Shown one piece after another: positions 1-64,000 of a stretch of 64,000 nt of DNA. The first letter of the stretch is position 1, and every line of letters starts with the position of its first letter. The stretch is taken from contig NZ_JAHKPJ010000004.1 in the NCBI RefSeq assembly GCF_018860345.1, positions 1 to 64,000 of the forward strand, written 5' to 3'. Source of the stretch: Psychrosphaera sp. F3M07. Lineage in GTDB: Bacteria > Pseudomonadota > Gammaproteobacteria > Enterobacterales > Alteromonadaceae. The notes beneath the pieces were generated by a model that saw only the letters and a program-made list of their open reading frames with translations, was not told the origin of the DNA and searched no databases. The position numbers and the translations under genes are program-made.

Positions 1-25
1 ACGTATTTTAGGACGAGACAGTGGG

Positions 26-2197
26 TTAAATATCTTTAACGCCCATGTTATATAGAGTAAAGCCATATATGTCGGCATATTGCTCTATTGTTTTGCTAAT
101 TGGCGTTCCTGCACCGTGACCTGCATCTGTTTCTATGCGGATCAGTGTTGGGTTTGAACCAGCTTGTTTCGCTTGTAACTCGGCGGCAAATTTAAATGAA
201 TGTGCTGGTACCACACGATCATCATGATCACCAGTGGTGACTAAGGTAGCTGGGTATTCCACGCCTGCTTTAACATTGTGGACAGGAGAGTAACCTAGTA
301 GATAATTAAACATCTCTTTGTTATCTTCAGATGTACCATAATCGTAAGCCCAACCAGCACCAGATGTGAAGGTGTGGTATCTCAACATATCTAATACACC
401 AACAGCCGGTAAAGCAACTTTGAACAGCTCAGGGCGTTGAGTCATCACAGCACCCACTAATAAACCACCATTAGACCCACCCATAACAGCCAGCTTTTCA
501 GAAGAGGTTACTTTTTCTTTAATCAAGTATTCTGCGGCACCAATAAAGTCATCAAATACGTTTTGTTTTTTTAGCTGTGTACCTGCGTCATGCCATTTTT
601 TACCATACTCACCGCCACCACGAAGGTTAGCAACAGCGTACACACCACCAAGTTCTAACCAAGCTGCACGAGTCGAGCTAAATTGAGGTTGTAAACTCAC
701 ATTAAAACCACCGTAACCATAAAGAATGGTAGGGTTACTTCCGTCTAGCTTAATGCCTTTTTTGTGAGTAATGATCATAGGTACTTTGGTACCGTCTTTT
801 GAGGTGTAGAATATTTGTTTAGACTCAAAATCATCGCTGTTGAATTTCACTTTTGATTTTAAGTGAACGCTCGATTCGCCAGAGCTAACATCTAAAGTTA
901 AAATAGTGCTAGGGGTTTTTTGATTACTAAACGAGTAATAAACCTTATCTTGACTCTTCTTACCCCAGAAACCGCCAGCGGTGCCTACTTCTGGCAGCTC
1001 AATGTCTCGTACTTTGTTACCCGCTAAATCAAACTGTTGAACAAATGACGTTGCATGTCTCATGTATTTAGCAAATAAATAACCACCACCGGTAGATACA
1101 GATAAAACGTTCTCTGTTTCTGGTATCACATCCACCCAATTAGTCGGCGCTGGATTGGCGGCATCCATTTTAACAACACGTTTATTGGGTGCATCCATAT
1201 TGGTGACTAATAATAATTCATCACCTTTACTGTCTAATAAATATGTATCTGAATTGGTATCGGTAACAACTGGGATTAATTTGGAATCAGCTTTGGTTAA
1301 ATCTTTAATAAATAGTCGGTTGCCTGAAGTCGAAACGGCAGCTGAGACGATAAGATACTTTCCATCTTCAGTAGCGTTACCACCAACATAACGATGTTTC
1401 TCAGCTTCTGTACCACCAAAAATTAGGGTGTCTTGTGATTGAGGCGTGCCTAATTTATGGTAATAAAGTTTGTGTTGATCTGTTTTAGCAGACAACTCGC
1501 TGCCTTTAGGTTTGTCGTAACTAGAATAGTAAAACCCTTCATTACCAACCCAAGATAATCCACTGAATTTTATATCTATCAGTTCGTTTTCGACTTCTTT
1601 TTTTGTTTTCGTGTCGATGATCTTTGCTTTACGCCAATCACTTCCACCTTCAGAAATTAAATAAACAGCTAAAGAGCCATCTTTCGTGAACTCAATGCTT
1701 GAAAGAGATACGGTACCATCGTCGCTAAACGTATTAGGATCTAAGAATACTTCAGCTTCTTCACCCTCTTTTTGACGATATAATACATATTGATTTTGCA
1801 GACCGTCATTTTTATAGAAATAGCTATAGTCACCTTCGATAAACGGCATTCCAACTTTTTCGTAATCTAGTAATGCCGATAAACGTTGTTCAATTTTTTC
1901 ACGATAAGGAATATTACTTAAATACGCTTGGGTAGTTTTGTTTTGTGCTTTAACCCAATCAGCCGTTTCTGCACTCATATCGTCTTCTAACCAACGGTAT
2001 GGATCCGGTACTTTAGTACCAAAATATTCGTCGACAACATCACCTTTTTTAGTGACTGGGTACATAACTTTATCCATTTTTACTTCTGCTAATTGACTAT
2101 TTTGTGCGGTACTTGAGGTGCTAGATTGTTGACCACAACCTGCTAAAAATAAGCCTGAAATGACAGCCAAACTTAAAGAGAGTTTTTTATTATTCAT
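26..2197 (-). CDS. Prolyl oligopeptidase family serine peptidase (S9A), lipoprotein
   Basis: Cleaves short peptides after proline; here predicted to be membrane-anchored, because the N-terminus is a lipoprotein signal ending in a lipobox (LFLAGC, Cys at about residue 21). Of the 723 residues, about 60-450 look like the S9A beta-propeller and the last 250 form the alpha/beta hydrolase. The nucleophile is Ser575 in GGSNGG, the acidic residue lies in DHDDRVVP and the base is His694 in DAGHGAG, so the triad is complete. Length fits bacterial S9A enzymes. It is monocistronic, and its stop lies 26 bases from the window edge. Confidence 0.93.
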
Positions 2198-2481
2198 TTA
2201 TTCTTTATCCAGTTAAATTGGTTCCAACCTTACGTTATTTAAATGTAAGGTCAATGTCTAGGGATAAAGGCAAATTAGGCGATAGGTTTCATGTAATTAG
2301 GGTCAACTATTAGCTACTTTTTGAAAATGTATTGCAAAGTACGTGACCAAAACTCTAAGTGTTTTAAACTGCTTTTATTGATTTGTACTTTATCTATCCA
2401 AAAACGAAATCGGTTTACATTCTCTTGTTTGTTTGCATTAATGAAGCGGTTGTTATTATCCAAGTCTTAAGGAATATAAAA

Positions 2482-3423
2482 ATGGAAATATTACTGTCTA
2501 CCGTACTTACGTTTGAGTTTGCGGTACTGTTATTAGTTGTTGTATTAGTCAAATCATCAATCAAGTTTGTACCGCAAAATCGAGCCTTCTTGGTTGAACG
2601 ATTTGGTAAGTTTAATAAAACCATTGAAGCGGGATTAAACTTCATTGTGCCATTTATTGATAAAATTGGTTATGACCGCTCATTAAAAGAACAGGCCATT
2701 GATGTGCCAAGCCAGTCAGCCATCACTAAAGATAATATATCTTTAACCGTAGATGGTGTTTTATATTTTAGAGTACTTGACCCATATAAAGCGTCTTATG
2801 GTGTCGATGATTATATATTTGCCGTTGTGCAGTTGTCACAAACAACGATGCGTAGTGAAATTGGTAAAATGGAATTGGACAAGACCTTTGAAGAACGTGA
2901 CAGTTTGAATGCTAATATCGTAGCCGCGATTAACGATGCTGCTGCACCTTGGGGCGTGCAGGTATTACGTTATGAAATAAAAGACATAGTGCCACCTTCT
3001 TCTGTAATGGAAGCAATGGAACGTCAAATGAAAGCCGAACGTGAAAAGCGTGCGCAAGTGTTAGAGTCTGAAGGCGATCGACAAGCGGCAATTAACGTAG
3101 CTGAAGGTCAAAAACAATCGCAAGTATTGGCAGCTGAAGGTGAAAAAGCAGAACAAATTTTAAGTGCGGAAGGTGAAGCTCAAGCTATTTTACAAGTTGC
3201 TAAAGCACAAGCGGAAGCCTTAGAGCTCATAGGTAATATTGCTAAAACGGAACAAGGCCAAAGCGCAATTCAATTAGACCTAGCGACAAAAGCGATTGCC
3301 GCTAAACAAGCTATAGCCAAAGAGTCTACCGTTGTTCTATTACCAGATGGTACATCAGAGGCGTCCAGTGTGGTTGCTCAAGCAATGACAATCATCAATA
3401 CATTAAATACAAAACAAAGTTAA
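2482..3423 (+). CDS. SPFH/band-7 (stomatin-like, QmcA-type) membrane protein
   Basis: One N-terminal membrane helix (residues 5-24) precedes a band-7/SPFH domain (about 30-190) and an Ala/Glu/Gln-rich coiled coil (about 190-270). Such proteins form oligomeric membrane scaffolds and often pair with NfeD. The ATG at 2482 is chosen because TAAGGAA lies 8 bases upstream; an in-frame TTG at 2383 would add 33 residues without a ribosome site. The next gene is NfeD-like, 12 bases downstream, as in the usual stomatin-NfeD operon. Exact role unknown. Confidence 0.9.
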   Translation: MEILLSTVLTFEFAVLLLVVVLVKSSIKFVPQNRAFLVERFGKFNKTIEAGLNFIVPFIDKIGYDRSLKEQAIDVPSQSAITKDNISLTVDGVLYFRVLDPYKASYGVDDYIFAVVQLSQTTMRSEIGKMELDKTFEERDSLNANIVAAINDAAAPWGVQVLRYEIKDIVPPSSVMEAMERQMKAEREKRAQVLESEGDRQAAINVAEGQKQSQVLAAEGEKAEQILSAEGEAQAILQVAKAQAEALELIGNIAKTEQGQSAIQLDLATKAIAAKQAIAKESTVVLLPDGTSEASSVVAQAMTIINTLNTKQS

Positions 3424-3435
3424 TTGGGAGTCATT

Positions 3436-3885
3436 ATGTGGTTATTTTCTGATGTGAGTCAGTCGTTAATGGCCGTAGGGTTATTGATGGCAGTGATTGA
3501 TGTTTTAGTATTTGGTTTCGCTACTTTCTTTTTAACCTTAATTGGTTTGGCTATGTTGGTTTCTGGTGCCTTGATATATTTTGGTATTATTTCAGATAGT
3601 ACTGCCACAGTGTTGATTTCAGTGGCCATATTAACCGCAATATTTAGTTTGTTATTATGGAAACCATTAAAACAATTACAATCACAAAGTGAGCATAAAA
3701 AAGTTACTTCAGACTTAGATGGTTATCAATTTACTCTAGAGCAGGACATAGATAATGGCGTTGTGGGTAAACATCATTATTCAGGTATTGATTGGAAAGT
3801 AGAGTCTGATCAACCCATATCAAAAGGAACTAAGGTCGAAGTTCTGGAGTTTAAAGTAGGGGTCTTGTTAGTTAAAGCCTGTTAA
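3436..3885 (+). CDS. NfeD family membrane protein
   Basis: About 149 residues: two or three hydrophobic helices (residues 10-75), then a hydrophilic tail ending in a small beta-barrel (OB-like NfeD C-terminal domain) with the pattern GTKVEVLEFKVGVLLVKA. This is the short NfeD1b type without the ClpP-like protease domain. It is the usual partner of the SPFH protein immediately upstream, and the two are probably co-transcribed and terminated by the hairpin at 3913-3947. The ATG at 3436 follows TGGGAG; the TTG at 3424 is less likely. Confidence 0.87.
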   Translation: MWLFSDVSQSLMAVGLLMAVIDVLVFGFATFFLTLIGLAMLVSGALIYFGIISDSTATVLISVAILTAIFSLLLWKPLKQLQSQSEHKKVTSDLDGYQFTLEQDIDNGVVGKHHYSGIDWKVESDQPISKGTKVEVLEFKVGVLLVKAC

Positions 3886-3912
3886 CTCAGAATGAATTAA
3901 ATGAAGATAAAT

Positions 3913-3947
3913 AAGACCTAATCACAATGTGGATTAGGTCTTTTTTT
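3913..3947. terminator. Rho-independent terminator (convergent)
   Basis: Perfect 11-bp stem AAGACCTAATC / GATTAGGTCTT with an 8-base loop and a T run at 3941-3947. It lies between nfeD (+) and the mscS-like gene (-) and may serve both strands. Confidence 0.85.
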
Positions 3948-3978
3948 AACTCAATTAAAGGTCAAGCCAATCAATTCT

Positions 3979-4824
3979 TTACCTATTGTTGTCGGTATCT
4001 ATTTGTATTGGGAACGTTTTGGTTTCACTTCCAGCGTATAAACTGACATGTGGGAACGGAATCTCAATACCTTGTTCATCAAAGGTTTTCTTAATTTGTT
4101 GGTACATGGAGTTTTTGAGTTGTAAGAAATTTTCCCTTTTAGCCCAAACAGAAAATTGAATATCTACAGATGAGTCGCCGAATCCAGTTAAGATAAATAG
4201 AGGGGCTGGTTCGTCTAAACAAATCACGTTTTTAGCGGCAATGTCTAATAACACTTCCCTTACCCGTTCAATGTCTTCTTTATAAGCGATTCCTACTTTT
4301 AAATCGGCGCGCCTTATCGGAAATTTAGTTAGCGTGGTGACTGGTGTTTTGATCATGCTTTCGTTTGGAATACGAACAAATAGATTATCGTATGTACGTA
4401 GTTTGACTGACAATAAATCTATAGAGATCACTTCTCCGGTAATATCACTTACTTTGATAACATCCGATATTGAAAACGGTCTTTCTACCATCAAAAATAA
4501 ACCACTTATTAAGTTAGATGCGGATGTTTGGGAGGCAAAACCTATTGCCACAGTAAACAGTCCTGCTGCTCCTAATAATATGCTTAAATCAAATCCTGCG
4601 TGTTTTAATGCAGATAAGGTAAACAAGGTTAAAATGGTGTAAAACACCGTTCTTTTTAACAAAAACTGGCCATGAGTCGTCATTTTATTTTCAACCACTT
4701 TGGCAACAATGCCACTGGTTAAACGACTCACAATATAACCAATGATCAGTAATAACAGTGCTTGTATTAAAGAGTATAAAAACGAGGTTTTTATTAACTC
4801 TATCAATTCAATAATGGATTCCAT
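3979..4824 (-). CDS. MscS family small-conductance mechanosensitive channel
   Basis: 281 residues with three N-terminal membrane helices. The third (about 75-105) is the Gly/Ala-rich pore helix (ILLGAAGLFTVAIGFASQ), followed by the beta domain (VSDITGEVISIDLLSVKLRT) and a C-terminal alpha/beta domain ending EIPFPHVSLY. The family releases solutes on hypo-osmotic shock in the inner membrane. The start is 10 bases downstream of the DUF432-like gene, so the two are probably one operon. Confidence 0.92.
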   Translation of the reverse strand: MESIIELIELIKTSFLYSLIQALLLLIIGYIVSRLTSGIVAKVVENKMTTHGQFLLKRTVFYTILTLFTLSALKHAGFDLSILLGAAGLFTVAIGFASQTSASNLISGLFLMVERPFSISDVIKVSDITGEVISIDLLSVKLRTYDNLFVRIPNESMIKTPVTTLTKFPIRRADLKVGIAYKEDIERVREVLLDIAAKNVICLDEPAPLFILTGFGDSSVDIQFSVWAKRENFLQLKNSMYQQIKKTFDEQGIEIPFPHVSLYAGSETKTFPIQIDTDNNR

Positions 4825-4834
4825 AAATATATTC

Positions 4835-5623
4835 TTATCCGAGTAAGTTGCTGATGTTGCGTATTAGTTTATTCGTTTCTGAGACAATACGAGGTGGGCT
4901 AATCAACTCATAGGATTGCACTTCTTTTGGGACTTTTTCATTAATGTGCATTTCAACATTGCGAGAGTGACTTTCGGTTTTAACCGTAATCCCGGATGTC
5001 CAGAATTGATTGTGGTCGTCGCAATATAAGTTTAATAAATTAACTGGCACATTAAGACGTTCTATCACCAAAGGTTTGTCTTGGTGATTAATTACAGTGA
5101 TAGGGGTAATCGCTCGGTGAGAACGTTTTTCTAAGTGGGCAAGTTGTATTCTGGCCGATGTATACTTTGCATAACATAATTGACCATCAATGGTCGACGC
5201 GCCAAACCAAGAGTCAGAAGGTCGCCAGAAGGGTAAATCAATGAACTGCTGATTATTTGAAAGCGTTTTAGCGCTAAACCAAATAGGCGTGCTAATGAAT
5301 AATTGTGTTTTTTCACCGGTTAATAAGGTTAACGGGGTGGCCGGACGCGTGACTACAGAACGGTCTGCCAACTTAGGTGAAATTCTAATTTTACCCTCAG
5401 AGTTATTTTCTAAATATCGACCAAACATCTTTTCGGAATTATCAGTGCTTTGTTCTATATCTACTAACTCAATGGGCAGATCAATTTCATCACTGGTTTC
5501 ATAGTTCCAACAATTCCATTCATTAACCGAACGTTTGATTGTGATCGCTCGTTCTCCAATTTGCCAACGTTTGATTTGTTGATCGTCGAATGTAAAGTCG
5601 CCCCACCATTGATTGTTAGACAT
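4835..5623 (-). CDS. DUF432-like protein of unknown function
   Basis: 262 residues, no signal peptide or membrane helix, rich in Trp and beta-strand-like segments. The N-terminal Trp-rich WWGDFTFDD / WQIGERAITIKR and the overall pattern resemble the uncharacterised DUF432 family, which I recall beside MscS genes. The assignment is from memory of the family pattern and not certain. It sits directly upstream of the MscS-like gene on the same strand (10-base gap), so a role linked to the channel is a fair guess. No catalytic motif recognised. Confidence 0.65.
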   Translation of the reverse strand: MSNNQWWGDFTFDDQQIKRWQIGERAITIKRSVNEWNCWNYETSDEIDLPIELVDIEQSTDNSEKMFGRYLENNSEGKIRISPKLADRSVVTRPATPLTLLTGEKTQLFISTPIWFSAKTLSNNQQFIDLPFWRPSDSWFGASTIDGQLCYAKYTSARIQLAHLEKRSHRAITPITVINHQDKPLVIERLNVPVNLLNLYCDDHNQFWTSGITVKTESHSRNVEMHINEKVPKEVQSYELISPPRIVSETNKLIRNISNLLG

Positions 5624-5637
5624 ATGTTAATCTGATC

Positions 5638-6096
5638 CTAAAAGCTTAATTTAAAAAATAAGTCGCCAAAACCCCAAACAAAAGTACCGGTTATCAACAA
5701 AGAAACTTCCAGAATACCTAATTGTAATCGTACTTTATTTCTAAGTTGTTCCATTTTTTGTTCGTAATCTTCTTCAATCGACTCTATTTCTTTTTCAACG
5801 TATTCTTGCGGAGCATTAATTTTTCGTAATTTAAGTTTGGCGCGGGATAACGCTATTCTTCTTTGTACATCAAACCGTTTTGTTAATATGCGTTCTTCAA
5901 TTATGCCACCCATTCCAGACCAGATCCCTAACATGACGACAACACAACCACTGCGGGTTAACCACTCAATATCACAATAATTGATGAGGGTTAAATATAC
6001 GCCTAAGGCGAGAAATAAGATGCTGGCGAACCAAATGATCAAAGGTTGAAATTTACGTATTGTTCCAGTGTTGATAGTTACGGTTATGTCGTTCAA
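5638..6096 (-). CDS. Membrane protein of unknown function with coiled coil
   Basis: Two closely spaced N-terminal membrane helices are followed by a charged alpha-helical stretch rich in Glu/Lys/Arg (EKEIESIEEDYEQKMEQ) and a C-terminal hydrophobic helix. The start is uncertain. The TTG at 6096 has AAAGAAG about 7 bases upstream; the longer frame begins with GTG at 6159 and adds 21 unlikely residues (Cys/His rich) with no ribosome site. It is probably first in an operon with the DUF432-like gene (14-base gap) and the MscS gene. No family recognised. Confidence 0.6.
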   Translation of the reverse strand: MNDITVTINTGTIRKFQPLIIWFASILFLALGVYLTLINYCDIEWLTRSGCVVVMLGIWSGMGGIIEERILTKRFDVQRRIALSRAKLKLRKINAPQEYVEKEIESIEEDYEQKMEQLRNKVRLQLGILEVSLLITGTFVWGFGDLFFKLSF

Positions 6097-6292
6097 TGTG
6101 ATCTTCTTTCGATGGATAAAAAAGTAATGATATTGGCAACATAATACATGCCTTTTCACTCATAAAGTAAGTGAATTTGTTTGTTGTATTATTACCACAG
6201 CATAATTTGTTGAAACGACAAAAATATATTTAATGAAATTATAGGAAAATAGACTATATTCCCCGCTTAACTTCCTAACTAGGACATTACTC

Positions 6293-7357
6293 ATGTCAAC
6301 AGACATAATCATTTGGTGCGCTATTGCACTTTGTATATCACAATCGGCTATATTTTCAGGCTTGAACTTAGCGCTATTTTCAATCAGCCGGTTACACCTC
6401 GAAGTTGAAGTTAAAAAGGGCAACAAAGATGCAAAGAAGATCCTTAAGTTACGTGATGACTCAAATTTCTTATTAGCCACCATTTTATGGGGCAATGTTT
6501 GTATTAATGTGTTGTTAACTTTACTGTCAGACTCTGTGTTGGCTGGCGTAAGTGCCTTTTTATTCTCGACAATCGCGATAACCATAATTGGTGAAATAAC
6601 CCCACAGGCTTATTTTTCACGTAATGCTTTAAAAATGGGCAGTATTTTGTCACCAATCGTACGTTTTTATCAGTTTCTATTTTATATAGTGGCGAAACCT
6701 ACAGGCTTGGTACTTGATGCTTGGTTGGGTAAAGAAGGTATTACTTACTTTGAGGAAAGTGAATTACGTAACATAATTCGTTCTCATATCACTGCCGAAG
6801 AAGCCGACTTAAACCATGTTGAAGGCATTGGCGCGCTTAACTTTTTCTCAATGGATGAAATTAAAGTTATTGAAGAGGGGGAATTAATCGACCCTAAATC
6901 AATTCTAGCATTGCCAACTAAATTAGATTTACCCATTATCCCTGAAATGACCAATACAGCGGATGACCCGTTTTTAGTGTTATTAAATCAAACCGATTAT
7001 AACTGGGTGATCTTAACCAACGAAGACGGTTGGCCATTGTTAGTGTTAGATGCTGATGGTTTTTCAAGAGCGGCATTATTTCAACCAAATGAGTTTGACC
7101 CTTATCATTATTGCCACCGTCCAGTGGTATTAACGGACGAATCCACATCGTTAAATGAAGCCATATTGGAAATGAAAGTGAATACTTCCACGGATAAGAA
7201 TTTTGATGGCGTTATTGAGCATGATGTACTTTTAGTATGGGGTGAGCAGAAACGTATTATTACCGGTGCCGATATATTTGGTCGGTTATTAAAAGGCATG
7301 TTACCGCCAACAGAAACAATGAGTATAAATAACAAAGCCAGCGATACTAAGTCGTAA
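6293..7357 (+). CDS. CNNM/CorC-type membrane protein (DUF21 plus CBS pair)
   Basis: 354 residues. The N-terminal DUF21/CNNM membrane domain has about four helices and the conserved pattern FSGLNLALFSISRLHLE, then GEITPQAYFSRNA. A cytosolic half follows that resembles a degenerate CBS pair (about 200-330). The family is implicated in Mg2+/Co2+ efflux or resistance. There is no C-terminal CorC_HlyC domain, so this is the short form. Monocistronic, with a terminator 45 bases downstream. Confidence 0.8.
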   Translation: MSTDIIIWCAIALCISQSAIFSGLNLALFSISRLHLEVEVKKGNKDAKKILKLRDDSNFLLATILWGNVCINVLLTLLSDSVLAGVSAFLFSTIAITIIGEITPQAYFSRNALKMGSILSPIVRFYQFLFYIVAKPTGLVLDAWLGKEGITYFEESELRNIIRSHITAEEADLNHVEGIGALNFFSMDEIKVIEEGELIDPKSILALPTKLDLPIIPEMTNTADDPFLVLLNQTDYNWVILTNEDGWPLLVLDADGFSRAALFQPNEFDPYHYCHRPVVLTDESTSLNEAILEMKVNTSTDKNFDGVIEHDVLLVWGEQKRIITGADIFGRLLKGMLPPTETMSINNKASDTKS

Positions 7358-7400
7358 TATCATAGGTTCGTTTGACTCTAAGTTAAATAAAAGTTGGAAC

Positions 7401-7442
7401 AAAAAAAGCAACGTCATAACTGAGTTATGTTCGTTGCTTTTT
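7401..7442. terminator. Bidirectional rho-independent terminator
   Basis: AAAAAGCAACG pairs with CGTTGCTTTTT, and an inner CATAAC/GTTATG extends the stem. A and T runs flank both sides, so it can stop the CNNM gene (+) and the DUF885 gene (-). Confidence 0.85.
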
Positions 7443-7488
7443 ATTATCTGGTGGTTAATTGTACTGCCTTGTTTGGGGCATGATTAGG

Positions 7489-9225
7489 TTAACTTTTTTG
7501 TTTAGCTATCCAGTCTTTAGTCAACTCTTCCAGTAACGCTAATGGTAGGCTGCCATTCTTTAATATTTGATCGTGGAAAGCCCTAACATCAAATTGCTCA
7601 CCAAGTTCTTTTTCTGCTAACTGTCTTAGCTCTATCATTTTTATCTCACCAATCTTGTAAGACAAAGCTTGTGCTGGCCAGCTGATATAACGGTCAATTT
7701 GCCCTATAACATCAGGCATACTTAACGCGGTGTTCTCGGCTAAATAATCAATAGCTTGTTGGCGAGTCCAACCTTTAGCATGAATACCCGTATCAACCAC
7801 TAAGCGACAGGCACGCCAAGTTTCATAAGTTAAACGGCCAAAGTCGCTGTATGGGTCTTGGTAAAAGCCCATTTCTTTGCCTAATTTCTCAGAATATAAA
7901 CCCCATCCTTCGGTGAAGGCTGAATGAGATAATATTTTTCTAAATTCCGCCATATCCACTTCTCTAGCAATAGAACCTTGTAAGTGATGCCCTGGTTCTG
8001 CTTCATGGAACGTTAGCGCTTCTAGTGTATATAGCGGTTCTGCAGCAAGATTTTTGGTGGCTAAAAAGTAAGTGCCAGACGTTGTTCCTGTTCCATCTGA
8101 ACCAACATAATACGCACCGCTTGCGCTGGATTTAATATCAAATGGCGTTCTTGGTAATAAAGAAAACCATTTAGGTAATTGAGCAGCCATCTTACGGCTG
8201 ATATAGCTGGCTTTTTCTAACAGGTCACGTTCAGTCGTCGCGTAGAATTGAGGATCTGTTCTTAAAAACTCAATAAAGGCTTTGAAGTCACCTTTAAAGC
8301 CAACTTGCTTGATGATCTGCTGCATTTCTTGGCGTATGCGTTTCACTTCTTCTAAACCAATTTGATGAATTTCATCTGCCGTCATATCAGTGGTTGTAAA
8401 GTAGTTAATTAAGTACTCATAGAATTCTGCGCCGCCGTCAACACTGCTAATACCTGCTGTTTTTCTGCAATTGCTCATATAGTCTTGAGTGAAAAAGGAA
8501 TAAAACTTTTTATATTCAGGGATAACAACGTCAGTAATCAGTTGTTTTGCTTTAGTTTGGTAAGTCAGTTTGTCTTGTTCATTAAAATTAGCTGGGATAT
8601 TGGCAAGAGGTGCCCAAAAGTTACTGTCTTCAATATTATCGACGATATGTTTGCTTATTGACTTGTGATAGTTCTTAAAGGTTTCGCAATATTGGGTATA
8701 CCCTTTCTCGATAGCGACAGTTAAATCATCTATATGCTGCTGATTATAACGAGGGAAATCCGCCAAACTAATTAAGTAGTTGTCATAGTCTTTGGTGGTT
8801 AAAAACGACATGTTCCCCGGCGCACCAGCAAAATAACTGTGGTATCCCGCGTAATAATTCATTGGGAAATAATGGTCTATATTCTGGTAGCTTTTAGCTT
8901 CTGTCTCACGTTCGTATTTAAATAAACGATAAGTTACTTGGTCAGCGTCACTCAATTTACTTAAGTCTATTTCGGCTAAGCGGTTTAACAAGGTTTGGTT
9001 ATATTCAGCTCTTCTTGTTCTACCGGCTTCGGACATATCTGGCAGTTTGCCATTCATTCTGAATGTATCAGGGTCATTTCGGAAAAACACTTGTTCTTTT
9101 GTGGCATGTTGCCAATGTTCATCTAATAACTGTTGGAATAGAGTGGTTGTGCTGGCGACTGAATTGTCGGTACAGGCGTTGATAAACAACATGGTTGATA
9201 TCAATAAAATGGATTTTAGCTTCAT
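7489..9225 (-). CDS. DUF885 family zinc-peptidase-like lipoprotein
   Basis: 578 residues with a lipoprotein signal (TMLFINAC, Cys at about 18). The C-terminal half carries the HExxxGHH signature HEAEPGHHLQ followed about 25-30 residues later by FTEGWGLYSE, the metal-site pattern of DUF885 proteins (gluzincin-like fold). Members are thought to be periplasmic or outer-membrane-anchored peptidases; the substrate is unknown. No operon partner; intergenic gaps on both sides. Confidence 0.9.
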   Translation of the reverse strand: MKLKSILLISTMLFINACTDNSVASTTTLFQQLLDEHWQHATKEQVFFRNDPDTFRMNGKLPDMSEAGRTRRAEYNQTLLNRLAEIDLSKLSDADQVTYRLFKYERETEAKSYQNIDHYFPMNYYAGYHSYFAGAPGNMSFLTTKDYDNYLISLADFPRYNQQHIDDLTVAIEKGYTQYCETFKNYHKSISKHIVDNIEDSNFWAPLANIPANFNEQDKLTYQTKAKQLITDVVIPEYKKFYSFFTQDYMSNCRKTAGISSVDGGAEFYEYLINYFTTTDMTADEIHQIGLEEVKRIRQEMQQIIKQVGFKGDFKAFIEFLRTDPQFYATTERDLLEKASYISRKMAAQLPKWFSLLPRTPFDIKSSASGAYYVGSDGTGTTSGTYFLATKNLAAEPLYTLEALTFHEAEPGHHLQGSIAREVDMAEFRKILSHSAFTEGWGLYSEKLGKEMGFYQDPYSDFGRLTYETWRACRLVVDTGIHAKGWTRQQAIDYLAENTALSMPDVIGQIDRYISWPAQALSYKIGEIKMIELRQLAEKELGEQFDVRAFHDQILKNGSLPLALLEELTKDWIAKQKS

Positions 9226-9320
9226 TGGAAACTCCTAAGTTTTGATACCAAGTAGTTTAATGAATTTAAGGGGAAACACCAGAGCGCAACTAGATTAGAA
9301 GCGCTCGTTAAATACGTGGT

Positions 9321-10736
9321 TTAATTTGACTTTATTTTATTATCTCGACGCCAAAACTTCTGATGATCGATATCTCTTTCCCAAGGTTCTGCCGGGTTCC
9401 AATAAAAGCCAGTTGGAAATTGTTTTTTATAATACGGCGCGGCAAAGTCAGATTTTTTACGAGCGATGTCGTTAGACACTATATATTCTTCACTTGCGGC
9501 TACTTGCGTATGATCGTCAAATTTTACTTGGCGTCGTGTTAATTGTTTCACGATAGCACTTGTTGGTTTTGGCGGGTTCAAACTGGAAATCACAGCTCGT
9601 TCTGGCAAGCCAGTCTCTTTAGAAATAAAGAAAATTCCGCAACCAAGTGGATATTGGCCAACCATATTTAAAAACACTTCACCGTAAGGTGCGTATACAA
9701 CATTTTTATCAATACCACTTTTTAAAATGTCATAGGCTTTAAAACTTAATTTAAAATCATGTTGGGGTTTGGTTGATAACATAAATGAAGAGTAAATCAT
9801 GGGAATACGCAACAAATTACCAATAGGGCTTTGTGATTTTGGATAATCATTCACGATGGTTTGGGTCAACTCAAACTTTTCCATTTCAAGTTCAAATTGT
9901 GTTTCGTCCATTTTTTCTTGTTGAGGTTTGCCAAAACCATAATGTAAATAATCGTTGGTGGCTGAATGAATAATATTGATTAAACTCTTACGGGCTTCCT
10001 CATCAAGCATCCTATAACGGTTACCTTTATAAATACGTTCAGCTTCAACAGAATAACTGCCAATGTTATGGATTAGTACAGCTATAATTATTGGGTTTAA
10101 AACTTCGTTAATATAATCACTTAACATCTCTTGTGGATATTCTAACTGCTCTGGGTGAGACTCACCTGGAACAAGCGGCGGAACCCGTTGTGTAATGTAA
10201 TCTTCTTCAATGAGTTGCTGGCTAGTGAGTTGTTTTAACAACGAAATGGCTAAAGCCGCAATATAAATAGGTTTGTTTTTCTCATTGGTTGGGCAGCGAC
10301 TGCTATCGGCAGGAAGGGGAGCACGTAACATCATAGTGGCAATAAACTGACTAGCATCACGTTCACTGATCATCATTTTTGCAATAGAATTTGCTATATC
10401 TGTTAACAAAGCTTGACGCTTTTCAAACCCTTCTAATACATCAGGCTCTACGTGATCAATTTCCGATTGCGCTCTTTGTTTGATTTTCTCTAATTCTTTA
10501 ATGTAAGCATCGGTACTGTCTTGCCCTTTTATTTTTGGAAAAGAGCCATGCTTTTTTTTGTAACCATGAATTGTAGATAATTGATGTTTAATCTCAATAA
10601 CACGTTGAGATTCTTTTGCGTAAACGCCGTATAAAGACTCATATTGTTCATAAAACAATACAGCATCATCTAGAACAACTTGGTATTTTGCTTTTAAGGT
10701 TTTGAGTAATTCAGTTACTAACTGTGGCTGAGCCAT
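9321..10736 (-). CDS. Degenerate HD-GYP-like protein
   Basis: 471 residues, no signal peptide. The N-terminal 100 residues are helical and charged. The centre reads VLIHNIGSYSVEAERI, then a segment rich in YRMLDEEARKSLINIIHSAT. The C-terminus has FLNMVGQYPLGCGIFFISKETGLPERAVISS in pieces typical of the tail of HD-GYP c-di-GMP phosphodiesterases. The HD doublet is replaced by HN and no GYP is evident, so hydrolysis is doubtful; it may bind nucleotide or act as a scaffold. Family assignment is by pattern only. It is divergent from ndk. Confidence 0.55.
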   Translation of the reverse strand: MAQPQLVTELLKTLKAKYQVVLDDAVLFYEQYESLYGVYAKESQRVIEIKHQLSTIHGYKKKHGSFPKIKGQDSTDAYIKELEKIKQRAQSEIDHVEPDVLEGFEKRQALLTDIANSIAKMMISERDASQFIATMMLRAPLPADSSRCPTNEKNKPIYIAALAISLLKQLTSQQLIEEDYITQRVPPLVPGESHPEQLEYPQEMLSDYINEVLNPIIIAVLIHNIGSYSVEAERIYKGNRYRMLDEEARKSLINIIHSATNDYLHYGFGKPQQEKMDETQFELEMEKFELTQTIVNDYPKSQSPIGNLLRIPMIYSSFMLSTKPQHDFKLSFKAYDILKSGIDKNVVYAPYGEVFLNMVGQYPLGCGIFFISKETGLPERAVISSLNPPKPTSAIVKQLTRRQVKFDDHTQVAASEEYIVSNDIARKKSDFAAPYYKKQFPTGFYWNPAEPWERDIDHQKFWRRDNKIKSN

Positions 10737-10883
10737 TAAATTAAGTCCATCGTGTATAAATTTTTGTATGTGTTGTCTAGAAACAAACAGAGAATTCCAG
10801 TTTAGGCAGGGAGCAAGGATAGCGCAATTAACATAACTTTGTTAATAGTGGTTATTCCCATATTTATTTTAAAATAATTAACG

Positions 10884-10889
10884 TATAAT
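10884..10889 (+). promoter_or_regulatory. Probable -10 box of ndk
   Basis: A consensus TATAAT lies 57 bases before the ndk start, in a very AT-rich stretch. No good -35 is evident at 16-18 bases spacing. Confidence 0.5.
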
Positions 10890-10946
10890 TCGCGCCCTAA
10901 ATTTTAGAACCCTATAATTTTTAAACATTAAACCTTGGAGTTTAAC

Positions 10947-11378
10947 ATGGCTTTAGAACGTACTTTTTCAATCATCAAACCTGACGCAGTTGCTAAAAAT
11001 GTAATTGGCGCTATCTACAACCGTTTTGAATCTGCAGGCTTACGCATTGTAGCTTCTAAAATGGTTCACCTTTCAAAAGAACAAGCTGAAGGTTTTTATG
11101 CAGAACACAGCGAACGTCCTTTCTTTGGTGCTTTAGTTTCTTTCATGACTTCTGGTCCAGTAATGGTTCAAGTTTTAGAAGGCGAAAACGCAGTATTAAA
11201 AAATCGTGAAATCATGGGCGCGACTAACCCTGCTGAAGCTTTAGCTGGTACTTTACGTGCTGATTACGCTGCTTCTATCGATGAAAATGCTTGTCACGGT
11301 TCTGATGCTCCTGAATCAGCAGCTCGTGAAATTGCTTATTTCTTCACAGCTGAAGAAGTTTGCCCACGTACTCGTTAA
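10947..11378 (+). CDS. ndk: Nucleoside diphosphate kinase
   Basis: Transfers the gamma phosphate from ATP to NDPs through a phospho-histidine. The 143 residues match the usual length. It starts [15 protein letters not shown] and contains the active-site [12 protein letters not shown] with the phospho-His. The ATG at 10947 is preceded by TTGGAG at 7 bases; an in-frame TTG at 10935 would add four residues and is rejected. It lies upstream of rlmN, as in many gammaproteobacteria, with its own terminator. Confidence 0.98.
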
Positions 11379-11445
11379 TATAAACTTAACTAAATGTTGA
11401 CCTGCATAACAGGGTGAACATTTATCGTTTATTTATAGATGACGT

Positions 11446-11477
11446 AAAAAGGACTTAGGTAATCTGAGTCCTTTTTG
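11446..11477 (+). terminator. Rho-independent terminator of ndk
   Basis: A 10-bp stem AAAAAGGACT / AGTCCTTTTT with an 11-base loop, followed by TGTTTTT. Confidence 0.85.
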
Positions 11478-11605
11478 TTTTTCTAATCGCTTTGAGATAT
11501 CGGCATTAGAGTTATTAGAAAAACAAAGTACGCGTGTAATAACGCATCCATTTCTTTAAGGGCAATCTTAAAGAGAACCAAGATATAAGTTACAAAGAGG
11601 CTTTT

Positions 11606-12748
11606 ATGACTGTTGAAACATCTACTCCTGTTACCCCCAAAATCAACCTTTTAGATTTTGACCGCAAAGGGTTGCGTAAATTTTTTGCTGATGAATTTGG
11701 CGAAAAAGGTTTTCGAGCCGACCAAGCTGTTAAATGGATTTATCAAATGGGGAAAACCGATTTTGATGAGATGACCAACTTCTCAAAAGTCCTTAGAACC
11801 AAATTAAAAGAAAAATGTGTCATAAAAGCGCCAGAGATCAGCGTTCGTCAAGAGTCGACCGACGGGACCATCAAATATGCCTTATTACTTGAAGATGGCC
11901 AAGAAGTTGAAGCGGTTTGGATCCCAGAAGGGAATCGCGCCACCTTGTGTGTTTCTTCTCAAGTTGGTTGCGCATTAGAATGCCCATTTTGTTCAACGGG
12001 TGCTCAAGGTTTTAATCGCAACTTAAAAGTGGGCGAAATCATTGGCCAAGTTTGGCGTGTAGTACAAGACATTGGTTGGGATGGTTTATCAACCAACAGA
12101 GCCGTAACCAACGTCGTTATGATGGGCATGGGTGAACCATTATTAAATGTTAATAACGTTGTTCCAGCAATGGAACTAATGATGGATGACTTTGCGTTTG
12201 GTTTGTCTAAACGCCGCGTTACGCTAAGTACTTCTGGTGTTGTTCCAGCATTGGATTTATTAAAAGAAAAAATTGATGTTGCATTAGCGATTTCATTACA
12301 TGCGCCTAATGATGAATTACGTGACATCTTAGTACCTGTGAATAAAAAATATAACATCGAATCATTTTTAGCAGCTTGTCGCCGTTACATTGATGGTTCT
12401 ACAGCAAATCAAGATATTACCATTGAATACGTGATGTTAGACGGCATCAATGATTCCATGGATCATGCGCGAGAGCTGGCTCAAACATTACGTGGCACAC
12501 CATCTAAAATTAACCTTATCCCATGGAACCCGTTCCCAGGGGCTCCGTATGGAAAATCATCAAACTCAAGAGTGGATAGGTTTGCCAAAGTCATGCAAGA
12601 AGAAGGGTATACTTGTATTGTTCGCCGAACTCGTGGCGATGATATTGATGCTGCGTGTGGGCAATTAGCTGGTGATGTTGTTGATCGTACAAAACGGATG
12701 TTAAAAAAACAGGTGAAAGGTGACTCAATTTCGGTCAAGATAGTTTAA
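11606..12748 (+). CDS. rlmN: Dual-specificity RNA methyltransferase RlmN
   Basis: Radical-SAM enzyme that makes 2-methyladenosine at A2503 of 23S rRNA and A37 of some tRNAs. The CxxxCxxC cluster is C122, C126, C129 in CALECPFC. The C-terminal catalytic Cys is in [10 protein letters not shown], and the [13 protein letters not shown]-binding region is present. 380 residues, typical. It is followed 38 bases later by pilF, rodZ and ispG, the conserved gammaproteobacterial order. Confidence 0.97.
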
Positions 12749-12786
12749 ATTTATTTAACTACTTTACCAAATTATTGAGATCGACT

Positions 12787-14202
12787 ATGCGCTTTAGGAT
12801 GTTGCGAACCGCCATTTATTGCTTGGGATTAGCATTATTAACAGGTTGTGTCACCGAACAATCTTACGTGGATTCAAACCAAAAAGTTCGTGCGTTGGCA
12901 TTTGATAAAGAAGATGCGGCTAAATCCAGATTATTATTAGGCTTAGGGTATTTACGTAATAATAACTACCCTCAAGCTAAATTTAATCTAGATAAAGCGT
13001 TGGAATATGCACCTAACCGGGCGGACGTGCATTACAGCTTAGCTTACTATTATCAAGCGGTTGGTGAGGTTGAACGAGCCGAACAGTCTTATCAAAGTTC
13101 ATTAAAGATAGAGCCCAATAACCCAGATACATTAAACAATTATGGTGTGTTTTTATGTGAATTGGGTGATCATCAACAAGCGACGATTCAATTCAAACGA
13201 GCGATCGCGACACCAAGTTATACTCAAGTTGCCGAAAGTTACGAAAACATGGCTTTGTGTGTTTTAAAGTCTGATGATTTTGATTCAGCAGTTAGTTATC
13301 TAACAACCTCTTATCAACATAACCCCAATCGTTCTGAAACCTTAATTAACCTGATCTCATTACAATATGCATTAGGCAATATGCCTGTCGCGTTTGATTT
13401 ATATGAACATCATTTATCTCATTTTGATGATACATCTTCCAGTTTATTGCTTGGGGTATTATTAGAAAGCTCAGCCGGGCGTTATGATATTGCCGAACAG
13501 TTCCGTAAACGTTTAACCACTGAGTTTCCTTTAAGTCGTGAGAACTTATTATTAAACGCGGACTTATTAAGTGAATCTGTTTTTGAACAACGTAAACATA
13601 GATATTTGCAACTACAAAGACGAAATAACACAATCGGTGGGGTAATCGTTGCTAAAAGTAAAAAGTCATCAAGTCTAAAACCTAATACAAATGCTAGTGT
13701 TATGAATGTTAACAAGAAAAGCGAGCAAGAGTCGTCTCCAGCCTTAGTTGTTAACCCTAACAGCGTGCATTCCGTTGTGGGAATAGGCAAAGATTTATCG
13801 TTACCAGAGGAAACAATCATTTCACAACAAGGTGAAAACTCAGGAATTGAAATTATTGAACGTGTTCCAATCTTAGATATAAATGTCGATAATGTTGAAA
13901 TTCCGCGGTATACAGTTCAGTATGGTGAAAATTTGTATCGAGTTTCTATTAAATTTAACGTTCAAATTTCAGCTTTGATGAAGTGGAATAAGTTAAAGAA
14001 ACAGCAGATTAATGTTGGTGACAAGTTGTATGTTCGTAATCCGGATGTGTTTTATACCGTTAAAGAAACGAATAATCTGTCAACAATTGCAGATAAATTG
14101 AATGTTCCTTTGGATAAATTAATGCAGTGGAATAACGTGAAACAAGACGGTGTTGTCACCGCGGGAACTAAAATTTTAAAAGTGGAAGTGGAGCAGCTTT
14201 AG
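12787..14202 (+). CDS. pilF: PilF/PilW-type type IV pilus biogenesis lipoprotein with two C-terminal LysM repeats
   Basis: Outer-membrane pilotin-like TPR protein that helps PilQ assemble. Lipoprotein signal ends LLTGC. TPR repeats span about residues 40-250, including LGYLRNNNYPQAKFNLDKAL and the NNYGVFLCELGDHQQA repeat. Unusually, after a low-complexity linker (about 285-370) there are two LysM-like repeats, YTVQYGENLYRVSIKFNV and YTVKETNNLSTIADKLNV, suggesting peptidoglycan binding. About 471 residues versus some 250 for ordinary PilF. The ATG at 12787 is preferred to the TTG at 12775. It lies 2 bases before rodZ. Confidence 0.9.
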   Translation: MRFRMLRTAIYCLGLALLTGCVTEQSYVDSNQKVRALAFDKEDAAKSRLLLGLGYLRNNNYPQAKFNLDKALEYAPNRADVHYSLAYYYQAVGEVERAEQSYQSSLKIEPNNPDTLNNYGVFLCELGDHQQATIQFKRAIATPSYTQVAESYENMALCVLKSDDFDSAVSYLTTSYQHNPNRSETLINLISLQYALGNMPVAFDLYEHHLSHFDDTSSSLLLGVLLESSAGRYDIAEQFRKRLTTEFPLSRENLLLNADLLSESVFEQRKHRYLQLQRRNNTIGGVIVAKSKKSSSLKPNTNASVMNVNKKSEQESSPALVVNPNSVHSVVGIGKDLSLPEETIISQQGENSGIEIIERVPILDINVDNVEIPRYTVQYGENLYRVSIKFNVQISALMKWNKLKKQQINVGDKLYVRNPDVFYTVKETNNLSTIADKLNVPLDKLMQWNNVKQDGVVTAGTKILKVEVEQL

Positions 14203-14204
14203 TA

Positions 14205-15116
14205 ATGACTGAGCAAACGAACCAAGAACAAAAAGAAAAACAAAGTCCTGGACAAATTCTAGTTTCGGCTCGACAAGCTTTAAATATTGATTTGGCTGAT
14301 TTAGCAGACCAAATCAAAGTGCCTCTACATGTACTAGAGGCTATTGAAAAAGATCGAATTCCTAAAAATTTACCTGAGACTTTTGTACGTGGATATATCC
14401 GTTCTTACGCTAAAAAAGTAAACGTAGCAGAAGAACTAGTACTACCTCAAGTTGAAACCATTGGTGTGGTTTATGATGAGCCTGATAAAGATATGCAGTC
14501 TTTTTCACGCCGAAATAAACGTAAAGCCGTAGAAAAAAGGTTATCGCTTATTTCTTGGGTATTTGGAGTTGTATTAATCATAGCTCTAATTATTTGGTGG
14601 ATGCAGGATAATCAATATAGTGATTTTGCCCCGGTTGCTGGCTCCGATGATCATATTGTTGTTGCCGCACATGAAGTAAAAACAGAACTTGAAGCCACGG
14701 CCGTTGTTACCGATCAAGGTGAAGATGAAAGCAATTTAAATCAAACTATTCCCCCTGCAGAATTAGCTAAAGTAGCTGAGCAGAATGAACAACCCGCTAT
14801 TCAACAACCGGTTGTCTTAACGGCATCACAAAAAGCAGCCGTGGCAGATAATGGTGAAATTGATGAAGAAGGTTTTATCAAAGTTGAAATGAAGTTTGAA
14901 AATGAATGCTGGGTTGAAGTTCACGATGTTAGTGGTGACCGAATTGCGATTGGTAATAAACCTGCGGGGTATTTGATGTCGTTAAATGCGCAAGGCCCAT
15001 TAAATGTATTACTTGGAAACCCAGACGGCGTTTCAATTTGGGTAAATGGCAAACCGTTTAGTATTGCTGATTTACCTAAAAATAGAGTAGCCCGATTCGA
15101 GATAGAAGCTTTATAA
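14205..15116 (+). CDS. rodZ: Cytoskeletal protein RodZ
   Basis: Links MreB filaments to the membrane for rod-shape maintenance. There is an N-terminal Xre-like helix-turn-helix (about 15-85, from GQILVSARQALNIDLADLA), one membrane helix (about 112-130, ISWVFGVVLIIALIIWW), a periplasmic linker and a C-terminal DUF4115 beta domain (about 225-303, VEMKFENECWVEVHD). 303 residues, usual. It follows pilF by 2 bases and precedes ispG, with a weak terminator between them. Confidence 0.95.
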   Translation: MTEQTNQEQKEKQSPGQILVSARQALNIDLADLADQIKVPLHVLEAIEKDRIPKNLPETFVRGYIRSYAKKVNVAEELVLPQVETIGVVYDEPDKDMQSFSRRNKRKAVEKRLSLISWVFGVVLIIALIIWWMQDNQYSDFAPVAGSDDHIVVAAHEVKTELEATAVVTDQGEDESNLNQTIPPAELAKVAEQNEQPAIQQPVVLTASQKAAVADNGEIDEEGFIKVEMKFENECWVEVHDVSGDRIAIGNKPAGYLMSLNAQGPLNVLLGNPDGVSIWVNGKPFSIADLPKNRVARFEIEAL

Positions 15117-15141
15117 TAGCGTCATTAAGTTTTTAAAGATT

Positions 15142-15166
15142 AAAGGCTGATTATTCGGCCTTTTTT
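15142..15166 (+). terminator. Weak intrinsic terminator between rodZ and ispG
   Basis: AAAGGCTGA / TCGGCCTTT stem with one G-T pair and a TTAT loop, followed by six T. It may partly uncouple ispG from the upstream genes. Confidence 0.65.
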
Positions 15167-15184
15167 AATTGTAGAGAGAAATAG

Positions 15185-16288
15185 ATGTTTGGTGAAAACC
15201 CGATAACCCGCCGTAAATCACGACAGATAATGGTTGGTAATGTACCAGTAGGTGGCGATGCGCCTATTTCAGTACAATCAATGACCAATACCAATACATT
15301 AGATGTAGAGGCAACCGTCAATCAAATTAAAGCACTGCAAAATGCAGGTGCTGATATAGTAAGAGTGTCTGTGCCGACTATGGATGCGGCTGAAGCATTT
15401 AAACAAATCAAACAGTTAGTTGATATTCCTTTGGTTGCGGATATTCATTTTGACTATCGAATCGCCTTAAAAGTGGCAGAGTATGGTGCGGACTGTTTGC
15501 GCATAAACCCGGGTAATATTGGTAGTGAAGAAAGGATCAAAGCGGTTATTGATGCTGCCAAAGAAAAAAATATCCCAATACGTATTGGCGTAAATGGTGG
15601 CTCGTTAGAAAAAGACATTCAAGAAAAGTATCATGAACCTTGTCCAGAGGCCCTGTTAGAGTCAGCAATGCGTCATGTTAATATTCTGCAGCGATATGAC
15701 TTCCACAATTTTAAAGTCAGTGTAAAGGCGTCTGATGTACATTTAGCCGTTGGCGCTTACCGTTTATTAGCAAAAGAAATAGAACAACCTATTCATCTTG
15801 GTATTACAGAAGCTGGCGGTTTCCGTTCTGGCGCTGTTAAGTCCGCTGTGGGTTTAGGCATGTTATTGTCTGAAGGTATCGGTGATACTTTACGAATTTC
15901 ACTTGCCGCCGATCCTGTAGAAGAAGTGAAAGTGGGTTTTGACATATTAAAATCCCTTAGTATTCGTTCTCGTGGAATTAACTTTATTGCTTGTCCAAGT
16001 TGTTCAAGGCAAGAGTTTGATGTTGTACAAACCATGAACCAGTTAGAAGAACGTTTAGAAGATGTTATTGAACCTATCACCGTATCCGTTATTGGCTGTG
16101 TTGTGAATGGACCTGGAGAGGCCTTAGTATCCGATTTAGGTTTAGCTGGGGCAAATAAACGCAGTGGTTTTTATATTAATGGCCAACGTCAGAAAAAACG
16201 CATTGATAACGACAGTGCAGCAGACCAAATGGAAGCTGAGATCCGTGAATATTTGGCCAATAAAATTGATGTTGCTCAAATAGACTAG
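15185..16288 (+). CDS. ispG: 4-hydroxy-3-methylbut-2-en-1-yl diphosphate synthase
   Basis: Fe-S enzyme of the MEP isoprenoid pathway. It has the TIM-barrel start ([21 protein letters not shown]) and the cluster cysteines CPSCSRQEF and [12 protein letters not shown]. 367 residues, usual. In many relatives hisS follows directly; here a strong terminator and a TetR gene follow instead. Confidence 0.97.
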
Positions 16289-16306
16289 TTCAGTTAAATC
16301 AATATC

Positions 16307-16352
16307 AAGAAAACCCTTAACCTTATAGCAATGTTAAGGGTTTTCTTTTTCT
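16307..16352. terminator. Strong intrinsic terminator after ispG
   Basis: Perfect 15-bp stem AAGAAAACCCTTAAC / GTTAAGGGTTTTCTT with an 11-base loop and a T run. It overlaps the 3' end of the convergent tetR gene. Confidence 0.9.
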
Positions 16353-16936
16353 ATTGTTTTTATTAATCCAACAAACATACTAATCGCATTTTTTAACGCT
16401 TGAGGTTGAGTTTGATTACGAGATTGCACTCGTAGGCCTTGAAAGAAGGTCATGAAAAAATCAGTCAACGCAGTGCAACTTACGTCTGACTTCAGTAAGT
16501 CATTTTCGATGTAATGATCAAATATCGGCAAAAAGGATTGTTGCACTTTGGCAAAACGTTTAGTGGCTTCATCGTGTAACAATGGGTCACTGCCAGCTAA
16601 CTCCAAAATACTGTTGGTTAGAAAACAGCCATTGGCTAAGTGTTCGTTAGCGTCATTTAAGAATATTTGGGATAACAAGCTCTCTATGTTTTCAGATAAA
16701 GAATTCGCTAAGTCTATCGTTTTCATATGTTGACTAAGATCTTTCTCAATATAAAAATCAATAGCTCGCAAAAACAAAGTCTCTTTATTACCAAAAGCAT
16801 GATAAATACTGGTCTTAGTTAAGCCTGTAATCGCAGAAAGTTGGTCTACTTTTGTTGATGAATAACCGTGTTTCCAAAAATGGTCAGCAACAATCTTTAA
16901 CACTTCATCTTCATCAAATTGTCTTTTTTTACCCAT
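16334..16936 (-). CDS. TetR/AcrR family transcriptional repressor
   Basis: An N-terminal helix-turn-helix (VDQLSAITGLTKTSIYHAFGNKETLF) is followed by an all-helical ligand domain with a C-terminal FFMTFFQGLRVQSR typical of the TetR_C family. The ATG at 16936 (protein MGKKRQF) puts the HTH at the usual distance; the ATG at 16981 would add 15 unlikely residues and lies inside an operator-like repeat. It is divergent from the membrane redoxin gene and probably represses both. The inducer is unknown. Confidence 0.85.
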   Translation of the reverse strand: MGKKRQFDEDEVLKIVADHFWKHGYSSTKVDQLSAITGLTKTSIYHAFGNKETLFLRAIDFYIEKDLSQHMKTIDLANSLSENIESLLSQIFLNDANEHLANGCFLTNSILELAGSDPLLHDEATKRFAKVQQSFLPIFDHYIENDLLKSDVSCTALTDFFMTFFQGLRVQSRNQTQPQALKNAISMFVGLIKTIEKENP

Positions 16937-16971
16937 GCTCGTTTCTATACATAATAACGTCTTGATATAAA

Positions 16972-17016
16972 TTGTACTCATTGGTACATTAATGTCAATT
17001 GTACTAGTGAGTACAA
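16972..17016. promoter_or_regulatory. Two TetR operator-like palindromes
   Basis: At 16999-17016, TTGTACT-AGTG-AGTACAA is a perfect inverted repeat. At 16972-16989, TTGTACT is followed by an imperfect GGTACAT arm. Both lie in the divergent tetR/redoxin promoter region, 22 bases before the redoxin start. Confidence 0.65.
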
Positions 17017-17037
17017 GTTAAAAGTAGGCAACATTAT

Positions 17038-17865
17038 ATGAATTTTTCGGCTCTGTTTGTTTCTGTTTTGGGGTTAATTATATCACTGACTGGTATTGCA
17101 ATGTATTTTTCCAAGTTAATGAAAAACAAAGTACCGGTTTTCCCAATTGGGTTAATCGTATCCTTATTATTGGGAATAACCTCAGCAAGTGTGGCTATTT
17201 ATATAGCTATACCGGGCTCTGTTTTGAGTGTTATACCTGTTGTTTTGTTATCGAGTATTTCGATATTTATGGGCTGTTTTTTCTTGTGGGTTTTGTCGCA
17301 GAGAAAGACACCGGTTGGTAATATAAAAGTGCGTGTTGGTGACTCTTTAATTCCTTTTAGCATTAAGGCCGCAAATGGTCATAATTTCTCAACAAACGAA
17401 TTAATGGGTAAACGAGTTTTACTAAAGTTCTATCGTGGTTCATGGTGCCCATACTGCAGTAAAGAGTTAACTATGTTTGATGAAATGAAGCCTGAGTTTG
17501 ATAAGTATGGGGTTCAAATTGTCGCGCTTTCTGGTGACACAGTTGAACAATCTATATTTCATGCTAAAAGAGATAAGTTAAGCCATTTATTATTATCTGA
17601 CCCAGAGCTAAATGTTGTGAAACAGTATGGCGTTGAGCATCACAAAGCATTTGGTGCAGATTCAGATAATATTATGACTTTGTTAGGTTTGCCTTTCCCT
17701 AAGCCACACCAACTTAAGTTTAAATCTATGTCAATTCCTACGTCCATTTTGGTTGACGAACATGGTGTAATTCAGTGGATAGATCAATCCGACGATTATC
17801 GACTTAGAGCCAATAAAGACCGTATTATGAAAGCAATGGCACAGCATTTATCAATGGTTGATTAA
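17038..17865 (+). CDS. Membrane-anchored redoxin (AhpC/TSA-like) protein
   Basis: 275 residues. Three membrane helices (about 5-25, 33-58, 60-85) are followed by a thioredoxin-fold domain whose active site is RGSWCPYCSKE, with later GDT and IPTSILVDEHGVIQW strands. The CPYC pair suggests a thiol peroxidase or disulfide reductase. Topology is uncertain, so the redoxin could face cytoplasm or periplasm. It is divergent from tetR, with operator-like repeats in its promoter; its 3' end overlaps the convergent ABC permease gene by 15 bases. Confidence 0.8.
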   Translation: MNFSALFVSVLGLIISLTGIAMYFSKLMKNKVPVFPIGLIVSLLLGITSASVAIYIAIPGSVLSVIPVVLLSSISIFMGCFFLWVLSQRKTPVGNIKVRVGDSLIPFSIKAANGHNFSTNELMGKRVLLKFYRGSWCPYCSKELTMFDEMKPEFDKYGVQIVALSGDTVEQSIFHAKRDKLSHLLLSDPELNVVKQYGVEHHKAFGADSDNIMTLLGLPFPKPHQLKFKSMSIPTSILVDEHGVIQWIDQSDDYRLRANKDRIMKAMAQHLSMVD

Positions 17866-18672
17866 CTGCAACGCTGCAATAGATATATTGAGTGTTAATA
17901 CAGTAATAAAAATAACACACCAGTTGACTGTCGCGACAGCCTTAATCGTTTTCATATATTTGGGGCTTATCGTAGTTAAAAACATGGAATACTGGTTTAG
18001 ATTTACTTTATGAGCACGCCATACTTGTGCTATCAGGTAGACATTCAGCAACAACCACAAACTAGCAATGGACAATATGACATCTGCTTTTTCTACATTA
18101 AACAAAAAAGTGCTAAATATAAGACTGCCTAAGATTAATAAAATGATAGAAGTTAGATTGCCGTTTAAAAATAGATGAACAATGATTTTTGTATTCGGCC
18201 AAGTTATGTTCAGCTCGGTTTTGGTGGCCAGTTTATATTTTAAATAGACAATAAAAATACATGCGTTATAAAGGTAAATCGCTGCGGTTAATAGTAGGTT
18301 AGAAACGGAAACGTCAGCTTTGATATAACCCGCCCAAATAAACAAATGCAATAAAAAACTAGATTGGAAAAAGGAAACTAACAGGTTTTTGTTAAAGTCT
18401 TTGCCGAATAAATACTTAAAAAACACCAATTCATTTTTTTGCCAAACGGACATAAATAAGTATCCCTCAAATACCCCGATAAGCGTGATGATCAGCCAAC
18501 CTAAAATGTGAGAAAAGAAATGCTCAGTACCTTGGTAGATTAAATATCCAGGTAGTGGAGCTAACAATAAGAGTACAGGACTGAACAAAACTAAGCAGAA
18601 AAAAATGATGCGATATAACTGGTTTTGTTGTTTATGTATTGACTGTTTTTGACTGAATACTTGGTTAAACAT
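17851..18672 (-). CDS. Multi-pass membrane protein, probable ABC exporter permease
   Basis: About 273 residues with six or so hydrophobic helices and no soluble domain. It is called a permease mainly because it directly follows an ABC ATPase: its ATG at 18672 overlaps the ATPase stop in ATGTTTAA (8 bases), indicating coupled translation. A longer frame from TTG at 18687 is less likely. No family signature recognised; the substrate is unknown. Confidence 0.7.
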   Translation of the reverse strand: MFNQVFSQKQSIHKQQNQLYRIIFFCLVLFSPVLLLLAPLPGYLIYQGTEHFFSHILGWLIITLIGVFEGYLFMSVWQKNELVFFKYLFGKDFNKNLLVSFFQSSFLLHLFIWAGYIKADVSVSNLLLTAAIYLYNACIFIVYLKYKLATKTELNITWPNTKIIVHLFLNGNLTSIILLILGSLIFSTFLFNVEKADVILSIASLWLLLNVYLIAQVWRAHKVNLNQYSMFLTTISPKYMKTIKAVATVNWCVIFITVLTLNISIAALQLINH

Positions 18673-19225
18673 TAATGGATTCGTCAAATTCTAATATATT
18701 TTCATGATCAACAAAGATGAGTATTCGGCTATCCGCTTCAATTATATTTTTAACGGTAACGTGACTGTCTTGATCTAAACTTGCAAAGGGTTCGTCAAGG
18801 ATAAGAACGCCTGATTTTTGCGATAAGGCCCAAATAACAGAAAACTTCTTTTTAGTTCCGGTTGAGAGATTAACAAACTTTTTATACTCAAACTCTTTGA
18901 GATTTAACTGCTCAATGAGTTGGTGGTAATAATTTAGGTTAAAACTGCTATAACGCTCAAACAGCGAAGTGATTTCAGCAATAGTCAAAAATTCAGGTGG
19001 AATAATACTGTCGGAACTAAGTGAAACCAATTCTGATAAAGGCACTGCTGAATGTATTTGGCCTTCATCTGGCAACTCAAGTCCAGCTAACATCCTTAAT
19101 AACGTGGACTTACCACTGCCATTAGCACCTGTGACTTTTGTAATACGAGCAGAAAACCTATGGTTGAATAGTTTAATAACCTCTTGCTGACCATAACGCT
19201 TAACTAAAGACGTGCATTCCAACAT
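18665..19225 (-). CDS. ABC transporter ATP-binding protein, short form
   Basis: About 186 residues: Walker A GANGSGKST, Walker B VLILDEPFASLD and a signature-like NLSTGTKKKF in place of LSGGQ. The size and the degenerate signature resemble the CcmA-like and bacteriocin-exporter ATPases. The ATG at 19225 is chosen; the upstream frame to 19309 lies inside mgsA. It follows mgsA by 4 bases and overlaps the permease. Confidence 0.85.
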   Translation of the reverse strand: MLECTSLVKRYGQQEVIKLFNHRFSARITKVTGANGSGKSTLLRMLAGLELPDEGQIHSAVPLSELVSLSSDSIIPPEFLTIAEITSLFERYSSFNLNYYHQLIEQLNLKEFEYKKFVNLSTGTKKKFSVIWALSQKSGVLILDEPFASLDQDSHVTVKNIIEADSRILIFVDHENILEFDESINV

Positions 19226-19229
19226 TGAG

Positions 19230-19658
19230 TTAAATACTTCTGTCAGCGTATTCACTAAAGTCAGTTGTGTGAACTTGAGGTTCTTCAAACAGAGGGCTTT
19301 CAATAACAAAGTCGGCGGTGGCTAAATTACAAGCAACAACACAGTTATACATTGTAGATAAGCGCAATAAGGCTTTAATATCCACATCGTGTGGTTGGGG
19401 GGTCATCGGATCGGTAAAGAAAAATAGGATGTCTAATTTCCCTTCGCAAATCATAGCGCCAAGTTGTTGATCACCCCCTAAAGGGCCGCTCTTTAATGGC
19501 GTTATATTTAACTCAGGGGACGCATTTTTGATTAACTTACCCGTGGTGCCTGTACCAAATAAATTGTGTTGGGAAAGCTTGGCTTGGTGTTTTTTAGCCC
19601 ACTCTATAATCTCTGGCTTTTTTTTGTCGTGTGCGACAAGTGCAATATTTTTAACCAC
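19230..19658 (-). CDS. mgsA: Methylglyoxal synthase
   Basis: Converts dihydroxyacetone phosphate to methylglyoxal and phosphate, a glycolytic bypass during phosphate stress. 142 residues with IALVAHDKKKPEI, FGTGTTGKLI, the phosphate-binding SGPLGGDQQLGA and the catalytic FFTDPMTPQPHDVD. The start is GTG at 19658 with AGAG upstream. An ABC exporter follows 4 bases downstream, an unusual neighbour for mgsA. Confidence 0.96.
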   Translation of the reverse strand: MVKNIALVAHDKKKPEIIEWAKKHQAKLSQHNLFGTGTTGKLIKNASPELNITPLKSGPLGGDQQLGAMICEGKLDILFFFTDPMTPQPHDVDIKALLRLSTMYNCVVACNLATADFVIESPLFEEPQVHTTDFSEYADRSI

Positions 19659-19768
19659 TAAATTGTCTCTAATTTTATTATTATGTCTAATGAGATGTAA
19701 AAATGACTGTTTTTTGGTTTTAAATCAAATTTAATTCTGTACTTTCTGACAGCCATTGTTAAAATTGT

Positions 19769-19783
19769 TGAGAATAATTCTCA
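19769..19783. promoter_or_regulatory. Fur box upstream of iron ABC importer
   Basis: TGAGAAT-A-ATTCTCA is a perfect 7-1-7 inverted repeat, the core of Fur sites, 35 bases before the start of the ferric-binding protein gene. Confidence 0.8.
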
Positions 19784-19817
19784 CTTGCAACTAGTCGCAT
19801 ATTGGATCTTAATACTC

Positions 19818-20825
19818 ATGAAAAAATTTGTACTCGCACTTTTAACTTTAAGCACATTTAATGTTTTAGCCGCCGCAGACGAAACGGTTAACATCTATTC
19901 ATTTAGACAGTCATTTTTAATAGACCCAATTTTAGAAAAGTTTACAGCTGAAACAGGCATTAAAACCAAAGTGGTATTTGCCAAGAAAGGGCTAATAGAA
20001 CGAATTAAACGTGAAGGGAAATATAGCCCTGCAGATGTTGTGCTAACGTCTAACTTTAGTAAATTACTGCAATTACAAGATGAAGGATTAACATCTGAAA
20101 TCGTCAGTGAAGAAATTGATAAAAATGTACCAGCACATTTCCGTGATGATAATGGGCAGTGGATAGCCCTCACGAAACGTGTTCGCAATATTTATGCATC
20201 AAAAGACAGAGTGGCTGACGCAAAAGCGTTAACGTACGAAGCGCTAGCGGCTCCTGAATTTAAAGGAAAAGTATGTACTCGTAGTGGTAAACATCCTTAT
20301 AACTTAGGTTTAATTGCTTCTATGATTGCGCACAAAGGTGAAGCCGAAGCGCAAACTTGGTTACAAGGTGTGAAAGCTAACTTAGCTCGTAAACCTCAAG
20401 GTAACGACAGAGGCCAAGTTAAAGCCATTAAAGAAGGTTTATGTGATGTCTCTTTAGGTAACAGTTATTACTATGGCAAGATGTTAGACAATGCAGAGCA
20501 AAAACCATGGGCTGATGCGGTTAACATTGTTTACCCAAATCAAAATGACCGTGGCGCACATATTAATGTATCTGGTGCTGTAATTACCAAATACGCGCCT
20601 AATAAAGCCAATGCACTTAAGCTACTTACGTTTTTATCGTCAGAGAAAGCTCAACAGACTTATGCATCATTAAATATGGAATACCCAGTTAACCCACAAG
20701 TGAAACCTTCAGCAACGGTTCTAAGTTGGGGTGACTTTAAAGAAGATCCATTGTCATTGACTAAAGTGGCTGAATATAGAGAAGCTGCGTTAAAGTTAGT
20801 TGATAAAGTTAAATTTGATCTGTAA
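19818..20825 (+). CDS. fbpA: Fe(3+) ABC transporter periplasmic substrate-binding protein
   Basis: Captures ferric iron in the periplasm for the permease encoded downstream. Signal peptide MKKFVLALLTLSTFNVLAA, then the FutA/FbpA pattern VNIYSFRQSFLIDPIL. The paired tyrosines in GNSYYYGKML are the usual iron ligands. About 335 residues, typical. The ATG at 19818 gives a clean signal peptide; the frame from 19785 is rejected because it runs through the Fur box region. First gene of a three-gene importer. Confidence 0.93.
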   Translation: MKKFVLALLTLSTFNVLAAADETVNIYSFRQSFLIDPILEKFTAETGIKTKVVFAKKGLIERIKREGKYSPADVVLTSNFSKLLQLQDEGLTSEIVSEEIDKNVPAHFRDDNGQWIALTKRVRNIYASKDRVADAKALTYEALAAPEFKGKVCTRSGKHPYNLGLIASMIAHKGEAEAQTWLQGVKANLARKPQGNDRGQVKAIKEGLCDVSLGNSYYYGKMLDNAEQKPWADAVNIVYPNQNDRGAHINVSGAVITKYAPNKANALKLLTFLSSEKAQQTYASLNMEYPVNPQVKPSATVLSWGDFKEDPLSLTKVAEYREAALKLVDKVKFDL

Positions 20826-20867
20826 ATAGTGTTCACAAACTAAAAAAATAGATTATTTGAATTATTA

Positions 20868-22589
20868 ATGAATGAAACTGGGCCAACAGCGGTTATAAAA
20901 AAAACAACGGCTGTTGGTGACTCTTCCTTAAACACCGATCATCTGGTAAAAAAATGGGCTATGCGTTGGCCTAGTTTTAAACACATCAAAATATCAAGCT
21001 TGTTGCTTGCCTTATGCATGGCATTGCCATTATTAACCCTGCTTTTTGAAGCGTTAAGTACCCATGGTGATAGCTTTACTCATATTAAAGAAACTGTCTT
21101 AACCGACTATGTTATTAACACAGTATTGTTAATGGCTTCTGTTGGCTTTTTGGTATTACTCATTGGCATTCCATTAGCATGGTTAATTGCCAATTGTGAG
21201 TTTTGGGGGAAACGTTTTTTTAATTGGGCGCTGGTTTTACCGTTAGCAATGCCAGCTTATTTGGTGGCGTATACCTACACCGATTTGTTGGACTATGCAG
21301 GCCCGATTCAAATAACCTTACGTGATTGGTTTGGTTGGACAAGTATTAATGATTATTGGTTTTTTGATATCAGAAGCTTATCCGGTGCCGCCATTATGTT
21401 GTCCTTGGTTTTGTATCCATATGTTTATCTGATGGTCAGAGCCAGCTTTCTTGAACAAAATGCCACCTTAACTCATGCGGCAAGGGTGTTAGGTAAATCG
21501 CCTTTTAAGTGCTTTATGCAAGTCTCTTTGCCGTTGGCCAGAACCGCAATTATTGCAAGTTGTGCGTTGGCGATGATGGAAAGCATGGCTGACTTCGCCA
21601 CCGTAAATTATTTTGCTGTCAGCACATTAACCACTGCGGTTTATGATACTTGGTTAGGTCATTATGACTTAGCCAGTGCCGCTAAACTGTCGGCAATCAT
21701 GGTGATGGGTATTTTTGTTTTGTTGTTTTTAGAACAACTGCAAAAGGGCAGACAAAAAAATAGTAATGATGCCAAGGTCAGCCAACAAACCCTTAGTTAT
21801 AAACTCAGCACCAAACAAACGGTTCTGGCGGTGAGTTTTTGTAGCTTGATTTTGTTTCTTGCCTTTATTGTTCCTGTGGTCATCTTATTACAATATGCGA
21901 TTCATTATTTTGAGCAGTCTTGGACTACAGAGGTCTTTGATTTTGCACTAAACAGTGCGGGCATTGCGTTGATAACTGCGTTATTAGCCTTAGTATTATC
22001 ATTAATATTAAATTACACATATCGAGTTAAACCTACCAAAGCCCAATCGTTTTCGTTAAAAGTTGCAAGTTCTGGTTATGCGATACCAGGCACAGTAATG
22101 GCAATTGGCGTTTTAATTCCATTAACATTTTTGGACACTCAGATTAACGATATGGCTGTATGGATGGGACTGTCTGCGCCGGGATTGTTATTAAGCGGTA
22201 CTGTTATCGCGATTATATTTGCGCACTTGGTTCGATTTATTGCGATTGCCAATAAAACATTAGAATCCAGTTATGAAAAAATTAGTCCGTCATTGGACAT
22301 GGTATCTAAAACCATGGGCACCAATGGCGTTAACTTATTAAGAAAAGTCCATATACCGCTGATTCGAAAAAGCGCCTTAGTGGCCGCGCTATTAATATTT
22401 GTTGAAAGTATGAAAGAATTACCTGCGGCATTATTGTTAAGACCATTTGATTTTCAAACTCTCCCCACTTATGTATATCAGTTCGCCAGTGATGAACAAC
22501 TAGAACTAGCAGCACTTGGCGCTATTTTGATAGTATTGGTGGGCCTTATCCCTTTATTAGTATTAAATCGTTCTATTGATGCTAAATAG
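20868..22589 (+). CDS. fbpB: Fe(3+) ABC transporter permease
   Basis: 573 residues with about twelve membrane helices in two tandem binding-protein-dependent permease domains. Each has an EAA-like loop (HAARVLGKSPFKCFMQVSLP and the KTMGTNGVNLLRKVHIPLI region). The double-domain form is typical of FbpB/SfuB, which works without a partner permease. It lies between the binding protein and the ATPase and is probably co-transcribed under Fur. Confidence 0.93.
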   Translation: MNETGPTAVIKKTTAVGDSSLNTDHLVKKWAMRWPSFKHIKISSLLLALCMALPLLTLLFEALSTHGDSFTHIKETVLTDYVINTVLLMASVGFLVLLIGIPLAWLIANCEFWGKRFFNWALVLPLAMPAYLVAYTYTDLLDYAGPIQITLRDWFGWTSINDYWFFDIRSLSGAAIMLSLVLYPYVYLMVRASFLEQNATLTHAARVLGKSPFKCFMQVSLPLARTAIIASCALAMMESMADFATVNYFAVSTLTTAVYDTWLGHYDLASAAKLSAIMVMGIFVLLFLEQLQKGRQKNSNDAKVSQQTLSYKLSTKQTVLAVSFCSLILFLAFIVPVVILLQYAIHYFEQSWTTEVFDFALNSAGIALITALLALVLSLILNYTYRVKPTKAQSFSLKVASSGYAIPGTVMAIGVLIPLTFLDTQINDMAVWMGLSAPGLLLSGTVIAIIFAHLVRFIAIANKTLESSYEKISPSLDMVSKTMGTNGVNLLRKVHIPLIRKSALVAALLIFVESMKELPAALLLRPFDFQTLPTYVYQFASDEQLELAALGAILIVLVGLIPLLVLNRSIDAK

Positions 22590-22619
22590 AATTTTTGTTT
22601 GCCTTATGGAAGTATTACT

Positions 22620-23651
22620 GTGCCAGTGTTAAGCCTGTCTAAATTAAATGTGAGTTATCAAACCAATCAGATCATTAAAGACCTTGAGTTACAGGTAAAC
22701 GCAGGTGAGATAGTTGCGTTGTTTGGTCCATCGGGAGGCGGTAAGAGTACCGTATTAAAAGCGATTGCTGGATTATTAGAAAACGTATCTGGTGACGTAT
22801 TAATTGGCGGGAAACAAGTACTAGGTGATAGTGTAAATATACCTTCCGAAGAAAGAAAGATTGGCCTTATCTTTCAAGATTATGCTTTATTTCCTCATTT
22901 GACTGTGGCTAAAAATGTGGCTTTTGGTTTAGATAAATTATCAAAAGCTGAACAGCAGCAAAAAGTAAAATCGTTATTGTCCCTTATAAAAATGTCTGAA
23001 TACGCAGACCGATATCCACATGAACTGTCTGGTGGTCAACAACAACGTATTGCTATTGTAAGAGCATTGGCCTGTGAACCGGATTTATTGTTGTTTGATG
23101 AAGCCTTTTCAAACATAGATCCACAATTTCGCTTTGAGTTAATCGGTGATATACGCGCCTTGTTAAAACAGCATAATATTGCTGCTTTGTTTGTGACGCA
23201 TAACCAAGATGAAGCCTTTGCATTTTGTGACCGTATTGCGGTGTTACATCATGGTAAAATTGAACAAATAGATGTGGCAGAACGTTTGTTTAATACTCCA
23301 AGTACACGGTTTGTTGCGGAGTTTTTAGGGCAAGGTCTGTGGCTATCTTGTAAGGTTATTTCTGCTAACAGTCTCAGCTCTGAACTGGGTGAAATACCAT
23401 ATGCAGGACAACAAGACTTAACAACTCTAATTGATAAAACGGTGGATGTGTACATTAGACCGCATCAATTAAAATTAACGTTAGCGGATAATTCTGCCCT
23501 TGTTGTTGAACAAGAGCGTTTTGCTGGCGAATTTTATGAGTCGCAAGTTAATTGGTCAGATCAAAACATCACCGTAAAAAGTACCACGGCATTTATAAAT
23601 AAATCGGTAAAGATAGAGGTGAATACCTCTGTTTGGTCGGTATTTTCATAA
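22620..23651 (+). CDS. fbpC: Fe(3+) ABC transporter ATP-binding protein
   Basis: Energises iron import. Walker A GPSGGGKST, signature LSGGQQQR, Walker B LLLFDEAFSN, H-loop FVTHNQDEA, then a C-terminal TOBE-like regulatory domain (about 240-343). The GTG at 22620 has GGAAG 7 bases upstream and gives MPVLSLSKLNV; the TTG at 22599 is less likely. Last gene of the iron operon. Confidence 0.93.
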   Translation: MPVLSLSKLNVSYQTNQIIKDLELQVNAGEIVALFGPSGGGKSTVLKAIAGLLENVSGDVLIGGKQVLGDSVNIPSEERKIGLIFQDYALFPHLTVAKNVAFGLDKLSKAEQQQKVKSLLSLIKMSEYADRYPHELSGGQQQRIAIVRALACEPDLLLFDEAFSNIDPQFRFELIGDIRALLKQHNIAALFVTHNQDEAFAFCDRIAVLHHGKIEQIDVAERLFNTPSTRFVAEFLGQGLWLSCKVISANSLSSELGEIPYAGQQDLTTLIDKTVDVYIRPHQLKLTLADNSALVVEQERFAGEFYESQVNWSDQNITVKSTTAFINKSVKIEVNTSVWSVFS

Positions 23652-23680
23652 TTTAACTCCCCTTAATTTCCCTTGATGCG

Positions 23681-23697
23681 TGCACATTAATTGTGCA
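23681..23697. promoter_or_regulatory. NtrC-like enhancer site upstream of glnK
   Basis: TGCACA-N5-TGTGCA is a perfect palindrome close to the NtrC consensus (TGCACC-N5-GGTGCA). A GGTGCA half site follows at 23728-23733. The palindrome sits about 110 bases before the sigma-54-like element. Confidence 0.65.
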
Positions 23698-23795
23698 CCA
23701 CAAATGCACATGTAAACAAACCAATCTGGTGCAATTGATTTTATAACACGCCCCTAAAATCAGAAACAATCATATATAACAGTAACTTACATTAC

Positions 23796-23810
23796 TGGCA
23801 TTGATCTTCC
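23796..23810 (+). promoter_or_regulatory. Possible sigma-54 promoter of glnK-amtB
   Basis: TGGCA at 23796-23800 and TTCC at 23807-23810 have the -24/-12 spacing, but the -12 element lacks the usual GC. It is supported mainly by the NtrC-like site upstream. Confidence 0.45.
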
Positions 23811-23853
23811 TTTAGTAAGCTCGATAAGAAAAACAATATACTAAGGAATAACA

Positions 23854-24192
23854 ATGAAATTGGTAACAGCCATAATCAAGCCATTTAAACTTGATGATGT
23901 ACGTGAAGCCATCAGTGAAGTAGGTGTTGAAGGCCTAACAGTAACTGAAGTTAAAGGTTTTGGTCGTCAGAAAGGTCACACAGAACTATATCGTGGTGCG
24001 GAATATCAAGTTGATTTCCTACCAAAAGTAAAACTAGAAATAGCAACATCAGATGAGAACGCGGAACGTTTAGTTGAAGTGATCGCTGAAGCAGCTAATA
24101 CAGGTAAAATCGGTGACGGTAAAATATTTGTATTAGATCTAGCGCAAGCGGTACGTATCCGTACTGGTGAAACTGACGGCGAAGCGATATAG
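23854..24192 (+). CDS. glnK: Nitrogen regulatory protein P-II
   Basis: Trimeric sensor of 2-oxoglutarate, ATP/ADP and, by uridylylation, glutamine. 112 residues. The T-loop is [20 protein letters not shown] with the modifiable Tyr51, and the C-terminal [10 protein letters not shown] is conserved. It is paired with amtB 10 bases downstream; GlnK plugs AmtB when nitrogen is sufficient. NtrC-like sites upstream fit nitrogen control. Confidence 0.96.
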
Positions 24193-24202
24193 GGGAATTA
24201 CA

Positions 24203-25471
24203 ATGGAACAAAATATATTTCATCTTCAATATGCAATGGACACTTTCTACTTCTTAGTTTGTGGTGCATTGGTTATGTGGATGGCGGCTGGTTTCGCCAT
24301 GTTAGAAGCGGGTTTAGTTCGCTCTAAAAACACAACAGAAATTCTGACTAAAAACGTAGCCTTGTTTGCAATCTCATGTGTTATGTATTTAGTGGTTGGT
24401 TATTCAATCATGTATGACGGCAGCCTTTTCTTATCAGGAATTGAAGCTGTTGACGAAGCTGCAGTATTAGCAGATTTCGCTGCACGTGAAGACGGATTTG
24501 TTGGTGGCTCTATCTACTCAGGTGCTTCTGACTTCTTCTTCCAAGTTGTATTTGTAGCAACAGCAATGTCAATCGTATCTGGTGCGGTTGCTGAGCGTAT
24601 GAAACTTTGGGCATTCTTAGCATTTGCAGTAGTGATGACTGGTTTCATCTACCCAATGGAAGGTGCTTGGACTTGGGGCGGTGCTTCTGTATTCGGTCTA
24701 TATACATTAGGCGACTTAGGTTTCTCTGACTTTGCTGGTTCTGGTATCGTTCACATGGCAGGTGCTTCAGCAGCATTGGCTGGTGTTTTATTACTAGGTG
24801 CTCGTAAAGGTAAATATACTAAAGACGGTAAAGTAAACGCAATTCCTGGTGCAAACATGCCAATGGCAACATTAGGTACGTTCATCTTATGGATGGGTTG
24901 GTTTGGCTTTAACGGTGGCTCTGTATTAAAACTTGGTGATATCGCCAACGCTAACTCAGTTGCAATGGTATTTTTAAATACTAACGCAGCAGCAGCTGGT
25001 GGTTCAATTGCCGCTTTAGCACTAAGTGCATTATTATTCAAAAAAGCAGACTTAACGATGGCGCTTAACGGTGCACTAGCTGGTCTAGTTGCTATTACAG
25101 CAGAACCTTCAACACCAACTGCTCTAGAAGCAACTTTATTTGGTGCTCTAGGTGGTATATTAGTAGTTGGTTCTATCTTAGCGTTAGATAAATTAAAAAT
25201 TGATGATCCTGTGGGCGCTATCTCAGTTCACGGTGTAGTTGGTTTATTAGGTTTATTATTAGTACCATTAACAAACGACGGAGCTTCGTTCTCTGGTCAG
25301 TTAATTGGTGCAGCAACAATATTCGTTTGGGTATTTGTAACAAGCTTCATTGTTTGGTCAATTCTTAAAGCGGTTATTGGTATTCGAGTTACTGAAGAGC
25401 AAGAATACGAAGGTGTTGACCGTTCTGAGTGTGGTGTAGAAGCTTACCCAGAGTTCGTTAGCAACAACTAA
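24203..25471 (+). CDS. amtB: Ammonium transporter
   Basis: 422 residues with eleven predicted membrane helices. The pore twin histidines are in IVHMAGASA and ISVHGVVGLL, and the start FLVCGALVMWMAAGFAMLEAG is the family signature. No cleavable signal. The ATG at 24203 follows GGGGAATT; the overlapping upstream frame from 24167 lies in glnK. It ends with a strong terminator. Confidence 0.96.
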   Translation: MEQNIFHLQYAMDTFYFLVCGALVMWMAAGFAMLEAGLVRSKNTTEILTKNVALFAISCVMYLVVGYSIMYDGSLFLSGIEAVDEAAVLADFAAREDGFVGGSIYSGASDFFFQVVFVATAMSIVSGAVAERMKLWAFLAFAVVMTGFIYPMEGAWTWGGASVFGLYTLGDLGFSDFAGSGIVHMAGASAALAGVLLLGARKGKYTKDGKVNAIPGANMPMATLGTFILWMGWFGFNGGSVLKLGDIANANSVAMVFLNTNAAAAGGSIAALALSALLFKKADLTMALNGALAGLVAITAEPSTPTALEATLFGALGGILVVGSILALDKLKIDDPVGAISVHGVVGLLGLLLVPLTNDGASFSGQLIGAATIFVWVFVTSFIVWSILKAVIGIRVTEEQEYEGVDRSECGVEAYPEFVSNN

Positions 25472-25495
25472 TATTAAGTAATTAATATTTGAATG

Positions 25496-25521
25496 AAAAC
25501 CGCCTTAAAGGCGGTTTTTTT
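25496..25521 (+). terminator. Rho-independent terminator of glnK-amtB
   Basis: 10-bp stem AAAACCGCCT / AGGCGGTTTT, three-base loop, then a T run. Confidence 0.9.
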
Positions 25522-25587
25522 GTGTCTGTAGATTAGGGTACTAAACAGGCATAATAGAGTTTATATAATAGCTCTGAGTTTAAAAAC

Positions 25588-26424
25588 ATGATTATAAAAC
25601 CGCAATGGTCGATATTAACGGTGGGAGATGGTGACTTATCTTTCTCCCGATCGTTATTCAGTCATAACAAGCCTAAAAAATTAACCGCTACGGTGTTGGA
25701 CTCAGAAGTCGAGTTAACCGATAAGTACGGTAATGATAATTTAGTTTTTTTACAGAATAATAACTGTGAAGTGATCACTGAATTTGACGTCACCCGTTCT
25801 GAGTCCATTGACCAATTGTCACCGTGTTATGACGTAGTGATATTCCAGTTTCCCCTTGTCCCTAATTTCTCAAGCCAGCAACAATTTATACAACAAACCC
25901 AGTTTGATGATATTAAGTTGAGTGTAAATACATTAAACCGTCGTTTGTTAAGGTTGTTTTTAAAACATAGTTTTAACTCTTTATTATCAGAATCGGGGGC
26001 TCAGTTAGCTTATATCAGCTCCAAAGACGTTAAACCTTATATAGAGTGGGATATTGAGTATTCATTAACCCAAAGCTTTAAAACGCAGATTAGCGATATC
26101 CATTTTGTTGGCAGCACGCCATTTGATATTAAACAATTCCCAGGTTACAAAATTAGAAATGTAGACCGTGATAAACATGTAAAAGATACCGAATCTTTAA
26201 CCTACGTTTGGACGACAATGGATAATAGGCAAGCAGCGTTAGAACGAATTCCGTCATTAACGCCGCCACCGGAATTGTTTGGTGAAAATGGTTGCGATAT
26301 TTGTCATGCTGGGCCTTTTATAACTGAGACTGAAAGACATAATCATTTAGTCGGTAAAAAACACAAACGTATGACGGAATATGATGAACAATGGCGGAAT
26401 TATTTAACATCGAGACGTTGTTAA
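25588..26424 (+). CDS. BMT5-like (DUF2431) methyltransferase fused to U1-type zinc finger
   Basis: 278 residues. Residues 5-200 follow the Rossmann-like BMT5/DUF2431 pattern: ILTVGDGDLSFSRSLF is the SAM-binding strand and loop, then VVIFQFPLVPN and LNRRLLRLFLKHS. Yeast Bmt5 methylates uridine N3 in 25S rRNA; the bacterial target is unknown. Residues about 233-260 form a C2H2 finger of the U1/JAZ kind (CDIC ... HLVGKKH), associated in eukaryotes with double-stranded RNA or spliceosomal RNA proteins. Monocistronic and convergent to the CsrB-like RNA. Confidence 0.75.
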   Translation: MIIKPQWSILTVGDGDLSFSRSLFSHNKPKKLTATVLDSEVELTDKYGNDNLVFLQNNNCEVITEFDVTRSESIDQLSPCYDVVIFQFPLVPNFSSQQQFIQQTQFDDIKLSVNTLNRRLLRLFLKHSFNSLLSESGAQLAYISSKDVKPYIEWDIEYSLTQSFKTQISDIHFVGSTPFDIKQFPGYKIRNVDRDKHVKDTESLTYVWTTMDNRQAALERIPSLTPPPELFGENGCDICHAGPFITETERHNHLVGKKHKRMTEYDEQWRNYLTSRRC

Positions 26425-26506
26425 TATGTTAAGTGTTTTGTTGCGAGATGGTAAAATTTTTTTAGTTTGACCAGCTAGCAAGTGCAAGTGGCTAATTTAC
26501 AGGCAT

Positions 26507-26534
26507 AAAAAAAGTAGCCAAAGCTACTTTTTTT
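26507..26534. terminator. Terminator of the CsrB-like RNA, possibly bidirectional
   Basis: Perfect 12-bp stem AAAAAAAGTAGC / GCTACTTTTTTT with a 4-base loop. It reads as a textbook terminator on the minus strand and could also end the BMT5-like gene on the plus strand. Confidence 0.9.
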
Positions 26535-26866
26535 ATATTCTCTTTGGCATCCTACCAAACAAATCCAATTTGTATGTTCATCCTTCTTGGTCCTTGCTGT
26601 CCAATCCTTAGACGATCCACTCCTTCTACTCCCAATCCTTTATAAAGCTTCCTGCCTTCGTTATAGTCCTTTTTGCTTCCTAGCCTTCCTCTCCCTAAAT
26701 TTGGTTCGACGTAATACTCGTCATCCATTTCGCATCTTGCGATCCATGTCCTTGTTGTCCTAGTTTCCTTGTCAAAAAAGCTCCTGCTTTCCTAATTAAA
26801 TCCCTTTTCGCATCCAGCGATTCCAATCCATGTTTGCTAAATCATTTAGCAGTCTCGTCGTTAAGA
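26507..26866 (-). ncRNA. csrB: CsrB-family CsrA-sequestering small RNA
   Basis: On the minus strand this stretch has no open reading frame but holds 26 GGA triplets in about 330 bases, mostly as AGGA, AAGGA or TGGAT. Several lie in short hairpin loops: AAAGC-AGGA-GCTTT, GCT-AGGA-AGC, CGC-TGGAT-GCG, ACAAA-TTGGA-TTTGT and TTTGG-TAGGATG-CCAAA. It begins just after a TATAGT-type -10, has a 5' hairpin (TGCTAAA/TTTAGCA, 26835-26851) and ends at a strong terminator. CsrB RNAs titrate the translational regulator CsrA with just such motifs. The ends are inferred; the 5' end is good to a few bases. Confidence 0.88.
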
Positions 26867-26870
26867 TGAA

Positions 26871-26876
26871 ACTATA
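26871..26876 (-). promoter_or_regulatory. -10 box of the CsrB-like RNA
   Basis: The minus strand reads TACTATAGT here, giving TATAGT as -10. The -35 region (TTTCCA near 26894-26899) is poor, as expected for an activator-dependent promoter. Confidence 0.55.
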
Positions 26877-27035
26877 GTACGTAATTAAAAAATTGGAAAA
26901 AGGCTAAAAAGACATAAACCTAAGAAGTTTTAAGTTGTAATATTGGATGTTTTTATAAAAACTTGTTTAAAAACAGTTCGTTAGTCTATTTATTAATTTG
27001 AGGTAAGTAGAAAAGGCAGTGTTTGCCCTATTGAA

Positions 27036-27053
27036 TGTGAGATATATCTCACA
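27036..27053. promoter_or_regulatory. GacA/UvrY (BarA-UvrY) binding site
   Basis: TGTGAGATATATCTCACA is a perfect 18-base palindrome matching the TGTAAG-N6-CTTACA type bound by GacA/UvrY. Its centre is about 180 bases upstream of the inferred start of the CsrB-like RNA, the position expected for csrB genes. The half-site spacing (N6 between hexamers) does not fit CRP. Confidence 0.8.
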
Positions 27054-27163
27054 AGTAATCGAGATATGCTCTATCAAATCTCTGCATATGGTATTTGCCA
27101 TCCCAAATCAGAATCTCAGCCAAGCGAAATTAGAGCTGTCTTTGCTCATTTGAAATAATATTC

Positions 27164-28267
27164 CTATAGCTTTCTAGCCATAACATATGGGCTAATAGAA
27201 ATTACTTTTTCAGCATTTTTATTATCTTGATATGCCAGATTTAAACTAGAAGTTCTTCTTTGCATTTCTTTTTTAAGAAATTCAGGTTCGATCACTATCA
27301 TTGAATCGGAAAACCCGCTTAAATAGTTTGCGACAAAAAATGGATCTGGTTCTTTGCGGTTAAAATGGTGTGGAAAACTTAATTCTAGTTCCATCAGCCA
27401 GCAGTCATCAGTTGCAAGTTTCTTAAATTTTGCTGTATTGGCTAGAGATGTAGATTCAAAGTGGTTTTTTACCCACGTGTGACATATGGCAGAGAATTTC
27501 TCTCTTGATTCATACTCGGCTTTTTTGACCTCAAGAAATGGTTCATTTGATTTTTTTACTTCGCATAATTTTCTTATCTCAAAGTACCTAGTCGTGTTGG
27601 TGTTATGCTCATATGCCAGTACTTTTAATTGCTGATTTAAAAGTACGATCCTCTGTGGCGATAGAATCAACTTAGTAGAGTCATAATTGTCGTGAATTGA
27701 ACGGTACTTTGCAGAAAAGCTTGCTTCGCTGAATGTACAATCAAATACAAATTGCCAAGTTTGTAGTTCGTTTTTGGACGCGAAATCGTGATCCAACTGG
27801 CTATGCATGTCATAACCCATAGGGTTAAAGTCTATTTTACTTAAATATTTTGTTAGCTCTAAGTCTTCAAGTACTTCTTCCGCTTTATCAAATTCTGTCT
27901 TAAGACTTTTGTATATATGAGGGGGGATCAGTTCTGGTAGATATTCTTTAATAAACGCAAATGCAAACGCTCTTTCTTCTGACATTTCAAACTGTTCAAC
28001 AGCATCATCTTTATCTTTTTGTGATGCCCAGTAGTAAAAATATGCATTTCCCTTTTTTACTCTGGTAAGTCCCTCACCTTCATCGTCTAGCATCGAAGTT
28101 ATAATTCGATAAGCATTTTTCTTAAACGAATCAAAGGAATCTTGGCTGTCCTTCCTAAAGCTTAAAAGTCTATTTTCAATTAAGTCTTTTAATTTAATTG
28201 CATTATATTCACCGACATCAATGCTTCGTACAATTGCATTCTTAAATTCTGAATTCGGGGTTCTCAT
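27164..28267 (-). CDS. WYL-domain transcriptional regulator
   Basis: 367 residues. The N-terminal 90 look like a winged helix. The centre (about 165-240) follows the WYL pattern: SFSAKYRSI, LSPQRIVLLNQQLKVLAYE and TRYFEIRKLCEV. The C-terminus has the WCX-type FSDSMIVIEPEFLKKEMQRR. Such regulators bind nucleic-acid-like ligands and often control defence islands (BrxR/CapW type). It is divergent from the gene at 28353, with a perfect inverted repeat between them that is probably its operator; related repeats precede the other island genes. Confidence 0.8.
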   Translation of the reverse strand: MRTPNSEFKNAIVRSIDVGEYNAIKLKDLIENRLLSFRKDSQDSFDSFKKNAYRIITSMLDDEGEGLTRVKKGNAYFYYWASQKDKDDAVEQFEMSEERAFAFAFIKEYLPELIPPHIYKSLKTEFDKAEEVLEDLELTKYLSKIDFNPMGYDMHSQLDHDFASKNELQTWQFVFDCTFSEASFSAKYRSIHDNYDSTKLILSPQRIVLLNQQLKVLAYEHNTNTTRYFEIRKLCEVKKSNEPFLEVKKAEYESREKFSAICHTWVKNHFESTSLANTAKFKKLATDDCWLMELELSFPHHFNRKEPDPFFVANYLSGFSDSMIVIEPEFLKKEMQRRTSSLNLAYQDNKNAEKVISISPYVMARKL

Positions 28268-28282
28268 ATACCACTCTCTGCA

Positions 28283-28311
28283 TAAGTTAGGACACTTTAT
28301 GTCCTAACTTA
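28283..28311. promoter_or_regulatory. Probable WYL-regulator operator, perfect copy
   Basis: TAAGTTAGGAC, 7-base spacer ACTTTAT, GTCCTAACTTA: an inverted repeat with perfect 11-base arms, between the divergent WYL gene and the 28353 operon. Confidence 0.75.
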
Positions 28312-28352
28312 ATTGTAAATTACAGTTGCTGTCAATCAAAGGAGTAACTTTC

Positions 28353-28649
28353 ATGTTATCTGAACAATTGTTAAACGTAATGAGAATGTTTGCTGAACCA
28401 TCCATATATAAAGATTTTTCTACTAGCTCAGAGATTTCAAATGTTATTAATCAACTGTCACTCAACCGACTGACCTCAAATAGAGAAAAGTATGTTATTT
28501 CTTGTCTAAATATAGCTGTTTTAGATGCGCTTAAGTCGAGTTTAAGTAAGGTCAATGACCAAGAGGTTACACATGAACTTGCTTTACTTTTTAACGAATT
28601 GGAACAATTCCAGCTCATATTATTATCGACAGAAGCGGGGCGACACTAA
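28353..28649 (+). CDS. Small helical protein of unknown function
   Basis: 98 residues, predicted mostly helical, no signal or membrane helix, no family recognised. The ATG at 28353 follows AAAGGAG at a good distance; the upstream TTG at 28326 is rejected. Its stop overlaps the next start (TAATG), so it forms a two-gene operon with the membrane protein that follows. The WYL-type operator lies 42 bases upstream of its start. Confidence 0.7.
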   Translation: MLSEQLLNVMRMFAEPSIYKDFSTSSEISNVINQLSLNRLTSNREKYVISCLNIAVLDALKSSLSKVNDQEVTHELALLFNELEQFQLILLSTEAGRH

Positions 28650-29104
28650 TGACTAATAATTTACCAACGGTTGAGCAAATGCTTGAAAATAGACCTACGT
28701 TAAGTTCTTTGGTTGCCAAAATGCCAACACAAAATAATCAGCGTTTTGATAAAATAGACATGCTTACTTACGCAGGCTTAACCGCAGGTGCATTGTTGGT
28801 TGGTGTTATGTACGGAAACCAACTTATGCAATTGGATATTTTGGCTCTTTTAATTTTTGTCTCGATGCTAACGTTGCATATAATCTGGTATAAGGCTGAA
28901 GAAAAAAGGGATTTTGAACTACAAAAGCAATGGATAAATAGGCAAATAATATCATCAGAACTAAAAACACGATATCGGGAAGATATCGACTTTCAAAAAG
29001 AAAGTATCATATGGCTGATTATAAGGTTTTGTTTATATTTGTTATTCTTTGCTTTAATTATTGCTTTCATCAAATTGATATTTGATGAAAAGCCAAAGCG
29101 TTAA
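28649..29104 (+). CDS. Small membrane protein of unknown function
   Basis: 151 residues with two closely spaced helices (about 40-58 and 62-80), a charged loop and a C-terminal hydrophobic segment (about 115-142) ending in basic residues. Translationally coupled to the preceding gene by a one-base overlap. No family recognised. Small protein plus membrane protein pairs under a WYL regulator suggest, but do not prove, a defence or stress role. Confidence 0.7.
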   Translation: MTNNLPTVEQMLENRPTLSSLVAKMPTQNNQRFDKIDMLTYAGLTAGALLVGVMYGNQLMQLDILALLIFVSMLTLHIIWYKAEEKRDFELQKQWINRQIISSELKTRYREDIDFQKESIIWLIIRFCLYLLFFALIIAFIKLIFDEKPKR

Positions 29105-29107
29105 AGT

Positions 29108-29545
29108 CTAAAGTATTTCCCAACGATGAGTTGAAAAATTCCGGCAGGCTTTGCCTGCCCCAACACCCATATTTTGACCTGACGGACTTATAACCTGAAA
29201 AGTAAACTCTCTGCAAGTTTGATATAAAACAGCTTGGCTTAGATCTTCCAAGTAATCTAGTGCTTTCACATTGAATACATAGCAAGTTTCAATGTTCGTC
29301 CATTTATATTCTTGGTATGGGTCTCCTGAGCGGAAAACTCTAATGAGTTGTTCAAAATCCCAATATCCAAAAGCCTCATATTGATCAACTTTACCATCTT
29401 GATTGTCGTCAATAGCACCATTGTTAGGACCTCTGTCGTATTGTTTAACTTTGTAATATAAAGTCAGAGGTAACCCGCAAGTTCTATTCACAGTTGAGCA
29501 ACCGAAAAGGCTTATGGCTAGCAGTAGCATTATATACTTAAGCAT
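29108..29545 (-). CDS. Lipoprotein with an EF-hand-like calcium loop
   Basis: About 145 residues. The lipobox is LFGC, so it is predicted to be membrane-anchored. A single loop DDNQDGKVDQYEAF (about 46-59) has the D-x-N-x-D-G-x-V-D-x-x-E spacing of a calcium EF-hand. Four further cysteines could form disulfides. The ATG at 29545 has GAGGAAG upstream and overlaps the stop of the preceding gene in ATGCTTAA, so translation is coupled. No family recognised. Confidence 0.7.
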   Translation of the reverse strand: MLKYIMLLLAISLFGCSTVNRTCGLPLTLYYKVKQYDRGPNNGAIDDNQDGKVDQYEAFGYWDFEQLIRVFRSGDPYQEYKWTNIETCYVFNVKALDYLEDLSQAVLYQTCREFTFQVISPSGQNMGVGAGKACRNFSTHRWEIL

Positions 29546-29894
29546 TTGGCGCTTCCTCATACATAAATACTTTCAGTCCGTTGACATTGCAAAAGGTGTA
29601 AAACTGATTGATCAAGCATTGATAAATTTGAGAAAAGCTACCAACGGCCTCTAATGATTCGATTAGGTTATTCTGAAAGCTTGAAATGTCATGTATCTCA
29701 GCATTCACCTTTAAAAAGAGATACGTGGAGTTGTTACTAACAGGCTGAGTTTGAATATCAGTAATAGCAAGTCTGTGACTTAGGTTACTAGAAAACAAAA
29801 CTCCAGTTTGCGAAAGCAACTGATAGGCTGATACTCTTTTATCTGGGTTTATACTTATTAGAAAGTAATCATCTAATATTTGATTTCGGTTCAT
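29538..29894 (-). CDS. Protein of unknown function
   Basis: 118 residues, soluble, no motif recognised. First gene of a two-gene operon with the EF-hand-like lipoprotein (8-base overlap). A degenerate copy of the WYL-type inverted repeat (29939-29959) lies about 45 bases upstream, between this gene and the divergent gene at 29996. Confidence 0.65.
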   Translation of the reverse strand: MNRNQILDDYFLISINPDKRVSAYQLLSQTGVLFSSNLSHRLAITDIQTQPVSNNSTYLFLKVNAEIHDISSFQNNLIESLEAVGSFSQIYQCLINQFYTFCNVNGLKVFMYEEAPNA

Positions 29895-29938
29895 TGCCTT
29901 GCCTATTCATTATTAATTTAGATAAGCCTACAGCTTTG

Positions 29939-29959
29939 ATGAGACAAATAATGTCCTAA
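29939..29959. promoter_or_regulatory. WYL-type operator, degenerate copy
   Basis: ATGAGAC, spacer AAATAAT, GTCCTAA. The right arm is identical to the perfect copy and the left arm keeps only GAC firmly. It lies between the divergent units at 29894 (-) and 29996 (+). Confidence 0.5.
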
Positions 29960-29984
29960 TAAACTGTTAGTTTATTCATTTTTA

Positions 29985-29992
29985 GGGGGGGG
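29985..29992 (+). repeat. Eight-G homopolymer at a ribosome site
   Basis: A run of eight G directly upstream of AGT-ATG at 29996; it forms the Shine-Dalgarno region of that gene and could slip in length. Confidence 0.7.
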
Positions 29993-29995
29993 AGT

Positions 29996-30214
29996 ATGAC
30001 GAACTTAGAATTTTGCTTAATATGGGCGGGGGACCGTGTAATTCATAGCCGTGTCGAATATGAATTCCACCTCAATCAAATCGAACTCTCACTGTTAAAT
30101 GTGCAACATGACGATAATTACAGTTTTATGCATTGGTCTGCTGCATGCGAAGCTTACGAAATTAAAAATAACTTACCTTCTAATATTAAGGTTGTTTATC
30201 TTAGATTCGCATAA
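29996..30214 (+). CDS. Small protein of unknown function
   Basis: 72 residues with several Trp/His/Tyr; no motif recognised, no signal. The start is set by the G-rich ribosome site 4 bases upstream. It lies in the WYL-type island with a degenerate operator about 40 bases upstream. Confidence 0.55.
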   Translation: MTNLEFCLIWAGDRVIHSRVEYEFHLNQIELSLLNVQHDDNYSFMHWSAACEAYEIKNNLPSNIKVVYLRFA

Positions 30215-30284
30215 TAAGTGCAAACTAGTATTTATGTTTAGCCTAATTGCCATAGCTTAGTAGATAAATTAAATTCGAATTCAA

Positions 30285-30305
30285 TCAGGACTTAATCTGT
30301 TTTAA
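30285..30305. promoter_or_regulatory. WYL-type operator, degenerate copy
   Basis: TCAGGAC, spacer TTAATCT, GTTTTAA. The left arm fits; the right arm has CC replaced by TT. It lies 46 bases before the DUF2779 gene. Confidence 0.4.
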
Positions 30306-30350
30306 TGCAGGTGTAGGGTTATGGAAAGCGTTAAATTAAGGAAGTGAATT

Positions 30351-32324
30351 ATGAACCCGCCTAGATATTTATCGAAGTCACGATTTAAGTTGGCAACAGA
30401 ATGCCCAACAAAACTATTTTATACGGGGAAAAAAGAGTATCCCGATAATAAATTAAACGATCCATTTTTGTCTTCGTTAGCTGATGGGGGCTTTCAAGTG
30501 GGAGAATTGGCAAAATGTTATTTCCCTGGTGGACACGAGATTACATCACTTGATTATGAAACATCCATTCAGCAAACCAATGAGTTATTGAAACAAGAAA
30601 AGGTTGTTATTTTTGAACCTGCTATTCGATTTGGTAATTTATTTGTTCGTGTTGATATATTGGTTAAACAAGGCAATGAATATCAACTAATTGAAGTTAA
30701 GGCCAAGTCTTATTCTGCAAAAAAAGACAAAGACTTCTTAAATAAATCAGGAAAGCTAGATTCTAAGTGGAAGCCTTATATCTTTGATGTAGCGTTCCAA
30801 AAATATGTATTAAAACAGGCAATACCTAGTGCGATTGTCAGCAGTTATTTAATGATTGTAGATAAAGATATGCCTTGCCCGGTTAATGGATTGAACCAAA
30901 AATTCAAGCTAACTCGTGATGAAAAAAATAGGCGAGGGGTGGCCGTTTCTAATTCTTTAACTGAATCAGATTTATCGGTTAAAATTCTTAAAAAAGTAAA
31001 TACCGATAAAGCCGTTCAAATAGCATATGAAACAGAACTACGAACAGGAATGCCTGCTGAAGGGTTTGTTGCCAATATCGAGATATTAGCTGAGAGATAT
31101 GCCAACGATGATAAGGTGCTGCCTGTTATCGGCTCGAAATGTAAAAGTTGCGAATTTAAGAGTTCTACCGAAGAAGAAAAAAATGGTTACAAGAGCGGTT
31201 TTAAAGAATGTTGGAAAGAGCAACTTCATTGGAGAGAATCCGATTTTAATGAGCCTACAGTATTAGAAATTTCCAACTTTAGAGGATCAGACAGGTGCAT
31301 TGAAAGTGGTAAAGTTAAGCTTAAAGAATTAACGCCTGAAGACATCAACTATGAAGACTCGCCTACACCAGCTTTAACTCTAAAAGAAAGACAGTGGTTG
31401 CAAATAGAAAAAGTACAAGATAATGATTCAAGCGTTTATTTCGATGAAGACAGCATGAGAAATGTAATGGCAACATGGACCTACCCGCTGCACTTTATAG
31501 ACTTTGAAACTTGTGCGGTGGCTATTCCATTTTATAAAGGAATGTCTCCATACGAAGGAATTGCGTTCCAGTTTTCACATCATATTTTATATGCTGATGG
31601 TCAAGTTGAACATGCTGGACAGTTTTTAAGTTCAAAAGTTGGTGAGTTCCCGAACTTCAATTTCGTACGAGAATTGAAAGCTCAATTAGAAAAAGACAGT
31701 GGCACTATCTTTAGATACTCCAACCATGAGAATGCTTATCTAAACATGGTGTATCAACAATTGAAGTCATCACTTGAGCTAGATAAAGACGAGCTTTGTG
31801 ATTTCATCAAGACAATAACCAAGTCTTCCAATAACAGCAAAGACAATTGGCTGGGCGATAGAAGCATGGTTGACCAGTGGGAGCTTGTTAAGAAATATTA
31901 TTATGATCCTGCCACTGGTGGCTCAAATTCTATAAAGGCTGTACTACCTGCTATTTTAAATAGCTCTCAATTCCTTCAAGAAAAGTACGCAAAAACGATT
32001 TATGGGACTGAGGAGTTACCGAGCTTTAACTTTGAAAACAAAGTTTGGATTGAATTTGATGACGTTGGAAAAGTAAAAGACCCGTATAAATCATTACCCA
32101 AAATGTTTGCGGAAGCTTCCGAGCATGACATTGAGCTACTATCTGAGTCTGATGAATTAAATAACGGAGGTCTAGCATTAACGGCATATGCACGACTTCA
32201 GTTCACCGAAATGTCAGATTATGAAAGAAAAGAGCTTGAACACGGACTCTTGATGTATTGTGAGCTAGATACATTAGCAATGGTAATGATTCAAGAAGCT
32301 TGGCAAGCAATGATTAATGGATAA
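30351..32324 (+). CDS. DUF2779 protein: Cas4-like nuclease fused to DEDD exonuclease-like domain
   Basis: 657 residues. The N-terminal half resembles Cas4/RecB nucleases: SKSRFKLATECPTKLFY, then Asp102 (VRVDILV) and Glu115-x-Lys117 (LIEVKAK) as the PD-(D/E)XK site. Cysteines C18, C264, C267 and C287 are spaced as for a Cas4-type Fe-S cluster. The C-terminal DUF2779 part (about 380-650) begins HFIDFETC (Asp384, Glu386), has FRYSNHENAY and ends YCELDTLAMV, the layout of a DnaQ-like 3'-5' exonuclease. Probably acts on DNA ends; the biological role is unknown. An operator-like repeat lies upstream. Confidence 0.75.
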   Translation: MNPPRYLSKSRFKLATECPTKLFYTGKKEYPDNKLNDPFLSSLADGGFQVGELAKCYFPGGHEITSLDYETSIQQTNELLKQEKVVIFEPAIRFGNLFVRVDILVKQGNEYQLIEVKAKSYSAKKDKDFLNKSGKLDSKWKPYIFDVAFQKYVLKQAIPSAIVSSYLMIVDKDMPCPVNGLNQKFKLTRDEKNRRGVAVSNSLTESDLSVKILKKVNTDKAVQIAYETELRTGMPAEGFVANIEILAERYANDDKVLPVIGSKCKSCEFKSSTEEEKNGYKSGFKECWKEQLHWRESDFNEPTVLEISNFRGSDRCIESGKVKLKELTPEDINYEDSPTPALTLKERQWLQIEKVQDNDSSVYFDEDSMRNVMATWTYPLHFIDFETCAVAIPFYKGMSPYEGIAFQFSHHILYADGQVEHAGQFLSSKVGEFPNFNFVRELKAQLEKDSGTIFRYSNHENAYLNMVYQQLKSSLELDKDELCDFIKTITKSSNNSKDNWLGDRSMVDQWELVKKYYYDPATGGSNSIKAVLPAILNSSQFLQEKYAKTIYGTEELPSFNFENKVWIEFDDVGKVKDPYKSLPKMFAEASEHDIELLSESDELNNGGLALTAYARLQFTEMSDYERKELEHGLLMYCELDTLAMVMIQEAWQAMING

Positions 32325-32333
32325 TTAAATCTA

Positions 32334-32354
32334 ATAGGACATTATATGTCCTGT
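32334..32354. promoter_or_regulatory. WYL-type operator
   Basis: ATAGGAC, spacer ATTATAT, GTCCTGT. Core GGAC-N7-GTCC is intact, 62 bases before the gene at 32416. Confidence 0.6.
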
Positions 32355-32415
32355 TATTGGGGCAATATTCAGGCAAATAGATTAATTAGCCAACATAAGT
32401 TGGCAGGAATAAATA

Positions 32416-33462
32416 ATGAAAGAAATTAAATCATTGAATAAAGAAGTACTTAACCTGTTAATAAACTATTTTGAAACTGAAGTTCCTTTACTGGAAAGAA
32501 GATACAGTTGGAAGATCCCTAAGATTGATGGCTTTGTACACTCTATGGAGAAAGGTTTTTCAGCAAATGTGAAGCTAAAGTATTTTTTAAATTCATTATG
32601 GAAACAAGAAAATAAATCAGATTTTGAAGTTGCTAAAATTATTATCAAAGACTGGGGCGGGGTAAAAGGCAATAAGGACGAAACCATAAAAAAATATATC
32701 AACAGAGTTAGAAGTGGTAATTTTGAAATGCCATTTAAGGGGCTAGCAAGTTATACCAAGCTTTATTCAATTGTTGAACCAAAGCGTTTCGCGATATTTG
32801 ATGCGCGTGTAGTTGTTACTCTAAATGCTCTACAGTGCAATGCAAATATTAGTTCTGGTATCGTTTTTAATTATTTGGAAGGTAGAAATAACGTTACTGG
32901 AAATAAAGAAACAAAAAAAGGTTTTTCGCAGCAAAAAGAACATTCGGTAGCAAGTTTAGTCAAAAGAGGCTGGGAGAGAATAGCAAAAGAGGATACATAT
33001 CAGGTTTATTTGGATTACTTATTTGCGTGTATTAAGCATAATCCCGACTGGAAGTTATACGAACTTGAGATGGTTTTATTTGCCAACGCAGAAGAAGTAG
33101 CGAAAAAAGCAATAGAAAACATACAGGGGAACGAGAAAACTATATGCAATCTTGAACAAGCTAAAGCTAAAGAAAAAGTTAGCGCTAAGAAGCGCACTCA
33201 CCATCAGGCTCTGTTTGAACATGTGACTAAACAAAATCTGTTATCAGAGAAATTTAGTTACTCAAAAGTATTATCTATTGCACAATTAATTTTAGATGGA
33301 ATCTCAAAATCAGGACAACATTACGCAGCACTGAAATTCATACAAAATTACTGTATAGCTCTTGATGAGAGTATCTCAAATCAGCTAAAGGCAGTTTCTG
33401 ATCCTAGGCAAATATCAGCTCTAGAAGCATTAAAAAATAATTGTGAATTTAAGTTGGCGTAG
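32416..33462 (+). CDS. Protein of unknown function, possibly glycosylase-like N-terminus
   Basis: 348 residues, soluble, Lys-rich. A helical N-terminal half contains LYSIVEPKRFAIFDARVVVT (about 115-135), which faintly resembles the metal-binding/helical region of DNA-glycosylase-like proteins; I cannot confirm this. The C-terminal third (about 255-345) is helical after a basic linker. No catalytic motif assigned. It is preceded by a clear operator-like repeat, so it belongs to the WYL island regulon. Confidence 0.6.
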   Translation: MKEIKSLNKEVLNLLINYFETEVPLLERRYSWKIPKIDGFVHSMEKGFSANVKLKYFLNSLWKQENKSDFEVAKIIIKDWGGVKGNKDETIKKYINRVRSGNFEMPFKGLASYTKLYSIVEPKRFAIFDARVVVTLNALQCNANISSGIVFNYLEGRNNVTGNKETKKGFSQQKEHSVASLVKRGWERIAKEDTYQVYLDYLFACIKHNPDWKLYELEMVLFANAEEVAKKAIENIQGNEKTICNLEQAKAKEKVSAKKRTHHQALFEHVTKQNLLSEKFSYSKVLSIAQLILDGISKSGQHYAALKFIQNYCIALDESISNQLKAVSDPRQISALEALKNNCEFKLA

Positions 33463-33527
33463 GCATAAATTACTCAAGATTACCTACATACTTTCACACG
33501 AAGTTTTAATATTTTTTTTCTAGGATA

Positions 33528-33551
33528 AGCTCCTACGTAAAATTAGGAGCT
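33528..33551. other. Hairpin with buried Shine-Dalgarno and start-stop mini ORF
   Basis: AGCTCCTA / TAGGAGCT with an 8-base loop; one mismatch then GAT/ATC extend the arms to 33524-33555. The right arm contains AGGAG, followed by ATG-AAC-TAA at 33556-33564. There is no T run, so it is not a terminator. The rest of 33463-33749 shows only an operator-like repeat. Confidence 0.45.
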
Positions 33552-33663
33552 GATCATGAACTAAGTGATTAACCTCAATAATATTTCTAGATATCTTCCC
33601 CAAAAAAACAATTTATTGATAAGTCCAACTGAACTTAATCAACTTCAAGTTAGTAATTTCAAA

Positions 33664-33684
33664 TTGAGACGTTATATGTCCTAT
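33664..33684. promoter_or_regulatory. WYL-type operator, degenerate copy
   Basis: TTGAGAC, spacer GTTATAT, GTCCTAT. It lies 65 bases before the lipoprotein gene at 33750. Confidence 0.5.
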
Positions 33685-33749
33685 AAGTAAGGTAACTTAC
33701 AGTGCTACTCAAGAAAACTTTAAGATAGTAATCATTTAAGGAAATAAAG

Positions 33750-35282
33750 ATGGTAAAAAGCAAAATGAAATTAGCACTTTCACTAGCGTTGGGTTTAGTT
33801 CTAAGTGGTTGTGGAGGCAGTTCTTTTGACGATGAGAATGTATCGGCAGCGTCATCGGAAAAAATATTAACTGTTACAGGTAAAGCCATAGACGGCTATA
33901 TTGTCGGCGGAACGGTATTTTTGGATATTAACGGCAATGGTAACGCTGAACCAAATGAACCGCAAAAAGAAACCGAAGTAGGTGGTGATTACACCTTAAA
34001 TATCTCTGAAGAAGATGCTGAGTGTTTAGCATATTCTGCAATCATTGTAGATGTGCCTGTAGGTGCATGGGATGAAGGCTCTGAGGATGAAAATGTTGCA
34101 GCTCATGAAGTAACTGACCCTTATCAAATTGTATTGCAACCTACTTTTAAAGCAATCACAGAGGAAGACTTCACTAATGGTTTAGTTAGAAATATATCTC
34201 CTTTAACTACCGTTGTATGGGAAGCGATAGAACGAAGTTATCCACCATTTGCTGAAAATAAAGGTAACAACCCTAATGACAGCGAAACTAATGCTAAACA
34301 TTGCCACTACTTGAAAAAACATGATGAAGCGGTTCAAGAGTTAAAACAAGAGATTGAAGACGCTGTTGTTGGCTTAGTCCAGTTTTATAATTTGTCTGCA
34401 GATCAAATGTATGCAGATTTCATAGCTGATAAAGACTCTGATGCATTTCATGTCGCACAAGACATTATGAAAGGGCTAAAGGCAGCTTATAAACGTAAAA
34501 CGGATTTAAGAGAACAATATTCCGATTATCAAAATGCTGAAATTCGAGTATTTGTACATAGAAACCCAGAGCTAGACGAATATTTTCAAGTTGATAACGG
34601 CTGGTATCGTGACGAAATAGTATTTCTAGGTACTGAAGATTTGGTCGAATTTAGCAAGCTACAAGATACTGACAAGCTGGATGAAGTAGATTTTATCAGC
34701 AGTAAGTTTCACGAGTTAGGTCAAGAGTGGAATGAGCAAGATAAAAGTGGGTGGTTAAGTGTTAGAAAGGACGCTTACAGAGAAATGAATGGTACGTATC
34801 GCTGTGCTAAAAACGAAAGAGTAAGCTTCGATGTTAATGGTATTCATTATGAACTAGGTAATAGCTCAGACTCAGCCACGCTGGCTAACTCATTTGAAGA
34901 ATGCAACTTTGATGATTTTAGTTCTCCTTATGAGAAAAACTATCACCTTAGATATACAGAAGGTGAGGCGTCATACAGTGCAGCGTTTTATTTTAGAGCT
35001 GAGCAAGCTCGCTTTACAGAACTAGCTGACTGGAAAGAGTTTACTGATAACCCCGAATTCAACGCACAAGACATGATAGATACCCTTATTTTAACGCCTT
35101 ATAAATGGGAAGATGAAGTGACTATTGATACCGCATATTGGCGTAAACGCAAAGAGGAACCCGGTGTTCAAATAGATATCGATAATGATAACAACTGGCA
35201 GAGAGCTACTAAGCAAGATGATGGCACAACATTATATGAATGCAGTTCGGATGGTGAAAACTGGACAGAATGTACTGACTAA
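33750..35282 (+). CDS. Large acidic lipoprotein of unknown function
   Basis: 510 residues. Lipobox VLSGC, then a Ser/Asp linker and a Gly-rich beta segment (about 48-75: GKAIDGYIVGGTVFLDINGNG) like the Cna-B/SdrD-type opening of many marine lipoproteins; it includes a D-x-N-x-N-G calcium-loop-like pattern. The remainder is acidic and unrecognised. GGAAA lies before the ATG. Preceded by an operator-like repeat, it is the last gene of the island. Confidence 0.75.
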   Translation: MVKSKMKLALSLALGLVLSGCGGSSFDDENVSAASSEKILTVTGKAIDGYIVGGTVFLDINGNGNAEPNEPQKETEVGGDYTLNISEEDAECLAYSAIIVDVPVGAWDEGSEDENVAAHEVTDPYQIVLQPTFKAITEEDFTNGLVRNISPLTTVVWEAIERSYPPFAENKGNNPNDSETNAKHCHYLKKHDEAVQELKQEIEDAVVGLVQFYNLSADQMYADFIADKDSDAFHVAQDIMKGLKAAYKRKTDLREQYSDYQNAEIRVFVHRNPELDEYFQVDNGWYRDEIVFLGTEDLVEFSKLQDTDKLDEVDFISSKFHELGQEWNEQDKSGWLSVRKDAYREMNGTYRCAKNERVSFDVNGIHYELGNSSDSATLANSFEECNFDDFSSPYEKNYHLRYTEGEASYSAAFYFRAEQARFTELADWKEFTDNPEFNAQDMIDTLILTPYKWEDEVTIDTAYWRKRKEEPGVQIDIDNDNNWQRATKQDDGTTLYECSSDGENWTECTD

Positions 35283-35302
35283 CGTGTAAGTATACTCAGT
35301 TG

Positions 35303-35343
35303 AAAATGTCAGTAACGACCCTATGACTAGTTATTGACATTTT
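35303..35343 (+). terminator. Probable terminator of lipoprotein gene
   Basis: AAAATGTCAGTAAC pairs with GTTATTGACATTTT (one G-T pair); the T tract is broken. Confidence 0.6.
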
Positions 35344-35506
35344 ATTTATTAACTCGCCTTAGAAAACTACTGGTATCTATTTTATTACCCATAAAATTTT
35401 GTAACTCATTTATGTCCCGAAATACCTTAGCAATTCTAAAATTTGACAAGCCTCTTTGTTCAAGGAGCAGACGTTGAAAGACTAAAGAGGTATTGTATAT
35501 ATTTAA
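35342..35506 (-). pseudogene. C-terminal gene remnant
   Basis: An open frame of 54 residues with protein-like composition (QRLLLEQRGLSNFRIAKVF, then NKIDTSSFLRRVNK before the stop) but no usable start: a stop codon lies immediately upstream and the only ATG is near the end. It reads like the tail of a decayed gene, family unknown. Confidence 0.35.
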
Positions 35507-35597
35507 TTAACGTATGTTTCAATAAGTACACTAAAATACAAAAATCATTGACGATATTGATTTTGAGTTCTTTAGTAAATCCGACAGGAGTTAATTC

Positions 35598-35825
35598 ATA
35601 AAAAAGAGCACAATTTCACTAGGTATTAAGGGTATTGAGCCGCTATTACTAACCTTCTTAAAAGACGAACCCACTTTTAACTCTATAGAAGACTCATTCA
35701 CCCATGTGGTTAAAACTAGCGTATTAAAAGAAAATCAGGTTGCAACATCTGTAATCAATATTCAAGGTAACTATTTGACTTCCAAAGGTACTTTAGAGTT
35801 AGACAATGAAGCTAGCTATAAATAA
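35598..35825 (+). pseudogene. Small ORF lacking a start codon (ATA in place of ATG)
   Basis: A 75-codon frame begins at ATA, 7 bases after CAGGAG, and reads KKSTISLGIKGIEPLLLTF onward to a TAA. A ribosome site in the right place suggests a former ATG that mutated. No family recognised. The remaining bases 35826-36131 show no gene. Confidence 0.35.
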
Positions 35826-36131
35826 CGGAAAATTGGTTAAAAAATCTAATCCATAGTTAATTTATTCATTTTTATTAAACTGACTTTAAATTTATTGGGG
35901 AGTAGATTTATGGCTTTCTACTTATCGTTTTACCCTAGTTTTTTCTGCTTCATTACAATTTATAAACTTTGATTTTGATATTCCACTAAACCGTATTATA
36001 AGCGACGACTTTCCCTGCATATCGTAAATTCTACATGGCGCTTTTGCTAGATTCACATATACTCCTCTATTCAAGAATGTGTTGAAAAAGCGCATAAAAA
36101 TCAATTTGCTAAATATAACTGAGGACTCGGT

Positions 36132-36509
36132 ATGGATTACGAATTTATCTTTGATACAAATACTAAAGTTCATAGTGTAGCCGTCGCTGGTGAACAATTT
36201 GCCGTGGGGCGTTTTTTAAATACTGAGTTTGTTCTGGATGACAACTCAGTTGAACAATTAAATGATTTAATTGAATTGTTAGAGACATCAATAGAAGGCG
36301 TTGTTGAATTTACAGAATGGTCCATTGAGATTGACCGTGACGATTTAACCATTAGCCATAGTAGTCAGCTTGAAACAAAATCTGAAAAGGAAAAAACAGC
36401 GCAATTAGAGCAAGATCTGTCTGATCTTGAATGGGATTTTCAATGTGAATGTGGCAAAGCCGATTTACTCGAATTGTTGGTGGCTTGGGTCGACTTTAGA
36501 TACGAATAA
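36132..36509 (+). CDS. yacL: YacL family protein (UPF0231)
   Basis: 125 residues starting MDYEFIFD, as in E. coli YacL (MDYEFLRD), with an acidic middle and no catalytic motif. Function unknown; the family is restricted to gammaproteobacteria, which supports the host assignment. It lies 15 bases upstream of the histidine kinase gene, so they may be co-transcribed. Confidence 0.8.
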   Translation: MDYEFIFDTNTKVHSVAVAGEQFAVGRFLNTEFVLDDNSVEQLNDLIELLETSIEGVVEFTEWSIEIDRDDLTISHSSQLETKSEKEKTAQLEQDLSDLEWDFQCECGKADLLELLVAWVDFRYE

Positions 36510-36524
36510 GAAAGGGGTGATTGA

Positions 36525-38312
36525 TTGCTAAAAAACATATTACACGGTTCATTAATTCTAACGTTTCTAATTTTTGTTAGCAGTCTTGTTGCTGGCCAGT
36601 TTATTCATCAGGATGTTATTAATGTAAATACCTATCAAACCATCAACTTAATGAAGGGATTGATCTGTATTTCGGTGTTTTTGTATTGGTTATTTATACG
36701 ATTCAGCCGAGTTGCACAGTCGCTCTTTAATTTGTTTAAAGCCTGGCAAACAGGCGTAGTGTTTTTATTGCAGGGGATTGATGGTTTATTGATTTTTTTT
36801 ATCCCGGATCAAAGTTATCGGGTTGTCATCGTTTGTTTTAATTTAGTTGCTACAAGCTTCCTCTATATTCATTTGTATTTTACATTTTTGTCTAAACGTT
36901 TATCCGATCTCGTTGTAATTAGCCTTTTGGCGGCTGGTTTCTTTTTATTTATAGGTTATGCCTATCAATGGAATGGACATGGTTGGAATACATCGGTTTT
37001 ATTTAACGACGTTCAACCCATTTTGTTAATTCTAAGTGCGGTGAGTTGCTCTTTATTATTAGCCATTGCATTGATGAGGATCCAGTACAAATTAAAACAG
37101 TATTCTGAATTTGAATTAATGCCTTTGTTAATTTTATTCAGTGGTTTTTTGACGTTAATTGCAGGCGACAACCTGGTTATTTGGTCGTCAGCTGTCTTAT
37201 TACATATGTTCTTTGTCGGTACGGTAATTAGTTTAATAGTTAAAGTGGATAAACATTTTGCAGCAGATTGGATGTTGTTATCTACTGGGTTAAATACATC
37301 AACCAATGCGTACTTCTATTATGACCAAACAGGTGAAATTCATTTTGTTAATCAAGCTTTTAAAAAGTTATTTGGGATAAAGGAAGACACTCCCCTCAAT
37401 CAGATAAAACACCCATTACATTCCCATCCTTTATTTGAAACAATTTCTAATTCATTGTCACAACAAGGTTATTGGTCTGGCGAAACCGTGATCGTTGGCG
37501 ATAATGGCAACGTCATCTCGGTGCATGTTGATTTTAACGTTATCGTTATTAACGATGTTAGTTATTACCAAGCTTGGTTTTTAGATTTAGCCGAAAAAAT
37601 TGCACTACGAACAAATGAACACGCCATCCAAGAGAAGCTTGAACGTTTGTCATTTAATTTAATGGATAAACAAGAAGAGGAAAGGAGATACTTTGCTAAA
37701 GAGCTGCATGACGAAATTGGACAGGGCTTAACACTATTAAAAATTCAGCAACAGTTACCTGAACCAGATAAAGAATTAATTAAGTCGGTTTTGTCTGAAC
37801 TGATCGACAAGGTGCGGAACTTATCACTCAATTTAAGGCCATCAATTCTGGATGACATGGGGTTGTCAGCGGCATTGGAATGGTTAACCGATAGGCAACG
37901 TAAGTTTAGCCAATTGGCCATTGTTAGTGACATCTCTTCCAACTTACCTAGATTTAATGACAAGTTTGAGATATCGGTATTTCGCATTGCTCAAGAAGCT
38001 TTTACTAATATACATAAATATTCGCATGCGGATCTGGTTAATATCCACTGTTCTATCCAAGATGATTATTTACAACTGACGATTGAAGATAACGGTATCG
38101 GGTTTGATGTTGGTTCTAAATTAAACAGTGCCATTAAAGGTCAAAGTTTAGGTTTATTGAGTATTCAAGAACGAGCCTTCTTAATTAATGGCCTGATAGA
38201 AATATCATCAACTCCTGAGAATGGAACACTAATCGAGCTAAGGGTACCTGTGTTTGATAATGCGCTAGATGAAACTCCTTTTGAAACTGAGGGTGGAAAT
38301 GGTTTACTCTAA
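36525..38312 (+). CDS. NarL-type sensor histidine kinase with 7-8 TM domain and PAS
   Basis: 595 residues. About eight membrane helices (5-245) form the sensory region, followed by a PAS domain (about 265-365), a HisKA_3 dimerisation domain with phospho-acceptor His395 (ELHDEIGQGLTLL) and a HATPase (about 480-580, DNGIGFD and GQSLGLLSIQER). It starts at TTG with AAAGGGGTGA upstream. It forms a set with the PAS protein and the response regulator that follow, overlapping the former by 14 bases. The signal is unknown. Confidence 0.88.
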   Translation: MLKNILHGSLILTFLIFVSSLVAGQFIHQDVINVNTYQTINLMKGLICISVFLYWLFIRFSRVAQSLFNLFKAWQTGVVFLLQGIDGLLIFFIPDQSYRVVIVCFNLVATSFLYIHLYFTFLSKRLSDLVVISLLAAGFFLFIGYAYQWNGHGWNTSVLFNDVQPILLILSAVSCSLLLAIALMRIQYKLKQYSEFELMPLLILFSGFLTLIAGDNLVIWSSAVLLHMFFVGTVISLIVKVDKHFAADWMLLSTGLNTSTNAYFYYDQTGEIHFVNQAFKKLFGIKEDTPLNQIKHPLHSHPLFETISNSLSQQGYWSGETVIVGDNGNVISVHVDFNVIVINDVSYYQAWFLDLAEKIALRTNEHAIQEKLERLSFNLMDKQEEERRYFAKELHDEIGQGLTLLKIQQQLPEPDKELIKSVLSELIDKVRNLSLNLRPSILDDMGLSAALEWLTDRQRKFSQLAIVSDISSNLPRFNDKFEISVFRIAQEAFTNIHKYSHADLVNIHCSIQDDYLQLTIEDNGIGFDVGSKLNSAIKGQSLGLLSIQERAFLINGLIEISSTPENGTLIELRVPVFDNALDETPFETEGGNGLL

Positions 38313-39126
38313 ATGGTTGTTATTATGTTGTTTATGTTTGGGATTTTGCGTTCAAGTGAGCGCAAGTGTTGAGCAGGGCTTTAGTCAAATATATAAGTCG
38401 ATTGAATCAACTAATGGACAAACGTATTTGCTGACAAATAATGGTACTTGGTTAATAGATCAAAATACATTAACACGCGTGGATAGTACCGAAAAAATAC
38501 AACTTGATACTCAAGATTATCAACAGCTCATCGCTAATATACATGCTGAGCCAAAAAGTTTGTTACAAAAGTTGGTAGGGGTAAGTTATATATTTGTGGC
38601 GGTCATTTTTGTGATTGTTTATCTGTATTATCAATCTTCATTAAACAAACGACGACGTTCATATTACGAAAGAATTAAAGTTCAACAACAAATTTTAAAC
38701 ATTGCATCGTTAGCGACAGGTGACGAAGTATTAGATTGTGATATCGTTAATAATACGATTAACCGAATTAACAAAAATGCCACCGTTGGGTTATCAGATG
38801 AAATCTATTTTCAATCTGAATCTTTTATACGTTCGTTACATCCCGATGATAAAAGCATATTTTTGGGACACTTTAAGTCATTAATTCATGGTGGTAAAAA
38901 TAACTATCAAATTGAATATCGAATTTCTGACTCAGCTAATGGGTGGATATGGTTGGTCGAGCGTGGTTGTGTGATCGAACGAGACGATAATGGCAGAGCG
39001 AAACGATTGGTATCGAGTATGAGAGATATCAGTTCCATAAAACAAGAACATGAGAATCTAATTCGCTTAATTAGTGAGTTGGAACGCCGGTTAAAAACAG
39101 CAGAAGCTGCGCTGGCTAATAGTTAA
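38299..39126 (+). CDS. Periplasmic-membrane protein with cytoplasmic PAS_3 domain
   Basis: About 275 residues. Signal-like N-terminus (WLLLCCLCLGFCVQVSA), a short periplasmic part, one membrane helix (about 92-112), then a PAS_3-like domain (about 130-255: YRISDSANGWIWLVERG, VSSMRDIS) and a short coiled coil. No kinase or cyclase domain follows, so it may be an accessory sensor. The ATG at 38299 has GAGGGTGGAA upstream; 38269 is a rejected start. Located between kinase and response regulator. Confidence 0.75.
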   Translation: MVYSKWLLLCCLCLGFCVQVSASVEQGFSQIYKSIESTNGQTYLLTNNGTWLIDQNTLTRVDSTEKIQLDTQDYQQLIANIHAEPKSLLQKLVGVSYIFVAVIFVIVYLYYQSSLNKRRRSYYERIKVQQQILNIASLATGDEVLDCDIVNNTINRINKNATVGLSDEIYFQSESFIRSLHPDDKSIFLGHFKSLIHGGKNNYQIEYRISDSANGWIWLVERGCVIERDDNGRAKRLVSSMRDISSIKQEHENLIRLISELERRLKTAEAALANS

Positions 39127-39134
39127 GGCTAATT

Positions 39135-39788
39135 ATGAATAAGTACAGTATTTTATTTGCAGATGATCATACCTTGTTACGCCAAGGTTTAATCAGTTTG
39201 ACCCAAAATTTCCCATTTATTGATAAAGAGAAAATATACCAAGCTGCAAATGGGCGCGAGGCTGTTAATTTTGTAAAAAAAACACAGCCTCAATTAATTG
39301 TGATGGATGTGTCAATGCCTGAAATGAATGGGCTAGAAGCGGTCGATGCGATTAAAAACCAATTTCCAGAAATTAAAGTTTTGATGTTGTCTCATTACAA
39401 TAATGAACCTTATGTGATCAGAGCATTAAAAGCGGGTGCCGACGGCTATATGTTAAAAGATGCAGCGGTAGATGAGTTGCAGGATGGCTTAAAAGATATC
39501 TTAAATGGCAATATGTATATCAGCCCAGATATCGATCAAAACATTGTGACTAAGATTAAAAATGGCGAAGAAGGGGCCGTGGATGCGCTTGATATACTCA
39601 CCTCACGTCAACGGAATATTTTACAGTTGATAGCGGAAGGGCATTCCACCAAAGATATCGCTGAAAAACTGTTTTTAAGTGTAAAAACGATAGAGGCACA
39701 CCGTGCTAACATTATGGATAGATTAGATATTAGAGATGTACCAGGATTGGTCAGATTTGCAATTCGTGTTGGGTTAATAGAAGCATAA
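39135..39788 (+). CDS. NarL/FixJ family response regulator
   Basis: 217 residues: receiver domain with acceptor Asp58 (LIVMDVSMPEMNG), acidic pair near the N-terminus (ADDH), conserved Lys in MLKDAA, then a LuxR-type HTH (LTSRQRNILQLIAEGHS ... SVKTIEAHRANIM). It lies 8 bases after the PAS protein and is surely the partner of the histidine kinase at 36525. Target genes are unknown. Confidence 0.93.
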   Translation: MNKYSILFADDHTLLRQGLISLTQNFPFIDKEKIYQAANGREAVNFVKKTQPQLIVMDVSMPEMNGLEAVDAIKNQFPEIKVLMLSHYNNEPYVIRALKAGADGYMLKDAAVDELQDGLKDILNGNMYISPDIDQNIVTKIKNGEEGAVDALDILTSRQRNILQLIAEGHSTKDIAEKLFLSVKTIEAHRANIMDRLDIRDVPGLVRFAIRVGLIEA

Positions 39789-39817
39789 ACATCAATACAA
39801 TAACTTGACGACAAAAT

Positions 39818-39844
39818 AAGAGGGGAATTTGTTTAACCCCTCTT
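39818..39844. terminator. Probable terminator between convergent genes
   Basis: AAGAGGGG / CCCCTCTT stem of 8 bp with an 11-base loop; T tracts are weak on both strands. Confidence 0.55.
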
Positions 39845-39883
39845 CATTCATCCAGTTACCACGATACTTTTATCTTTGTTTGA

Positions 39884-40444
39884 TTACATGCTACCAAACG
39901 AACTGAACAGCAGAACAAAATTCCCAATCACAGCGGCAAACCCCATTAATACAAAACCATTTGGTAGCGAATTGTTTTGATCAATGTGCAGTTGAATTAA
40001 GCCATTTATATTTCCGATTTTGGCATTACGGATAACATTTTGTTTCAATGGCTCAAAGATAAACTTTGATACTAAGTAACCGTATATAAAGCTAATCAAG
40101 CTAATGCCGGTGGCCGGAAATAACTCCGGTAAGGTTTCCATGTTTGACAGTAATGCTAACTGAGCAAGTAAGGTACCTAAAATTCCCGCAATGATTGCGG
40201 TATTTGATAAATGGTCAAAGAATGAAACCGCCAAAAAGAACTCTTTTTGTGATGTGACCGGCTGTGAAATATATTTGAATGCACTAAATGCAAAAGTTCC
40301 ATAACTTAAAAACATTACGCCAAATACCAAACCAAAGATCAACAACAGACTATAGAGGTCGATTAGAAAACTAGCGTAATCATTTAACATCAACACAGCT
40401 GCAAAAGTTAATATGAAAAATAAGTAACCAATTAATTTATTCAT
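39884..40444 (-). CDS. MotA/TolQ/ExbB-like minimal membrane protein
   Basis: About 186 residues with four hydrophobic helices. The last pair contains LFPATGISLISFIYGYLVSKFIFEPLK, echoing the MotA/TolQ motif near the fourth helix; the large cytoplasmic loop of MotA is missing. The ATG at 40444 follows AAGGAAAG, directly after the stop of the preceding homologue. Not a full stator; may be an accessory ion channel component. Moderate confidence. Confidence 0.6.
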   Translation of the reverse strand: MNKLIGYLFFILTFAAVLMLNDYASFLIDLYSLLLIFGLVFGVMFLSYGTFAFSAFKYISQPVTSQKEFFLAVSFFDHLSNTAIIAGILGTLLAQLALLSNMETLPELFPATGISLISFIYGYLVSKFIFEPLKQNVIRNAKIGNINGLIQLHIDQNNSLPNGFVLMGFAAVIGNFVLLFSSFGSM

Positions 40445-40445
40445 C

Positions 40446-40913
40446 TTACTTTCCTTGTGTACTCGCAGTCGCTTCGGCATCGGCTTTTAAACGATTGAGC
40501 AATATGCTATGTTTAATAGGTTGAATGATGATAAAAGAAAAAATTAAGCCATAGATGATATTCAATAAAGTCATCGCAATCGCAGGCCCCAACATTGTTA
40601 ACTCACTAATATTTATTAAGATAACAATCGACGAGATAAAAAAAGCGCAGATACTAGAATAAAATGTCAGTCTGGAAATATAGTTAAAAAAGTTTAACGC
40701 GGGTAATAAATCTTTAGACGGTATCTTGTCCTTTCCGGCTAACTTAAAGTAGTAAATACTTTGTTTACCATAACCTACAATCATTCCCGCTAAGGTGATA
40801 CCAAATAATAACACTAACGCCGGTATGTCGAGGTACATTCCAACACCGCCTTGTGCATCCGCAACAACCGCTATTGATGCGACGCAAATAATTAATCCAA
40901 TCAGTTTAAACAT
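40446..40913 (-). CDS. MotA-like minimal membrane protein (paralogue)
   Basis: 155 residues, four hydrophobic helices. The N-terminus has GGVGMYLDIPALVLLFGITLAG, and the C-terminal pair has MLGPAIAMTLLNIIYGLIFSF, both close to the MotA pattern (first and fourth helices). The cytoplasmic stator domain is missing. It precedes a second such gene by one base and follows an MCP-PilZ gene by 77 bases on the same strand. Whether a partner B subunit exists elsewhere cannot be seen. Confidence 0.65.
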   Translation of the reverse strand: MFKLIGLIICVASIAVVADAQGGVGMYLDIPALVLLFGITLAGMIVGYGKQSIYYFKLAGKDKIPSKDLLPALNFFNYISRLTFYSSICAFFISSIVILINISELTMLGPAIAMTLLNIIYGLIFSFIIIQPIKHSILLNRLKADAEATASTQGK

Positions 40914-40989
40914 ATAATCTCCATAGAGTGCTTAAAAATAATAACTTAATCGAGCGTAAAGTAACACCAACTCTTTATGAGGATTAGCA

Positions 40990-42615
40990 TCAACTATAAA
41001 ACTGAATGCTTTCTTTTATTGCCCGCTTTTGTTCTTCACTAATGGAAGTAAATTTAAGGCCTGCAAGGTGTTGTCCATCTTGTTGGCGACGCCATGCAAT
41101 TTCAGCAGGGATCACAATTGGACTTTGCTGTTTGTAATGTTTCAGTTCACTTTTTGGGATCTTGATTTCAATATGGGCTTGTTTGGTATCCGGTAATACC
41201 TGAGTAGTCATGATACCAAGGCCGGTTTCACTAATGTCTTTTGATAAACCTTCAACACGTCCAAAGTCACCCACGATCGAAATAAGATTGTGCCCTTTGA
41301 TTCGTGCGCTGCTGCGTTTGCATTGGGTTATGGTTTGGTTGTTCAACGGTTGCGACGTTTTGCTTATTTTTAACCCAGACAATTGATTATGTAAACTTGA
41401 GGTCAGCTCGTTTAATGTTGATGATATATTGGTTGAGTTACTAATCTTAATGCCATTTTCAGTTAAGGTTTTAAACAGAGAATCAAGTTGCTGACTTAAA
41501 TCATCAAAACTCTTCATTTGCTCAACAGAGGCGGTTTCTATGTTTTGATTTAACTCAGAAGTATCTAATACGTCTTTTTGCATTACGGACACAACATTAG
41601 CGGTTTCAGTAATTTGTGTTTGGCTTGAATCTATTTGTTGTACAAGGTTGTTCATTGAACCTTGAGCGACTTCAACTTTATTAGATAACTCAGTTAGTAT
41701 GTTGGTGATCTGCTCAGCAGACGTTTGTGAACGCACTGCGAGTTGTCTTACTTCGTCGGCTACCACCGCAAAACCTCGGCCCTGTTCGCCAGCTCTCGCG
41801 GCTTCAATCGCTGCGTTAAGGGCTAAAAGGTTGGTTTGTGAGGCAATGTCTTTTATGTTTGTGAGCAGTGAATTTATGGTTTTACTAAATTCGACGATTT
41901 CTTCAACTTGCCCAGACGTTGATGAGATATCTACCGACATTTGATTTAGTTGCTCAATTGATTGCTCTAATGATTGGTAGCTCAGTTGTGCTTGTTGTTC
42001 AACGGCGACAGACTTTTGATTGGCATCGGCTGCAATGTTTTGCACTTCTAATGCTACCTGTTTTACGTTGCTGGTGGCATGGGTTATCTCGTCTTCTTTG
42101 GCTTTTTCAGCCTCACTCATTTCTTCTATTTCCTTTGAAATGGCAGCGATTTGATATGCAGATTGCCCCATATGAACAGTAGAACGTTCAACATTAATTA
42201 AAATAGAATTTAGCTTTTCTAACATTAGATTAAAATGTTGCTCAAGCTCACCAATCTCATCTTTGGAATGCACAACAACCGTTTGGGTTAAGTCACCTTC
42301 TTCAACGGCTTCTAAAGAGTGGATAAGGCTGATAATGGGCCCCACAAAAATTTTGGCGATAAAGGCAATGATAAAAAATTGTACGGTAAATTGCAGTAAT
42401 GTATCCCAAATAGAATTTACCAAAAATGTTTCGTAGTGCTGATTTAATGCGGTTAATAAGGTTTGATCATTGGTATTTGATTTAACGGTATCAATAAATA
42501 AGGTTAGTTCATTGGCAGCAATCCAACGATTGTAAAAAGTGGTGAACATAGCAATGGCCATGAAACCAATCTGTAGTTTCCAACGTAAACTTAATCGTAA
42601 CCAAAATGACTTCAT
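40990..42615 (-). CDS. Methyl-accepting chemotaxis protein fused to a PilZ domain
   Basis: 541 residues. Two membrane helices flank a small periplasmic domain (about 30-70). Then a HAMP (about 90-145), the MCP signalling hairpin ([36 protein letters not shown]) and a C-terminal PilZ-like domain (about 430-540, starting [15 protein letters not shown] with the NxSxxG-like ISETGLG). PilZ binds c-di-GMP, so the receptor may integrate that signal. Upstream of two MotA-like genes in the same orientation. Confidence 0.85.
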
Positions 42616-42728
42616 TGACTATTTTCTACCATAATAAAATGCTCGACAAAACTCTGTATCATTTTATCGACAAAGATTGAAATAAATGAAGAGGATAGTC
42701 GTTTTATATTGATTTTATTAAATTTGGG

Positions 42729-42757
42729 GCAAAAAAAATGCCAGTCAAAACTGGCAT
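42729..42757 (-). terminator. Terminator of ygfZ-slyD
   Basis: ATGCCAG / CTGGCAT stem with an A-run on the plus strand (T-run on the transcript), 18 bases after slyD. Confidence 0.85.
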
Positions 42758-42775
42758 CCTTTTTAAAATACGTTA

Positions 42776-43261
42776 TTAGTGTGAATGACCACAACCGCCA
42801 GCGCTATGTACATGACCGTGAGAAAGTTCTTCTTCCGTGGCGGCACGTACGTCAAGAATTTCAACGTCAAATTTAAGATCGATACCAGCAAGAGGATGGT
42901 TGCCATCTACAGTAACGTAATCGTCGGTTTTGTCGATAACGATTACTGTTTGTTCGCCATTATCCGTGCCCGCTCTAAGTTGCATACCTACTTCAACTTC
43001 AAATTCTGTAAACATTTTAGATTCAATTTTTTGTACTAAACCATCAATACGTTGACCATAGGCATTATCCGCAGGGATTGATACTTCAAATGTGTCACCA
43101 GCCGCTTTGTCGTTTAACGCGTTTTCTAAGTCTTCTAATAAATACTTAGTACCGTGAAGGAACTCTAATGGCTCACCTTCATACGAACTGTCAATTAAAT
43201 TACCTTCACCATCTAGTACTGAATAGTGCATTTTTACTACTGTTTTGTCTGCGATTTTCAT
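42776..43261 (-). CDS. slyD: FKBP-type peptidyl-prolyl isomerase SlyD-like
   Basis: 161 residues. FKBP domain with inserted flap (LDGEGNLIDSSYEGEPLEFLHGTKYLLEDLENAL and NPLAG-like GNHPLAG) and a short His-rich tail ending HGHVHSAGGCGHSH, which binds nickel in SlyD. Cytoplasmic chaperone and metallochaperone. It lies 12 bases after ygfZ on the same strand. Confidence 0.92.
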   Translation of the reverse strand: MKIADKTVVKMHYSVLDGEGNLIDSSYEGEPLEFLHGTKYLLEDLENALNDKAAGDTFEVSIPADNAYGQRIDGLVQKIESKMFTEFEVEVGMQLRAGTDNGEQTVIVIDKTDDYVTVDGNHPLAGIDLKFDVEILDVRAATEEELSHGHVHSAGGCGHSH

Positions 43262-43273
43262 GGGTAAACCTTG

Positions 43274-44110
43274 TTAGCTTTGTTCTAAAGAATATGGCAA
43301 TGCCATTAATGATAAGGAGTGTGACGTTGTTTGACTTACAAATATTGGATCAGCTAAATCAGTGTCATTAGACAATACAAGTTGTAAATAGGTATTGTTG
43401 TTGGCGTGACAAAAATTAATGATTTTGCCTGCCGAACGTTTATTACCGTTTAATTCTCGGTAAACATCATCACCTATGTTTACCGATTCGATGTTATCAG
43501 AGCTAGCAATAAATAAAGCGCGTTTGTTTTTACCTAAATAGCGCATACGAGCAACCATTTCTTGTCCCATATAACAGCCTTTATTAAAGGAAATATAATC
43601 TAATGCCTGCAAATTGATCATTTGCGGAACATATTCCCCAGACGTGGCGCTATATAGATGAGCTCGTCCTGATAAGATTTCTGTTTTCCACCAAGTTTCA
43701 GAACTGGCTGTGGCCGTTATCTCTTGCTGGGATAGATGAATATAGTGGTTTTCAGCTAATGGGATATTAATATCCGCATTTATTACTTGATCTGAGCCAT
43801 ATATAAACCAATTGTCAGTTTCATCTGTGATATCAACCTTGGCAAAAACACCGTATTTATTTAGCTCGGCTAATGAAATCTCAGCGCTTTGTTTGGTTAA
43901 CACTAAAAGTATGTCGGACTCATGTTGGACTGCGATGAACGTAGACCATGCTTTGCCTTTTGCATTACAGTGGCAACCAGGCATGATCTTTTTGTCTGCC
44001 AGTTTTGTGACATCACAACTCACTTGACCTTGCATAAATGAAACTGCATCAACACCAGTAAGTTTGATCACCGAAAAATCAGTTAATTGGGTAATATTTT
44101 GAGTCGACAT
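43274..44110 (-). CDS. ygfZ: tRNA-modifying protein YgfZ (folate-binding)
   Basis: 278 residues. GcvT-like folate-binding fold with the signature KGCYMGQEMVARMRYLG (K-G-C-Y-x-G-Q-E). It helps maintain some Fe-S enzymes such as MiaB. It is divergent from sdhE, the usual gammaproteobacterial arrangement, and first in an operon with slyD. Confidence 0.93.
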   Translation of the reverse strand: MSTQNITQLTDFSVIKLTGVDAVSFMQGQVSCDVTKLADKKIMPGCHCNAKGKAWSTFIAVQHESDILLVLTKQSAEISLAELNKYGVFAKVDITDETDNWFIYGSDQVINADINIPLAENHYIHLSQQEITATASSETWWKTEILSGRAHLYSATSGEYVPQMINLQALDYISFNKGCYMGQEMVARMRYLGKNKRALFIASSDNIESVNIGDDVYRELNGNKRSAGKIINFCHANNNTYLQLVLSNDTDLADPIFVSQTTSHSLSLMALPYSLEQS

Positions 44111-44268
44111 TTAATAAAACTTAAAATTTAATAAATTAGAACAGTTAATAATGGGGATAAATCGCTAAAGCTCAAGTAGTTTCCGATATTATCGCTAATC
44201 TTTTTACAGAAGTTTGTTATTATTGGCGAGTTAACTATTTATTAGACCCATAATGGCTCAGAGACAAA

Positions 44269-44577
44269 ATGACAGATAAAAAACCAAAAGCAGAAGTAGT
44301 TTATGTTGATGTGAGTGGCAATAAGTTCATCTTAGATTCAAAACCTAAATTAAAATGGGCTTGTCGACGTGGTATGTTGGAATTAGATGTATTGTTAGAA
44401 CCTTTTGTTGATGATGCTTACGATGCGCTTTCAACACATCAAAAAGCAATTTTTCAGCGTTTATTAGCTTGTGAAGACCCAGATTTGTTTGCCTGGTTTA
44501 TGGGGCACCAAAAGTGCGAAGATGAGGAATTAAATAGTTTAGTTCAGATTATTTTAAATCGTGTCAAAGCGGATTAA
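44269..44577 (+). CDS. sdhE: FAD assembly factor SdhE
   Basis: 102 residues with the family core KWACRRGMLELDVLLEPF, including RRGMLELD, and DPDLFAWFMG. It promotes covalent flavinylation of succinate dehydrogenase. The N-terminal extension of about 20 residues exceeds the usual 88-residue form, and no internal start is available. Divergent from ygfZ. Confidence 0.92.
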   Translation: MTDKKPKAEVVYVDVSGNKFILDSKPKLKWACRRGMLELDVLLEPFVDDAYDALSTHQKAIFQRLLACEDPDLFAWFMGHQKCEDEELNSLVQIILNRVKAD

Positions 44578-44579
44578 AT

Positions 44580-44608
44580 AAAAGGCGGATTAGATTCCGC
44601 CTTTTTTT
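44580..44608 (+). terminator. Rho-independent terminator of sdhE
   Basis: 10-bp stem AAAAGGCGGA / TCCGCCTTTT and a T run, between the convergent sdhE and msr genes. Confidence 0.88.
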
Positions 44609-44653
44609 ATAAACGTGTCCCGTTCTTACTTGGTTTAATGAGAACGAATTACC

Positions 44654-45946
44654 TTAAGAACGCGCTTTAAACTCTAAAACAGTTGCGTTGATACAATATC
44701 TAGGTTGTCCGTTTGGACCGTCATTAAATTTATGACCTAAATGAATATCTGATTTTTTTGCCCGGATCTCCAAACGTTTCATGCCAAAACGATTGTCTTG
44801 TTTGTAATAGACCGAGTCATCAATGGCTTTGGTAAAAGACAACCAACCTGTACCTGAGTCAAATCGATCACGGGTATCAAATAAGGCTGCGCCAGAAACC
44901 TTGTCGATAAATAAACCATCAGGGGTATTTTTAAAGATCTCGTATTGTTTGCAAAAACGAGAGTCTGTACCTTCCGTAAACGCCACATTAAATGCTTCAC
45001 TGTTGCCTAACTTGAAATAACCCAACGCTTTATAAAACTGAGTTGCATTAACATATCCTTGTATCCCAAATTTCTCTACGCCATTTTCCATAAATAATAT
45101 GGTTGGTGTTGCCCAAGTTGGTGAGGTGATTGTTAACCCATCAAGTTGTGATGCGCGGCGAAAATGCATTGGAATACTGCCTTGGTAATCATTGCTCACA
45201 TCCGATTTAAACTTGTCGCAATAAGGACAAAACTCTGAATCTATTACCACTATATGTTGCCCGGTTAGAATAGGACTATTGTCTTTTTTTTCTACCTTAT
45301 CAGCAGGAGAGAACACCACACCAGTTGAATGATCTGGGCAATAACCGTTAGGGTTTTTAACTAAATAATCTTGGTGGTATTCCTCAGCAGGATAAAAAGT
45401 GTCGATTAACTTTATCTGAGTGGTTATTTGTCCTAACCCAGCCTCAGTTAATAACGTTTGATATTGTGCCGCAACGTTTTCAGCTAACGTAATTTGAGCT
45501 TGATCTGCTACTAAAATAATTGAACGGTATTGTGTACCAATATCATTACCTTGTTGGTTTAATTGTGTTGGGTCGTGTTGTTCAAAAAAGTCTTGTAGTA
45601 ATACTGTAAGCGATACTTGATCCGGATTGTATGAAACTTGTATAACCTCTGCGTGATTATTTGAATTAAATCTATTTTTACGTTGTGTAATGGTTTTATA
45701 ATCAGCATTCACGCCAACGCCATCAGCGTAACCCGATATAACGTCAACCACACCAGGTAATTGAGAGAAACGTTTTTCTGCTCCCCAAAAACAGCCTAAA
45801 CCAAATACCACAGTTTCAATATGTGTAGTCTTTAACTCTGAATCCATCAACAGCTTTGATGTTGTTTTGGTCTCGTTACTGCAACTAGCAAAACTAAACG
45901 CCATTAAGCTAATGGCGATAATGTGTAATATTGCTCGTAAATTCAT
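44654..45946 (-). CDS. MsrA-thioredoxin-like-MsrB fusion methionine sulfoxide reductase
   Basis: Repairs both R- and S-methionine sulfoxide. 430 residues with a lipoprotein signal (SFASC, Cys about 21). MsrA domain (about 45-210) has the catalytic GCFWGAE. A middle redoxin part (about 225-315) has FCPYC. The MsrB domain (about 320-425) ends RYCINATVLEF with the catalytic Cys. The order MsrA-redoxin-MsrB differs from PilB (redoxin-MsrA-MsrB), where the redoxin recycles the reductases. Predicted periplasmic or outer-membrane anchored. Confidence 0.88.
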   Translation of the reverse strand: MNLRAILHIIAISLMAFSFASCSNETKTTSKLLMDSELKTTHIETVVFGLGCFWGAEKRFSQLPGVVDVISGYADGVGVNADYKTITQRKNRFNSNNHAEVIQVSYNPDQVSLTVLLQDFFEQHDPTQLNQQGNDIGTQYRSIILVADQAQITLAENVAAQYQTLLTEAGLGQITTQIKLIDTFYPAEEYHQDYLVKNPNGYCPDHSTGVVFSPADKVEKKDNSPILTGQHIVVIDSEFCPYCDKFKSDVSNDYQGSIPMHFRRASQLDGLTITSPTWATPTILFMENGVEKFGIQGYVNATQFYKALGYFKLGNSEAFNVAFTEGTDSRFCKQYEIFKNTPDGLFIDKVSGAALFDTRDRFDSGTGWLSFTKAIDDSVYYKQDNRFGMKRLEIRAKKSDIHLGHKFNDGPNGQPRYCINATVLEFKARS

Positions 45947-46132
45947 TTTGACTCCAAACTAAATGCAGTTGATATGTGTAATAGGACAGGTCGAAACCAT
46001 TTTTAATTGCACGGATATTGAAAATAACGGTTTTCTGAACGAGAAAAGCAAAGACCGCAAATACGATAAAACGCTATAATCCTCCATCAGCTTCTTATAT
46101 ATTCTCTTTATTACCATCTTGAGACATCAATT

Positions 46133-46303
46133 ATGGAAAAACCAGATAAACCAACCCCGAATGAATGTTGTGGCGGTGGCAGTTGTTGTCCTTGTGTTTG
46201 GGACGATTATTTTGAAAAACTAAAACTCTGGCAAGAATATATAAAAGATAATGAGTTATACGAGAAACAGACAAAACAAGATCAACAACATATTAAAGAT
46301 TAG
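46133..46303 (+). CDS. Oxidoreductase-like short protein (CCxxxxCCPCVWD)
   Basis: 56 residues starting MEKPDKPTPNECCGGGSCCPCVWDDY, in pieces the Cys-rich signature of the small oxidoreductase-like family (two CC pairs and a CPC motif). The cysteines suggest metal or redox binding. It lies 12 bases upstream of the TRIC gene. Too short for an ordinary ORF list. Confidence 0.7.
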   Translation: MEKPDKPTPNECCGGGSCCPCVWDDYFEKLKLWQEYIKDNELYEKQTKQDQQHIKD

Positions 46304-46315
46304 GGGTTAGTTTTC

Positions 46316-46915
46316 ATGGACATGGTTTATATGATGGATCTGATTGGATGCGGTGTCTTTGCGATCTCAGGTGCCATTATGGCGTATAAACGTAAAATGG
46401 ATGGGGTTGGTGTGTTAGTACTTGCTGCGGTTACTGCTATTGGCGGAGGTACGGTTCGAGATTTATTATTGGACGCCCCTGTGTTTTGGTTAACGCAACC
46501 TAATTATATATACGTGATCATTACTGCCTCAATCCTTGCCATTATTTGGTTAAATTATTCAGAAAAAATACCAGAAAAAGCACTCGAAATTGCCGATGCC
46601 ATTGGATTGGCATTATTTGTTGTTATGGGCACAAGTAAAGCCTTGAGTTACGGGGTGTCAGACGTGACTGCTATTATTTTAGGGATGATGACTGGCTGTT
46701 TTGGCGGCATGATCCGAGATGTGTTAGCCAATGAAGTACCTATGATATTACAAAAAGAGTTATACGCTATGTGTTGTATTGTGGGGGCTAGTTTATATGT
46801 CCTTATTATTCCTTTCCATCATGACTTAGCAATTGGTTCTGCATTTTCGGCGGTGTTATTGCTGCGTTTAGCTGCGATTAAATGGAAGTGGCAAATGTAC
46901 GTGTTCAAATATTAA
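46316..46915 (+). CDS. Trimeric intracellular cation channel (TRIC) family protein
   Basis: 199 residues with seven membrane helices. The repeated GxxxGGxxRD motifs appear as AIGGGTVRDLL and GCFGGMIRDVL, the signature of bacterial TRIC (YadS/YicG). Likely a K+ channel in the inner membrane. It sits just after the short oxidoreductase-like gene. Confidence 0.88.
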   Translation: MDMVYMMDLIGCGVFAISGAIMAYKRKMDGVGVLVLAAVTAIGGGTVRDLLLDAPVFWLTQPNYIYVIITASILAIIWLNYSEKIPEKALEIADAIGLALFVVMGTSKALSYGVSDVTAIILGMMTGCFGGMIRDVLANEVPMILQKELYAMCCIVGASLYVLIIPFHHDLAIGSAFSAVLLLRLAAIKWKWQMYVFKY

Positions 46916-46997
46916 TAATCGTTGTACTGCTATTTGGGGTTACTCAGAACCAAGACTACACTTCTTATGTCACTAAAAGATAATAAAGAAGGTTCCA

Positions 46998-47783
46998 TTG
47001 AAATATTATTTGGTTATATTCTTATTCATTTCATTTACAGCGCTAGCTGAAAATTTAAGAGTGTTAACCGTTATGGAGCCTCCTTCTAGCTACATTTCAG
47101 AACAAGGTGTGCCAACAGGTTACGCTGTTGATATATTTAATCTTTTAGTAAAAAACACTGATTTTGAAAACGACTACACGATTGAATTTGTGCCTGAAGC
47201 TCGGGTGTTGAATATTGCGGATCAGAAGTCGAATATCGTCTTTTTTGCGTTTTCTCGTACGGCTTTAAGAGAAGATAAATATCACTGGATAGGCGCGGTT
47301 GCGACCAAAAAATGGCAAGCCTATGCATTAAAACACTCTAATATTCACATTGACTCCATTGAACAGCTAAAACAATTTCCAATGATTGGTGTTGTCCGTG
47401 GTGACGTAAGAGAAGAGTGGTTAATCGATCAGGGATTTGTCAATTTAGTTTCAGTTACCCAGCATGAACAAAATGTAAAATTGTTATTAATGGGGCGACT
47501 CCCGATTATTGCGTTTGAAAACCAAGGGTTGACGTTTATTACTCGTAAATTAAATGAAGATGCTTCTGTGATAAAACCCATTTTCACTCTAAACAAAGCC
47601 AACAACTATATTGCGATGTCAAAAAAGCAGACGGATATGAAAATGGTTAAGGAACTAAAGGCTCGTTATTTAGCAATCAAAAAAAATGGGGCTTTACATG
47701 CCTTGTCTGTTAAGTGGCAAAGTGAATTAGAAAATACCTATAAAATCCAATCTGAAATTGACGGTGATCTGTTAAGTTTTTAA
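46998..47783 (+). CDS. Periplasmic substrate-binding-like protein (SBP_bac_3)
   Basis: 261 residues with a signal peptide (YYLVIFLFISFTALA). The start LRVLTVMEPPSSYISEQGVPTG is the amino-acid-binding-protein fold, with NIVFFAFSRTALRED matching the family strand pattern. No permease or ATPase lies nearby, so it may be an orphan sensor or uptake protein. It starts at TTG with AAGAAGG upstream. Confidence 0.8.
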   Translation: MKYYLVIFLFISFTALAENLRVLTVMEPPSSYISEQGVPTGYAVDIFNLLVKNTDFENDYTIEFVPEARVLNIADQKSNIVFFAFSRTALREDKYHWIGAVATKKWQAYALKHSNIHIDSIEQLKQFPMIGVVRGDVREEWLIDQGFVNLVSVTQHEQNVKLLLMGRLPIIAFENQGLTFITRKLNEDASVIKPIFTLNKANNYIAMSKKQTDMKMVKELKARYLAIKKNGALHALSVKWQSELENTYKIQSEIDGDLLSF

Positions 47784-47786
47784 CCG

Positions 47787-48968
47787 TTAAGTATGATCTA
47801 ATGACTTAAACGGAAGCCTAGCGTCACAAGCAGTCATGTAAGCTTTGTTATGATGCTTTTCTTGTTTACAAAAATGTTCAATCGCGTCATGAAATGGTTC
47901 TAATTCTATTTGATGATAAGAATAGGTTGTAATTGGTTTAAACCCTCTCGAAATCTTATGTTCACCCTGAGTGCCAGGGTTAAAACACTTTATTTTATGC
48001 TGAATGCAAAATTGAATACCTTGGTAATAACAAGCCTCAAAATGCAATGCCTCATTATCTTCTATACAACCCCAATAACGCCCATACAGTGTATCATCAG
48101 ATCGTATATAAAGTGCCGCCGCTATGATGTTATTTTCACGAAAACAAAATAGGATTTGAACCTTATATGCCATGGTAGCGCAGATCTGCTGAAAAAATTT
48201 CAGATTTAAATAACCCGTTTGTCTGCGTTTGTAATAAGTAGATTGGTAACAGTGATAAAAAGTCTCTAATTCATCAGTTGATACGTTTTTACCATTGCGC
48301 CATTCTGTGGTGATACCACTATCGTGTATTTTTTTACGCTCTTTATTTATATTTTTACGCTTTCTCGCCATCATTAAAGATAAATATTGTTCAAAACTAG
48401 TTAATAAAGTTCCGTCTTCGTTTTGATTAAACCAATGAAATTGGTGACCTTCACGTTCAATCCATTGCTCATTGTGCGCTAAACGATTGGCAGGGAAAAT
48501 ATAATGACTACCACTGACGTTAAATTTATTTACCGCGTTGTTTTTCACCTTTTGAAACGCCTCTAACTCTGAAATTGACGAGTTTGTTAGCCATTTGTTG
48601 CACGGTATAGGTGAGAACGGAATGCCGGCTAATAATTTAGGGTAATAATTTAATCCATTACGTTGATAAGCCTCGGCCCAGGCCCAATCAAATACATATT
48701 CACCATAGGAGTGTGTTTTTAGATAACTGATAAATAAGCCAAACTTGGCAGGGACTTGAGTTTGTTCAGTTGAGGTTTGCTCCTCTGTGTATAAATAATA
48801 ATGGGGTATCCAACCAGAATCACCGCCAATACACTGAGTTTGTTCTAACGCAAGTAAAAAATCTAGACTCGTGAAAGGGTTATCAGAACATGAAAAAATC
48901 AACTCGAGTAATTCAGGTTTTATTTCAGTTAGAGAGTGAATTAGTTGCCAGTTATTATTATTAGTCAC
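47787..48968 (-). CDS. FemAB-like / DUF482 GNAT-fold acyltransferase
   Basis: 393 residues, no signal. The N-terminal half has SYGEYVFDWAWAEAYQRNGLNYYPK (in pieces), and the C-terminal half GRYWGCIEDNEALHFEACYYQGI then NPGTQGEHKISRGF, the conserved blocks of DUF482 proteins. These have tandem GNAT folds, probably transferring an aminoacyl or acetyl group; the substrate is unknown. Convergent with the upstream binding protein by 3 bases. Confidence 0.85.
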   Translation of the reverse strand: MTNNNNWQLIHSLTEIKPELLELIFSCSDNPFTSLDFLLALEQTQCIGGDSGWIPHYYLYTEEQTSTEQTQVPAKFGLFISYLKTHSYGEYVFDWAWAEAYQRNGLNYYPKLLAGIPFSPIPCNKWLTNSSISELEAFQKVKNNAVNKFNVSGSHYIFPANRLAHNEQWIEREGHQFHWFNQNEDGTLLTSFEQYLSLMMARKRKNINKERKKIHDSGITTEWRNGKNVSTDELETFYHCYQSTYYKRRQTGYLNLKFFQQICATMAYKVQILFCFRENNIIAAALYIRSDDTLYGRYWGCIEDNEALHFEACYYQGIQFCIQHKIKCFNPGTQGEHKISRGFKPITTYSYHQIELEPFHDAIEHFCKQEKHHNKAYMTACDARLPFKSLDHT

Positions 48969-49131
48969 AAGTTATCTTAATTAGTTGTTCAAATAGTTGT
49001 TGAAATTGTGGTTTGCAACGATGGAATTCCATAGTTAATAAGGTATGATTGCTCACTTCGTTACAGAATACCATTACCAAATAAACATCATTTTGAATTG
49101 ATAGTTGAATTACGGAATTAAAGAAGAGTTT

Positions 49132-49974
49132 ATGCAACTTGTAGTAACAAAATCAAATACTCTAAATGCCTTATCTTGGATTAAACAAGGATGGCGTTTA
49201 TTTACCTTACAACCAGGTCCATTTATGGCAATGAGTGCCATCATTATCTGCGTTAGCTTATTAGCCAACCTAAATGCAATATTAGGTATCGTAGTGGTGT
49301 TTATGATGCCATTTTTATCCGCCGGATATTATCAATGTGCATCAAGAGCGGAACAGGGGGAGAAAATAACTCCTGCAGATATATTTTATTACCTTTCTCA
49401 TATACGCAGTCATCGTGTTTTTATTCGTTTAGCTTTTGTAAGTATCGTATTAAGTATCCCCATGACCCAAGTAGCCGTTGGTGTGCAAGAAAGTTTATTA
49501 GCTGGCGAGATGTTCGACTTTGGCAGCGTGATCTTGTTATTGGCTTTGTTATGGTTGAACTTTATGCTGTTGGCCTTTGCATTACCTGCGGCTTGGATAG
49601 CGCCAGAGACCGATGTAATGACGTTGGTAAAACAAAGTTTTAAAGCATGTTGGATAAACGTTATGCCATTAACGTTGTATGGTTTGATCATCTTTGTTTT
49701 AGCCTTGATTAGCATGCCTGTTATTTTGGTGGGCTGGTTGATTATGTATTCTGTAAGCGTGTTGTCTTTTTATCAGATGTTTTTATCTATTTATCAACCT
49801 GAACACACAGTGACAACAGATAATCTGGTTAATGATGACGAGGCAGTTATTAAAGACGTAAACGCTGATGAAGATGTTGCGTCACAAGATGGAATAGAGA
49901 AAGACCATAACTCGGATAATCAATCAGTAACAGACGATGAATCAGTTTCAAAAAACAATCCCCCTAATAACTGA
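49132..49974 (+). CDS. Multi-pass inner-membrane protein (BPSS1780-like)
   Basis: About 280 residues with six or so helices (to about residue 215), then an acidic Asp/Glu-rich tail. The N-terminal pattern SWIKQGWRLFTLQPGPFMAMS resembles a family of uncharacterised Gram-negative membrane proteins. The ATG at 49132 has AAGAAGAG upstream. Its 3' end overlaps recX by 38 bases in another frame. Confidence 0.7.
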   Translation: MQLVVTKSNTLNALSWIKQGWRLFTLQPGPFMAMSAIIICVSLLANLNAILGIVVVFMMPFLSAGYYQCASRAEQGEKITPADIFYYLSHIRSHRVFIRLAFVSIVLSIPMTQVAVGVQESLLAGEMFDFGSVILLLALLWLNFMLLAFALPAAWIAPETDVMTLVKQSFKACWINVMPLTLYGLIIFVLALISMPVILVGWLIMYSVSVLSFYQMFLSIYQPEHTVTTDNLVNDDEAVIKDVNADEDVASQDGIEKDHNSDNQSVTDDESVSKNNPPNN

Positions 49975-50446
49975 TCCTGCTAAGTTAAGAGCGAGAGCTT
50001 TGTATTGGATAGCGAAACGAGATTATTCAATACATGACTTTAAAGTTAAGTTAGAAAAGGTTTGTGAATTACCGGAATTGATTGACGCGTTAATAACAGA
50101 TTTTATTAACCGAGATTGGTTAAACGAACAAAGGTACATGGAAATGTTTGTTCGTACCAAAGTGGCGATGGGACTGGGCAACCAAAGAATCCAGCAAGAA
50201 TTAAAACAGCACGGTTTAAAAACAGACGAGATTGTCTTATATATTGAATCGTTAGAAATTGATTGGTTTGAACAGGCCAAATCCACTTATCAGCGTAAAT
50301 TTGCTGAAAAGCCTATGGATGTAAAACAATTAGGCAGAGACAAATTTTATAAAGAAAAAGCGAAACGTTATCGCTATATGTCGTATCGGGGATTTAACCC
50401 CGATGAAATAAAATACTCGATGGATAGCCAGTCGGACGATTGGTAA
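49937..50446 (+). CDS. recX: Recombination regulator RecX
   Basis: 169 residues with the helical repeats of RecX (LRARALYWIAKRDYSIHDFKVKL, DALITDFINRDWLNEQRYMEM). It inhibits RecA filaments. recA is not next to it, unlike the common recA-recX order. The start codon falls within the tail of the upstream membrane protein (38-base overlap). It precedes alaS by 44 bases. Confidence 0.9.
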   Translation: MNQFQKTIPLITDPAKLRARALYWIAKRDYSIHDFKVKLEKVCELPELIDALITDFINRDWLNEQRYMEMFVRTKVAMGLGNQRIQQELKQHGLKTDEIVLYIESLEIDWFEQAKSTYQRKFAEKPMDVKQLGRDKFYKEKAKRYRYMSYRGFNPDEIKYSMDSQSDDW

Positions 50447-50490
50447 ATCCAGAGTATTGTAAATAGATATTAGAACCTAGGTATTATTGT

Positions 50491-53115
50491 ATGTATAACA
50501 CGACGGCCGGTTTACGACAGGCATTTTTTGATTTTTTTGCAGACAAACAACACCAAGTTGTTGCTTCTAGTTCATTGGTTCCGGGCAATGACCCAACGTT
50601 GTTATTTACCAATGCCGGCATGGTGCAGTTTAAAGATGTATTTTTAGGTGCAGAATCTCGACCTTACACACGTGCGACATCTGCACAACGTTGTGTTCGA
50701 GCTGGTGGTAAACACAATGACTTAGAAAATGTAGGTTATACAGCACGTCATCATACGTTTTTTGAAATGTTAGGAAACTTTAGTTTTGGTGATTATTTTA
50801 AACAAGAAGCCATGAGTTTTGCGTGGGAATTTTTGACCCAAGTGTTAAAACTACCAGCAGACAAGTTATTGGTTACTGTTTATGAAACCGACGATGAAGC
50901 ATTTGACTATTGGAATAACGTTATAGGCGTACCAGCAGAAAAGATCATTCGTATTGGTGACAAGTCTCCAGACAAAAAATATGAATCAGACAACTTCTGG
51001 TCAATGGGCGACACGGGTCCGTGTGGGCCATGTTCTGAAATTTTTTATGATCATGGTGAACATATTTGGGGTGGTCCTCCAGGATCGCCTGAAGAAGACG
51101 GTGACCGTTTTATTGAAATTTGGAATCTTGTTTTCATGCAATTTAACCGTTCTGCTGATGGCACAATGGATAAATTACCAAAACCTTCAGTTGATACTGG
51201 TATGGGTATTGAACGTATTGCTGCGATTATGCAGGGCGTTCATTCAAACTACGAAATCGATATATTTCAAAACCTAATCAAAGCAACGGCTGAATTATTA
51301 AACGTGACGGATTTGGAAAATAAATCACTTCGCGTTATTGCCGATCATATTCGTTCATGTTCGTTTTTAATTGTTGATGGTGTCATGCCGTCAAACGAAG
51401 GACGTGGTTACGTATTAAGACGTATAATTCGTCGTGCTATTCGTCACGGTAACAAACTAGGCGCAACGGATTTATTCTTCCACTCATTAGTAAAAACATT
51501 AGTGCAAGAAATGGGCGCAGCATACCCAGAATTAACCCAAAAACAAGCTGTTGTTGAGAAGATGTTACGCATTGAAGAAGTTCAATTTGCTAAAACATTA
51601 GAACGCGGATTAGCGTTGTTAGAGTCGTCGTTAGCTGAGTTACAAGGTACTGAAATTCCAGGTGAACTCGTATTTAAGTTATATGATACCTACGGTTTTC
51701 CAGCGGACTTAACGGCTGATATCGCTCGTGAAAAAGAATTAACGATTGATGAAGATGCATTTGCAACAGAGATGGCGGCTCAGCGTAAGAAGTCTCAAGC
51801 TGCATCTAACTTTGGTGCTGATTATGATGAACAAGTAAAGACTGAACATAGCTCTGATTTTAAAGGTTATGACAATCTAGAATATTCTGCGACCGTAATT
51901 GAGTTATTTAAAAATGGCGAATCAGTCGACGAGTTAAGTGACGGTGACGAAGGTATTGTGATCTTAGACAATACACCATTTTATGCGGAGTCGGGTGGTC
52001 AATCCGGTGACCACGGTGTGCTTGATAATGAAGTGGCAGAATTTACGGTTACAGACACTCAAAAAGTGGGTAATGCTATTGGCCATTACGGTAAGATCAT
52101 TGGTTCGTTAACGGTTAATTCTCGTGTGAATGCTATGGTTGATACCGCACGCCGTGATGCGATTAAACAAAACCATTCAGCGACTCACTTATTACATGCT
52201 GCGTTACGCACAGTATTAGGTGAGCATGTAGGGCAAAAAGGTTCTTTGGTTGAAGCCGATAAGTTCCGTTTTGACTTCTCTCATTACGAGGGGGTAACAG
52301 CAGAGCAATTACAACAAGCTGAACGTTTAGTGAATGAGCAAATTCAACAAAACCATGATTTAACCACGCAACTAATGCAAATTGATGCAGCGAAAGAAAA
52401 AGGCGCAATGGCATTGTTTGGTGAAAAGTACGACGATGAAGTGCGTGTGGTTAGTATGGGGGCGTTTTCTATTGAGCTTTGTGGTGGAACACATGTATCG
52501 CGTACTGGCGATATAGGATTATGTAAAATTGTTTCAGAAGCTGGTATTGCAGCTGGTGTTCGTCGTATTGAAGCCGTGACCGGCATGGCGGCATTAGCGC
52601 ATTTACATGCGACGGAAAATACCATTAATACCGCCGCAAGTTTATTAAAAGGCGAAGCCAGTTCATTAGTTGAAAAGGTTGAGCAATCGTTAGCGAGAAA
52701 CAAATCTTTAGAAAAAGAACTGCGCCAGTTAAAAGAAAAAATTGCCAGTGAACAAGGCAGTAATTTAACTGAAAAAGTCACAGACATTGCCGGTGTTAAA
52801 TGTTTAATCGCTAATCTTGAAGCGGTCGACCCTAAATCATTACGCGGTATGGTGGATGAACTAAAAAATAAACTAGGTTCGGTTGTTATCATGCTTGCTG
52901 CCGTCAATGACGGTAAGGTTAGTTTGATTGCTGGTGTGACTAAAGACTTAATTGGCAAAGTAAAATCGGGCGACTTAGTTAACCACGTTGCATCACAAGT
53001 TGGTGGTAAAGGTGGTGGTCGTCCAGACATGGCTCAAGCTGGCGGCACACAACCAGAAAATGTAGACACTGCATTAGCGTCAGTAACTGCATTTTTAACT
53101 GAAAAACTATCTTAA
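50491..53115 (+). CDS. alaS: Alanyl-tRNA synthetase
   Basis: Charges tRNA-Ala. 874 residues, typical. The class II catalytic domain starts [18 protein letters not shown] and has [15 protein letters not shown]. The editing domain carries [12 protein letters not shown] and [11 protein letters not shown], and the C-terminal DHHA1 ends [14 protein letters not shown]. Not followed by csrA here, as it is in some relatives; a serine protease operon follows after a terminator. Confidence 0.98.
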
Positions 53116-53150
53116 TGGTTCACCTTATGGATAACAGTTAATACGTATTT

Positions 53151-53181
53151 AATGCCGCTCTTAAGTAAGAGCGGCATTTTT
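53151..53181 (+). terminator. Rho-independent terminator of alaS
   Basis: 12-bp stem AATGCCGCTCTT / AAGAGCGGCATT with a 4-base loop and a T-rich tail. Confidence 0.9.
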
Positions 53182-53233
53182 ATTTTCATCGTTTAAAACT
53201 GTGAATGGGTATCACCCAATGGAGTTTGTTTAA

Positions 53234-54562
53234 TTGAATAATACAAAAAAAATAAGTGTTACAAACTTACGAATTGGCTTATGTAGCTTAATGGTAATGG
53301 TATGTTTATTAATACCCAAAGCCGTAGTAGCACAGGATGCTAATGAGTTATTTACCACCTTTAGCCCAGCGTTAGTTCAGATTAAGTCTATTAATCTAGA
53401 GTCAGGACAGAAATCCTCAATAGGCACTGGATTTTTCATCTCAGCAAGTGGTGATTTAGTCACTAACTATCACGTCATTTCTAGTTATGTGCAGTCACCA
53501 GAACAATACAAGTTAGAATATGTCGATGATCAAGAGCGCACGAGTAGTGTGTCTGTGGTTGCGGTAGATGTGATTAATGATCTTGCCTTGTTATCAAGTA
53601 ATGCAAACAGCGATGTATTTTTTAAATTGTCAGAGCAAGAGCCAGAAAAAGGATCGGATTTATTTGCGTTAGGTAACCCGCATGATCTTGGAATGATCGT
53701 CGTTCCTGGTACATATAATGGTGTGCAATTAAAAAGCTTTTACCAACGTATTCACTTCACTGGGTCAATAAACCCAGGTATGTCTGGTGGGCCAACGGTT
53801 AATCAAGCTGGCAATGTGGTTGGTATTAATGTGGCTACTGCAGGTAATCAAATTGGATTCTTAGTGCCGGTTGAACGCTTATGGTTGTTAATAAAAAAAC
53901 AGAAAAAACTCGATAACCTTGTGAATCAAGATGAGTCGGGAGTAGTAGAAACAGCCCCTGATTTAATTGCCGACATCCGCGACCAATTAATAGAAAACCA
54001 AACCGATTTATACCAAGAATTATTAAAAGGTGAATGGCCATCAAGCACTTTAGGTGGTGCAACAGTGCCTAAAGAAATGTCTAAATTTATGCCTTGTTGG
54101 GGTGATTCAAACCAAGACCAAGAGAAGAAACAATACAACCAAGCAACGTCAAACTGTCGTTTGGATGAAAGCATTTATATTAGTGACTCACTACGTACAG
54201 GCTTCGCTCAAATCGGCTTTAATTGGATTGAAAGTGACAAGCTGAACAATATGCAATTAAGTCATTTGTATACATTAAACCTAAACAGTCGTTACGGAAG
54301 AAACAATGCCGGCAGCGATGATGTAACGGATTTTCATTGTAATGAAAGCATTATGAATAATGCGGTCGGAGATGTGGTAAAAGGCATGACATGTATTCGA
54401 GCGTATCGTAAATATGAAGGTTTATTTGATGTACGTTTTCATTCTTTGTTGCTCGAAAAGGATAACCAAACCCTTATTGGTAAATACTTTTTGCAAGGGG
54501 TAACCCAGCAAACGGCTCATGCTTTTTATGCTAAGTTTATGGAGAATGTTCAATGGAATTAA
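53234..54562 (+). CDS. Trypsin-like (S1C) serine protease, secreted
   Basis: 442 residues with an N-terminal signal helix (to AQDAN). The triad is visible as His in LVTNYHVIS, Asp in VINDLALLSS and Ser in NPGMSGGPTV. No PDZ follows; instead a C-terminal domain of about 200 residues of unknown fold. It starts at TTG with GGAG upstream. The last bases overlap the FHA gene by 10, and a DTW-domain gene overlaps that, forming an operon. Confidence 0.85.
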   Translation: MNNTKKISVTNLRIGLCSLMVMVCLLIPKAVVAQDANELFTTFSPALVQIKSINLESGQKSSIGTGFFISASGDLVTNYHVISSYVQSPEQYKLEYVDDQERTSSVSVVAVDVINDLALLSSNANSDVFFKLSEQEPEKGSDLFALGNPHDLGMIVVPGTYNGVQLKSFYQRIHFTGSINPGMSGGPTVNQAGNVVGINVATAGNQIGFLVPVERLWLLIKKQKKLDNLVNQDESGVVETAPDLIADIRDQLIENQTDLYQELLKGEWPSSTLGGATVPKEMSKFMPCWGDSNQDQEKKQYNQATSNCRLDESIYISDSLRTGFAQIGFNWIESDKLNNMQLSHLYTLNLNSRYGRNNAGSDDVTDFHCNESIMNNAVGDVVKGMTCIRAYRKYEGLFDVRFHSLLLEKDNQTLIGKYFLQGVTQQTAHAFYAKFMENVQWN

Positions 54563-55536
54563 TTATTGAATTGATCACCCGTAATAACAAAGTGCAAAGT
54601 TTTCATAAGTTGTCTGGCGAAACGATCAGGATTGGGCGAGCTTACGACAATGATCTTGTACTACAAGAAGAACATACAAGTCCGTATCACGCCAAAATAG
54701 AATATTCAGAAGAAGGTGAGCTCACCTTAATTGATAATGATTCGGTTAATGGCATCCGAGACCGTAAAAACAAAGTGTTAGGCTCAAAAGTTCAACTCAA
54801 ATCGGGGGATGTGGTCACCATAGGTAAACATCTGATCCGTATTTTGTTGCCGAATCATGAAATCACTCAAACGAAAAAGCTTAACGTGTTTGAAGACGTA
54901 GCAAGACATATGAATCAATGGTATTTAGCACTGTTGGCTGCATTAGTCTTCTTTTCGAGCACGATAATTAAATCATATTTATCGTCTGTGACGGAGATCA
55001 TCTGGAGTAAGTTATCTGCCACCGCTTTGTTAGTGACTATCGCATTAATGTTAGTCCCTATGTTAATTGCATTGTCAGCGAGAGTATTTAAGAAAGAAGT
55101 TAAATTTTTTACTGCGGTTGTCTTTAGTTTTGCGATGTTTGTGACATGGCAGATCACCACCGCGTTTGGTCAGATACTATTATTTAACTGGGGTGACGCT
55201 GGTTTAGTAACGGTAGGTGCCGACATAGTAGAATTTGTATTAATGGTGATTTTCTTTAGTGGCTGTTTTTATCTCGCCAGTAATATGAGCTTAAAACGCA
55301 TTGCGGTTATTTCTTGTTTATTGGTGGTTTCGATTGCTGCGTTGTTTCATTTTAGTGCTCAAAGCGATGGTAAAGTTCAACCATACCCAATGGCGTATGC
55401 GTTAGTTTTACCTTCGAGTATGTTGGTGAGTTCGCCAATATCCACAGAGCAATATATTGAAAATACCAATGAGCTATTTGAATCAGCACAAAACGAAGCT
55501 AACAAACGAAATAAAGAAGCGGATGACAACAAATAA
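54553..55536 (+). CDS. FHA-domain membrane protein
   Basis: 327 residues. The N-terminal FHA domain (about 15-95) has IRIGRAYDNDLVLQEEHTSPYHAKI, DNDSVNGIRD and VVTIGKHLIRI, a phosphothreonine-binding fold. A multi-helix membrane part follows (five or six helices to about 275) and a charged tail. It starts within the protease gene (10-base overlap), and its tail overlaps the DTW gene by 14. Probably an anchor or partner of the protease. Confidence 0.8.
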   Translation: MELIIELITRNNKVQSFHKLSGETIRIGRAYDNDLVLQEEHTSPYHAKIEYSEEGELTLIDNDSVNGIRDRKNKVLGSKVQLKSGDVVTIGKHLIRILLPNHEITQTKKLNVFEDVARHMNQWYLALLAALVFFSSTIIKSYLSSVTEIIWSKLSATALLVTIALMLVPMLIALSARVFKKEVKFFTAVVFSFAMFVTWQITTAFGQILLFNWGDAGLVTVGADIVEFVLMVIFFSGCFYLASNMSLKRIAVISCLLVVSIAALFHFSAQSDGKVQPYPMAYALVLPSSMLVSSPISTEQYIENTNELFESAQNEANKRNKEADDNK

Positions 55537-56254
55537 TACCAATTTAGAGCAGGGCGATAAGCCGGATATCAAAGATTCAGTCGGCTTTAAAAATAATTCA
55601 GTAAGGGTTTTACGCGATTATCAACGCCAGTTTTCAACTCGTGAGTTTAAAGCTCGCGGCTATCTTTTAAAACGATGTGAATCTTGTTTATTAGCAGAAA
55701 GTAAATGTGTTTGTGATTTAGTGCCGCAGTTAGAGTCGGATATCGGTGTGTGTATGCTGATGTACCATGCTGAGTATTATAAACCTTCTAACACCGGACA
55801 ATTAATTTGCGCGGTGATCAAAGACAATTATGCTTTTCGTTGGCAAAGGACGGAGTTGGAGTCGACACTTGAGCAACTATTAACGAATGAACTATGGTAT
55901 CCCATAATTGTTTTCCCCCACGATAATGTAGAGCCTGAACGTCAATTACAACAAGTTCCAGATTCACTGCAACTGCAAGGTAAGCGTCCTTTGTTAATCT
56001 TTTTAGATGGCACATGGCGTCAAGCGAAAAAGATGTTTGTGAAGTCGCCATATTTGTCAAATTTGCCAGTATTGCAAGTGTCTGATATCGCTAAAGGTAA
56101 TTATCAATTACGTGAGGCTTATCATGAACATCATTTGAGCACGGTGGAAGTTGCCGCTGAAATATTTAAACAAGTTGGTGAGGTTAACATTGCTGAAAAT
56201 TTAAACCATTTATTTGAAGTGTTTAAAGATGGTTACAAAGAATTTAAACGATAG
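55523..56254 (+). CDS. DTW-domain tRNA-uridine aminocarboxypropyltransferase (TapT-like)
   Basis: About 243 residues. The signature is DGTW in LIFLDGTWRQAKKM, with the early CESCLLAESKCVCD cysteine group and the late REAYHEHHLSTVE. TapT makes acp3U in tRNA from S-adenosylmethionine. The ATG at 55523 sits in the FHA gene tail; 55457 would be longer than usual. Why it lies in the protease/FHA operon is unclear. Confidence 0.83.
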   Translation: MTTNNTNLEQGDKPDIKDSVGFKNNSVRVLRDYQRQFSTREFKARGYLLKRCESCLLAESKCVCDLVPQLESDIGVCMLMYHAEYYKPSNTGQLICAVIKDNYAFRWQRTELESTLEQLLTNELWYPIIVFPHDNVEPERQLQQVPDSLQLQGKRPLLIFLDGTWRQAKKMFVKSPYLSNLPVLQVSDIAKGNYQLREAYHEHHLSTVEVAAEIFKQVGEVNIAENLNHLFEVFKDGYKEFKR

Positions 56255-56440
56255 TCGATTTAAATTGTAAGCAAGGATTGCTAGCGTTGACTTTAATGTA
56301 ACAATCCGTAATCTAATTGAGTCTTTTTAACAGTGAGTCGTGCGCTTATAACAACTGTTAAAAATTATAATAATAATATTGATAATTGGTTAAAGCGGAA
56401 TTTAGTCAATCAATCTACCACCAGTCATTTTGGAATAGTC

Positions 56441-58507
56441 ATGAAAAAAATTAGTGTAATTGCAGCCAGTGTTGCTCTTAGTATTGGAGCGCTGTCGTTA
56501 ACGGCATGTTCGCCAAAACAAGATTCTCAAGTTGAGCAAGCTGAAGTTAAAGCGTTAACGTCAGGCATCGCGCTTGAAAATATGGATAAAAGCTATAAAG
56601 CGACCGACAACTTTTATCGTCATACCAATGGTAAATGGTTAGATACTACAGAGATCCCAGGGGATAAATCTAACTATGGTTCGTTTACAAAACTCTATGA
56701 CGATGCACAACAAAACCTAAAAACGATTATAGAGCGTGCTTCTACGGCAAAAAATAATAAGCCAGGTTCTGACGAGCAAAAATTAGGTGATTTTTATAAT
56801 TCATTTATGGATGAGTCAGAAGCTGAAAAAAATGGATTTGAACCATTAAAAGGTTTAGTGGCAAAGATTAATTCAGTGGAAACACATAACGACGTTGCTT
56901 CATTAATTGGCGGCCTTTATAGCGCTGGTGTTAATGGACCTTTAGGTTGGTATGTTAACAATGATGCAAAAAAATCAGACCAATATGCTGTATATGTAGT
57001 GCAATCGGGTCTAGGTTTACCGGATCGTGATTACTACCTAAAAGATGACGAAAAATCAGTTAATAACCGTGCTGCTTACGTAAGTTATATTACTGATATG
57101 TTAACAATGGCAGGTTATGAAGATGCCAATGGAGCCGCGACTCGTATCTTAGCACTAGAAACTCAAATTGCTGAAAGACAGTGGTCACGAGTTGAAAGCC
57201 GCGATGCCAATAAACGTTATAACAAATATAGCACTGAAGAATTTGCTAAATACATGGGTGATTTCCCATGGGAAGTTTATGCAAAAACAACGGGTTTAGA
57301 TAAAATTGATAGCTTAATTGCTTCACAAAACACGTATTTAAAAGCGTTTGGTGAAATATTTAATACCATAGACGTAAACACTTGGAAAGAGTACTTAACT
57401 CTGCATTTAGTGTCTGAATACAGTGGTAAATTGTCTAAACAGTTTGTTGATCGTAACTTTAGCTTTTATGGTACAGATTTACGCGGTATAGAAGAACAAC
57501 AGCCACGTTGGAAAAAAGCCGTTAATGGCGTTAACTCGGTGTTAGGTGAATTATTGGGACGATTATATGTCGCGGAGCACTTTAAACCTGAAGCGAAAGA
57601 ACGCATGGAGCAGTTGGTTAAAAACGTAATCAAAGGCTTCGAAGTTGGCATTCAAGACCTTGAATGGATGAGTGAAGAAACAAAGAAATCGGCATTGGAT
57701 AAATTATCTAAATTTGTACCTAAGATTGGTTACCCTGATGAGTGGAAAGATTACTCTTCTTTAGAAATTAAAGCGGGTGATTTGGTTGGTAACTACATGC
57801 GTTACAACCAATGGGAAATGCAAAATATGTTGGACAAATTAGGTAAGCCTATTGATCGCAACGAATGGCACATGACGCCACAAACAGTTAATGCCTATTA
57901 CAACCCAGTTATGAACGAAATTGTATTCCCTGCTGCTATTTTACAACCTCCATTCTTTAACTTAGAAGCTGAAGATGCAGTGAACTACGGTGGCATCGGT
58001 GCGGTTATCGGACATGAATTAGGACATGGTTTTGACGACCAAGGTGCTAAGTACGACGGTGATGGTAATTTACGTAACTGGTGGACTGATTCTGATAAAG
58101 AGCAATTTAATGCTCGTGGTCAAATGTTCTCAGAGCAATATAGCAAGTTCGAAGTATTCCCTGGTGAGTTTGTAAATGGCGATTTAACCTTAGGTGAGAA
58201 TATTGGCGATTTAGGTGGATTAACTATCGCTTATAAAGCTTACTTCTTGTCACTTGATGGTAAAGAAGCTCCGGTACTTGATGGATATACGGCTGAGCAA
58301 CGAATCTTCTTAGGTTGGGGACAAATCTGGCGTCGTTTGTATCGTGATAAAGAGTTACAAACACGTCTTAAAACGGATTCTCATTCACCAAGTGAATATC
58401 GCGTAAATGGCATTGTTCAAAACATGCCTGAATTTTACGAAGCTTTCGGTGTTAAAGAAGGTGATGGCCATTACTTGAAAAAAGAAGACCGTGTGAAAAT
58501 TTGGTAA
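56441..58507 (+). CDS. M13 family metallopeptidase (PepO-like), lipoprotein
   Basis: 688 residues. Lipobox LSLTAC. The zinc motif HELGH is H525, E526 and H529 in GHELGHGFDDQGAKYD. The third ligand is the Glu in LGENIGDLGG. NAYYNPVMNEIVFPAA is the M13 substrate-binding pattern. Related to neprilysin, it degrades peptides in the periplasm. The ATG at 56441 gives the lipoprotein signal; the longer frame from 56333 is rejected. Confidence 0.93.
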   Translation: MKKISVIAASVALSIGALSLTACSPKQDSQVEQAEVKALTSGIALENMDKSYKATDNFYRHTNGKWLDTTEIPGDKSNYGSFTKLYDDAQQNLKTIIERASTAKNNKPGSDEQKLGDFYNSFMDESEAEKNGFEPLKGLVAKINSVETHNDVASLIGGLYSAGVNGPLGWYVNNDAKKSDQYAVYVVQSGLGLPDRDYYLKDDEKSVNNRAAYVSYITDMLTMAGYEDANGAATRILALETQIAERQWSRVESRDANKRYNKYSTEEFAKYMGDFPWEVYAKTTGLDKIDSLIASQNTYLKAFGEIFNTIDVNTWKEYLTLHLVSEYSGKLSKQFVDRNFSFYGTDLRGIEEQQPRWKKAVNGVNSVLGELLGRLYVAEHFKPEAKERMEQLVKNVIKGFEVGIQDLEWMSEETKKSALDKLSKFVPKIGYPDEWKDYSSLEIKAGDLVGNYMRYNQWEMQNMLDKLGKPIDRNEWHMTPQTVNAYYNPVMNEIVFPAAILQPPFFNLEAEDAVNYGGIGAVIGHELGHGFDDQGAKYDGDGNLRNWWTDSDKEQFNARGQMFSEQYSKFEVFPGEFVNGDLTLGENIGDLGGLTIAYKAYFLSLDGKEAPVLDGYTAEQRIFLGWGQIWRRLYRDKELQTRLKTDSHSPSEYRVNGIVQNMPEFYEAFGVKEGDGHYLKKEDRVKIW

Positions 58508-58540
58508 TTGATATCAGTTATTGAAATTAAACGTTAAATA

Positions 58541-58567
58541 ATGCCAGCGAATAGCTGGCATTTTTTT
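58541..58567 (+). terminator. Rho-independent terminator of the M13 peptidase gene
   Basis: ATGCCAGC / GCTGGCAT stem, 5-base loop, then seven T. Confidence 0.88.
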
Positions 58568-58661
58568 GTTTTTTTCGATCATGAGTTTCACTTTAAAATA
58601 GATTAAATACTAATAGCCTACAGGTCATTTTCGTAGTTTGAGTGTAGTAAAAAAAATAGGT

Positions 58662-58683
58662 AAGGAGTTGTTGTATGAACTAA
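58662..58683 (+). other. Shine-Dalgarno plus start-stop mini ORF
   Basis: AAGGAG at 58662-58667 is followed, 7 bases later, by ATG-AAC-TAA (58675-58683), upstream of the large kinase gene. Could be coincidental or a leader minigene. Confidence 0.3.
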
Positions 58684-58740
58684 ACTAATAATTCTAGGGA
58701 AGATATTAGGGTTTAGGTGAATAAATGGGCTGTATGAAAT

Positions 58741-61700
58741 ATGTTTGAATTTAATTCATTATCAAAACAATTAAAATCCACTTACACCTTCTTCTTGTTA
58801 GTCGTTATCATCTCATCTTTAATAATATTAAACCATCTAACAACCAATAAATTTTCTGAACAAAAAGTTGAATACATTGTTAACCCAAGCCTTGAGTCTA
58901 GTTTTAGGTTACTTAGTGGTGTTACTCATTATATGGCAAGCTTAAAAAGCTGGCGTAATACATTAGATAAATTAGAGAGTGCAAGGCTTGTTCAAGATAG
59001 TCACAATATCTGGGAAGCTGAAGTAGTAAACAATATAAATAAGTTAGAATTATATTTTGACACAAATAATGATTCAACTCACCGCGACTCAATAAATGAT
59101 ATAAAAAATTCATTATATCAACTTCAACGACATACCAATGAAATTGAAACCATTGTTAATAACCAATCTAGTTTAGTTATACCGCAAACCCTGGTTAACG
59201 AGGTTTTGGAACAAGGCGATATTCTATTAAATGCACATTCTAATGTAATTAATATCGAGCGTGAATTAGGAGCCTCTGTTTTAAGAGATAAGAGGATGGC
59301 CACTTTAACGAAAGTTCGTACACTTATTATTGCTAGTATTGAAAGTATCAACGCATTTGCCCTTTCTGGTGATAAACAGCATCAACATATTTTTGAGCAA
59401 AACTGGAAAAAAAGTGAAGTTTTATTTCAAAGTATTGCCGTTAACAAACGTTCAATAAGCAAAAAGCTGCTTTCTGCGTACGCTCAACTGAAAAGCGCCA
59501 GAGAGGCTTTTATCGATTTACAATTTAAAGTATTTAATAACACAAATGACGGATATTTAACTGACGTCACAGAACGGATAAATACTAAAGCAATACCGTT
59601 AGCATCTGAAATTAAAGTATTAATCGAAAATTTAATTGAAAGTGAAAATAACAGAGTTAAACAATATGCTGACAGTCAGAGTCGGTTGTCCTATCTAAAA
59701 TGGCTACTAATATTTTTAATCACCACTGGTTTTGGGATGTCAGTTTATGTTGGGGTGAGGTCTATTAGGTCAGTTAAAACCTCATTAGACGGCGTTAAAC
59801 GCAATATTAAAAAAATGACCGATGGTGAGTTGAACATTGAGTCAACGCAGAGCGACTTTGATGAGGTTAATCAACTGAGCGGTTCAGTAAAATCATTATC
59901 CGATGAATTATTGAAACGGAACTTACAGATACAAAATGAAGCTAAGAAGCTTGCAGATGAAGATTGGGTTTTAAGTAATACATCGGCTATTTTACAAAAC
60001 CTGCAAGGTTATGTATGCCTTAATGAATGGGCTAATGATTTACTTAATAACTTGGTTCCTAAAGTTGATGGTCTTGTGGGGGTTTTGTATATAAAACAAA
60101 AAGACGCAACTAATTCAATTGAAAACAGTTATACCGATCAAGATACCCTTAATGAAAGTGCGATCTTAAGGTTAGTCGGTACTTATGCATACTTATCACC
60201 AGCATCAAATAAAGTACAAAAAATCCATTTAGGCGAAGGATTAATAGGGCAATGTGCATTAACTCAGCAATATATGCATATTAGTAAAGGGGCATCTGAC
60301 GAACTTACCGTTAATTCTGCTTTAATTAATACAACCGCAAAACACATTTCATTAATGCCAATAACGTTTGAAGGTGACACGCTGGGAGTGATAGAAATTG
60401 GCTGGTTAGAAGAATGTTCAGCTGTTTATAAAGCCCTACTTATGCAAGTTATGACTAATATAGGCGTTATTTTGAAGACGGTATTAGCCCGTATTGAAAC
60501 CGAAGATTTGTTAAAATTTTTAAATGCACAAAATTTAGAATTAAATGAGAACGCAAAAAATTTAATTGAAGCGAATATACTCACAGACAATGCCAACAAA
60601 GATTTAGCGGCACAAAAAACGGCGATGGATCAACACTCATTAGTATCTGTTACCGATATTGAAGGTATCATCACTTATGCTAACGATAAGTTTTGTGCCA
60701 TTAGCGGATATAGCCGAGATGAACTGATAGGAAAAAATCATCGAATCTTAAACTCCAATCAGCAGCCTAAAGACTATTGGCGCGAAATGTTCAACCAAGT
60801 ATCACAAGGTGAGTATTGGCATGACGAAGTATGTAACAGAGCTAAAGATGGTCATTTTTATTGGGTAGATACAACAATAGTCCCGCTTTATGACATAGAT
60901 AATAAATTAAATGGTTTTACCTCTATTCGGACGGATATCACCCATCAGAAAGAAACTATTGCTCATTTAGCGGAAGCTAAAATGCAAGCGGAATTGGCCA
61001 ATAAAGATTTAGCGGCACAGAAAACGGCGATGGATCAACACTCATTAGTATCTGTTACCGATATCGAAGGTATCATCACTTATGCTAACGATAAGTTTTG
61101 TGCCATTAGCGGATATAGCCGAGATGAACTGATAGGAAAAAATCATCGAATCTTAAACTCCAATCAGCAGCCTAAAGACTATTGGCGCGAAATGTTCAAC
61201 CAAGTATCACAAGGTGAGTATTGGCATGACGAAGTATGTAACAGAGCTAAAGATGGCCATTTTTATTGGGTTGATACTACGATAGTGCCTCTGTATGACA
61301 TTGACAATGTTTTGTGTGGTTTCACATCTATCCGTACTGACATTACGCATCAAAAAGAAATAATCACCAGTCTAGCAGAAGCAAAAAAACAAGCCGATGT
61401 TGCAAACGAATCGAAAACACAATTCCTTGCTAACATGAGTCATGAGATTAGAACTCCCATCAATGGTGTGTTAGGCATGACGGAATTGTTGTTAGGCTCT
61501 GATTTGGATCCGGAGCAATATAACTTTGCCAAAGTCGTAAAAAGTAGCTCTGAGTCTTTGATAACAATTATTAATGACATTCTTGATTATTCAAAAGTAG
61601 AGTCAGGCAAAATGGAACTTGAGTTTTCTGATTTTGACCTAAGCCAGTTAATATTTGATGTGAGCAATGATCTTGCATTTAGAGCGGAAGAAAAAGGCAT

Positions 61701-62937
61701 TGATTTAACTTGCCCTGCGGTACTATTGGAACATACTTACTTTTCAGCGGACTCAGGTCGTATACGTCAAATTCTTAATAATCTTATTGATAACGCCATT
61801 AAATTTACCGATGAAGGTGAGATTTCGGTTGATTGTCAGTTGCTAGAAAGTGATGGGGGAACATCTCGATTTCTTTTTGAAATAAACGATACCGGGGTAG
61901 GGATAAGTACAGAGCAACAATCCAGCTTGTTTGAACGTTTTACTCAAGCCGATGAATCAACAACAAGAAAATATGGTGGAACCGGTTTAGGACTATCCAT
62001 TTGTAAAAAATTGGTCGAGTTGATGGGAGGCGAAATCGGCGTTAGGAGCAAAATTAATAAGGGATCAACTTTTTGGTTTATCTTAACCCTTTCTAGCGCT
62101 AAGTGTTCTTTAGTGAAACATGAATACGATGATTTGGTCGGATTGAGAGTTTTGGTTGTGGAACCAAATAAAACAACGAGAAGAATGTTAGGCCAGTTAC
62201 TTACTAAGTGGAAAGTCGACTTCACCTTATTTGAGGGAAGTGAACAAGCGTTAAATGAATTACGTGCCGCATCAGATAATAAAACACCTTACCAAATAGC
62301 AATTGTTGATACACAAATGTCGACAATATATGGATTAGGTTTAGCGTCAGTTATAAAAAAAGACAAACATAATGCGGACTTAAATTTAATTATGCTTACT
62401 TCTCAAGGGCATTATCAAAAGGTTAAAAACCAACAGAGTAGTCATTGCTATATTAGTAAACCTATTGATCAAACTGCGTTATATGATTTGTTAGTGGCTA
62501 TCAATATAAATGGAAATGATGAGACTACTTCATTACATAAGGCAAAAAAAATAACAGGATATAATGCTCAAGTATTGGTTGTGGACGATAACTTGATAAA
62601 TCAGAAAGTCGCGGTTGGTTTGTTAGAAAAGTTGGGCATAAAGACCTTAGTAGCAAGCAATGGTCTTGAAGCTTTGAAGATTCTTGAAAAGATGCCGATT
62701 GATCTCATTTTAATGGATTGTCAAATGCCGGTGATGGGCGGGATCGAAGCAACAATTCAAGTGAGAGCTCCCAACTCGAATGTATTAAACCCTAGAGTGC
62801 CTATCATTGCCCTAACCGCGAATTCTTTAAATGGAGAACGCGAGAAATGTTTAGATGCAGGGATGAACGACTTTTTATCTAAACCCATTGATGTGAAAAA
62901 GTTACAGGGCTTGTTAGATAATTACCTTAACTCTTAG
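58741..62937 (+). CDS. Hybrid sensor histidine kinase with GAF, two PAS, HisKA, HATPase and two receivers
   Basis: 1398 residues. Two membrane helices (about 15-33 and 318-338) bound a large periplasmic helical domain. HAMP (about 340-395), GAF-like (about 430-595) and PAS repeats (about 640-740 and 775-875) follow. The HisKA phospho-acceptor is His901 (MSHEIRTP); the HATPase spans about 1005-1115 (NDTGVGIS, GGTGLGLSICK). Two receivers have Asp1190 (IVDTQM) and Asp1326 (LILMDCQMPVMGG); the first looks degenerate around the acidic pair. The PAS repeats are near-identical at DNA level. The partner is unknown. Confidence 0.93.
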   Translation: MFEFNSLSKQLKSTYTFFLLVVIISSLIILNHLTTNKFSEQKVEYIVNPSLESSFRLLSGVTHYMASLKSWRNTLDKLESARLVQDSHNIWEAEVVNNINKLELYFDTNNDSTHRDSINDIKNSLYQLQRHTNEIETIVNNQSSLVIPQTLVNEVLEQGDILLNAHSNVINIERELGASVLRDKRMATLTKVRTLIIASIESINAFALSGDKQHQHIFEQNWKKSEVLFQSIAVNKRSISKKLLSAYAQLKSAREAFIDLQFKVFNNTNDGYLTDVTERINTKAIPLASEIKVLIENLIESENNRVKQYADSQSRLSYLKWLLIFLITTGFGMSVYVGVRSIRSVKTSLDGVKRNIKKMTDGELNIESTQSDFDEVNQLSGSVKSLSDELLKRNLQIQNEAKKLADEDWVLSNTSAILQNLQGYVCLNEWANDLLNNLVPKVDGLVGVLYIKQKDATNSIENSYTDQDTLNESAILRLVGTYAYLSPASNKVQKIHLGEGLIGQCALTQQYMHISKGASDELTVNSALINTTAKHISLMPITFEGDTLGVIEIGWLEECSAVYKALLMQVMTNIGVILKTVLARIETEDLLKFLNAQNLELNENAKNLIEANILTDNANKDLAAQKTAMDQHSLVSVTDIEGIITYANDKFCAISGYSRDELIGKNHRILNSNQQPKDYWREMFNQVSQGEYWHDEVCNRAKDGHFYWVDTTIVPLYDIDNKLNGFTSIRTDITHQKETIAHLAEAKMQAELANKDLAAQKTAMDQHSLVSVTDIEGIITYANDKFCAISGYSRDELIGKNHRILNSNQQPKDYWREMFNQVSQGEYWHDEVCNRAKDGHFYWVDTTIVPLYDIDNVLCGFTSIRTDITHQKEIITSLAEAKKQADVANESKTQFLANMSHEIRTPINGVLGMTELLLGSDLDPEQYNFAKVVKSSSESLITIINDILDYSKVESGKMELEFSDFDLSQLIFDVSNDLAFRAEEKGIDLTCPAVLLEHTYFSADSGRIRQILNNLIDNAIKFTDEGEISVDCQLLESDGGTSRFLFEINDTGVGISTEQQSSLFERFTQADESTTRKYGGTGLGLSICKKLVELMGGEIGVRSKINKGSTFWFILTLSSAKCSLVKHEYDDLVGLRVLVVEPNKTTRRMLGQLLTKWKVDFTLFEGSEQALNELRAASDNKTPYQIAIVDTQMSTIYGLGLASVIKKDKHNADLNLIMLTSQGHYQKVKNQQSSHCYISKPIDQTALYDLLVAININGNDETTSLHKAKKITGYNAQVLVVDDNLINQKVAVGLLEKLGIKTLVASNGLEALKILEKMPIDLILMDCQMPVMGGIEATIQVRAPNSNVLNPRVPIIALTANSLNGEREKCLDAGMNDFLSKPIDVKKLQGLLDNYLNS
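60601..60868 (+). repeat. Direct repeat copy 1 (PAS), about 268 bases
   Basis: Matches 61006-61273 with only three substitutions, all silent (60616 A/G, 60660 T/C and one in the Gly-His codon near 60852), at 405-base spacing. The two copies diverge sharply right after TATTGGGT. Confidence 0.9.
61006..61273 (+). repeat. Direct repeat copy 2 (PAS), about 268 bases
   Basis: Second copy of the PAS-coding repeat, in frame, 135 codons after the first. After the shared block the encoded ends differ (DIDNKLNG versus DIDNVLCG). Confidence 0.9.
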
Positions 62938-62967
62938 CTAGATAAAAAAATGAATTTTTATCTAGCT
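62936..62967 (+). terminator. Probable terminator of the hybrid kinase gene
   Basis: AGCTAGATAAAAA / TTTTTATCTAGCT, 13-bp AT-rich stem with a 6-base loop. It overlaps the TAG stop; the T tract is short. Confidence 0.65.
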
Positions 62968-63125
62968 TTCAACGAATTATATATCCTCCAAACATTTGAG
63001 TTATTGGCTATTTCTTAGCCATTTAAGCGCTAGTAAGCAATTGCTTTTTGCATTTATTTGATTTGCGATATCATGTTATTAAGACTTTACAGAATACTTA
63101 TGTTTATTCGAGTAAAAGAGGCGGA

Positions 63126-63698
63126 ATGAAAAGCTATATAAAATTAATAATGCGCATCGCTGCGGTATTCGTAACTATTGGTAGTATTTATCTATTTGCA
63201 CCATGGCAAGCAGCTAAACTTTATCTGACACCTTTACCTTTAACCATACAAGCGCAAGTTGATGAGGCGGTTAATCTAGGATTAGATGGCATTATCGTGT
63301 ATGTCCAAACATCAGGACAGGATGCTCAACTATTTACCAGTGGTTGGCATGACAGAGATAAAAAAATCCCTGCTGATCCTAGCGCATTATTTAAAATAGC
63401 CAGTATTGGCAAGTTATATAATGCGTTTGCAATAACCAAATTGGTCGCCAGAGGTGATTTATCTCTTGATAAAACGCTAGCAGAATACCTTCCTACGCTT
63501 AAAAATCGAATTGAATTTGCGGATAAAATTACCTTAGCTATGATGGTAAAACATAGAAGTGGTATACCTAATTACACAGATCATAAGAGTATTAAAAAGA
63601 GATTAGTTATAGCTATTAGAGGTTTACACTTTGTCCCTTTTCAAATCATTACTTTGGGAGCTGCTTGGGTTTTAATAACTAATTTATCGGTCTTTTAA
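63126..63698 (+). CDS. C-terminally truncated beta-lactamase-family serine hydrolase
   Basis: 191 residues. Signal helix, then class C-like serine hydrolase sequence with the SxxK site ASIGKLYN and the later KHRSGIPNYTDH. After about residue 155 the frame continues into an unrelated hydrophobic tail (IRGLHFVPFQIITLGAAWV) and stops; intact relatives have about 200 more residues, including the Tyr-x-Asn site. It is probably a disrupted gene. The ATG at 63126 has AGAGGCGGA upstream. Confidence 0.7.
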   Translation: MKSYIKLIMRIAAVFVTIGSIYLFAPWQAAKLYLTPLPLTIQAQVDEAVNLGLDGIIVYVQTSGQDAQLFTSGWHDRDKKIPADPSALFKIASIGKLYNAFAITKLVARGDLSLDKTLAEYLPTLKNRIEFADKITLAMMVKHRSGIPNYTDHKSIKKRLVIAIRGLHFVPFQIITLGAAWVLITNLSVF

Positions 63699-64000
63699 AG
63701 ATTTTATTTCGGATATACTTGTCGGTTGGCTTTTCAAGATACATATACGATAAGTAAGCAATTTCAATACTGAGGATGTTAGAGGTTAGAAGCTTAAATT
63801 CTACTGAAATATTAACGCGTTTGTTTTTGTAAGCAAAAATGCAGTTTTAATAGCCGGTAATAAAACGCTCAGAGCTAATCTAAATACAAATTAATATTAG
63901 TAGTGTGCATTATTTATCATATTTGCGTTACAGCCTTACAGCTTATTTCTCGAAACTCGCCATTAGAAACTCCCCCCTACAACGCCTCCAGATCAGTCCT
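63699..64000. other. No gene recognised
   Basis: AT-rich, no convincing ORF, RNA gene or repeat seen. It may hold remains of the missing part of the truncated hydrolase locus, but I see no hydrolase motif in any frame read by eye. Confidence 0.5.

Follow-up and report, generated by a model that had tools for sequence, protein, structure and literature searches.

The island of about 8.9 kb described here, in Psychrosphaera sp. F3M07, carries a near-identical palindrome at most of its promoters. These palindromes are very probably operators of the WYL protein encoded by the island itself, forming a local regulon. The reading that fits best is a local regulon governed by a WYL repressor resembling BrxR and CapW, which would act at several operators. 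Given that the same layout recurs beside WYL genes in relatives, the island is probably turned on as a whole.

Putative operator sites and predicted promoters

Within the window, meaning the whole 64,000-nucleotide stretch of DNA that was analysed, a preliminary description placed inverted repeats at 28283, 29939, 30285, 32334 and 33664, and the letters at all five agree with it. The repeat unit is GACA-N5-TGTC. Operator 1 (28283..28311; no strand is assigned to any operator) had been described as an 11-base repeat around a 7-base spacer, a form in which it is indeed perfect, and is better written as a perfect 12+5+12 palindrome. It separates the divergent genes wyl and orf98, and its GGAC and GTC core columns are invariant in seven aligned loci, two of them near-identical.

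The sites were scored with two matrices trained only on sites of other genomes (19 or 54 distinct sites), with the window excluded; the GAC...GTC core was a selection criterion for the training sites, which inflates the core weights. Operator 2 (29939..29959), between divergent orf118 and orf72, scores 24.9 and 23.8; Operator 4 (32334..32354), upstream of the slot gene, 26.5 and 21.1; and Operator 5 (33664..33684), upstream of lipo510, 24.0 and 21.2. The positions of Operators 2 and 4 are kept in relatives. Together with Operator 1 these sites take ranks 1–4 in the window at 21.1–26.5. The next position reaches 11.4 or 11.6, and maxima from shuffled sequence have their 95th percentile at about 15. 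The site at 30285 (Operator 3, 30285..30305) scores 7.9 or 6.1, at rank 10 or 12, and is thus by itself not separable from chance. Its score does not support an independent operator, and the site is retained for its position alone: a gap-free alignment pairs it with an intact operator ahead of the DUF2779 gene in five relatives, of which three are almost the same as one another. We interpret it as an operator that is weak or has decayed. Of the five sites, four (28283, 29939, 32334 and 33664) exceed chance by a wide margin, and the sequence of 30285 does not rise above noise; the earlier claim that an operator precedes every transcription unit holds for all units other than that of DUF2779, which has a degenerate site only.

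The predicted wyl promoter (28306..28335, minus strand) consists of TTGACA (28335-28330), an N18 spacer and TAAGTT (28311-28306), so that its −10 lies inside Operator 1. Its TTGAC is invariant in the seven loci aligned for Operator 1, reading TTGACA in six and TTGACG in L033. The predicted DUF2779 promoter (30247..30275, plus strand; TTGCCA, N17, TAAATT) is followed by the degenerate operator. Over all loci, 15 of 56 pairs have their best predicted −10 at 11–20 bp upstream of the operator centre, where 5.0 would be expected. Mean promoter scores (6.01) barely exceed those of shuffles (5.86), and for four of the seven best predicted promoters in the window the operator is not placed on the −10 or immediately behind it.

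Concentration in the island

Across the whole genome (3,873,366 bases), RGACN7GTCY has 60 matches against 69 for its reversed control, so global enrichment is absent; four of the matches lie inside the 5.4 kb considered here, where 0.08 are expected. The stricter RGACAN5TGTCY has eight matches (control 4), three of them in the 5.4 kb. Equal frequency of the motif elsewhere would have spoken against the proposed regulon; what is found is chance level genome-wide and concentration in the island. Eight off-island matches were inspected, namely all five of RGACAN5TGTCY and three others, so that of the 56 RGACN7GTCY matches outside the island 7 were covered. Four are inside open reading frames (ORFs; one of these four additionally precedes a second ORF by 190 bases), three neither fall inside an ORF of at least 80 aa nor precede one by 200 bases or less, and one is 2 bases before a start. 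A genome-wide regulon was rejected, the motif being at chance level outside the island.

Putative operators in related loci

In an unbiased count of dyads, made without a preset motif in 12 related loci with the window excluded, GACA-N5-TGTC ranks first, with 28 occurrences in module promoters (10,655 nt) versus 5 outside (14,723 nt). In 13 selected modules, 55 of the 76 unit starts come with a site and 21 come without; outside the modules the figure is 8 of 133, and the control gives 1/76 and 0/133. Both counts use hand-chosen modules, from which the distant WYL loci L023, L026, L027 and L028, the divergent L038 and L051, and L029-L032, L034, L037 and L059, which repeat loci already included, were left out.

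The choice of modules was checked by a count that takes every WYL locus once and draws no borders. In these 19 loci, the stretches up to 6 kb from the WYL gene (222,724 nt) contain 63 sites and those farther away (200,755 nt) contain 5; the reversed control yields 5 within 6 kb and 3 beyond. Three of the 19 loci (L023, L028 and L051) have no site within 6 kb, L026 has one, and L038 has two, one of them inside an ORF. The sites also follow the WYL gene among 36 DUF2779 loci: the 12 with a WYL match hold 56 sites where about 4 are expected, and the 24 without such a match show no excess (8 versus about 11 expected). The proposal of one local regulon is supported by the distance count, the unit starts and the lack of excess in DUF2779 loci without a WYL match.

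The putative WYL regulator

The regulator (27164..28267, minus strand; 367 aa) was compared by means of Pfam, PADLOC and a structure model. Its Pfam WYL match of 15.7 bits falls under the 21.8 cut-off, its PADLOC WYL match is at 8.3e-7, and a PDB sequence search matched BrxR at E 0.014 only. The predicted model (mean pLDDT 82.3) has a wHTH-WYL-C-terminal extension architecture, and the closest solved structures are BrxR, CapW, DriD and PafBC. Against BrxR (7qfz) Z is 12.5 over 231 residues with an rmsd of 13.6, the domains being differently arranged; CapW gives 12.2 and DriD 11.8, and since DriD and PafBC fall within 1 of BrxR the result is a tie. As modelled, the likeness to BrxR and CapW is one of architecture, not of close kinship. 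No second relative of the protein is present in its own genome (G000), which gives one match. A genome search with PF13280 at E 0.001 found nothing, not even the island WYL protein, so other divergent WYL proteins may exist.

Genes and boundaries of the island

The island (27090..36020, no strand) is an insertion with boundaries approximate to some tens of bases. Two congeneric genomes lack it and provide empty sites: in one (G077) the adjoining stretches match the window up to 27055 and from 36122, and in the other (G036) up to 27088 and from 36026. Its distribution is patchy (14 of 246 family genomes, own included), and near-identical modules occur in different genera.

On the plus strand, orf98 (28353..28649) has no family found and relatives of 33-63% identity, and it is followed by the membrane-protein-like TM151 (28649..29104), with hydrophobic segments seen by eye and relatives at 31-52%. 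The lipoprotein-like lipo150 (29108..29560, minus), with a lipobox by eye, and orf118 (29538..29894, minus) both recur in relatives, and orf72 (29996..30214, plus) has relatives at 67-78% in a close clade. Farther downstream is the lipoprotein-like lipo510 (33750..35282, plus), with a lipobox by eye and no family found; relatives at 42% are in two other modules (L021 and L035).

The DUF2779 protein (30351..32324, plus strand; 657 aa; PF11074 at 77.9 bits versus a cut-off of 23.3) has weak Cas4 matches. It is predicted to join a Cas4-like PD-(D/E)XK part with four Cys to an RNase H-like DEDD exonuclease part. D102, E115, K117, C264, C267, C287, D384, E386, D508 and D640 are invariant in 32 of 32 DUF2779 sequences, and C18 is present in 31, with a gap in the other; the roles of these residues, catalytic or Cys, we take from the motifs. 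Through its family match and invariant catalytic residues the protein resembles DUF2779 proteins at large. PMC3985635 assigns those (PF11074), which carry a PD-(D/E)XK-like DUF83 part, to a clade of RNase H-like exonucleases and presumes them to act 3'-5'. Our literature search found no described function for DUF2779, and none of the papers naming it was listed as work on a WYL regulon or on defence. Phage records held no DUF2779 relative, 29 plasmid records held relatives, all below 60% identity, and a PDB sequence search gave nothing useful.

Between Operator 4 and lipo510 lies an exchangeable slot. The slot gene is preceded by a conserved leader (32360..32418, plus) with a 6-bp hairpin just 5' of the ribosome site. 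G048, G305 and G370 have short matches to this leader, which stand in other contexts and may be chance. The slot gene orf348 (32416..33462, plus) belongs to a divergent family in which W80, G81, K115, D129 and R131 are invariant (11 aligned sequences). The same slot in G039 is occupied by an OGG-like protein, a PF21790 member at 1.6e-20. By eye, K115/D129 and the WGG motif of orf348 resemble that protein; orf348 has no PF21790 match, and a profile comparison with OGG aligned the K/D motif without significance (probability 1%). The identification of orf348 as a glycosylase was not supported, the profile comparisons being not significant and the model poor (pLDDT 61.5). A fold search with that model found nothing at E 0.001, and PDB sequence searches with orf348 found nothing useful. 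Assignment of the L035 slot protein to GIY-YIG was made by eye only; Pfam gave a weak RecT match instead. OGG is rare: it occurs in 1 of 196 family genomes, in the corresponding island, and in 2 of 398 genomes of a phylum draw at E 0.001, where the one above cut-off is the same genome as the family match.

PADLOC-DB 2.0.0 recognised no full named defence system in the island, the only matches being WYL, a weak Cas4 and a weak 37-residue BrxA. Ten hand-picked proteins from relatives' loci included an IetA-like protein, a PD-T4-6-like kinase and two partial PDC matches; exonuclease I and a UvrD-type helicase, also matched in relatives, are probably housekeeping proteins.

Proposed mechanism and alternatives

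The WYL protein, a distant BrxR/CapW relative, would act as a dimer that recognises GACA half-sites separated by 5 bp. Operators occupied by it would block the promoter of wyl itself, whose −10 lies within one of them, together with the majority of the island's other units, and the joint repression of wyl and these units would follow from this occupancy. A ligand of the WYL domain, probably ssDNA or another nucleic acid arising from invasion or DNA damage, would free the dimer, and its release would switch on the whole island as one unit. The sites, their excess over chance, their conservation, their link to the WYL gene and the insertion are computational results; what we infer is that the protein binds this DNA, that it represses rather than activates, which ligand it senses and that the island serves defence.

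The palindromes might have nothing to do with the WYL protein. The least credible reading takes them for intrinsic terminators, mobile repeats or hairpins formed by chance. The palindrome at 32334 is terminator-like on the minus strand, but two palindromes stand between divergent genes, where a terminator is needless, the outer arms vary from site to site around a constant core, and site numbers are far above shuffles and controls; terminators and repeats were rejected on the terminator reading, the unit-start counts and the 19-locus counts. It is almost as improbable that another, host-encoded regulator owns the operators and the WYL gene is a mere passenger. The five RGACAN5TGTCY matches outside the island would suit such a regulator, but the motif is at chance level genome-wide, the off-island matches examined are not operator-like in placement, and DUF2779 loci without a WYL match have no site excess. 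A more serious alternative, though still an unlikely one, is that the WYL protein binds the sites and activates the island upon sensing ssDNA, like DriD and PafBC. Foldseek E-values place PafBC and DriD chains above BrxR, the DriD C-domain fits at a lower rmsd (4.1-4.4) than BrxR, and most predicted window promoters do not have the operator at the −10. Repression is favoured by the wyl −10 inside the operator, by the clustering of the best −10 boxes upstream of operator centres (15/56), and by BrxR and CapW standing highest by Z, where DriD within 1 makes a tie.

What the regulon serves is a separate matter. Its products, a predicted two-headed nuclease, an exchangeable slot protein and envelope-type proteins, make the island likely to be an inducible anti-invader or DNA-processing system, and on balance we favour a role in defence. 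The regulon may instead be real and serve DNA repair, uptake or transfer-related processing, a reading we hold to be appreciably less probable; the lipoprotein-like and membrane-like proteins and the lack of a named PADLOC match fit it, while the patchy distribution, the empty sites, the near-identical modules across genera and some PADLOC-like neighbours in relatives speak for defence. More tentatively, the island could be a mobile, inducible immunity island in which a fixed chassis carries an exchangeable slot for DNA-acting effectors, jointly released when WYL senses nucleic acid from an invader. In the same tentative reading, the chassis would comprise WYL, the GACA-N5-TGTC operators, the leader, DUF2779 and the lipoprotein- and membrane-like proteins, and the slot would hold the orf348 family, OGG-like proteins and others.

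Relation to known systems and significance

No description of the island was found in a literature search. Among the nearest counterparts is BrxR of the BREX loci of Escherichia fergusonii pEFER and Acinetobacter NEB394, a WYL protein of similar predicted architecture. According to excerpts of PMC9122601 and PMC9122589, BrxR operators are palindromes of 10-11 bp repeats with a 5 bp spacer; such an operator adjoins BrxR's own gene, and a second site (R-BOX2) lies within the same pEFER island. The likeness of the operators here is one of geometry only. pEFER has, in those excerpts, two R-BOXes, whereas four strong sites and a weak one are found here with no BREX system match; the sequence similarity is very weak (E 0.014) and the gene set different. 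CapW of CBASS is a WYL repressor of similar predicted architecture whose palindrome overlaps the −10, as an excerpt of PMC9122588 has it; its target is a CBASS promoter, and matching of the island's proteins turned up none of CBASS type. DriD and PafBC share a similar wHTH-WYL architecture in structure searches, and DriD is ssDNA-bound in solved structures going by PDB titles; those titles present both as transcription activators, not as local island repressors.

A WYL-type operator would here be repeated through a whole island, where the excerpts on BrxR report two. The predicted double nuclease DUF2779 is now linked to WYL-type sensing, and both are made testable. The operator allows an uncharacterised gene set to be defined by its regulation, and would mark the members of that set here and in relatives that carry other genes.

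Palindromic sites in the island

All five palindromic sites reported in the preliminary description, at 28283, 29939, 30285, 32334 and 33664, are present with the letters given. Both half-sites (GAC...GTC) are intact in four of them, and the 30285 site keeps one half and has lost most of the other. The strongest palindrome lies between the WYL gene (27164-28267, minus strand) and orf98 (ATG at 28353). The perfect 11-base repeat with a 7-base spacer described there, at 28283, exists but is better written TAAGTTAGGACA N5 TGTCCTAACTTA. Elsewhere in the window, at 16307-16347, a perfect inverted repeat with 15-bp arms and an 11-base spacer is unrelated to the operators.

Across the genome (3,873,366 bases in 29 contigs), RGACN7GTCY has 60 matches versus 69 for the reversed control, and thus is not globally enriched; four of the 60 fall within the 5.4 kb that span the five sites. 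RGACAN5TGTCY occurs eight times (control, four), three of them in this 5.4 kb, as are three of the five genome-wide matches to TAGGACAN5TGTCCTA with at most two mismatches. With up to three mismatches, the latter shows no excess over the whole genome (83 versus 95 in the control). Eight off-island matches were fetched: four lie within ORFs, one is 2 bases from a start codon, and three are neither within nor upstream of any ORF of at least 80 aa. Weight matrices built solely from sites of other genomes rank the four intact sites 1-4 in the 64 kb, 9.5 to 12.5 bits over the next position; the exception is the 30285 site, at rank 10 or 12.

Putative operators in related WYL loci

Searching 246 genomes of this bacterial family with the WYL sequence gave a match in 14, its own genome counted, and 18-20 kb around the match was taken from each of the 13 others. 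A module of variable completeness recurs, comprising WYL, orf98, a membrane-like protein, lipo150, orf118, orf72, DUF2779, and an exchangeable "slot" gene. The motif occupies its gaps in the four closest genomes (68-78% identity) and in most of the more distant ones; in four intergenic alignments the operator position is constant and the surrounding bases drift. When palindromic dyads were counted in 12 loci with no preset motif and the window left out, GACA-N5-TGTC ranked first (28 in module promoters versus 5 outside) and GGAC-N7-GTCC second (12 versus 1).

Sites stand at 55 of 76 transcription unit starts in 13 chosen modules, window included, versus 8 of 133 outside, a difference whose significance is overstated because the module limits are hand-drawn and the loci related (reversed control, 1/76 and 0/133). 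Taking all 19 WYL loci once, with no drawn limits, 63 sites lie at most 6 kb from the WYL gene and 5 farther away, in 222,724 and 200,755 nt respectively, compared with 5 and 3 for the reversed control. Three loci (L023, L028, L051) have no site within 6 kb, and L026 has one. The single local WYL regulon of the preliminary description, acting through these putative operators, is well supported by this comparison.

A pattern-based scan with a DUF2779 alignment, run over the species genome collection, gave at least 36 DUF2779 loci. Twelve of the 36 have a WYL match and carry 8, 8, 6, 6, 4, 6, 5, 4, 3, 2, 0, and 4 sites, 56 in all (a few within ORFs) versus ~4 expected from Markov shuffles; several of these loci are near-identical or repeat the 13 family loci. 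The other 24 hold 8 sites versus ~11 expected, no excess, many being short contigs past whose end a WYL gene may lie. Fewest sites among the WYL loci, and the most divergent WYL matches, are found in L038, with one site within an ORF and the other ~55 bases ahead of an unrelated ORF, and L051, where the scanned locus has none.

The WYL regulator and its predicted promoter

The 367-aa protein is below the Pfam WYL cut-off, yet PADLOC WYL models match it, and its predicted structure (mean pLDDT 82.3) resembles BrxR, CapW, DriD, and PafBC with tied Z-scores. A protein search found no second relative in its own genome; a PF13280 search there returned zero matches and is uninformative, since it also missed the 367-aa protein itself. 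Operators of BrxR are described with half-sites of 10-11 bp and a 5-bp gap, two occurring in one island (PMC9122601, PMC9122589), and CapW palindromes are described as overlapping the -10 element (PMC9122588). In the predicted promoter of wyl, the -10 element falls inside the operator, and TTGAC is invariant across seven loci. In 15 of 56 unit-site pairs, versus 5.0 in shuffles, the best predicted -10 precedes the operator centre by 11-20 bp. Mean promoter scores are no higher than shuffles, however, and four of seven window promoters do not fit, so that the support for repression is modest.

Insertion and mobility

In two genomes of the genus that have no WYL match, the island flanks are contiguous, and the ~8.9 kb is therefore an insertion between housekeeping-type genes. 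G108, of the same genus, has the module beside genes that do not correspond to those flanking it in the window. Modules of Colwellia chukchiensis and Pseudoalteromonas luteoviolacea (L029 and L030, 6006-21968, 99.9%) and of P. lipolytica (L031, 5775-21963, 97%) share 97-99.9% identity over ~16 kb, flanks included. Such identity across genera implies that the module moves between them, and the transfer is, judged from sequence, recent. Beside the island, short stretches at 26493-26625 and 26778-26865 occur again at several locations in genomes of the genus, as a dispersed repeat would.

Putative effector genes and the variable slot

DUF2779 is predicted to join a PD-(D/E)XK-like part to an RNase H-like 3'-5' exonuclease (PMC3985635). 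Its motif residues and Cys are conserved across 32 sequences. The slot gene varies, belonging to the orf348 family in most modules and encoding a PF21790 OGG-like protein in G039. The leader ahead of it (window 32360-32418) is 82-96% identical over 24-87 bases among relatives (L016 15628-15678, L017 4703-4749, L018 4490-4535, L019 6916-6939), and the same leader is present in L018, from G039, despite the slot gene of another family. With a 6-bp hairpin directly 5' of the ribosome site, it could serve as a swap point or be an RNA element. Slot-gene relatives also lie beside or near distant WYL relatives (L027 8023-8946, L023 7694-8896), with DUF2779 not found in those fetched stretches. An eight-G run at 29985-29992, in the ribosome-site region directly before the orf72 start, could vary in length and tune orf72 expression.

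G105 (L020 9439-16092) combines a WYL relative (43%) and the same operators with an IetA-like AAA protein, a 5'-nucleotidase, and relatives of orf118 and lipo150; no DUF2779 relative was found within the fetched stretch. This regulator type may thus serve several effector sets.

The mechanism proposed here would be that of known WYL repressors, and the novelty lies in the gene set and in how many operators there are. The insertion, the near-identity across genera, the predicted DUF2779 nuclease, the varying slot gene, and the G105 set together suggest that the island is a mobile, inducible DNA-targeting unit, for which we infer a role in defence.
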